The notes under the pieces: model-generated
What the model was told of the DNA's origin: nothing
The model's input: the letters and a program-made list of their open reading frames with translations, nothing else
Databases searched by the model: none
IMG/VR virus record: IMGVR_UViG_3300023223_000203
Span: 1-28,638 of that record
Direction: 5' to 3' (one strand)
DNA from: a virus
DNA length: 28,638 bases
Translations under genes and position numbers: made by a program
In this document: piece by piece, positions 1-28,638 of the stretch
Numbering within the stretch: the first letter of the stretch is position 1
How the letters are laid out: each line of letters begins with the position of its first letter

Positions 1-1
1 G

Positions 2-1336
2 ACAAGGGAAGCTCTAACATTCCAGCCAAGAACAGAAGCAGGTCGGGCCTCTCTCGGGGCTATTGGCGGCGCGCTTGAGCCTGTTGGTCGTGCTTTAGAG
101 GCGGCGGAAACAGGATTGGGTGATGCGACTTTTGAGGCGACCGATAGCCCAGCACTTGCAGCGGCTGCCACAACCATTCCAACCATCGCTACAGAGCTTA
201 TTGGTATAGGCCTGGCAAAGGGTGGAATTAAGGCCGGGGTGAAGGTTAAAGGCGCCCGCCTTGAGGCTAAGATTGCACGCGAGATTGACGACGCACTGCC
301 TAGTATCGAGCAACTTAAAGATACCTCTCGCGCGGTCTATAAAGAGATTGATCAGCTTGGCGTAACTATGCAGCCGAAGGCGTTCCAGGGCGTTATTGGA
401 AAGCTGACCAAGGTAGCTAAAGAGCTTGGAATAGACAAGACGATCACTCCAAAGGCTACGCAAGCCCTGAACCGATTTGCTGAGCGCTCAGGTGATGCCG
501 TGACGCTTACCGAGATCGACACGCTAAGGAAGGTTGCCCAGTCTGCTGCCAAGTCTATAGAGCCTGCTGAGGCGGCCATCGGCTCGGCCATGATCGACAC
601 ATTAGACAACTTCCTAGATCAGCTTGGCCCTACTGCATTCGTGCGGAAAGAGGGGTCAGTTAAGGAGATTGGAAAGCGCTACAAGGCTGCTCGCGAATTA
701 TGGGGGCGTGCTCGTCGCTCTGAGTTGCTGGGTGAAGCGTTCGATAAAGCCAGGCTCCAGGCTAGCGGCTTCGAGAATGGCGTTCGTACTCAGTTCCGAA
801 GCATCCTCAACAATAAGCGCAAAGCCAAGCTGTTCAAGCCTGACGAGATCCGCGCCATGAAGAAGGTGGTAATCGGCGATCGTAAAGAGAACATCGCCAA
901 GCTAATTGGCCGCCTTGGGTTCTCAGAGGGTGGCGCTACAAACATCATTGGCGGTTCGCTGGGTGTTGGTGCCGGTGCCGCTGTCGGCGGCGCTCCAGGC
1001 GCTGTAATCGTTCCCCTGGTTGGGCAGGTATCTCGAAAGCTAGCCCAGCGCATGACCGCGAAGAATGCAGAGTTTGCAGATAAAGTGATTCGTGCGGGCA
1101 AGGATGCGAAGAAGATTACAGCATCATACCTAGAGAATACACCGGCTGGCCAGCGTAGCTCTCAGGAGTTGTCTGAATTGCTAATGAGGTCAGATATCGA
1201 CCTTTCAGATATTCCTCAGACTCAGATTGCTAGGCAGGCCGCCCAAATAGCCACCGAGCGCAGAGCGTCAATAGCCGCTGCCGCTGCCGTGGCTGGCGAA
1301 GCGCCCGAACCAAACATTGAACAGGAAGAAGAATAA
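2..1336 (+). CDS. DNA ejection / internal virion protein, C-terminal part (5' truncated)
   Basis: The reading frame is open from the first bases of the window, so the gene starts upstream; about 444 residues are visible. The protein is rich in Ala, Gly, Lys and Glu, with long helical charged stretches and two Gly/Ala hydrophobic segments, one near the visible N-terminus and one around positions 950-1030. That composition and the position directly before the tailspike fit a P22 gp16/gp20-like pilot protein that leaves the capsid with the DNA and helps it cross the envelope. The stop overlaps the tailspike start as TAATG, so the two are translationally coupled. The family call rests on composition and context, not on a sharp motif. 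Confidence 0.6.
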   Translation, partial: TREALTFQPRTEAGRASLGAIGGALEPVGRALEAAETGLGDATFEATDSPALAAAATTIPTIATELIGIGLAKGGIKAGVKVKGARLEAKIAREIDDALPSIEQLKDTSRAVYKEIDQLGVTMQPKAFQGVIGKLTKVAKELGIDKTITPKATQALNRFAERSGDAVTLTEIDTLRKVAQSAAKSIEPAEAAIGSAMIDTLDNFLDQLGPTAFVRKEGSVKEIGKRYKAARELWGRARRSELLGEAFDKARLQASGFENGVRTQFRSILNNKRKAKLFKPDEIRAMKKVVIGDRKENIAKLIGRLGFSEGGATNIIGGSLGVGAGAAVGGAPGAVIVPLVGQVSRKLAQRMTAKNAEFADKVIRAGKDAKKITASYLENTPAGQRSSQELSELLMRSDIDLSDIPQTQIARQAAQIATERRASIAAAAAVAGEAPEPNIEQEEE

Positions 1337-3231
1337 TGGCACAAAGATTCGTACTACCATTTGCAGATGTAGGCAGCGGCATTAAGCCATCGTCCGGGGC
1401 TAAACTTTCGTTCTTTATTACGGGAACCAATACGCCCAAAGATACATTCACAAATGAAGCGCTAACAATTGCCAACTCAAACCCGGTTGTTGCTGATGCC
1501 AACGGGTTGTTTGGTGATATTTGGATGCCTGGTGGAGCCAGATACAAAGTCACTCTTGATAATGCGAGTGATGTTCAACAGTGGGAAGCTGACCCTGTTA
1601 CAGCTTCGGCTGGCTCGCAGGTTTCCGACATTGTAGCCCTGAGAGCTACAGAGCCAACGTTTGATGGTGAGCAGATTAGCTTGCTAGGTCATACGATACC
1701 GGCCATTGGTAGCGGCGTGTTTTATTTCGATGCTAGCGATACCACTACGGCGGATAATAACGCAACTGTTATCGTTACCGCTGGAGGCGCACGATGGAAG
1801 CGAGATATCGAAGGCGAGGTCAGCGTTGAAATGTTCGGCAGCATTCCAGACTGGGACGGAGCAACGGGAACCGACAACACTACCACGCTACAAGCAGCAA
1901 TTGATTATGCAATAGCGAACAGCTCAAAATTAAAAGTTAGCGGCCGGTATATGCACTCTGGTTTGGTTGCTGCTGCTCCAATTGATGGTTTTGAATTGAG
2001 CGGGTACACATGGGAGGACGAGCTATACAACTCCGATACATCTGGAGGTCATGCCATCCATATATCCTCCTCAGACCAAGATATTCGCGCCTATGGGGTT
2101 TCAATAAAAGACCTATCTATTACAGGCAATGCTCTATCGGGTGGTGGTATACGGGCAGATGCGCTTGGTTGGTATGACATTAGCGTTCGGTTTCCTTCGC
2201 CTTCAGTATTTGACCATCTAAAGATAGAAGGTCATGGCGTAGACGGTATACATCTTGGTAAGAGCTCAACAGAAGGTGCGGGTAATGTCATAAGAGTTAG
2301 CAATAGCTTAATTACGAAAAATGGCAGGACGGGCGTTGTAGCGCTCGCCAACACAAACTTAGTTACAGTAATAGGCAATACGATTACCTCAAACGGCAGG
2401 GACGGCGTAGAGTCTAACCAAGTAGCATCTACCAACACCATACAAGGCAACCTGTTCGCAGATAACGTCCGGTATGGGGTTTATTGCAACCGCTGCGAAG
2501 AGCCATTCATTGTATATAACGGCTTTAACAGGAATTTGCAGGGCGCTGTACTGCTTACGGGGGATGCCTCAGGATCTATTAAATATACTGAAGCGGCGGT
2601 TGTTCAAGGCAACTTATTTGGCGATAACGGCGGGGGCAGTGGTACGCCTACCGAGCTAACTATTGTCGCCTGTAAGGGCACAACTGTTCATTCCAATTAC
2701 TTCTTTGGCACTGGCCAGGATAGAATGATTCTTCTTGGCAGTAATGCGGAAGGCGTTAGTATTCGAGCGAATCACTTCAAAGACCTAACGACTGAAGTTA
2801 AGCTGACAATTTCAGGGGGGGCTGTAAATACATATTATACCTTTGAAGACTTCGGAGAAGATATCCTTAGGTCCTCTACGACCATCCAAGATGGTATTGG
2901 TGAATGTATTCTTCAGGAGGTAATTACCCCCACAAGTGTTATTGACCTATCAGGCATCAAGAGTACCTTTGCCTTGATAGCTGCTATGACGCAGAATGTG
3001 ACGTCAATACTATTTCCGTCAGATCCTATTGACGGCCAACGGATTGAGCTACGCATAAAGCAAGGCACTTCAGCTTTCACGCTAACTGGGTTCCCTGCTA
3101 ATGTCAGGCTTGCAGGCGGGTCTTTCACAGTTACCGCCATTGTAGGCAAACAAGACTACCTAGCATTCAGGTATTCTGCGGGGTCATTGCAGTGGGTAGA
3201 GACATCCAGAAGCCAGAACCTAACGGCATAA
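1336..3231 (+). CDS. Tailspike / tail fibre with right-handed beta-helix
   Basis: 631 residues. The first 95 or so residues form a particle-anchoring domain of a kind common in podovirus tail fibres, with a DVGSGIKPSSGAKLSFF stretch and ending in WEADPV. From about residue 160 to 480 the sequence has short Asn/Gly-rich rungs (for example GNTITSNGRDGV and QGNLFADNVRYGV) typical of pectate-lyase-fold parallel beta-helices, followed by a beta-rich C-terminal domain that probably trimerises. It would bind, and possibly cleave, host surface polysaccharide. Catalytic residues cannot be assigned by eye. It is the last gene of its rightward unit and is followed by a strong hairpin. Confidence 0.85.
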   Translation: MAQRFVLPFADVGSGIKPSSGAKLSFFITGTNTPKDTFTNEALTIANSNPVVADANGLFGDIWMPGGARYKVTLDNASDVQQWEADPVTASAGSQVSDIVALRATEPTFDGEQISLLGHTIPAIGSGVFYFDASDTTTADNNATVIVTAGGARWKRDIEGEVSVEMFGSIPDWDGATGTDNTTTLQAAIDYAIANSSKLKVSGRYMHSGLVAAAPIDGFELSGYTWEDELYNSDTSGGHAIHISSSDQDIRAYGVSIKDLSITGNALSGGGIRADALGWYDISVRFPSPSVFDHLKIEGHGVDGIHLGKSSTEGAGNVIRVSNSLITKNGRTGVVALANTNLVTVIGNTITSNGRDGVESNQVASTNTIQGNLFADNVRYGVYCNRCEEPFIVYNGFNRNLQGAVLLTGDASGSIKYTEAAVVQGNLFGDNGGGSGTPTELTIVACKGTTVHSNYFFGTGQDRMILLGSNAEGVSIRANHFKDLTTEVKLTISGGAVNTYYTFEDFGEDILRSSTTIQDGIGECILQEVITPTSVIDLSGIKSTFALIAAMTQNVTSILFPSDPIDGQRIELRIKQGTSAFTLTGFPANVRLAGGSFTVTAIVGKQDYLAFRYSAGSLQWVETSRSQNLTA

Positions 3232-3249
3232 TCAGCGTATAAGGAATGG

Positions 3250-3270
3250 GGCGGCTCATATTGGGCCGCC
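3250..3270. terminator. Hairpin between convergent units
   Basis: A near-perfect 9-bp stem (GGCGGC with GCCGCC, extended inward by T-G, C-G and A-T pairs) with a 3-base loop lies 19 bp after the tailspike stop. The following bases are pyrimidine-rich but not a clean T run. The leftward early operon ends on the other side, so it probably serves both strands. Confidence 0.6.
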
Positions 3271-3387
3271 TTCCCTCCGCTTCTCAAGCATTCGCTTCTT
3301 CTTAACAAAGATCCGCTTAATCCGCTTGGCGTATTCGATGTCAAACTTAGCGGGCTTGTGCGGACCTTCCAGCCAATCAAATAAAAT
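3256..3387 (-). pseudogene. Orphan C-terminal gene fragment downstream of the homing endonuclease
   Basis: An open frame of 43 codons without an ATG, GTG or TTG at its beginning reads as a convincing protein C-terminus: FDWLEGPHKPAKFD, then a Lys/Arg-rich helix and EKRREGGPI. It starts about where the HNH-AP2 gene ends, overlapping its last codons in another frame. The simplest reading is the 3' remnant of a gene interrupted by the endonuclease. Function unknown; its stop lies within the terminator hairpin. Confidence 0.45.
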
Positions 3388-3991
3388 TCAGTGTATGGGG
3401 TAGATTGTTGTCGGTAACAAACTTGTCCCTTGTTTTGGCCGCCTCTACTGGACAGGCAAACCGGCCAAGATTATGCGTCTTTCCGAGCCACTGAGCTTGC
3501 GCCGTAAACATGTCGCCGCGAACCGCTACACCTATATATCCGCTCTTGTTCTTGTTGGTTATACCTTTGTTCGCGTTTTGCGTTGAAATGTCAACGAATC
3601 GGCAATTTTCAGGGGAATAACCTTTTGTATTGTCTTCTCTGTCTATGGTTAGCTTGTCCGTGTATCCATTGTTTAGCGCCCACGACTTAAAGACCATATA
3701 ACTAAGCCATTCATCGCAGATGGTTACGCCCCTAGACCGGTAGTTTCTTTCCTCTTTGGCCGTAGGATTTAAGCACCTTCGCTTCATATTCCCCCAGGTA
3801 ACGTAGAGCCTGCTATTAAGGTTGCTGTCGCCGTGTGTCCGCCTCTTGCTCGACGCTAGCGATTGGCTGCAATCGTTGCAAATATCAAATTGGCGAGCGT
3901 CAGACCTCCGAGTAAATTCAGCAGGGCAGGAATCGCAAACGCACAGCGAGAAACCCCTTCCATTTATTACTTTTGATTTGTTAGCTTTCAT
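3377..3991 (-). CDS. HNH homing endonuclease with AP2 DNA-binding domain
   Basis: 204 residues from the ATG at 3991, which has a GAGGT ribosome site; an in-frame ATG further upstream lacks one. Order: N-terminal zinc ribbon (paired cysteines at about 19/22 and 38/41); a helical segment with CLNPTAKEERNYRSRGV; an HNH core with the hallmark LTIDREDNTKGYSPENCRF; and a C-terminal AP2 domain (NKSGYIGVAVRG to LGRFACPVEAA). This architecture belongs to free-standing phage homing endonucleases that nick or cut a cognate site and spread by repair. Short open fragments on both sides suggest it landed inside another gene. It is the last intact gene of the leftward operon. Confidence 0.9.
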   Translation of the reverse strand: MKANKSKVINGRGFSLCVCDSCPAEFTRRSDARQFDICNDCSQSLASSKRRTHGDSNLNSRLYVTWGNMKRRCLNPTAKEERNYRSRGVTICDEWLSYMVFKSWALNNGYTDKLTIDREDNTKGYSPENCRFVDISTQNANKGITNKNKSGYIGVAVRGDMFTAQAQWLGKTHNLGRFACPVEAAKTRDKFVTDNNLPHTLNFI

Positions 3992-4004
3992 GGCAACCTC
4001 ACAA

Positions 4005-4079
4005 TTATCGGTTATCAATCTTGATTGAAGCGCCAATGGGTGATTGAAGCCCACGTTCAGCCGCTAAGCCTAGGCGCAT
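4005..4079 (-). other. Possible 5' fragment of the gene interrupted by the endonuclease (24 codons)
   Basis: Between ninG and the endonuclease an ATG opens a 24-codon frame beginning MRLGLAAERGLQSPIG. It has no good ribosome site. It could be the N-terminal remnant matching the C-terminal fragment at 3256-3387, or a chance ORF. Coding status is uncertain. Confidence 0.25.
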
Positions 4080-4090
4080 ACGTATTATAG

Positions 4091-4705
4091 CTACATTTTA
4101 GCTTTTCGGTATAACTCCCTGTACATTGCGGCCTCTTTTTTAATATCTTCAATATCTGGGTATTTTTCTTTTAAGTTGGGGTGGTTGACTTCGGCCTCAA
4201 GCCATTTGACATGATCAAGCCCCATTTCATTAGTCATTGCCGCTCTATACTCTACACGCATTCCTGAGCGCATAGCGTTACAGGAATAACATTGGATTCT
4301 CAGATTTTCCAGCAAGAACCGGCGCGGATCGACCTCTTTCGCAGGGACAAAGTGTCCAACGTGGAAAGCGCCACCGCTGTCGCCATATGATTGAGGCTTG
4401 CCGCATGTATAGCATGGCTCACCTTCTCGCAAGGCGTGCTTAACGTATTTGTGCAATGCCTTTTTTAGGGCGTCATAGTGCCCATTCTTTCCTGTGCGGG
4501 CCTTAATCCTATCCTTGTCGGCTCTGTGCTTCGCCCTGGCGTCCTTTCCAGCCTTCTTTATATGTATGGCTGCATCCTTAGGTATTTGATCCTTTGCGTA
4601 GGCTAGGGCGCACTTAGGGGAACATACAGTAGCAAGGGAATTCCAAGGCCTGAACTTATCCCCACAGGTGCGGCACTTCTTCATGCGCAGGTTAAGGGTT
4701 TTCAT
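4091..4705 (-). CDS. ninG: NinG family recombination protein (Rap-like)
   Basis: 204 residues, the usual length for lambda NinG. An N-terminal zinc finger (C11-RTC, then CSPKC near residue 30) is followed by a Lys/Arg-rich helical linker and a C-terminal HNH-like metal site: CYTC, HVGHF, then CYSC. Lambda NinG (Rap) binds branched DNA and stimulates Red-dependent exchange with plasmids. The start overlaps the end of the DUF551 gene by 14 bp. A second in-frame ATG at 4684 just before the first zinc finger is an alternative start; neither has a strong ribosome site. Confidence 0.9.
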   Translation of the reverse strand: MKTLNLRMKKCRTCGDKFRPWNSLATVCSPKCALAYAKDQIPKDAAIHIKKAGKDARAKHRADKDRIKARTGKNGHYDALKKALHKYVKHALREGEPCYTCGKPQSYGDSGGAFHVGHFVPAKEVDPRRFLLENLRIQCYSCNAMRSGMRVEYRAAMTNEMGLDHVKWLEAEVNHPNLKEKYPDIEDIKKEAAMYRELYRKAKM

Positions 4706-4898
4706 TTGGGGGCTCTGGATAATTCATCCAATGGGTAACTATCGGAGGAAACACGGGGCCACGGATCACATACCACTCGCAAACATCACTATCGAAATAC
4801 AGGGGCTGTACCCACTCTTGAATTATATCGTTAGCTACAACCAAGACCTCGCCATCATCTTCCGGCATCCTATCTGATACCTTCACCCATTCACTCAT
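4692..4898 (-). CDS. DUF551 family protein
   Basis: 68 residues with the DUF551 signature: WVKVSDRMPEDDGEVLV at the start and FPPIVTHWMNYPEPP at the end. DUF551 proteins are common small phage accessory proteins of unknown function. Its ATG overlaps the NinB stop as ATGA, so translation is coupled. A clear paralogue of its C-terminal part lies on the other strand at 12302-12697. Confidence 0.8.
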   Translation of the reverse strand: MSEWVKVSDRMPEDDGEVLVVANDIIQEWVQPLYFDSDVCEWYVIRGPVFPPIVTHWMNYPEPPNENP

Positions 4899-5317
4899 AC
4901 CTGACTCTCCCTATACTTAGAATATTCATTATCTTCTGGCCTACTCAACATAGCCCCCTTATCTAACGCCCACACGTCTATCTGGGTCATATAGTGGCAA
5001 AATTCGGCACTATCCAGCCCCTTTGTGCTACGCAACACATCCTTCAGTTGAGTCCGCCCAATAGTCCGAGGCTCATACCCGAGGAACTGGTGCCGCATCA
5101 GGTCGTGCATGTCGTCAGCAGTATACTTAGCCCTAACGCTAAACTTGGCCGCCAGCTCTGCCATCCACACCCAATACAGTGAGTTAGCATTATTCGACCT
5201 GCGAGGCTTGTACGGCTTCCACTCCACATGCATCGGCTTGTCCAGATTAACGCCCATGATTAGCTCACATAGGCGCATTCTATCCAGATCCGTTGATATA
5301 ACGGCTTTATTACTCAT
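4895..5317 (-). CDS. ninB: NinB recombination mediator
   Basis: 140 residues from the ATG at 5317, which overlaps the stop of the 54-residue gene before it. A longer in-frame start exists but would overlap that gene heavily. The RRSNNANSLYWVWMAELAAKF stretch and the ending LSRPEDNEYSKYRE match the NinB/Orf family. Lambda Orf binds ssDNA and SSB and helps load the annealing protein, replacing RecFOR. A Sak-type annealing protein and an SSB are encoded in the same operon, so the partners are present. Confidence 0.85.
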   Translation of the reverse strand: MSNKAVISTDLDRMRLCELIMGVNLDKPMHVEWKPYKPRRSNNANSLYWVWMAELAAKFSVRAKYTADDMHDLMRHQFLGYEPRTIGRTQLKDVLRSTKGLDSAEFCHYMTQIDVWALDKGAMLSRPEDNEYSKYRESQV

Positions 5318-5474
5318 AGGAAAGATCGAAAACGCGTACCAGGTGATTAACAAGGGCTATAGCATCATCCTTGTCCAGATAGTCACAGGCATGACGAGCA
5401 AAAAACTCAAGTTCCCCGTCATTGTCGAGCTCCGTGGCAATCTTAATATCGGCTATAACTTTCATCTCTCTCAT
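5310..5474 (-). CDS. Small acidic hypothetical protein (54 aa)
   Basis: An ORF of 54 residues (start MREMKVIADIKIATELDNDG) has an excellent ribosome site, AGGGGGAGG, just upstream and overlaps the NinB start as ATGAGTAA. It has no recognisable motif, no membrane segment and an acidic centre. The ribosome site and coupling to ninB make it a very likely real gene. Confidence 0.75.
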   Translation of the reverse strand: MREMKVIADIKIATELDNDGELEFFARHACDYLDKDDAIALVNHLVRVFDLSYE

Positions 5475-5483
5475 TGCCTCCCC

Positions 5484-5777
5484 CTATTTCCCGTGAATAT
5501 TCCATTCGCGTATGTCATTAACGGGCAGCATATTCTTAGCCTCCACCCCGTCACCGTCGATATAATAAACCGCAATACTTACTTTCTTCCTCGAATACCA
5601 GCGCACACTACCCACCTTTGCCAGCCCTTTGTGCCCTTCGTGCTGGATAATATCCCCACGTTCGAACGGGCTCATATGCTTTGCCATCATCTGGCGCAAG
5701 GCGTTACGCGTACTATTGAAGGCTTCAATCTTTGCGCTACAGTGAGCCTCACGCGCTTCTATTTCTTTTATATCCAT
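5484..5777 (-). CDS. Hypothetical protein (97 aa)
   Basis: A good GGGAGAA ribosome site precedes the ATG. The N-terminal half is helical and charged; the C-terminal half looks beta-rich (ERGDIIQHEGHKGLAKVGSVRW, then VSIAVYYIDGDGVEAKNMLP), like a small SH3- or KOW-type barrel. No family was recognised. It ends 10 bp before the next gene. Confidence 0.7.
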   Translation of the reverse strand: MDIKEIEAREAHCSAKIEAFNSTRNALRQMMAKHMSPFERGDIIQHEGHKGLAKVGSVRWYSRKKVSIAVYYIDGDGVEAKNMLPVNDIREWNIHGK

Positions 5778-5834
5778 GCTAATTCTCCCTGTTAATTAGG
5801 GGCCTTTCGACCCCCAATCCCCTTGTTATTCGTA

Positions 5835-6041
5835 TTAACTTGCGATTGCAGCGCAAGGCAGGCCGACAATAAGCCCGGTTGAGATCATGGCCACCCACGA
5901 TTTAAGGCCAAACCACAGCGCAAATTTAAATTGAACATCATTTCCAACCCAATCGTAAACGCCCAGGCAAACAGCAATTGGTGTAGCTAAGGCGGCCATG
6001 GATAAAAAGGCGATTCCGATTATCATTATTACAGTTTTCAT
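5835..6041 (-). CDS. Small membrane protein (68 aa)
   Basis: Two hydrophobic segments are visible: residues about 3-28 (VIMIIGIAFLSMAALATPIA) and about 45-66 (LKSWVAMISTGLIVGLPCAA). A GAGAGAGAT ribosome site precedes the ATG. The location inside an early recombination operon is unusual for a lysis protein, so an accessory or superinfection role is as likely. Function unknown. Confidence 0.65.
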   Translation of the reverse strand: MKTVIMIIGIAFLSMAALATPIAVCLGVYDWVGNDVQFKFALWFGLKSWVAMISTGLIVGLPCAAIAS

Positions 6042-6097
6042 AGTGCATCTCTCTCTGCTTGTTAATGCGGGCCGGAATATCCAGACCGCTGCTTAGA

Positions 6098-6502
6098 TCA
6101 AAAAGGCAAGTCACTGTCGAGCTCATCGTCACTGATAGGCGGATAAGGCTGCCCTTGTGGCTGCTGAGCTGGTGCTTGCTGCACGTATTGCTGCGGCTGC
6201 TGCATAGGTGCCTGTTGTGGCGCTTGGCGTGGAGCCTGCTGCTGCGCTTGTGGTGCGGCTGGTGCTTGGACGGCATCCTTCCAGAACACCTTAGAGTTGC
6301 CCAGGATTGCACCTTGCGCGCCTTGCGCCTTTTCTTCCTTGCTCACGTCCTGTGTGATCATTCCGGAGTTACCGTATTGGTCCAATTGCTCCAAATCAAT
6401 AAAGGCAGTCATATCCAAATATGTGCCTTTCTGGCCCTTAAACAGTCGAGCTTTATCAATCTTAGAAACGTCGATCTTAAGTGAAACGCCAATCTTTGCC
6501 AT
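6098..6502 (-). CDS. ssb: Phage single-stranded DNA-binding protein
   Basis: 134 residues. The N-terminal domain (VSLKIDVSKIDKARLFKGQKG, then YLDMTAFIDLEQLDQYGNSG and ILGNSKVFW) has the look of an OB-fold phage SSB. It is followed by a Gln/Pro/Ala-rich disordered linker and ends in the acidic tip DDELDSDLPF. A linker plus an acidic, aromatic-ended tail is the standard SSB design for recruiting partner proteins. It sits between recombination and HTH genes, consistent with roles in replication and annealing. Confidence 0.82.
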   Translation of the reverse strand: MAKIGVSLKIDVSKIDKARLFKGQKGTYLDMTAFIDLEQLDQYGNSGMITQDVSKEEKAQGAQGAILGNSKVFWKDAVQAPAAPQAQQQAPRQAPQQAPMQQPQQYVQQAPAQQPQGQPYPPISDDELDSDLPF

Positions 6503-6512
6503 GATTCTTTTC

Positions 6513-6770
6513 CTATCCTGTTATTGATACTGACAGCCATTTGGCTGATGATTTAATTACACTATCTCGATTCTTTTTTACTGCTGCGACCTTCAATCGC
6601 CGGGGGTGCTGGCTATCTTTTCTTACCATCCCAGCTTTATGAAGTAGATTTTTAACCTGCCATCGAGTAACCCCTAGTTCCTTTGCCATATCCGGACTGC
6701 TTGTAAACTCAAAGTTATCCGCAATGTATTTCATTTGCGCTTTCGTTGGGTAGAAGATACTAGCTCGCAT
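6513..6770 (-). CDS. Small helix-turn-helix protein (85 aa)
   Basis: The start at 6770 is chosen because GGAGGG lies 7 bp upstream; an in-frame ATG further upstream lies inside the neighbouring gene. Residues about 15-45 (YIADNFEFTSSPDMAKELGV then TRWQVKNLLHKAGMVRK) form a clear HTH. The C-terminus is basic. Probably a DNA-binding regulator; the target is unknown. It overlaps the preceding gene by 11 bp. Confidence 0.75.
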   Translation of the reverse strand: MRASIFYPTKAQMKYIADNFEFTSSPDMAKELGVTRWQVKNLLHKAGMVRKDSQHPRRLKVAAVKKNRDSVIKSSAKWLSVSITG

Positions 6771-7044
6771 TTGAGGCCCTCCATCCTTTGTAGTGTTCAG
6801 CAATTGCTGCCAGGCTCATGGTGTGCATGTTCATCTGTAAGAATGATTCTTGCTGGAGACCCCATAACGTTTTCTTTACTGGTAACGACTCAACACCCGA
6901 ATACATAGCATTGGCGTATGCCTTTCTCAGTGCCGTAGGGGTCATGCCTAGAAGCTCAGCACGCCCCTTGGTAATGTCCATCGCCTGCGTACGAGTCTTG
7001 CCATGGAGCTGGATAATTAACAACTCCATATCACCCCTGAACAC
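6760..7044 (-). CDS. Hypothetical protein (94 aa)
   Basis: A GTG start at 7044 is preferred because GGAGGG is placed 6 bp before it. Upstream GTGs and the ATG at MELLIIQ are alternatives. The protein is helical, with MTPTALRKAYANAMYSG in the middle and no recognised domain. It overlaps the HTH gene downstream by 11 bp and starts just after the Ala-rich gene stops, so it belongs to the same transcript. Confidence 0.6.
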   Translation of the reverse strand: MFRGDMELLIIQLHGKTRTQAMDITKGRAELLGMTPTALRKAYANAMYSGVESLPVKKTLWGLQQESFLQMNMHTMSLAAIAEHYKGWRASNAS

Positions 7045-7058
7045 CTTGCGCCCTCCGC

Positions 7059-7724
7059 TCACGACTCCCACGCAACCAGAACGACCTTCAATAATCCCGC
7101 CTGCTTTTCTTTTTCAGCAGCCCTAGCATCCCCAGCAGCAGCCCAAGCAGCATCCCCAGCAGCATCCCCAGCAGCAGCCCTAGCAGCAGCCCTAGCAGCA
7201 GCCCTAGCATCCCCAGCAGCAGCCCAAGCAGCATCCCCAGCAGCAGCCCCAGCAGCATCCCCAGCAGCAGCCCCAGCAGCAGCCCCAGCAGCATCCCCAG
7301 CAGCAGCCCTAGCAGCAGCCCAAGCAGCAGCCCTAGCAGCAGCCCAAGCAGCAGCCCTAGCAGCAGCCCAAGCAGCATCCAAGTCTTCTTTCGTGCATTC
7401 GCCTTCTGCGAACCGGCGAGACATCTGCACGGCATCACGCGGGCGACTATCTTCGGGGTGTTCGGCTTCAAAAATATGTAATGTTGATTCTGCGCAATCG
7501 CAAGCGAAAAGCCGTAGACCCTTTTCTTGCTCTGCGTTTAATTCAACTTCGCCAAGAACCCACAACGCATCATCTACGCCGTTAGACTCAAGGATTCGAC
7601 TGTACTTAATAGCCTTATCCATTCCGTACACTTCATCGCCGCCGAGGCTTTCGGCCAGCTTGTTATATCCGGGCTGGCAAGCGTCTAGAGACTTGAGTTC
7701 GCTGAATGTAGTTGTTGTTTTCAT
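7059..7724 (-). CDS. Ala-rich repeat protein, Imm-5-like N-terminal part
   Basis: 221 residues. The first 115 or so are normal protein, with the segment LRLFACDCAESTLHIFEAEH and SRPRDAVQMSRRFAEGE that I associate with the putative Imm-5-like family found in phages and actinobacteria. Residues about 115-205 are almost only AAWAAARAA- and AAAGDAAG-type units, followed by a basic-hydrophobic tail. A GGGAGAG ribosome site and a repeated promoter block (7730-7772) lie directly upstream, so it can be transcribed apart from the genes before it. An immunity role is suggested by the family name only; no toxin partner was found here. Confidence 0.6.
   Translation of the reverse strand: MKTTTTFSELKSLDACQPGYNKLAESLGGDEVYGMDKAIKYSRILESNGVDDALWVLGEVELNAEQEKGLRLFACDCAESTLHIFEAEHPEDSRPRDAVQMSRRFAEGECTKEDLDAAWAAARAAAWAAARAAAWAAARAAAGDAAGAAAGAAAGDAAGAAAGDAAWAAAGDARAAARAAARAAAGDAAGDAAWAAAGDARAAEKEKQAGLLKVVLVAWES
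7126..7381. repeat. GCTGCT-based tandem repeat coding for the Ala-rich domain
   Basis: About 255 bp composed of 9-15 bp variants of GCTGCTTGGGCT, GCTGCTAGGGCT and GCTGCTGGGGATGCT (minus-strand sense). All units are multiples of 3, so copy changes keep the frame. One alternative frame is also open and reads Leu-Leu-Gly repeats. Confidence 0.9.
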
Positions 7725-7729
7725 ATTAA

Positions 7730-7772
7730 CTCTCCCGTTTCGATAGCTTAACTATAGACAGTAACGCGTTAC
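7730..7772 (-). promoter_or_regulatory. Repeated promoter-leader block A with GTAACGCGTTAC site
   Basis: On the minus strand the perfect palindrome GTAACGCGTTAC (7761-7772) is followed 4 bp later by a TATAGT -10 (7756-7751). A leader follows, ending in AAACGGGAGAG, and then the start at 7724. The 27 bp from the -10 to GAGAG nearly repeat the blocks at 9849-9875 and 14964-14990. The -35 is weak. Confidence 0.65.
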
Positions 7773-7781
7773 CTTAACAGG

Positions 7782-8003
7782 TCACTTTAGGCCAATCTGC
7801 TTAGCTATAATCTCTGCTATTTCTTCCTCGCTATCGGCGTTAAATATAGTCGCTTGCCATTCCTCCCCAGCCCTTACCAGGCACTGGCATACATTAATAC
7901 ATGCTCGTGTAGGTGGTTCGCCGCCAGGATCAGCAGGATCTACCGTGAACTTCACCAGCAGGTCTTCGTCGTTGTATTCGATTCTTACTTTTTCGTGGTG
8001 CAT
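7782..8003 (-). CDS. Hypothetical protein (73 aa)
   Basis: 73 acidic residues with a GGGGAG ribosome site 6 bp before the ATG. It begins MHHEKVRIEYNDEDLLVKF and ends in an amphipathic helix, SEEEIAEIIAKQIG. Two internal cysteines flank NV. No family recognised. It is the last gene before promoter block A. Confidence 0.65.
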   Translation of the reverse strand: MHHEKVRIEYNDEDLLVKFTVDPADPGGEPPTRACINVCQCLVRAGEEWQATIFNADSEEEIAEIIAKQIGLK

Positions 8004-8035
8004 GTTAACTCCCCTTATTCCTTGTTATGCAAGTT

Positions 8036-8311
8036 TTAAACTTGCACCGTGCATCCGTAAATGTACAAGTCACCGCCACTAGGGTCGCCCTCATTCTCTC
8101 TAGTCAGGTATCCGCCTTTTCGTAGGCGCTCCAGCTTGCCGTTTGCATTCTGCACGCTCACGTTCATTTCACCCGCAACCCAGCAGCTTGTAACGCCCTT
8201 ACCGCCTATCTTCCTAAGTAATGCGATCTGGCTACCGTTCAACAGCAAGGCCCTAATATCCTCACCTTTCCCGCGTAGCACCTGCATTCGTATAGTGTTG
8301 GCTATCTTCAT
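8036..8311 (-). CDS. Winged-helix DNA-binding protein (91 aa)
   Basis: From the ATG at 8311 the protein reads MKIANTIRMQVLRGKG and then a winged-helix core: IALLRKIGGKGVTSCWVAGE, MNVSVQNANGKLERLRKGGY, then LTRENEGD with a GGDLYIYGC wing. This resembles MarR/GntR-like helices in small phage regulators. A longer start exists upstream but has no ribosome site; the one used is also weak. Likely a regulator in the early operon. Confidence 0.65.
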   Translation of the reverse strand: MKIANTIRMQVLRGKGEDIRALLLNGSQIALLRKIGGKGVTSCWVAGEMNVSVQNANGKLERLRKGGYLTRENEGDPSGGDLYIYGCTVQV

Positions 8312-8382
8312 AATCAATCCCGTTCGTTTACACATACCAAGTAGCTGCACTGGGATTTAGCCCGCGAGCAAGGCGGTATCAA

Positions 8383-9057
8383 TCAAGAAAATGTCAGTCG
8401 CCTATGAATCAAGCGCACGGCTTCCACGTCATAGCGGTTATATTCCGCCACCTCGTCAACCTTGCCCGCCTTCACATAATCCCAGACCTTTGACCCGTCA
8501 ATGCCATCAGGCTTCTGTGGCAAGCCTAGGATGCTACACAGATTATCTTGGCTGATACGCTCACGAAACCCGGCCCAAGCCTGCATAGTGTCGAAGTAGT
8601 CGCTACCATGACGGCCATCAAAGGGAAGCTTAAATGGTGGCTTAACGCCCAGGACGATAGCGCGGCGATACAAGAAGCCCAGATCAAATGGCACGTTGTG
8701 GCCAATGAAGTACGGCGGTCGGCCGGCCAGGCGAACATCTAGCTCGGCAAAGAACCTGGCAAGTAGCGAGGCCTCTGACTCTCCAAGTTGTCGATGCAGA
8801 GATTCAACCTCATCGTCTTCGTCAGCGTAACTAATACTAATCAGCTCACCACGACCACCATCAAACGAGGTTTTGCGGTACTTGTCCTCGATAGCCGCTA
8901 ACTTGTCGCCTGCATATTTACCTTCACCATTATGCCAAGCGTGTACGGTTTCCTGCTTCTTCATTGCGGTAGGGGCTTTGATAGTCGCAGCGATAGCGGC
9001 TTTTGCTTCGGCTTCTGGCTGAGTGGGGATTGTTTCGACGTCAATGTATACGAACAT
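8383..9057 (-). CDS. 3'-5' exonuclease, DEDDy type (PolB exo2-like)
   Basis: 224 residues with the complete DEDDy set: Exo I YIDVETIP (D6, E8), Exo II IGHNVPFDLGFL (D125), and Exo III YNRYDVEAV (Y206, D210), plus YFDTMQ at D156. It resembles the stand-alone predicted exonucleases related to the proofreading domain of B-family polymerases; no polymerase domain is attached. The ATG overlaps the stop of the annealing-protein gene (TAATG). The pairing suggests an exonuclease plus annealing recombination module. Confidence 0.85.
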   Translation of the reverse strand: MFVYIDVETIPTQPEAEAKAAIAATIKAPTAMKKQETVHAWHNGEGKYAGDKLAAIEDKYRKTSFDGGRGELISISYADEDDEVESLHRQLGESEASLLARFFAELDVRLAGRPPYFIGHNVPFDLGFLYRRAIVLGVKPPFKLPFDGRHGSDYFDTMQAWAGFRERISQDNLCSILGLPQKPDGIDGSKVWDYVKAGKVDEVAEYNRYDVEAVRLIHRRLTFS

Positions 9058-9662
9058 TATTCAGCTTCCTTGTGTGCGTTATCTGCCTTCTTCTTCTCAA
9101 GCATTTCGATTGCCATCTTGGCAGACCAGTCCGCCAGATTCTCCAGCCCAACTACTTGATATCCAGCCTTGGCAGATAGGGCTTGGTAGAACTTGGCTTC
9201 ATCTGTTCCGGTGGTAGACAGCAAATCAAGAATGGCCTTGCGCTGATCCTGTGTGGCTGGCTCAGGCTCTGGCTGCGGTGGCAAATCCTCACCGGCATAG
9301 ATATACAAACCCAAACCATGCAGCGCTATCGCCTTAACCAAGCACCGTTGAATGCTGGTGTTAACCTCAAACGAGGACGGCGTAGAGATTGGCGCATTCT
9401 TATGGTTCAGGATTGGGTGGATCTGTGTACGCTCAATTCCTTCTACAGTTACCCCTACCTCTACAAAGACACCATGGGGTGTAGTCATAACAGGCGACCC
9501 CTCGAACCGCTTAACGTCCCACGTAGAGGTAGGGTAGACTTTTAGCAGCGTGCTAATAGCCCAAGTCCACGATAGATAGCTGAACTTGTCCTTAGTCTCA
9601 ACATGCGCACTACAGTCAATATGAGACAGCACCGCAAACGAACTTTCTACCTTATCACTCAT
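9057..9662 (-). CDS. Single-strand annealing protein, DUF1071/Sak type
   Basis: 201 residues. SYLSWTWAISTLLKVYP, VFVEVGVTVEGIERTQIHPI and VNTSIQRCLVKAIALHGLGL are signature blocks of the DUF1071 (Sak) family of Rad52-like annealing proteins. A Pro/Glu linker and a helical C-terminal region follow. It would anneal complementary ssDNA during phage recombination and replication, working with the exonuclease, NinB and SSB encoded downstream. Confidence 0.85.
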   Translation of the reverse strand: MSDKVESSFAVLSHIDCSAHVETKDKFSYLSWTWAISTLLKVYPTSTWDVKRFEGSPVMTTPHGVFVEVGVTVEGIERTQIHPILNHKNAPISTPSSFEVNTSIQRCLVKAIALHGLGLYIYAGEDLPPQPEPEPATQDQRKAILDLLSTTGTDEAKFYQALSAKAGYQVVGLENLADWSAKMAIEMLEKKKADNAHKEAE

Positions 9663-9844
9663 GCCCCGCCCCTCATCTCTTCCAGTTCACGCTTCAGCTC
9701 ATCATGCTGCAACCGTGCTAACTCAATATTAAAATCCATATGGTGAACGCTGTAGTTGTTAAAGGGGTTTGACTCCATGCCAAGCCCATCCTTAAAGCTA
9801 CGCATCGCCGCTTCCTTTGCCGTTACCGTCACTTGGTCAATCAT
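9659..9844 (-). CDS. Small hypothetical protein, first gene of leftward early operon (61 aa)
   Basis: The ATG at 9844 follows the GGGAGAG leader of the leftward promoter. The protein is helical (MIDQVTVTAKEAAMRSFKDG to HDELKRELEEMRGGA) with a possible C-terminal coiled coil. Its stop overlaps the annealing-protein start as ATGA. A slightly longer start would begin inside the leader and is less likely. Function unknown. Confidence 0.65.
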   Translation of the reverse strand: MIDQVTVTAKEAAMRSFKDGLGMESNPFNNYSVHHMDFNIELARLQHDELKRELEEMRGGA

Positions 9845-9848
9845 GCTT

Positions 9849-9899
9849 CTCTCCCGTTTCGACAACTGAACTATAGCCCATTGGTAGATATCGTGTCAA
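9849..9899 (-). promoter_or_regulatory. Leftward early promoter (block B)
   Basis: Minus strand: TTGACA (9899-9894), 18-bp spacer, TATAGT (9875-9870), then a leader ending in AAACGGGAGAG. This is the best -35 among the repeated blocks. Unlike the other copies, it has no GTAACNNGTTAC palindrome in the spacer. Confidence 0.75.
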
Positions 9900-9912
9900 C
9901 GCCGTTTCGATG

Positions 9913-9941
9913 TTGACCTAGGTTTTTTTGTGAGCTAGTAT
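9913..9941 (+). promoter_or_regulatory. Rightward early promoter
   Basis: TTGACC, 17-bp spacer, TAGTAT, about 30 bp before the ribbon-helix-helix gene. Its -35 is only 13 bp from that of the leftward promoter, so the two promoters are back to back and probably compete. Confidence 0.55.
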
Positions 9942-9971
9942 TAATCCAAATCAACCAACAAAGAGATTCGC

Positions 9972-10115
9972 ATGAAGCAGAAATTACTCGCACCAATACG
10001 AACGACCGAGGCACAGCGTAAGTGGCTAGAAGAGGAAGCCGCTAGAACTGGTAACAGCTTTGCAGCCATCGTTCGTGGATTGATTCAGGCAAACATTAAG
10101 AAGGGGGCTAAATAG
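9972..10115 (+). CDS. Ribbon-helix-helix (Arc/CopG-like) regulator (47 aa)
   Basis: 47 residues: a short N-terminal strand (LLAPIRTT), helix A (EAQRKWLEEEAARTG), a turn (NS), and helix B (FAAIVRGLIQANIKK). That is the minimal Arc/CopG/ParD fold, which binds palindromic operators as dimers. It is the first gene of the rightward early unit, next to the divergent promoters, where a phage control gene would be expected. It is a candidate, by inference only, to bind the GTAACNNGTTAC sites. The next gene starts 1 bp after its stop. Confidence 0.7.
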   Translation: MKQKLLAPIRTTEAQRKWLEEEAARTGNSFAAIVRGLIQANIKKGAK

Positions 10116-10116
10116 C

Positions 10117-10497
10117 ATGCGGGAGATTAAGTTTCGGGCTTGGCATAAAAAATTGCTAGCTATGGGCACCTTTTCAGAAGAAGACCCTGGCGAGTACGAG
10201 TGGGTTCGCGAAGGGATCTTGCGGTGCTCTCAGTATAGCCTGCAAGAGTGTATAGACTCCGAGTTCATAGAATTAATGCAATACACCTGCCTCAATGATG
10301 GGCGGGGAGTGGAGATCTACGAGGGGGATATCTTGGCGATAGAAGGGCTTGGCACTTGCAAGGTTATTATCTGCCCTCACTATGGCGTGTGTGTCATAAA
10401 TCGCCACCTTCACGCAGCGCCGCTGATTGATTCGACGGCGGAGAATGACACGTTCAAAGTAATCGGTAATATTTACGAATGCCCTGAGCTTTTGTAG
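10117..10497 (+). CDS. YopX family protein
   Basis: 126 residues with the YopX hallmarks: REIKFRAWHK at the N-terminus, MQYTCLNDGRGVEIYEGDIL in the middle and FKVIGNIYECPELL at the end. YopX proteins are widespread in phages and form a beta-rich oligomer; their function is unknown. It is co-transcribed with the ribbon-helix-helix gene. Confidence 0.85.
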   Translation: MREIKFRAWHKKLLAMGTFSEEDPGEYEWVREGILRCSQYSLQECIDSEFIELMQYTCLNDGRGVEIYEGDILAIEGLGTCKVIICPHYGVCVINRHLHAAPLIDSTAENDTFKVIGNIYECPELL

Positions 10498-10509
10498 CAG
10501 GCAATAAAA

Positions 10510-10527
10510 AGCCCCAATTAAGGGGCT
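10510..10527. terminator. Terminator hairpin
   Basis: AGCCCC-aattaa-GGGGCT is a perfect 6-bp stem just after the YopX gene. The T run (TTTTATTG) lies on the minus strand, so it is best placed to stop leftward transcription; on the plus strand it would be weak. Confidence 0.55.
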
Positions 10528-10582
10528 AGTGCTGACGGGAGAGAAAGCCCGTTAACAATAACATTATAGCGGAGAGAGTCAA

Positions 10583-10867
10583 ATGGATCGTAAAGAAGCA
10601 GCACAATGGGCAGAGATATACCAGGCTTATGCGGATGGGAAGAAAATACAGGGCGTTAATCTGAATGGAGAATGGGCTGATCTTAGTGAGCCCCTGTATT
10701 TCTCTGCGCCACTGGCAAAGTACCGCATCAAGCCAGAGCCTAAAGTGATTTGGGTTAATGAGTTTAATGGTGATCCTGTAGCTTTTTCTTCTGAGGATGA
10801 AGCGCGCAATTTTAAAACTGTGAGCTATGACCGCACAGCCGTCAAATACATAGAAGCCCTAGACTAA
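10583..10867 (+). CDS. Hypothetical phage protein (94 aa)
   Basis: A GGAGAGAG ribosome site precedes the ATG. The N-terminal part (WAEIYQAYADGKKIQG, then WADLSEPLYFSAPLAKYRIK) is a pattern seen in many small phage proteins, with a beta-rich C-terminal part. No function known. Confidence 0.7.
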   Translation: MDRKEAAQWAEIYQAYADGKKIQGVNLNGEWADLSEPLYFSAPLAKYRIKPEPKVIWVNEFNGDPVAFSSEDEARNFKTVSYDRTAVKYIEALD

Positions 10868-10925
10868 TGCTGTTTTGGCTAGGCGTTAGTTTTTCATTTG
10901 ATATTTAACTGAGGGGTATAGGATT

Positions 10926-11309
10926 ATGAGTAATCTTGAAGATAAAGCAGTTGATTTGCTGGATAAGCTAGAAACCCTGGCTGAGAAGTATACGCCAGAG
11001 ACTATTGATGCGGCACTCGCTGCCGTATCAGTGAGCGGTATTGGGGATATACTTTTTGGCGTTTTCGGCCTGGTAGGAATAGCCGTGGCATCAAAGCCAA
11101 TTCGAAAGCTTATTAACTACATGCACCAAAAGGATAAGGATGAGCCTTACGAGCTGTGGGATCTTGGCCTATGCCCCACCTGGGCGACATATTCCCTCGT
11201 TACTCTGCCCCTCTCGATTGCCGCAATTTGCAATCTCTTGGATATCTGGAATTGGGTGGCTATATTCCAGCCGAAATTGGCGCTAGCTCACCAGATTATG
11301 GGGCTGTAA
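10926..11309 (+). CDS. Membrane protein, two helices (127 aa)
   Basis: An amphipathic N-terminus (DLLDKLETLAEKYTPETIDA) is followed by two hydrophobic helices, at about residues 38-55 (IGDILFGVFGLVGIAVA) and 84-104 (TYSLVTLPLSIAAICNLLDI). A GAGGGG ribosome site precedes the ATG, and a strong hairpin follows 7 bp after the stop. It could be a holin-like or superinfection protein, but the sequence does not decide. Confidence 0.65.
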   Translation: MSNLEDKAVDLLDKLETLAEKYTPETIDAALAAVSVSGIGDILFGVFGLVGIAVASKPIRKLINYMHQKDKDEPYELWDLGLCPTWATYSLVTLPLSIAAICNLLDIWNWVAIFQPKLALAHQIMGL

Positions 11310-11315
11310 AGAAAA

Positions 11316-11347
11316 ACGCCCCCTTGATCCGAGGAAGAAGGGGGCGT
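11316..11347. terminator. Strong terminator hairpin
   Basis: A perfect 10-bp stem (ACGCCCCCTT with AAGGGGGCGT) and a 12-base loop, beginning 7 bp after the stop of the two-helix membrane protein. The clean T run (GTTTTTC) is on the minus strand; the plus-strand side is AT-rich. Probably bidirectional. Confidence 0.7.
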
Positions 11348-11864
11348 AATATACAGATATTGCCGGTCGGTGTTGAAGCACCTTCTAGTAAACAGTTAAG
11401 TGGAACGGTTCACTAATATCCAGCGATGGATAGATTATACCGAATCCCCCTGATGTTTACCATTATCACCACCGCCCGCAATCCAGTACGTTTAATTGCA
11501 ACTGTTCACACTGGTTAAAACGGAACAAGCGGCAACACCCAATAACTACAACAGGCACATTTGCCAATTGATTGATCGCCGCACCAGTTGGTGGCCCGAA
11601 AGGGAGCCAGCAAAGCCCGCTTCCCTCAACGATAAGCGGCGTGGATTAGATGGGGTGTGGACACCGGAGCTTACTCAAGGCGTAGATGGTGGGCATAAAC
11701 AGGATAGCAATGACTAAACAGTTTGCCGCTTTAAGGCTTAGGCGTCCGGTAAGACGAAAAACTATATCCTGATAAGAGCGATTGGTTAAGAACAAGAGCA
11801 CAAGCCAGTGTAGGGGTAGGTCAGAACTACCCATCTAATGACCCATATTGCCTGGAGAAAGTAA
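11348..11864. other. Region of about 520 bp without a convincing gene
   Basis: Frames are short or have implausible composition. One 20-codon ORF at 11711 (MTKQFAALRLRRPVRRKTIS) has a weak AGGATAG ribosome site. Small hairpins are visible (GGTG/CACC near 11366-11380, GGTAG/CTACC near 11815-11832). It might hold a small RNA, a replication origin or decayed genes. I see no tRNA. Confidence 0.45.
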
Positions 11865-12059
11865 ATGGAATGCCCAAGAGGTTCAGCAACAACCGAAAGC
11901 AGTCACGAAATCAAGACGATTGCAGGAGCATTGGAATGGATTGCAGAGCCCAAGATTAGCGACTTGCCATTAACGATACACCAACAAACGGCACAAAATG
12001 GACGCGTACAGATTCAGGTTAGGGCTAACGATGGCCGGTTGATCGAAAAGCGCGGCTAA
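11865..12059 (+). CDS. Hypothetical protein (64 aa)
   Basis: A GGAGAAAG ribosome site lies before the ATG. The C-terminal two thirds (LEWIAEPKISDLPLTIHQ, then RVQIQVRANDGRLIEKRG) look like a small folded domain with strands. No family recognised. Confidence 0.55.
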   Translation: MECPRGSATTESSHEIKTIAGALEWIAEPKISDLPLTIHQQTAQNGRVQIQVRANDGRLIEKRG

Positions 12060-12092
12060 TGACCACTATTGTCTAAATAAAGGAGAGGAATG

Positions 12093-12269
12093 ATGAGTAA
12101 GGAAGAACAGAAGGCGCTACTAATGTCCGCCGCAAGCGAATTATCTTCGGCACTGGATGAGCTCAACACCATCCTGGAAGACGGAATCAGCTCTATAGAT
12201 GAGACTCAGCCAGATTACCACGACTACCAAACGTGCCATGAGCTAATGCTGCTGGCTAATCAGCTATAA
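12093..12269 (+). CDS. Small acidic helical protein (58 aa)
   Basis: A small ORF with an excellent AGGAGAGG ribosome site. Two ATGs stand in a row; the second (12093) has better spacing. It begins MSKEEQKALLMSAASELSSA, continues helical and ends MLLANQL. Acidic and probably all-alpha; no motif recognised. Confidence 0.7.
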   Translation: MSKEEQKALLMSAASELSSALDELNTILEDGISSIDETQPDYHDYQTCHELMLLANQL

Positions 12270-12301
12270 CCCCACTAAAGGGCCAATAAGGGAGAGAGAA
12301 G

Positions 12302-12697
12302 ATGAATGATTGGATAGAGTGGGTTAGCTGGGCTTACCCGGTGCCTAATGCTGCGGTCGTTGACGTTAAGTTTAGAGATGGGAGCGTTGACGAATGCCGT
12401 CCTGCAGGGGAGTTTTCATGGCGCATAGATCCAAGCAAAGCGCCTAACGGGTTTGACATCATAGCCTACCGCCTACACAAGCCAGAGCCTAAGTATGGGG
12501 AGTGGATTAGTGCGGAGGATGCTTTGCCGGACGACGTGTCAGGATATCGGGTTCTAGTTACCGCTAACGACATTGTTTCTGAGTGGATTCAAGTCCTTAA
12601 TTATAACGGAACAGACTGGGTTCACAATGGCGGCGAGGTGTTCCCGCCGATAGTAACCCACTGGACTCCACTTCCACCAAAGCCCAATAGCAACTAA
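12302..12697 (+). CDS. DUF551-containing protein (131 aa)
   Basis: The N-terminal half (WAYPVPNAAVVDVKFRDGS to FDIIAYRLHKPEPK) is a module common in phage proteins. The C-terminal half is DUF551 (WISAEDALPDDVSGYRVLV to FPPIVTHWTPLPPKP). The second half resembles the leftward-strand DUF551 protein at 4692-4898, including ANDI..EW and FPPIVTHW. Ribosome site GGGAGAGAG. Function unknown. Confidence 0.8.
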   Translation: MNDWIEWVSWAYPVPNAAVVDVKFRDGSVDECRPAGEFSWRIDPSKAPNGFDIIAYRLHKPEPKYGEWISAEDALPDDVSGYRVLVTANDIVSEWIQVLNYNGTDWVHNGGEVFPPIVTHWTPLPPKPNSN

Positions 12698-12712
12698 TTA
12701 AGGGGATAGATT

Positions 12713-13018
12713 ATGGATCAACTAAAACCAAAGGTATGCCAAATCGTTAGGCCAGCCCCATATTTCTGTATAGAGTTTGGGTGCAGCAACAGAGCCTTTT
12801 ATTCAGTTCGAGCCGATCTGTACGTGATAGCCGAGGAAGCTGGGATAGAGCTGGGTGATGGGTATATGTCGGAGGAGTGTGATTATGAGGGGGATCTGGA
12901 GCGGATCATCATATATAACGGGGACAGAGAGAAAGTGCTTATTGATGCGGTCCTAAAGCATTACGGTATTCATGACTGCGACGTGCCAAAGGGGCATTCT
13001 GTAATATTGTCCATTTAG
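12713..13018 (+). CDS. Hypothetical protein (101 aa)
   Basis: A GGGGATAG ribosome site precedes the ATG. The protein is acidic with several cysteines and a central EECDYEGDLERIIIYNGD stretch. No domain recognised. It lies 21 bp before the helicase gene and is probably co-transcribed with it. Confidence 0.6.
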   Translation: MDQLKPKVCQIVRPAPYFCIEFGCSNRAFYSVRADLYVIAEEAGIELGDGYMSEECDYEGDLERIIIYNGDREKVLIDAVLKHYGIHDCDVPKGHSVILSI

Positions 13019-13039
13019 CGCAAAAAGGGAGAGGGAGAG

Positions 13040-14542
13040 ATGCAGTTACGAGAGCACCAAGACTTAGCCATAAATATGATATCTGATTCAATCCGGCGCG
13101 GGCTTAAACGGCCCGTGGTGGGGGCGGCTACTTCGTTTGGCAAAACTATTCTAGCGGCTGAGCTGATGAAACGCTGCCAGGATAAGGGGAAGCGGGGAAT
13201 CTTCATCTGTGACCGGGTGCAACTAACCAATCAGACGATTGAGAAGTTCGAAGCATTCGGCATTAATTTTGGGGTTATCCAGGCTAAGCACGACTTATCG
13301 AACAGTAACGCGCCCATTCAGATAGCCACGGCCCAGTCATTGCAGGCCAGACAAAAAGCAGGGCGACCGCTACCTGTATTTGATATGGCCATTATCGACG
13401 AATGCTCTACCGTCTATCCGATTCACAAGGTAATTGCTGAGACCTACAACAACATTCCAATTATTGGGCTAGACGCTACCCCGTACAGTAAGGGGTTAGG
13501 GTTAATGTATAACAATCTTCTAGTACCAATCACCCCCAGAGAGCTGCTAGCGCAAGGATATCTGGCACCAGTACGCTATTACGGAGGGGCTCACGTAGAC
13601 CTCTCCAAAGTACGCTCCACTGACGCTAACACTTACAGCGCTCAAGACCTGGAAGCGGCCACAGACGGCGATAAGGAGCGGCTAACAGGGGCTATTATCG
13701 AGAACTGGAAGAAGTGGGGTGCAGGTCGTCAAACCATCGCATTCAGCCCCAGTCAGAACCACAGCAAATACCTTGTTGAGTTGCTGCGAGAGTCGGGTAT
13801 ATCGGCTGAGCATATCGATTGTTACACCGAAGAAGACGAGCGGCAGATGATGTTTAAGGCGCACAATGCTGGTGAATTTATGGTGCTTTCGTGCTCTCGA
13901 CTGCTGAATACGGGATACGACGCCCCCACAGTGAGCTGTATTATCGATTGCTTCCCGGTGAAGTCGGTTAGGACTTTTGTGCAGCGTGTAGGCCGTGGAA
14001 TGCGCACTACAGAAGGCAAGCAAGATTGCGTGTATTTGGATCACGCAAACAATATAGAGCGCTTCGGCAGAGCCGAGGACATCGTACCCACTGAATTACA
14101 CGACGGCACCAAGCCGCACAAAGAGGAAGACCTAACCAACCAGAAGGATAAGAAGGAATCTAAGTCCAGGGAATGCCCGCAATGCTTCCAATCTATGTGC
14201 GGTATGAGCTGCCAGGCTTGCGGGTATTCTGTGCCAGTATCGGAGCGCATGGAGACTGACGGATCTATGCTGCAGGAGATCACCACAGGAACCACGGCTA
14301 ACAAGAAGGATAGCCTAGACGATAAAGCCCTATTCTTCTCCGAGGCAACAGCATACGCAGAGGATAAAAAGTACAAATCCGGCTGGGCTTATATGCAGTA
14401 CCGGGAGAAATACGGCGTTAATCCCACTATGCAGGCTGATTTTGTACCAGCGGGCAAGATGATTAAGGGCTGGGTGAAGCACAAAAACATTAAGCGCTGG
14501 GCTGGCAATAAGAAACTAGCGACACTGAAGGCGGCGGTATGA
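13040..14542 (+). CDS. Superfamily 2 DNA helicase (RadD-like)
   Basis: 500 residues with the full SF2 set: N-terminal LREHQDLAINMI; Walker A GAATSFGKT (residues 28-36); motif II DECS (120-123); motif III LDATP (144-148); and motif VI QRVGRGMRT (from 315). A four-cysteine zinc knuckle (CPQC, then CQACGY) lies at about 379-395. The layout resembles RadD-type helicases encoded by phages with a partner primase. It probably unwinds DNA in replication or recombination. Ribosome site GAGGGAGAG. Its stop overlaps the primase-domain start (ATGA). Confidence 0.85.
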   Translation: MQLREHQDLAINMISDSIRRGLKRPVVGAATSFGKTILAAELMKRCQDKGKRGIFICDRVQLTNQTIEKFEAFGINFGVIQAKHDLSNSNAPIQIATAQSLQARQKAGRPLPVFDMAIIDECSTVYPIHKVIAETYNNIPIIGLDATPYSKGLGLMYNNLLVPITPRELLAQGYLAPVRYYGGAHVDLSKVRSTDANTYSAQDLEAATDGDKERLTGAIIENWKKWGAGRQTIAFSPSQNHSKYLVELLRESGISAEHIDCYTEEDERQMMFKAHNAGEFMVLSCSRLLNTGYDAPTVSCIIDCFPVKSVRTFVQRVGRGMRTTEGKQDCVYLDHANNIERFGRAEDIVPTELHDGTKPHKEEDLTNQKDKKESKSRECPQCFQSMCGMSCQACGYSVPVSERMETDGSMLQEITTGTTANKKDSLDDKALFFSEATAYAEDKKYKSGWAYMQYREKYGVNPTMQADFVPAGKMIKGWVKHKNIKRWAGNKKLATLKAAV

Positions 14543-14943
14543 ATCAATTATTAGCAGCGTTAGGCGATGACATTAAGCCAGCAGGGCGGGACAAGTGGAC
14601 TGCCCGGTGCCCGGTGCACGGTGACAAGGATTTCGCTATGTCGATTAAGCAGGAGGCAGACAGCTCTATAAAGGCCTATTGCTTCGCCTGTGGCGCTAAC
14701 GGGCTGCACCTATACAAGCACCTGCAGCTAGACCTATCGGAACTATTCGGCGGGCGTGAAATGGAGCGGCAAGCAGTACCGCCTGCAATACTGGCCCAGT
14801 ACAAAGAGGACCGGGTTGTTTGCCAGATTTACGACAACGACAAAGCCAAGGGTCGCACTCATTCATACAAGGATGAGATGCGGTACAAGCTGGGAAAAGC
14901 GAGGATGCGAGGAATAGAGAATAAATGGCCTAATATGACCTAG
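14539..14943 (+). CDS. Primase-type CHC2 zinc-finger protein, no polymerase domain (134 aa)
   Basis: The first 60 residues carry a CHC2-type zinc site (WTARCPVHGDKD, then YCFACGANGLHLY), as in the N-terminus of DnaG and phage primases. The protein ends at 134 residues, without the TOPRIM catalytic domain, and no such domain follows downstream. The C-terminal part (YKEDRVVCQIYDND to KWPNMT) is basic. It overlaps the helicase gene by 4 bp. It may recognise priming sites for a host or other primase, or be a truncated primase. Confidence 0.75.
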   Translation: MNQLLAALGDDIKPAGRDKWTARCPVHGDKDFAMSIKQEADSSIKAYCFACGANGLHLYKHLQLDLSELFGGREMERQAVPPAILAQYKEDRVVCQIYDNDKAKGRTHSYKDEMRYKLGKARMRGIENKWPNMT

Positions 14944-14990
14944 ACGGGTAACATGTTACTAGCTATAGTTCAGTTATCCAAACGGGAGAG
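14941..14990 (+). promoter_or_regulatory. Repeated promoter-leader block C with GTAACATGTTAC site
   Basis: Possible -35 TAGACG (14941-14946), perfect palindrome GTAACATGTTAC (14948-14959), 4 bp, TATAGT -10 (14964-14969), then a leader ending AAACGGGAGAG just before the ATG at 14996. From the -10 to GAGAG it differs from block B at only two of 27 positions. Confidence 0.65.
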
Positions 14991-14995
14991 CGGAA

Positions 14996-15250
14996 ATGAA
15001 TAACGTTAATCAGGAAGTAGAAAGAAAGCTAAATACAGCGGCTGCATTTCTAGTCTCGGCAGTATTAATGACTCTTACCGTATGGGCCGGTACTGAGATA
15101 GGCAAGGACAGCTGTTCGATAGCCGCCCTGAGAATGAGCGTGAACACGAAATACACAGTGCCAGGACTATGCCAGGTGGAGTACAAGCCGGGCAAATGGG
15201 TAAGCCTTTCGACGTACAAATCATTCTATGAAGCGGGGATGGTAAAATGA
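14996..15250 (+). CDS. Small membrane protein (84 aa)
   Basis: One hydrophobic helix, residues about 14-33 (AAAFLVSAVLMTLTVWAG), after a charged N-terminus. The rest has two cysteines and a YKPGKWVSLSTYKSFYEAGM tail and is probably extracytoplasmic. It has its own promoter (block C) and GGGAGAG ribosome site. The stop overlaps the next start (ATGA). Function unknown. Confidence 0.7.
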   Translation: MNNVNQEVERKLNTAAAFLVSAVLMTLTVWAGTEIGKDSCSIAALRMSVNTKYTVPGLCQVEYKPGKWVSLSTYKSFYEAGMVK

Positions 15251-15417
15251 CTGATAATCGAAGTGATGCGGTGAAAGCGACTTGCCTGGAATATACGCTT
15301 CGTTCGTGCGTGGGCTGTCCGCTTAGAAAGGCTTGCACGACTAAGCCGGGCGACACTAAAGAGATTTACGATCAGCGCATGAATGAAGCGGCGCTAGAGT
15401 TTAGCGGAAAGAAATAA
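15247..15417 (+). CDS. Small Cys-rich protein (56 aa)
   Basis: It overlaps the stop of the membrane-protein gene by 4 bp, so the start is well placed. Cysteines are spaced C-x7-C-x2-C-x5-C (CLEYTLRSCVGCPLRKAC), which suggests a metal site, followed by a helical C-terminus. No family recognised. Confidence 0.65.
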   Translation: MTDNRSDAVKATCLEYTLRSCVGCPLRKACTTKPGDTKEIYDQRMNEAALEFSGKK

Positions 15418-15478
15418 CCCAGAAATAAGCGGCCGAGACGCCCGATTGATTGACTTGTTAGCTGTGGAGGCTATGGAG

Positions 15479-15664
15479 ATGACGGGAATACAAGAGACTC
15501 TAAACCTGATATGCGAAGCCCTGAAAGAAGAGAGGGCGCGGATTAGTGACGAGCTATACGATATGCAGGGAACAGTAAGCCAATTTGCAACCAGCAAAGA
15601 ATGTATTGCTTATAACCGGGCGCTTAGGGAAGCGGCGGAAAAGATAATTGCTGGTGACAGCTAA
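15479..15664 (+). CDS. Small helical protein (61 aa)
   Basis: The ATG at 15479 lies 8 bp after GGAGG; the in-frame ATG at 15473 is too close, and a TTG further up is an alternative. Mostly helical (IQETLNLICEALKEERARIS, then ALREAAEKIIAG). No motif. Its stop is embedded in the first copy of a short repeat. Confidence 0.6.
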   Translation: MTGIQETLNLICEALKEERARISDELYDMQGTVSQFATSKECIAYNRALREAAEKIIAGDS

Positions 15665-15710
15665 CATTGAGCTTGGGAGCGCGAAGCGTCTCACGCGGCG
15701 ATGCGTTAAG
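15660..15710 (+). repeat. Intergenic repeat, copy 1
   Basis: GCTAACAT, then TTGGGAGC, CGAAG, CTCAC and CGGCGA in the same order and spacing as at 16184-16240. In each copy the TAA inside GCTAACAT is the stop codon of the gene before. The core can form a small hairpin. Confidence 0.55.
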
Positions 15711-15742
15711 TGAGGCACACAACCAATACTGGAGCGGTCAAA

Positions 15743-15907
15743 ATGAAGGCAGGCGATTGTGATTTGTGCGGGAATTGGGATAGCAGCTTGATTGATGGAG
15801 CTTGTCGGCAGTGCAACGGGAAGTATAAGCCTATTATTAAGGATCGGCCCAATATGACCGATACAAGTAACGAGTTACCAGATACAGTTAAGGCTAATGA
15901 GGGCTAG
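15743..15907 (+). CDS. Small zinc-ribbon-like protein (54 aa)
   Basis: The start at 15743 follows GGAGCG; a longer GTG start runs through the repeat and is less likely. The CDLC and CRQC pairs, about 14 residues apart, look like a small zinc ribbon. The C-terminal part, through NMTDTSNELPDTV, is encoded by DNA that also carries a GTAACNNGTTAC site. Confidence 0.6.
   Translation: MKAGDCDLCGNWDSSLIDGACRQCNGKYKPIIKDRPNMTDTSNELPDTVKANEG
15867..15888 (+). promoter_or_regulatory. GTAACGAGTTAC site with degenerate -10 (block D)
   Basis: GTAACGAGTTAC (15867-15878) is followed 4 bp later by TACAGT, the same geometry as blocks A and C. It lies within the end of the zinc-ribbon gene and about 20 bp before the GTG of the next gene. 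The -10 and -35 are poorer, and the GGGAGAG leader is absent. Confidence 0.45.
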
Positions 15908-15910
15908 GCA

Positions 15911-16057
15911 GTGAAGAAAGATCGAACGAGCAAGGCGGTGCTTATGCGTAGGCTTCGCAAGCAGAGAAAGGATGATGGGCTGGTAGTATTTACGGCCTAT
16001 GTCACACCAGAGCACCGCAGAAAGTTGCGGACCTATGAGCAAGAGCTAAAGGGGTAA
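15911..16057 (+). CDS. Small basic protein (48 aa)
   Basis: A GTG start 3 bp after the previous gene. The sequence (MKKDRTSKAVLMRRLRKQRK, then LVVFTAYVTPEHRRKLRTY) resembles small phage/plasmid proteins with a basic N-terminal helix and a strand-helix unit, possibly a nucleic-acid binder of ribbon-helix-helix type. Confidence 0.55.
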   Translation: MKKDRTSKAVLMRRLRKQRKDDGLVVFTAYVTPEHRRKLRTYEQELKG

Positions 16058-16062
16058 TAGCG

Positions 16063-16188
16063 ATGAACGAATACATGGTAGTAGATCGTGACTTGATGCT
16101 GGGCGTTTTTGCTGGCGTGCTGATTAGTTTGGGTAGCTTAGCGGCGATGACTTTGCCTCTAATCGTTTGCATGGCAATTTACGGCTAA
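16063..16188 (+). CDS. Single-helix membrane peptide (41 aa)
   Basis: Short ORF with GGGG 8 bp upstream. After MNEYMVVDRD almost all remaining residues are hydrophobic (GVFAGVLISLGSLAAMTLPL, then IVCMAIYG), forming one or two membrane passes. Function unknown. Confidence 0.55.
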   Translation: MNEYMVVDRDLMLGVFAGVLISLGSLAAMTLPLIVCMAIYG

Positions 16189-16240
16189 CATGGAAATTGG
16201 GAGCCGAAGGCCTCACTCGGCGAAGTGCTATGCGCGATTA
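16184..16240 (+). repeat. Intergenic repeat, copy 2
   Basis: Imperfect copy of 15660-15710; the first 21 bases match at 18 positions. Its core GCCGA...TCGGC can form a hairpin. It lies between the membrane peptide and the next ribosome site. Confidence 0.55.
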
Positions 16241-16258
16241 ATTAAACCGGAGAGAGAA

Positions 16259-16648
16259 ATGGAAACTTTAGAGCTAACGAAGAAAGATTTTAATGGTGCC
16301 AATGAATATATCGGAAAGGATGATCTGTCTAACTACAGCGGACACTTAAAGATTGCATCAGGCTTAGGCTGGGTGAAGTTTAAAGCGCTTTCCGTTAGTG
16401 GCTGGATCATTGCCGAAGCTGGCACTGGCATCGAAGCTGGCGATGGCATCGAAGCTGGCCTGTGCATGTGGCGCGCACCAAAAGAAGATGAGCTGAAAAT
16501 TACCTGCGGCAAGCTTGAGGCTGGTGAGGTTTGTTTCGGTAATCTGGTTGAGGTTGGTATGCCAGATCAGAAAGAAGAGAAGTCTGAGCTTTGCGCTGGC
16601 AAGGTGGTTGAAATTGATGGAGTTAAATACAAGCTTACTTTAGCGTAG
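16259..16648 (+). CDS. Hypothetical protein with Gly-Ile-Glu-Ala-Gly repeats (129 aa)
   Basis: The start follows GGAGAGAG; a longer in-frame start runs through the repeat and is rejected. The centre has short rungs (GWIIAEAGTGIEAGDGIEAG) like a small beta-solenoid seen in other phage proteins. The ends are mixed alpha/beta. No function known. Confidence 0.6.
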   Translation: METLELTKKDFNGANEYIGKDDLSNYSGHLKIASGLGWVKFKALSVSGWIIAEAGTGIEAGDGIEAGLCMWRAPKEDELKITCGKLEAGEVCFGNLVEVGMPDQKEEKSELCAGKVVEIDGVKYKLTLA

Positions 16649-16710
16649 GATATGTCCTTGCCGGTGGACGAGAAGACCGGCCGCTTCGAAACGATCAGTG
16701 CGTTAAGCTG

Positions 16711-16836
16711 ATGCCGGATGGCGTAACCGGCCATTTCATAAGTAAGGACTCTGAGGTTGCGTTACCCGACAACCTGGCATTCTTAGAGTGTCACGGGCGT
16801 AAGTTTAGAGTCCTTTCTTATGCGATGAATGCTTAG
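16711..16836 (+). CDS. Small protein (41 aa), possibly part of a frameshifted gene
   Basis: MPDGVTGHFISKDSEVALPD, then a CHGRKFRVL ending: a plausible folded C-terminus. It overlaps a 19-codon ORF (16652-16711, MSLPVDEKTGRFETISALS) as TGATG, and its own frame is open back to about 16640 without a normal start codon. Either a coupled pair or one gene with a shift. No ribosome site. Confidence 0.4.
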   Translation: MPDGVTGHFISKDSEVALPDNLAFLECHGRKFRVLSYAMNA

Positions 16837-16943
16837 GCTGATAAGCAACCTGTAGCGCGTGGGTAAACCTTGACGGGGGCCCAAAGGTGTCAAGATGCCA
16901 GATATCAGTGCTGGCCATCGCATTTCAAATAACGGAGAAGGAT

Positions 16944-17420
16944 ATGATCACGGCATTAATCTCAACAATAACCGGACTTGTATCTGGTTCGGCTCCTGGG
17001 CTGCTGAAGGAATTCACAGCAACCCGTGAGCACAAGCGGGAGATTGAGAGCCTGCGAATTCAGACTGAGCTGCAACTACAGATTGCTAAAGTTCAGGGCG
17101 AGACTAAAGTTGCCGAAATGGATCGCGAAGTTGACATTGCGGCCTATGACACTCAAGGGCAGATTGCAGTCGCCAGTATGCAGCAGACCGGAATCAAGTT
17201 TGCTGATGCATGGAATGCAACGCTAAGGCCTTTTGCTGTAACGCTCATAATCCTCATGTTTGCCGGTATGAGCGCCTTCTATGCTTATGCGGTGCTTGAT
17301 TCAGTCAATACCCTTGCCGACGCTGAGCAGGCTGTAGCGCTTCTGTGGGGCTCATTGATTGGCGAATCCATACAGGCGGTGCTTGGGTTCCTGTTCGGCT
17401 ATCGTAGTGCGCGCAAATGA
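16944..17420 (+). CDS. Holin-like membrane protein upstream of endolysin (158 aa)
   Basis: The ATG at 16944 follows GGAGAAGG; a GTG start at 16887 is not supported. A hydrophobic Gly/Ser N-terminus (LISTITGLVSGSAPGLLKEF) leads into a long amphipathic helix (residues about 25-75, likely coiled coil). Two membrane helices follow (about 97-118 and 131-154). It overlaps the endolysin start by 4 bp, the usual holin position. Structure and position support a holin or other lysis membrane protein; the sequence is not diagnostic. Confidence 0.6.
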   Translation: MITALISTITGLVSGSAPGLLKEFTATREHKREIESLRIQTELQLQIAKVQGETKVAEMDREVDIAAYDTQGQIAVASMQQTGIKFADAWNATLRPFAVTLIILMFAGMSAFYAYAVLDSVNTLADAEQAVALLWGSLIGESIQAVLGFLFGYRSARK

Positions 17421-17938
17421 ATAAGGCTGGCGTAGATCTGGTTGCAGGCTTCGAGGGCTATTCCTCCAAGCCATACCTATGCCCTGCTGGCGTCTGGACT
17501 ATCGGCTATGGCACAACACGCTATCCCGATGGCCGCCGAGTTAAGCAGATAGATGTAAATTGCAGCAAAGATCAGGCCAAGTTCTGGCTTAATCATGAGC
17601 TGCAGAAGGCTGAGCAAGCCGTTATCCGGTATTGCAATCCCCACCTGAACGAGAATCAGCGGGCAGCATTGGCCAGCTTCGTCTATAACCTTGGTAGTGG
17701 TGCATTCCGTGCATCAACACTTAGGCGCCGGATTAACTCGGGCGACTTTGAAGATGTGCCTTATCAGTTGTCCAGGTGGAATAAGGCAGGCGGGCGAATT
17801 CTGAAAGGATTAGTCCGGAGGAGGGCTGCTGAGGCTGACTTATGGTTAAAGCCTTTGCCTTCTGCGCTACCTGTTGATAATGGCGACAACTGGTTTTACA
17901 GGGGCTGGCCTTTTATTGGTCGGCCTAAATTGGCATAA
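17417..17938 (+). CDS. Endolysin, GH24 lysozyme
   Basis: 173 residues. The N-terminus GFEGYSSKPYLCPAGVWTIG holds the T4/P22-type catalytic arrangement E13-x8-C22-x5-T28, with Cys in place of the more usual Asp. Typical further blocks are LNENQRAALASFVYNLGSGA and RWNKAGGRILKGLVRRRAAE. It hydrolyses peptidoglycan at the end of infection. No signal peptide or membrane anchor, so export depends on the holin. Coupled to the holin-like gene by ATGA overlap. Confidence 0.9.
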   Translation: MNKAGVDLVAGFEGYSSKPYLCPAGVWTIGYGTTRYPDGRRVKQIDVNCSKDQAKFWLNHELQKAEQAVIRYCNPHLNENQRAALASFVYNLGSGAFRASTLRRRINSGDFEDVPYQLSRWNKAGGRILKGLVRRRAAEADLWLKPLPSALPVDNGDNWFYRGWPFIGRPKLA

Positions 17939-17998
17939 CCACAAACACAACCGGCGCAGCTCTGTTGCTGTGCATTGTTATAAACGAGAGGAAATACC

Positions 17999-18154
17999 AT
18001 GTTTGATGCAATTGAGAAGCTGATTTCAGAGCGACGCGCAGCCTACAAGGCGGGCAAGCTCACCGATGCGCAGGCGATTGAGTCGGAGCTGGCACTATTT
18101 AATGTGGCTCTCACCGATACCGCAGAGGGCACTAGCTGGGAAGTGGGTTTATAA
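17999..18154 (+). CDS. Small hypothetical protein (51 aa)
   Basis: Ribosome site GAGAGGAAA, ATG at 17999. The sequence begins MFDAIEKLISERRAAYKAGK and is helical and charged, ending WEVGL. No family recognised. A hairpin follows 10 bp after the stop. Confidence 0.6.
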   Translation: MFDAIEKLISERRAAYKAGKLTDAQAIESELALFNVALTDTAEGTSWEVGL

Positions 18155-18164
18155 CAAAGAGATT

Positions 18165-18181
18165 GGGGGCTGAAAGCCCCC
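18165..18181. terminator. GC-rich hairpin, probable terminator
   Basis: GGGGGCT-gaa-AGCCCCC is a perfect 7-bp stem with a tight loop after the 51-residue gene. There is no T run, so termination may be partial. Confidence 0.45.
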
Positions 18182-18194
18182 GCATCGAGGCGTT

Positions 18195-18362
18195 ATGAGA
18201 AGCCGTAAGCTACAAAACGACAACGGACTGGAGGCGGTAGGAATGGTTATATTTTGGTATGTAATCGGCATAACACTTGTGGGCACGTGGAGCCTGCTTG
18301 ATCAGTTGGCAGGCTTTTTGCTAACATGCAGCTTTAGCACACTAACTAACTGGATGAATTGA
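18195..18362 (+). CDS. Small membrane protein (55 aa, or 39 aa from a second start)
   Basis: The ATG at 18195 has a weak AGG site. The in-frame ATG at 18243 has a better GGAGGCGG site and may be the true start. The hydrophobic part (MVIFWYVIGITLVGTWSLLD, then LAGFLLTCSF) forms one or two membrane passes. Function unknown; lies in a cluster of small membrane genes after the endolysin. Confidence 0.5.
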   Translation: MRSRKLQNDNGLEAVGMVIFWYVIGITLVGTWSLLDQLAGFLLTCSFSTLTNWMN

Positions 18363-18363
18363 T

Positions 18364-18426
18364 ATGCCAAGCGCAAACGGAAAGCCGCCTAAGAAGCCAC
18401 GCAAGACAAAGAAGATCCGTAAGTAA
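18364..18426 (+). CDS. Tiny Lys/Arg-rich peptide (20 aa)
   Basis: MPSANGKPPKKPRKTKKIRK sits between two membrane-protein genes, 1 bp after one stop and overlapping the next start as TAATG. Its main role may be to couple translation. The ribosome site is weak. Confidence 0.35.
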   Translation: MPSANGKPPKKPRKTKKIRK

Positions 18427-18848
18427 TGCGCTATCTCGCTATTCTTACAGCCTGCGTTGCTATGTGGGCACTGTCCACTACCACGCTCGTTCTAGATAGC
18501 GGGTGGTTCTTTGCTGTGCAGGCCTCATGGTCATTAGCAATTATTCATATTGTTCGGTCAATTGAGATTAGCAGGCTAACCCTTTCAATAATTGTGATTG
18601 AGGTTGTTGCGTTATTGCTGCATCTAATGGCGTATAGTGGCTATGTAACATCATATGAATTCTTCTATGAAAATTATACAGTTATACTCGCCACTCTAAA
18701 CACATCGGAGATCGCAGTTCTAATAATGGGAGCCCCTAGGGATGGAATTCTACGACTATTTTCAAGCTTACGGGCCTCTATTGCTTCTTCTGGTTCAAGT
18801 GTCAGCGGGTATATACGCGGCCTTAAAGGCATTCAGGGGCAAGCGTAA
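18426..18848 (+). CDS. Multi-spanning membrane protein (140 aa)
   Basis: Three or four hydrophobic segments: MRYLAILTACVAMWALST; WFFAVQASWSLAIIHIV; LTLSIIVIEVVALLLHLMAY; and a weaker one around ILATLNTSEIAVLIMG. A Ser-rich hydrophilic tail follows, in the stretch where another frame encodes a membrane ORF (18742-18891). The start overlaps the tiny basic ORF and the stop overlaps the next gene, both as TAATG. Function unknown; possibly lysis related. Confidence 0.6.
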   Translation: MRYLAILTACVAMWALSTTTLVLDSGWFFAVQASWSLAIIHIVRSIEISRLTLSIIVIEVVALLLHLMAYSGYVTSYEFFYENYTVILATLNTSEIAVLIMGAPRDGILRLFSSLRASIASSGSSVSGYIRGLKGIQGQA

Positions 18849-18891
18849 TGACAAATCCGAACTTGCACCTAACGACAGGCGAAGTAGTTAA
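18742..18891 (+). CDS. Out-of-frame nested membrane protein candidate (49 aa)
   Basis: In a different frame, overlapping the end of the upstream gene and the start of the downstream one, an ATG opens MEFYDYFQAYGPLLLLLVQV, then SAGIYAALKAFRGKRNDKSE. That is a short N-terminus, one good membrane helix and a basic-polar tail. GGGAG lies 9 bp upstream. The layout recalls nested lysis genes such as Rz/Rz1 or dual-start holins, but there is no lipobox. Confidence 0.45.
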   Translation: MEFYDYFQAYGPLLLLLVQVSAGIYAALKAFRGKRNDKSELAPNDRRSS

Positions 18892-19105
18892 GGGGGGCGT
18901 TGCAACAGCTGCCGTCAGTGCTGACCCAATATCGCAAGAGCACGTACCTTACCTATTAGCCAACCACCTAGGGCCGCTAAGCTTCTCCGAGTGCATACAG
19001 GTTCTAGGGTCCGTATATATTGCATACATGCTATTCAAAGGCCTTGGCGGCATCTACCTGGCCAGAAAGCTTCTAGTTAAGCTAGGCGTCCTCGACGAAT
19101 CCTAG
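18848..19105 (+). CDS. Small membrane protein (85 aa)
   Basis: Start overlaps the previous stop (TAATG). The N-terminal 45 residues are moderately polar; one membrane helix lies at about 48-70 (CIQVLGSVYIAYMLFKGLGG), then a basic end (RKLLVKLGVLDES). The position among small membrane genes suggests a lysis or virion-associated role that cannot be specified. It is the last gene before a strong promoter. Confidence 0.55.
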   Translation: MTNPNLHLTTGEVVKGGVATAAVSADPISQEHVPYLLANHLGPLSFSECIQVLGSVYIAYMLFKGLGGIYLARKLLVKLGVLDES

Positions 19106-19115
19106 CCCTCCATCC

Positions 19116-19144
19116 TTGACTCTTTGCAGGATCTTGCATATATT
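19116..19144 (+). promoter_or_regulatory. Strong sigma-70 promoter giving a probably leaderless transcript
   Basis: TTGACT, 17-bp spacer, TATATT. The expected transcription start, about 7 bp after the -10, is at 19151, which is the A of the ATG of the next gene. Confidence 0.75.
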
Positions 19145-19150
19145 AACCCC

Positions 19151-19357
19151 ATGAATATGACAGATCTTGCAAAAGACGAAGAACGAACGCTCAGGCAGTA
19201 CCTTGACGACAAGCTAGGAATGAGCATTACAGCCTTTGCTGAGTCACAAGAAATCAATCTGAGAACGCTTTACGCAAGGTGGGAAGGTCCAGACGGTAAA
19301 GTTCACGTTATGAATGCGGTCCATAGTTTTTATGTGATGCGGTTCATGGATTTATAA
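19151..19357 (+). CDS. Small HTH-like regulator on a leaderless mRNA (68 aa)
   Basis: The ATG at 19151 coincides with the predicted transcription start; a second ATG follows at 19157. There is no ribosome site, as expected for leaderless translation. After an acidic N-terminus (LAKDEERTLRQYLDDKLGMS), residues about 25-45 (ITAFAESQEINLRTLYARWEG) resemble a helix-turn-helix. Leaderless phage messages are known for lambda CI. The regulator role is inferred. Confidence 0.6.
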   Translation: MNMTDLAKDEERTLRQYLDDKLGMSITAFAESQEINLRTLYARWEGPDGKVHVMNAVHSFYVMRFMDL

Positions 19358-19400
19358 CGAGGAAATACAAAGCCGAAGGTCTTTGTCATTGAGGTGTTAT

Positions 19401-19694
19401 ATGAGGTATGGAATGAAGATAGCATTAACACTGTTAGCGCTCCTTACCTCTGGTTGCGCCTATAACCTCAAGAGCGGGTCAAATGAGTACGTAATACTCC
19501 TACGGCTAACGGATACGGCAGAGCAGGCAACAAAGCTGTGTGACATGGGATATCCGGTAGCAGGGTGTACACAGTGCAGTAATGACGTATGCGAGGTGAC
19601 TACGGTAAAGGAGTGGTCATGCTTACATCATGAGCTAAGGCACGTATTCGAAGGTGCCTGGCACGGCACAACGCCTACTGAGTGTATGAATTGA
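19401..19694 (+). CDS. Lipoprotein with HExxH motif (97 aa)
   Basis: The signal peptide MKIALTLLALLTSGC has a near-consensus lipobox with the lipid-accepting Cys at 19. Counting from the ATG at 19401, the mature part has several cysteines and HELRH at 77-81, followed by G85 and H88. HExxH is the zinc-binding motif of many metallopeptidases. Both ATGs (19401 and 19413) have GAGG sites at good spacing; the second gives a more typical signal peptide. Possible roles are cell-wall or envelope modification, superinfection exclusion or spanin-like lysis; none is proven. Confidence 0.6.
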   Translation: MRYGMKIALTLLALLTSGCAYNLKSGSNEYVILLRLTDTAEQATKLCDMGYPVAGCTQCSNDVCEVTTVKEWSCLHHELRHVFEGAWHGTTPTECMN

Positions 19695-19699
19695 TCGCC

Positions 19700-19903
19700 A
19701 TGGAATGGAGCAAGAAGGCAAAAGGCCAGTATTACGTACAGTCCGGATCATACAGAATAAGCGCTATGAGGAGCGAGGGTGTATTTGCATTCACCCCGTA
19801 CTACAATAGCGAGATCATAGGCCCGGCCACTGAAGATATCACTAAGGCTAAGCGGGTCGCAGAGAAGCACAAGGAGGCTAACGGCAATGCCAGCGATCAA
19901 TAG
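19700..19903 (+). CDS. Hypothetical phage protein (67 aa)
   Basis: MEWSKKAKGQYYVQSGSYRI, then a short beta-rich region and a Lys-rich helix (TKAKRVAEKHKEANG), a pattern seen in small phage proteins. No good ribosome site; a GTG at 19682 is an alternative start overlapping the lipoprotein gene. The last 17 bp overlap the next gene. Confidence 0.5.
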   Translation: MEWSKKAKGQYYVQSGSYRISAMRSEGVFAFTPYYNSEIIGPATEDITKAKRVAEKHKEANGNASDQ

Positions 19904-20255
19904 GAATGAATTCGGCCAGGTAATCAGGGCCAATATCGGCCAGGACGTATCTACCAACACCGGGTTAGAGTTCATCATTCAGCCAGAGTTTGGCCAGAGC
20001 GAAAACACCAATACGACCGACATCAGGACTCAGCCTCACGGCTCAGTGATTCGTACTGCAGCAGATGGCGTAGTAGTGGGTACGGTTGACGTAGTAGTTG
20101 ACGACACAACTCTAATTGCTAATGAGTACCTGGAGTACACTACAAAGAGCGGTGACTTCTCTCATGCTGGCAATTGGCGGATCAAAGGCTCTGCTGATTT
20201 GTCGGCAACAAGCAAGGCTATCGGGGATTACAAGCTGATTCCTGTATTGTCATAG
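19887..20255 (+). CDS. Beta-rich protein, possibly virion associated (122 aa)
   Basis: An AAGGAGG ribosome site 9 bp upstream. The sequence is almost all beta (RNEFGQVIRANIGQDVSTNT, LEFIIQPEFGQ, then GNWRIKGSADLSATSKAIGD). It recalls beta-sandwich domains found in phage structural proteins. Position just before the terminase genes fits a virion or accessory role. No firm family. Confidence 0.55.
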   Translation: MPAINRNEFGQVIRANIGQDVSTNTGLEFIIQPEFGQSENTNTTDIRTQPHGSVIRTAADGVVVGTVDVVVDDTTLIANEYLEYTTKSGDFSHAGNWRIKGSADLSATSKAIGDYKLIPVLS

Positions 20256-20316
20256 CCCATAACGGGCAACCCTATCGCACGGGTTAAAGAGGCGCTGATA
20301 ACTGGAGATACAGGCA

Positions 20317-20526
20317 ATGGACAAGGCAAGCAGAAGCGAGCGAGAAGAGTACTTGCAGAGACACCTTTTCAATTATGGCGATGCTCGCATTGATAAGATG
20401 GAGAATCACTCGAAGGTATACTGTACGCTTTCGCGGCCCGACGCTGAAGAGGTAATTCTTTCTTTAGCTATTGCCGCCGCAGTTATGTGCTCTATTTTCA
20501 TGGCGTATCTGATGGGGCAAATCTAA
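20317..20526 (+). CDS. Small C-terminally anchored membrane protein (69 aa)
   Basis: A polar N-terminal 45 residues (MDKASRSEREEYLQRHLFNY) precede one membrane helix at the C-terminus (VILSLAIAAAVMCSIFMAYL). Ribosome site GGAGATA. Its stop overlaps the next start as TAATG. Function unknown. Confidence 0.55.
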   Translation: MDKASRSEREEYLQRHLFNYGDARIDKMENHSKVYCTLSRPDAEEVILSLAIAAAVMCSIFMAYLMGQI

Positions 20527-20837
20527 TGGGTGAAACAGTCGCATCAAGGAATAAGAAGCTACGCGCCAACCTCTTAAGAGAGCAGCTAGCAGCCAAGGGC
20601 CTAGTTCAGAAAGTTATTGATACTGCTGAAAAATTGCATGATGGGCATGAGAAGCTAAGCGCAACATCAGTACAGGCTCTAAAGGCCGCTACAGACATTC
20701 GTTTAAAGCTGATCAATAAGTACATGCCAGACGTTAAAAGCGTAGAGGTGGACCTTACAGGCGGCTCTGATGATGGCATGGATACCAAGTTCACTATCGA
20801 GTTCGTTCGAGCAGCGCAAAAGGTAGAGTCAGCATGA
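20526..20837 (+). CDS. Terminase small subunit (candidate)
   Basis: 103 residues, helical, starting MGETVASRNKKLRANLLREQ and ending DTKFTIEFVRAAQKVESA. The gene sits directly before the large terminase and is coupled at both ends (TAATG and ATGA). Small size, helical N-terminus and an acidic/Gly stretch (DLTGGSDDGM) fit a DNA-recognising small subunit; the call rests mainly on position. Confidence 0.6.
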   Translation: MGETVASRNKKLRANLLREQLAAKGLVQKVIDTAEKLHDGHEKLSATSVQALKAATDIRLKLINKYMPDVKSVEVDLTGGSDDGMDTKFTIEFVRAAQKVESA

Positions 20838-20932
20838 GTAATGACAAGCCTAACGTATCGGTAATCTATGATGAGGAAGTAGGCATTTATAACTTGGTTG
20901 TCGGGGCTCCTCTATCACCCACCTCAAAATAA
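20834..20932 (+). CDS. Likely N-terminal piece of the large terminase (32 codons, frameshifted)
   Basis: The ATG overlaps the small-subunit stop (ATGA), where the large subunit should begin. It reads MSNDKPNVSVIYDEEVGIYN, then NLVVGAPLSPTSK and a stop. The terminase frame (-1 relative to this) is open across the stop and contains the Walker A motif but no ATG, GTG or TTG before it. No convincing slippery heptamer is visible. Confidence 0.45.
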   Translation: MSNDKPNVSVIYDEEVGIYNLVVGAPLSPTSK

Positions 20933-22359
20933 ACTCAAAGCTTGAGAAGCTGCTAACGACTGCCAAGCCGCTAAAGGTTGCTATAGGTGGTCGAGGCTCA
21001 GGCAAGTCTATTGGCTTCGCTGACATCTTTGCTATGAAGATGCGTACAGAGGCAGCTGATATCTATTGCCTGCGTGAGTTTCAAGATTCTATTAGCGACT
21101 CAGTGCATCGGGTTATTCAAGGCTCGATACAAGACCGCATGAAGTTGGAAGGCTTTACCGTTGGCGAAACAAAGATCACAGACACAATTACCGGCGCGGT
21201 CACAACCTACCGTGGAGCGGCACGAAATCCTGATTCTATCCAGTCAGCACAGGGGTACAAGTATTCCTGGTATGAGGAAGCTCAGCGAGCCAGCCAACAA
21301 AGCCTCGATAAGCTGCTACCTACGATATTACGTAACCCTGGCGCTGAGTGCTGGTTTAGCGCTAATCCTCAGTCTGCTGCAGATCCTTTCAGCCAAAGGT
21401 TTATTACTCCTTACCTAAAGGAGCTGAACGAGAAAGGTTATTACGAAGATGACATTCATCTGATCGTTGTAATCAACTGGCGGGATAATCCCTGGTGGAA
21501 CAAAGAACAGGAGATGTTGCGGGCTTGGGACTATGAGAACCAGAGCCGGGCCAAGTATGATTGGATATGGGAAGGCAAGTTCAACGATACGGTAGACAAC
21601 GCTATCATCCCTGTCGAGTGGTTTGATGCGGCTATCGACGCGCACAAGAAACTAGGATTCGCACCGATTGGCCCTATCATTGTTGCGCACGACCCATCAG
21701 ACACGGGTCCAGATGACAAGGGTATCTGCAAGCGCCAGGGCTCAGTAATCCTAGATGTTGACGTAATGGACCATGGTGACGTAGAGGAAGGTAGCGACTG
21801 GGCTACACAGTACGCGCTCGACAGTGACGCCGACCTGTACACCTGGGACGGTGACGGCATGGGTATTGCTTTGCGCAGCAACGTATCGGCAATGCTTGAT
21901 GGTCGCAAGGTTGACTACAAGGTATTCCGAGGCAGCGAGTCGCCGGATAATCCCGACGATAAGTATTGGGGTCCAGATCAGAAGGAAGGTAGTTCTGACA
22001 AAGACAAGATCCGCAGCAATAAGCAGACGTTCAAGAACAAGCGTGCCCAGTACTACTGGAAGCTTAGAGACAGGTTCTACCAGACCTATAAGGCTGTCAC
22101 TAAGGGAAAGTATATTGATCCCGAATTAATGATAAGCTTGTCATCTGATATCAAACGAATTGATATGCTCCGGGCTGAGCTGTGCCGCATACCCCGGAAG
22201 CCTGGTGGCAATGGCATGATTCAGATCATGAGTAAGCAGGAAATGAAAAAGCTAGAGAAGATCGAAAGCCCTAACCGTGCAGACGCACTAATGATGTGCA
22301 TGGTGGAGCCTGAGATTGACGACGATATAGTTGATATTGACTTCGCAACGGAATTTTAA
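20893..22359 (+). CDS. Terminase large subunit
   Basis: The frame is open from 20893 and reads SKLEKLLTTAKPLKVAIGG, then RGSGKS, the Walker A loop, at about 20990-21010. The first in-frame ATG (21034) lies after this loop, so a start there would lose the ATPase site. Walker B-like region YSWYEEAQ; nuclease acidic residues in AHDPSDTG and YTWDGDGMG; C-terminal SPNRADALMMCMV. With the 32-codon piece the product would be about 508 residues, normal for the family. It cuts concatemers and pumps DNA through the portal. Confidence 0.88.
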   Translation, partial: LGCRGSSITHLKINSKLEKLLTTAKPLKVAIGGRGSGKSIGFADIFAMKMRTEAADIYCLREFQDSISDSVHRVIQGSIQDRMKLEGFTVGETKITDTITGAVTTYRGAARNPDSIQSAQGYKYSWYEEAQRASQQSLDKLLPTILRNPGAECWFSANPQSAADPFSQRFITPYLKELNEKGYYEDDIHLIVVINWRDNPWWNKEQEMLRAWDYENQSRAKYDWIWEGKFNDTVDNAIIPVEWFDAAIDAHKKLGFAPIGPIIVAHDPSDTGPDDKGICKRQGSVILDVDVMDHGDVEEGSDWATQYALDSDADLYTWDGDGMGIALRSNVSAMLDGRKVDYKVFRGSESPDNPDDKYWGPDQKEGSSDKDKIRSNKQTFKNKRAQYYWKLRDRFYQTYKAVTKGKYIDPELMISLSSDIKRIDMLRAELCRIPRKPGGNGMIQIMSKQEMKKLEKIESPNRADALMMCMVEPEIDDDIVDIDFATEF

Positions 22360-22362
22360 GCT

Positions 22363-24525
22363 ATGGCCAGAGAATCAAAGCAGGACAAGTTAGATAAAGT
22401 CCACAAGGAAGCGCTTGCCCGCTTTGACTTAATCGTAAACGCTGAGCGAGATAATCGTAAGCTAGCGGTAGAGGATGCCAAGTTTGCGCATCTGCCTGAT
22501 GGCCAGTGGGACGAAGATGCTATTGCCAAGCGTGCAGACCGTCCACGCTATACGATCAACCGTGTGGCTGGCGCTATTGACCAGCTTGTCGGTGATCAGC
22601 GACAGAACCGTACTAGCATCAAGGTACGCCCTGTGTCTGGTGGTGCCAATGCTGACCAAGCTAAGATATTCTCCGGTCTGATTCGTAACATTGAAGCGCA
22701 ATCTAAGGCTGAGAACGCCTATGACAGCTCGTTTGATGAGGCTATTACAGGCGGTTATGGTTGCTTCCGCGTGCTTACTGAGTTCACCGACGACGATATC
22801 TTCGAGCAAGATATCAAGATTAAGCCGTTGGATTCGGCGTCTACCTCGCTATGGTTTGACCCATCAGCCCGCGACTATGACAAGCGTGACGCTACGTACG
22901 CCTTTGTTACCCGCTTCATGACCGATGAGGCGTTTAAGCTGGCCTATCCTGGTCATGCCGCCACTTCATTCGACGTTGAACAGTTCAATAACAACCTGTG
23001 TAAGTCATGGTTCGCCAATGACCGGGTACGCATCGCTGAGTACTGGGTAAAGGTTCCCGTTACTAAAGAAATAGGTTTGATGTCTAACGGTGATGTTATC
23101 GACCTAACGGAAGAAGCTGCGGTCCTTGATGAGCTAGCTGAACAAGGCGTAACCGTAACAAAGACACGAAAGGTCAAGTCGCATAAAGTTGTCATGTACA
23201 TCATGAGCGGCTCAGAGCTTCTATCTGGCGCGCAAGATTGGGCGGGTAAGTTTATCCCACTCATCCCTGTATTTGGCAAGGTGACGCGCATAGAGGGCCA
23301 AGAGTATGTTCGAGGCTTAGTGCGGCCTGCCAAAGACCCGCAGCGTATTTACAACTACTCCAAGTCAGCAGCCATTGAAGCCACCGCATTGAGCCCGAAA
23401 GATCCTATATGGATCACTGCCAAGCAGGCTAAGGGGTATGAGGGGCGGCTCAAGAACTTCAATATACGTAATGACCCGTTCATGCTGTACAACTCTGATG
23501 ATGCGGCACCTGGAGCCCCGCAGCGTACCGGAGCCCCAGCCCTGCAATCTGCTTTAATCCAGCAAGAGCAGCAGGCGGCAATGGATATCTACGCAACCAC
23601 TGGCATGAGCCCGCCTTCGCTGGGGGCTACTGCTGAGCTTAAGTCTGGCAAGGCTATCCAGTCAGAGCAGCGCATGGGCGACCGTGGAAGCTTCATCTAC
23701 ACGGACAACCTGCACAAGAGTATAGAGTACGCCGCCGAGATCCTGATAGACCTGATCCCTCGCATCTATGACACCGAGCGCATTATCCGCGTGCTTAACA
23801 TTGACGGCACCAGCGAAGAAGTAACGATCAACGCGGCGGCCCTTAACGAGTTCAATCAGCGCGTCGTAGACCAGGAGACCGGCAAAGAAGTGATAGTCAA
23901 CGACTTGACGGTTGGCAAATATGATGCGGTCGTAGAAGCTGGGGCTAGCTTCAACACTCAGCGTCAAGAGTCAGCGCAGCAATTGATAGAGCTGGCCACT
24001 GGTTCGGCTGTGTTCGAGGAACTGAGTATTGACCTTATCGCCAAGAACCTGAATCTGGTAGAGGGCGAAGAACTCACTAAGCGACTACGCAAGAGAATGA
24101 TTCAGCAGGGTATCGCAGAGCCTACCGATGAAGAGATTGAAGAGCTGGGCCTTAATGAGCCGCAGCAGCCTGACCCGAATCAGCTAGCCCTGCTAGAGAA
24201 TGTCCAGATGCAGACTCAGGACATGATATCCAAGATTGAGGAGCGCGATGCTAAGACAGACAAGATTCTTGCTGGCATCCGAAGCCAGAACATCTCTGAT
24301 CAGGGCGAGACTGTTGCGACCCTGCAAAAGCTGGTTGATACCCTGCAGACTCAAATGGAAGCAGGCATTCCTGTAACCGCGCAAGAGCACGATATGCGCA
24401 TCAAGCAGAATGATATCGTGGTAGAGGGTCAGCAGGCGCTAGACGAAGGCCCGAACTCTGAGCAGGCAGCCGATATAGTCCAGTCTTTACAACAACAGCA
24501 GGGCCAGGAGGTGATCCCGCAATAA
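22363..24525 (+). CDS. Portal protein, P22 gp1-like
   Basis: 720 residues, close to the 725 of P22. Typical elements: AHLPDGQWDEDAIAKRADRP near the N-terminus; DQLVGDQRQNRTSIKVRPVS; ATSPK-like core regions (SAAIEATALSPKDP); and a long C-terminal helical barrel rich in Gln/Glu ending in QSLQQQQGQEVIPQ. The dodecamer forms the DNA channel, packaging-motor dock and tail attachment site. It starts 3 bp after the terminase stop; no strong ribosome site is visible. A strong terminator follows. Confidence 0.92.
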   Translation: MARESKQDKLDKVHKEALARFDLIVNAERDNRKLAVEDAKFAHLPDGQWDEDAIAKRADRPRYTINRVAGAIDQLVGDQRQNRTSIKVRPVSGGANADQAKIFSGLIRNIEAQSKAENAYDSSFDEAITGGYGCFRVLTEFTDDDIFEQDIKIKPLDSASTSLWFDPSARDYDKRDATYAFVTRFMTDEAFKLAYPGHAATSFDVEQFNNNLCKSWFANDRVRIAEYWVKVPVTKEIGLMSNGDVIDLTEEAAVLDELAEQGVTVTKTRKVKSHKVVMYIMSGSELLSGAQDWAGKFIPLIPVFGKVTRIEGQEYVRGLVRPAKDPQRIYNYSKSAAIEATALSPKDPIWITAKQAKGYEGRLKNFNIRNDPFMLYNSDDAAPGAPQRTGAPALQSALIQQEQQAAMDIYATTGMSPPSLGATAELKSGKAIQSEQRMGDRGSFIYTDNLHKSIEYAAEILIDLIPRIYDTERIIRVLNIDGTSEEVTINAAALNEFNQRVVDQETGKEVIVNDLTVGKYDAVVEAGASFNTQRQESAQQLIELATGSAVFEELSIDLIAKNLNLVEGEELTKRLRKRMIQQGIAEPTDEEIEELGLNEPQQPDPNQLALLENVQMQTQDMISKIEERDAKTDKILAGIRSQNISDQGETVATLQKLVDTLQTQMEAGIPVTAQEHDMRIKQNDIVVEGQQALDEGPNSEQAADIVQSLQQQQGQEVIPQ

Positions 24526-24546
24526 TAAAGTAGTGGAGTAGCATTC

Positions 24547-24569
24547 AGCCCCTTAACTGGGGCTTTTTT
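24547..24569 (+). terminator. Rho-independent terminator after portal
   Basis: AGCCCC-ttaact-GGGGCT with a T6 run on the plus strand, 22 bp after the portal stop. This separates terminase-portal transcription from the scaffold-coat unit. Confidence 0.88.
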
Positions 24570-24610
24570 ACGCCTATCGCAAAGTGCATCCACTCCATTT
24601 ATACGTATTG

Positions 24611-24638
24611 TTGCTTGCATTCATTAAATTGATATACT
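24611..24638 (+). promoter_or_regulatory. Scaffold/coat promoter
   Basis: TTGCTT, 16-bp spacer, TATACT, in an AT-rich stretch between the portal terminator and the scaffolding gene. The -10 overlaps a LexA-type box. Confidence 0.6.
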
Positions 24639-24654
24639 GTACATGTTCACAGTT
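24635..24654. promoter_or_regulatory. LexA (SOS) box candidate
   Basis: TACTGT-acatgttc-ACAGTT matches the CTGT-N8-ACAG core and flanking TA of the gammaproteobacterial LexA operator. It covers the -10 of the scaffold/coat promoter. A second ACAG at 24657-24660 also forms a perfect 7-bp inverted repeat (CTGTACA with TGTACAG), so a phage repressor could be the binder instead. Confidence 0.6.
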
Positions 24655-24714
24655 GTACAGATATACAGGTACGCGACCTAATCGCGGCTAACTACTCAGT
24701 AATGAGGCGAGACA

Positions 24715-25479
24715 ATGACAGACGCTGCACTAGCAGATGAAGGCCTGGCCCCGCAAGACGTTGCACCGGAGCAACCAGACGACGGAATCAAGCTTGACTC
24801 AGCACAAGAGGTATCAGCACCTCTAGCCGAAGAAAAGCCACAGAATGACGGCTTTCAGAAGCGAATTAACAAAGTAACGGCCGATAAGTACGCAGAAAAG
24901 CGCCGTGCTGATGAGTTGGAACGCAAGCTAAACGAAATGACAGCGGCGGCACCAGCCACTCAAGCACAAGCAAGCACAGCAGCGCCAACGCTGGAGCAGT
25001 TTGATTTCGATCAGGAAGCATTTAATGCAGCTTTGATCAATCACGCTGTAGATCAGCGAATGGCAGCGGCAACACAGAAGCAAGACCAGGCAGTGGCAGC
25101 AGGCAAGCAAGCTGATGTGTCCAAGGCATTTAATGTCAAGGTTGCAGACTTCACAGCTAAAACGCCAGACTATCAAGAGGTGATCGGGAATATCCCTGAG
25201 CTGCCTGGAGAAGTCTTTGACGCCATTATGCAAGCCGAGAACGGGCCTGAATTGGCTTATGCTCTTGGTCAGCGACTTGACCTTGCCGATGAAATTGCCA
25301 GTTCCAGCCCTATGGTTGCTGCAATGAAGCTAGGCGAACTAACTGCACAATTGGCCAATGTAAAACCTACCCCTAAACAAAGTGCAGCGCCTGCGCCTAT
25401 TGAGCCGGTAGCTTCTGGTGGAGCATTGGATAAAGACTTGTCCGATATGACAGTAGAAGAAATCTGTGCATTAGACTAG
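24715..25479 (+). CDS. Scaffolding protein
   Basis: 254 residues, acidic, Ala/Gln/Glu-rich and mostly helical, between portal and coat, as in P22 (gp8). Central TLEQFDFDQEAFNAALINHA and SSSPMVAAMKLGELTAQLA blocks occur in scaffolds of this type. The C-terminal DKDLSDMTVEEICALD is helical; in P22 the scaffold C-terminus binds coat. Start after a weak GAGGCGAG site. Confidence 0.82.
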   Translation: MTDAALADEGLAPQDVAPEQPDDGIKLDSAQEVSAPLAEEKPQNDGFQKRINKVTADKYAEKRRADELERKLNEMTAAAPATQAQASTAAPTLEQFDFDQEAFNAALINHAVDQRMAAATQKQDQAVAAGKQADVSKAFNVKVADFTAKTPDYQEVIGNIPELPGEVFDAIMQAENGPELAYALGQRLDLADEIASSSPMVAAMKLGELTAQLANVKPTPKQSAAPAPIEPVASGGALDKDLSDMTVEEICALD

Positions 25480-25505
25480 GCCATAGCAATTAAGGAATAC
25501 TAAAA

Positions 25506-26735
25506 ATGGCTAATGATTTTAAGAATACGGACCTTGTAACCAAGTTCGCCGTAAAAGAGTTCAAAAACGCGCTGATGTTGGGCGGTAAAGTTGATCGCCA
25601 GCTAGATGACAGCAAAATCTTCTCTGGCAAGATTGGCGCTACTGCGCGCGTTCGCCGCCCGGTAGAGTTTGTTGCTACTGATGGTGCAACCCTGGTCAAG
25701 CAGGACATCGAAGAAGGCACCGTATCTGTGACCTTGGATCAGCGTAAGCACGTAGCTTTTGCTGTGACCTCCGAAGACCTGACCTTGCGGATTGAAGACG
25801 CTAACGAGCGTTATATCAAGCCTGCAATGAAGCGACTGGCCCAGCAGGTAGAAAGCGCAATTGCTGCTAGCTACACCGAGATTCCTAACTTCACAGGAAC
25901 CCCCGGTACTGGTCCAAGCACCTTCTTGGACGTTGCTAATGCTGGAGCTAAGTTGTCCGAGCTAGGCGTGCCGATGGAAGATCGTAGCGCGTTCTTTGAT
26001 TCTCAATCCACTGTCACCCTGTCCAATGGCCTGCAAAGCGTGTTCCCTCAAGATATCGCCCGCAAGGCAATTGAGATGGCTAAGATTGGTACTTATGGCG
26101 GCTTCGATCTGTTCGAGAACCAGAGCCTGAAGATGCACACCGTAGGTAACTATGGCGGTACTCCTTTGGTAGATGGTGCCGCTCAGAACGTGACGTACGC
26201 GGCCTCTAAAGATACCGATACCCAAAGCCTGGTTACTGATGGATGGACTAACGATATCACCGGCATCTTGCTGGCTGGCGACGTTTTCACCATTGAAGGC
26301 GTGAACGCTGTAAACCGCGAAACCAAGGAGTCTACCGGCTCTCTGGCTCAGTTCGTGGTGACTGCTGACGCTAACTCTGGCTCAACTACTGGCCCGTCTA
26401 CCCTGACTATTGCCCCGGCAATTATCACTAGCGGCCCATACCAGACTGTTGATGCGGCCCCGGCTGACGATGCGGCTATTGTCGTTATCACTGGTGTGGC
26501 TAACAGTCAGCACCGTCAGAACCTGGCCTTCCACCCGAACGCCATTACCCTGGCAACCGTTCAGATTGATATGCCAAGTGCTGGCGCGGAATCTAGTCGC
26601 GCTACCGTTGACGGCATCTCTATTCGTACTGTTCGTCAGTATGCCATCGGTGACGATGACGAGACTTTGCGTTTCGACATCTTGTTCGGTGTGAAGGTTC
26701 AAAACCGAAGCTTTGCGAACCGCATCACCTCGTAA
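25506..26735 (+). CDS. Major capsid protein, P22 coat-like
   Basis: 409 residues, near the 430 of P22 gp5. The N-terminus MANDFKNTDLVTKFAVKEFK, then VRRPVEFVATDGATLVKQDI and HVAFAVTSEDLTLRIEDANE, are characteristic of the P22 coat family. A central region with Gly/Asn-rich loops (FTGTPGTGPST, NYGGTPLVDG) fits the inserted domain. The C-terminus TVRQYAIGDDDETLRFDILF completes the HK97 fold. Ribosome site AAGGAAT. A hairpin terminator follows immediately. Confidence 0.93.
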   Translation: MANDFKNTDLVTKFAVKEFKNALMLGGKVDRQLDDSKIFSGKIGATARVRRPVEFVATDGATLVKQDIEEGTVSVTLDQRKHVAFAVTSEDLTLRIEDANERYIKPAMKRLAQQVESAIAASYTEIPNFTGTPGTGPSTFLDVANAGAKLSELGVPMEDRSAFFDSQSTVTLSNGLQSVFPQDIARKAIEMAKIGTYGGFDLFENQSLKMHTVGNYGGTPLVDGAAQNVTYAASKDTDTQSLVTDGWTNDITGILLAGDVFTIEGVNAVNRETKESTGSLAQFVVTADANSGSTTGPSTLTIAPAIITSGPYQTVDAAPADDAAIVVITGVANSQHRQNLAFHPNAITLATVQIDMPSAGAESSRATVDGISIRTVRQYAIGDDDETLRFDILFGVKVQNRSFANRITS

Positions 26736-26741
26736 GATAGC

Positions 26742-26762
26742 CGGGGGCTGTAATGGCCCCCG
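26742..26762 (+). terminator. Terminator after coat gene
   Basis: CGGGGGC-tgtaatg-GCCCCCG, a perfect 7-bp stem followed by CTTTCCTTT. Likely partial, since the connector genes continue in the same direction. Confidence 0.75.
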
Positions 26763-26788
26763 CTTTCCTTTAACTATCTGGAATATTT

Positions 26789-27136
26789 ATGTCTGATTAT
26801 CGTTGCTGGGTCTATCACCAGACCAAAGCGCCCAAGATTGTTAGCAAGGAAGTAGCAGAGCAGTTGTACGCAGAAGGCTGGGCAGATACGCCCGCAGAAT
26901 TCGTAAACTGGAAGGATCATGGCGTAGAGCTTGACGATCCTTTCAAAGTACAGCAGGTGGTAGATGCCGTTGATGGTGTTGCTGACTGCTTGAATGGCGA
27001 GCTTAATCTAGAGCTGATGAATAAAGACCAGCTTGAAGACTACGCCAAGAAACACCTAGGCATTGATATTGACCGCCGCAAAGGTTTGAAGCGCCTGGTC
27101 GAAGAAGTACGCACAGCCCTCAATAAAAAGGACTAG
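26789..27136 (+). CDS. Head-associated hypothetical protein (115 aa)
   Basis: The N-terminus MSDYRCWVYHQTKAPKIVSK and the C-terminal ELMNKDQLEDYAKKHLGIDI, then DRRKGLKRLVEEV, resemble small proteins encoded after coat genes in many phages, with the C-terminal helix pair similar to a Rho-N/SAP-like motif. Probable virion or assembly factor; no strong ribosome site. The next gene starts 2 bp later. Confidence 0.6.
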   Translation: MSDYRCWVYHQTKAPKIVSKEVAEQLYAEGWADTPAEFVNWKDHGVELDDPFKVQQVVDAVDGVADCLNGELNLELMNKDQLEDYAKKHLGIDIDRRKGLKRLVEEVRTALNKKD

Positions 27137-27138
27137 TC

Positions 27139-27576
27139 ATGGCCACCGCCTCGCACTTCATCACGCGCGCACTGATTAGGCTTGGCGTTAAGACTGCCGA
27201 GGCACCTCTAGAGCCATCTGAATTGCAAGATGGCTTAGACCTGCTTAACGACCTGATGGCCCTTTGGGGTGTGGATGGTACGCTTCCAGGTGCTGCGCCG
27301 GTAGCTGATGCACAGGATGAGCTGAGAGCGCCTCGTTACGCGCACGCTGCAATCATTCCGCATCTGGCTATTCTTATGGCCCCCGAGTATTCAAAGACTG
27401 TAGAGCTAGCGCTAGCTGCGGCCGCAGAGGACGCGATGAACGGCTTGCTTCGGCTAACAGTTAACATTGGCGAAGTAGAATACCCCTCAACTCTGCCGAT
27501 TGGGTCCGGTAATGAGTGCTCAAACTTTAATATTGAGCGCCGGTTCTTCCCTGAGAACACCAAGGAGAACTTCTAG
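27139..27576 (+). CDS. Head completion / tail accessory factor, P22 gp4-like
   Basis: 145 residues. ITRALIRLGVKTAEAPLEPS, then LQDGLDLLNDLMALWG and the ending SNFNIERRFFPE, match P22 gp4-type adaptors, which bind under the portal and start tail assembly. Ribosome site AAGGA. Its stop TAG shares a G with the GTG of the gp10 homologue. Confidence 0.82.
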   Translation: MATASHFITRALIRLGVKTAEAPLEPSELQDGLDLLNDLMALWGVDGTLPGAAPVADAQDELRAPRYAHAAIIPHLAILMAPEYSKTVELALAAAAEDAMNGLLRLTVNIGEVEYPSTLPIGSGNECSNFNIERRFFPENTKENF

Positions 27577-27932
27577 TGGCACGCGTACCACTGCCAATAA
27601 GCACGGGCTTCTACCAGAGCGACTCTCTGCCGCTGTCGGCTCAGCGCTGCATTAACTGGGTACCTGTGATTCCTCAGTCTGACGGACCATCACTGAATAG
27701 CCGGGCATTGTTCCCGCCTTCAGGGCTTGGTACGTTCGCTACTCTGACGGGGATTAATCGCGGGTCCATCTTAGTTAATAACGTGCCGTTCTTTGTTAAC
27801 GGGAATAGCCTGTTCTCTATTGATTCTGCTGGCGTATCGACTAATCACGGCACTATTGAGGGATCAGGCCGCGTATCGATGGCCACCAATACCACGACTG
27901 ATAGCGTGTCAAAGATTGCTATCAGATTTTAA
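27576..27932 (+). CDS. Packaged-DNA stabilisation protein, P22 gp10-like, N-terminal part (frameshifted)
   Basis: GTG start with AGGAG upstream. The sequence MARVPLPISTGFYQSDSLPL, then CINWVPVIPQ and EGSGRVSMA, is typical of gp10-like tail hub proteins of about 470 residues, but it stops after 118. The rest of the protein continues in the +1 frame. Comparing the expected order of strands, about 20-25 residues after GSGRVSMA also seem missing, so this may be a deletion rather than a single-base shift. Confidence 0.75.
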   Translation: MARVPLPISTGFYQSDSLPLSAQRCINWVPVIPQSDGPSLNSRALFPPSGLGTFATLTGINRGSILVNNVPFFVNGNSLFSIDSAGVSTNHGTIEGSGRVSMATNTTTDSVSKIAIRF

Positions 27933-28638
27933 GCCATCGGATACCGTAGAGTTTAAAGATGGACTGTATGTATATACAGCATCAAACGGCCTGACCTTCT
28001 TCCACTCAGAGCTTAATAGTCCTGGCGACATTGATCCGCTTGAGTTTGGCACGGCTGAGATTGATCCAGATCTGATCGTTGCGTCTTTCGTCAACCATAA
28101 CGAGCTGTTCCTGTTTGGCGAGGACACTATCGAGCTATTCCAGACCGTAAATAGTGCAGGTTTTGCATTCCAGCGGATCCCCGGCGCCAATATCCAGAAG
28201 GGCGCACATACACCGTTTGGCATTGCTGACTTCGATAACTCAATGGTGTTTATCGGCGGCGGCAAGAAGGAGCGCACGGCTATTTGGCGGGTAACTGGTA
28301 GCTCGTCTGCTGTGAAGTTATCCACATCAGCTATCGATAACGCCATACAGGAGTTTACCCGGGACGAGATAGGTAACGCCTTTACTATGACCTATGCCGA
28401 GGGCGGGAACTACTTTGCAGCTTTCACCTTTGAGTCCGACCGAATTCCAAGCAAGACATTTGTTTACGACGCCACATCATCCGCGCTATCAGGTCGCTCT
28501 GTATGGCACGAGCGGCAATCAGGCGTAACAGATGATCGCTGGCGCGTGCAATCCATCGTAAGCGCTTATGGTGAGCTACTGGCGCACACAAAATATACTC
28601 ACTCACTGACTCACACACACACACACACACACACACTC
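27901..28638 (+). CDS. gp10-like protein, continuation in the +1 frame (3' truncated)
   Basis: From about 27928 the +1 frame reads FKPSDTVEFKDGLYVYTASN, then LEFGTAEIDPDLIVASFVN and SMVFIGGGKKERTAIWRV, standard parts of gp10-like beta-propeller hubs. It runs off the window edge. Up to about YGELLA the sequence looks like a normal family member; the last 15 or so residues are Thr-His repeats from a (CA)n run. The frame's left limit is not a true start. Confidence 0.75.
   Translation, partial: MACQRLLSDFKPSDTVEFKDGLYVYTASNGLTFFHSELNSPGDIDPLEFGTAEIDPDLIVASFVNHNELFLFGEDTIELFQTVNSAGFAFQRIPGANIQKGAHTPFGIADFDNSMVFIGGGKKERTAIWRVTGSSSAVKLSTSAIDNAIQEFTRDEIGNAFTMTYAEGGNYFAAFTFESDRIPSKTFVYDATSSALSGRSVWHERQSGVTDDRWRVQSIVSAYGELLAHTKYTHSLTHTHTHTHTL
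28612..28636. repeat. (CA)n run at the window end
   Basis: About 12 CA units at the edge of the sequence, within a gene that otherwise has normal codon use. Confidence 0.9.

Follow-up and report, generated by a model that had tools for sequence, protein, structure and literature searches.

Tandem LexA-type boxes and a covarying leader pseudoknot ahead of the scaffold and coat genes of a P22-like podovirus

In phage P22, the head scaffolding protein is subject to autoregulation. Head genes can also be placed under a host regulator: at the capsid promoter of GIL01, LexA acts with the phage protein gp7 to repress transcription through tandem boxes (PMC6182141). GIL01 is temperate, and it is the only published case of LexA acting on a capsid promoter that we found. 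Tandem LexA sites are also known from plasmid bacteriocin genes; at the colicin E8 gene, LexA occupies two overlapping sites and blocks the polymerase (PMC4482635). Here, we report an analysis of a 28,638-nt stretch of viral DNA (the window) centred on the spacer between its portal and scaffold genes. The spacer holds two overlapping LexA-type boxes on the scaffold promoter, followed by a short pseudoknot just ahead of the scaffold gene. Judged from sequence, we consider it probable, with some reserve, that the spacer provides two layers of control, a tandem LexA operator and then a leader pseudoknot, for a self-contained scaffold–coat unit.

Organization of the scaffold–coat unit

Protein-family matches along the window identify the 28.6-kb virus record as a fragment of a P22-like podovirus, from which roughly one-quarter of the genome is probably absent. 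Its gene order is terminase large subunit, portal, scaffold, coat and then connector genes. The unit and its control region comprise the following features:

22363–24525, portal gene
24547–24570, plus strand, intrinsic terminator 3′ of the portal gene, AGCCCCTTAACTGGGGCT then TTTTTT
24611–24616, plus strand, −35-like hexamer TTGCTT, 16 bp upstream of TATACT
24630–24638, plus strand, extended −10, TG-A-TATACT (TG at 24630–24631, hexamer at 24633–24638)
24635–24654, plus strand, LexA-type box 1, TACTGTACATGTTCACAGTT, matrix score 18.8
24651–24670, plus strand, LexA-type box 2, AGTTGTACAGATATACAGGT, score 12.4, in tandem with box 1 at an offset of 16
24715–25479, plus strand, head scaffolding protein gene (phrog_8865, E 1.4e-41)
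25506–26735, plus strand, major head (coat) protein gene (phrog_283, E 3.8e-83)
26742–26771, plus strand, intrinsic terminator after the coat gene, closing the scaffold–coat unit (9-bp stem CGGGGGC...GCCCCCG, T-rich tail)

Because terminators lie on either side of the scaffold and coat genes, these form an isolated transcription unit. An earlier first-pass annotation of the sequence had proposed both a terminator separating the head genes from the portal transcript and a TACTGT-N8-ACAGTT site over the −10 of the scaffold/coat promoter. Both are confirmed, the former at 24547–24570 and the latter as an exact site at 24637–24652 that overlaps the extended −10.

By sequence, the scaffold promoter is only moderate: it scores 8/12 plus TG, escaped a 9/12 promoter scan and reaches P 0.12 when its own stretch is shuffled for comparison. 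Across 47 loci, a sigma-70 promoter ahead of the scaffold gene was detected at P 0.05 or less in 12, so that we rejected a universal promoter at this position in favour of a common one; no clear scaffold promoter was found in the relative L003. In another relative, L006, the scaffold promoter (L006:1-300) reads TTGACA, 18 bp, TAATAT, and a perfect 12-bp inverted repeat, AACCTATTGGGG/CCCCAATAGGTT, lies over its −10. This repeat is a putative operator of another kind, placed where the window has its boxes. The portal–scaffold spacers of L010 and L018 carry boxA-like stretches (CGCTCTTTGACAA and ATCTTTGACAA) 5′ of the pseudoknot described below.

Several observations concern the rest of the window. 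The gene for a P22 gp10-like head-closure protein (27576–28638) is broken by a frameshift near 27910, with open reading frames (ORFs) 27576–27932 and 27793–28638 both matching phrog_578; either the gene is truly disrupted or the frameshift is a sequencing error. A low-complexity, CA-rich run (CACACACAC..., 28590–28638), probably an assembly artefact, forms the end of the contig. At the left edge, ORF 2–1336, beside a tail fibre gene, matches phrog_21712, labelled ‘major head protein’; the true coat gene is elsewhere. A divergent early region (9840–9971) contains the inverted repeat GTGTCAAC...GTTGAC and no LexA box, and is flanked by a small ORF (9972–10115) that by eye resembles a ribbon–helix–helix protein.

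Tandem LexA-type boxes

The core of box 1, CTGTACATGTTCACAG (24637–24652), has 0 mismatches to CTGT-N8-ACAG and an AT-rich centre, as is typical of gammaproteobacterial LexA operators, and the box overlaps the extended −10, as expected of a LexA operator. Directly behind it lies the weaker box 2, absent from the first-pass annotation, with one mismatch to CTGT-N8-ACAG; as in the boxes of the relatives L024 and L003, T or G replaces the first C. With an offset of 16 bp, the two boxes fall within the 15–16-bp spacing of colicin-type tandem operators.

We scored these sites with a LexA matrix of 16 E. coli boxes, which may not represent the motif of this phage’s host. By this E. coli-box matrix, a site of box 1 strength is expected 0.002 times per window, and the score of 18.8 falls within the leave-one-out range of real boxes (7.9–25.1); box 2 is the third-best site in the window. 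The best (24.1) is at 27962–27981, inside the head-closure gene, and a lone LexA match is therefore not decisive. We rejected this site as a second LexA operator, as it lies within a coding gene and relatives keep the protein motif and not the DNA site. The motif CTGT-N8-ACAG was found 2 times in the window, against 0.33 expected. The pair of boxes counts for more than either box singly. Tandem pairs (both sites scoring at least 11.7, offset 14–17) numbered 0 in a 148.6-Mb Markov-1 simulation and, in about 2.5 Mb of fetched DNA outside the window, occurred only in L003, L004 and L024 (also numbered L113).

These three pairs all lie in the homologous portal–scaffold spacer, at an offset of 15, at loci whose coat and portal are 71–72% and 59% identical to those of the window. 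In an alignment set by hand, the window and L024 agree at 7/8 half-site positions of box 1 and at 2/8 positions of its spacer; box 2, aligned in the same way, is kept more evenly, which may be partly because its end overlaps a pseudoknot strand. The comparison with related phages that the first-pass annotation had suggested gave a divided answer: tandem boxes recur in these three relatives, if in degenerate form, and are absent from most others, including the nearest by portal identity, L115 (65%) and L116 (64%). CTGT-N8-ACAG is present in 2/22 records searched, the window included. The lack of boxes in L115 and L116 indicates that the arrangement is lineage-specific, and the window and its box-bearing relatives may descend from one event. 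A phage-collection search for direct DNA relatives of the spacer found none. Scanning viral contigs for the tandem-plus-leader pattern yielded 110 stretches, which we set aside: only L248 had similarity to the portal and scaffold (about 30% identity), and its matched stretch showed no leader hairpin.

Leader pseudoknot

Comparison of the spacers revealed that most relatives carry, just 5′ of the scaffold start, a hairpin whose stem varies widely among them. In the window, the hairpin and its 5′ flank are arranged as follows:

24667–24669, plus strand, pseudoknot S1, 5′ strand AGG, pairing with CCU at 24677–24679 (flank–loop pairing test); overlaps the end of box 2
24672–24676, plus strand, pseudoknot S2, 5′ strand CGCGA (covariation; model match at 24662–24698)
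24677–24679, plus strand, pseudoknot S1, 3′ strand CCU, within the hairpin loop (flank–loop pairing test)
24682–24686, plus strand, pseudoknot S2, 3′ strand UCGCG (covariation)
24695–24706, plus strand, possible small hairpin CUCA-GUAA-UGAG over the Shine–Dalgarno sequence (GAGG, 24704–24707), like hairpins in several relatives; weak statistics

Compensatory changes support both stems. When 30 loci were aligned by sequence with MAFFT, 90.4% of cells in the S2 hairpin were paired and 60 showed changes in both strands, compared with 17.7 in shuffles; the corresponding values from a model-fitted alignment, which is biased toward the structure, are 93.2% and 70 versus 21.4. The 5′ flank is complementary to the hairpin loop, and this pairing also shows compensatory change: the 30 close loci have a mean of 3.7 Watson–Crick flank–loop pairs versus 2.32 with loops permuted, and 17 more distant loci 3.29 versus 1.72, in both sets exceeding all 5000 permutations. 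Counting the two stems together gave the same answer in two separate subsets. Covariation of the two stems thus extends over about 45 loci, among them those of isolated Vibrio, Shewanella and Thalassomonas phages, and the geometry (a first stem of 3–5 bp, a crossing of 2–3 nt and a second stem of 5–6 bp) is that of an H-type pseudoknot.

The model also matched phages outside its building set (Vibrio 41E34.2, D478 and FGH, and Shewanella X14); in the more distant set it gave no match at E 1, and similar hairpins are visible there. When 11 sources were compared with Rfam, none matched at the gathering score, and the hairpin region itself stayed without a match even at E values up to 10. No pseudoknot in a scaffold leader turned up in a search of the literature. 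We rejected thermodynamic folding alone as a guide to the element (z 0.70); covariation is what reveals it. The small hairpin over the Shine–Dalgarno sequence, at P 0.05 or less in 9/47 loci, was likewise set aside as suggestive only.

The element stays with the scaffold gene. In L115, L132, L122 and L021, extra ORFs occur between portal and scaffold, always 5′ of the pseudoknot, and the portal–scaffold spacer of these phages is an insertion hot spot. The scaffold genes of L198 and L206 (Vibrio phages 41E34.2 and D478) are annotated as beginning upstream of the leader hairpin; their translation probably begins at ATGAGTGAC, after it. The leader pseudoknot is a candidate translational control element, and its identification is the more secure, and possibly the more general, result compared with the LexA operator.

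Proposed mechanism and alternative explanations

From these elements we infer promoter activity, LexA occupancy, an SOS response and an effect of the pseudoknot on translation. Two host LexA dimers, bound side by side over the −10 and start region, would keep RNA polymerase off the scaffold–coat promoter. Cleavage of LexA driven by RecA would free the promoter, in response to damage, to intermediates of phage replication or to breakdown of host DNA. The H-type pseudoknot, just 5′ of the scaffold Shine–Dalgarno sequence, would then probably tune scaffold translation. The first-pass annotation had likewise proposed LexA control of this promoter; the tandem boxes, their presence in three relatives and their ColE1-like layout speak for this proposal, and the absence of boxes from most relatives speaks against it.

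LexA would here time head production, not govern lysogeny, or could silence head genes in a carrier state. We searched the window and 18 related records, five of them 36–38 kb long, for a tyrosine integrase or S24 repressor, and 10 records for a serine recombinase, and found none. The lineage therefore looks virulent, although the records may be fragments, and on the same grounds we rejected an SOS-inducible prophage switch in the records searched, the window being incomplete. The cultured relatives, with roughly 27–38% identity in coat, portal or scaffold, have mostly gammaproteobacterial hosts, and gammaproteobacteria hold nearly all canonical SOS boxes (PMC12527982).

The strongest competing explanation, which we nevertheless judge improbable, is that the NTGT-N8-ACAG tandem serves a repressor or late regulator encoded by the phage, whose half-sites resemble those of LexA by coincidence. 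Such a protein could be encoded in the missing quarter of the genome or by the small ribbon–helix–helix-like ORF at 9972–10115, and the different palindrome over the −10 of L006 suggests that different operators at this position may serve different phages. A candidate binding site would be the 24-bp palindrome CTGTACA...TGTACAG of the window, which the first-pass annotation had raised as a possible phage-repressor site and which arises because boxes 1 and 2 each contain TGTACA. However, the window holds no second copy of this palindrome or of the operator, and the palindrome is not present in L024, L003 or L004, which weakens that reading; we rejected the palindrome as a phage operator. Nor was an S24 repressor found in the window or any of the 18 related records, and the half-sites follow the LexA consensus and are arranged as in ColE1. 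With the box 1 half-sites kept while their spacer diverged, and the larger palindrome unconserved, LexA is favoured over a private phage repressor.

We give a still lower probability to a constitutive promoter followed by the pseudoknot leader, where LexA can bind but has no consequence for infection, the phage having induced SOS or removed LexA at an early stage. Many relatives do have a scaffold-proximal promoter and no LexA boxes, and the absence of an integrase from 19 records suggests that the lineage is virulent, so that repression would seldom be relevant; yet retention of the half-sites despite divergence of the box 1 spacer would not be expected. Least likely of all is chance resemblance in an AT-rich promoter spacer bound by no regulator: a perfect CTGT-N8-ACAG does occur within a coding gene of the window and close relatives manage without boxes, but a box 1-strength site is rare by expectation and the tandem pair, never seen in simulation, recurs at the homologous site in three relatives.

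Returning to the tandem LexA operator and leader pseudoknot, if LexA does act on the capsid promoter of this virulent-looking phage, a host damage sensor would serve as a head-production timer outside a lysogenic switch. We further hypothesize that the pseudoknot is tied to scaffold autoregulation. A bolder proposal, which we advance as speculative, is that in a large clade of P22-like podoviruses the scaffolding or coat protein recognizes it as an autogenous translational operator and that, in the lineage of the window, a colicin-type LexA operator is stacked above it; the host SOS state and then feedback from assembly would in turn gate the capsid output of a phage with no lysogeny module. 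The balance between scaffold and coat synthesis in tailed phages is a long-standing question to which the pseudoknot offers a concrete, testable candidate answer, one open to study in cultured Vibrio, Shewanella and Thalassomonas phages.

Comparison with known systems

The box arrangement is closest to that of colicin operators (ColE1 cea and colicin E8 cea8), in which two overlapping LexA boxes likewise follow one another across the −10 and start region. In a ColE1 plasmid record, the two boxes score 21.6 and 15.1 and are offset by 15, as in L024, whereas the offset in the window is 16. In contrast to the window, these operators control a plasmid bacteriocin gene and not phage head genes.

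In the gene controlled, the closest parallel is the P3 promoter of tectivirus GIL01, a late promoter of capsid (and lysis) genes with tandem LexA boxes (PMC6182141). SOS control of head-protein synthesis, which the first-pass annotation had called unusual, thus has a precedent. However, P3 operates in a Gram-positive host with a Gram-positive LexA motif and requires the phage proteins gp7 and activator gp6, and GIL01 is a temperate linear replicon unrelated to the phage of the window.

P22 genes 1-8-5 (portal, scaffold and coat) share gene order and protein families with the window, but only 13 nt separate portal from scaffold in P22, leaving room for neither the operator nor the pseudoknot. 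For the leader, the nearest analogue is T4 gene 32, in which a short leader pseudoknot also lies 5′ of the Shine–Dalgarno sequence of an abundant phage protein (PMC535899); gene 32, however, has a known autogenous repressor, and its sequences and the gene itself are unrelated to those of the window.
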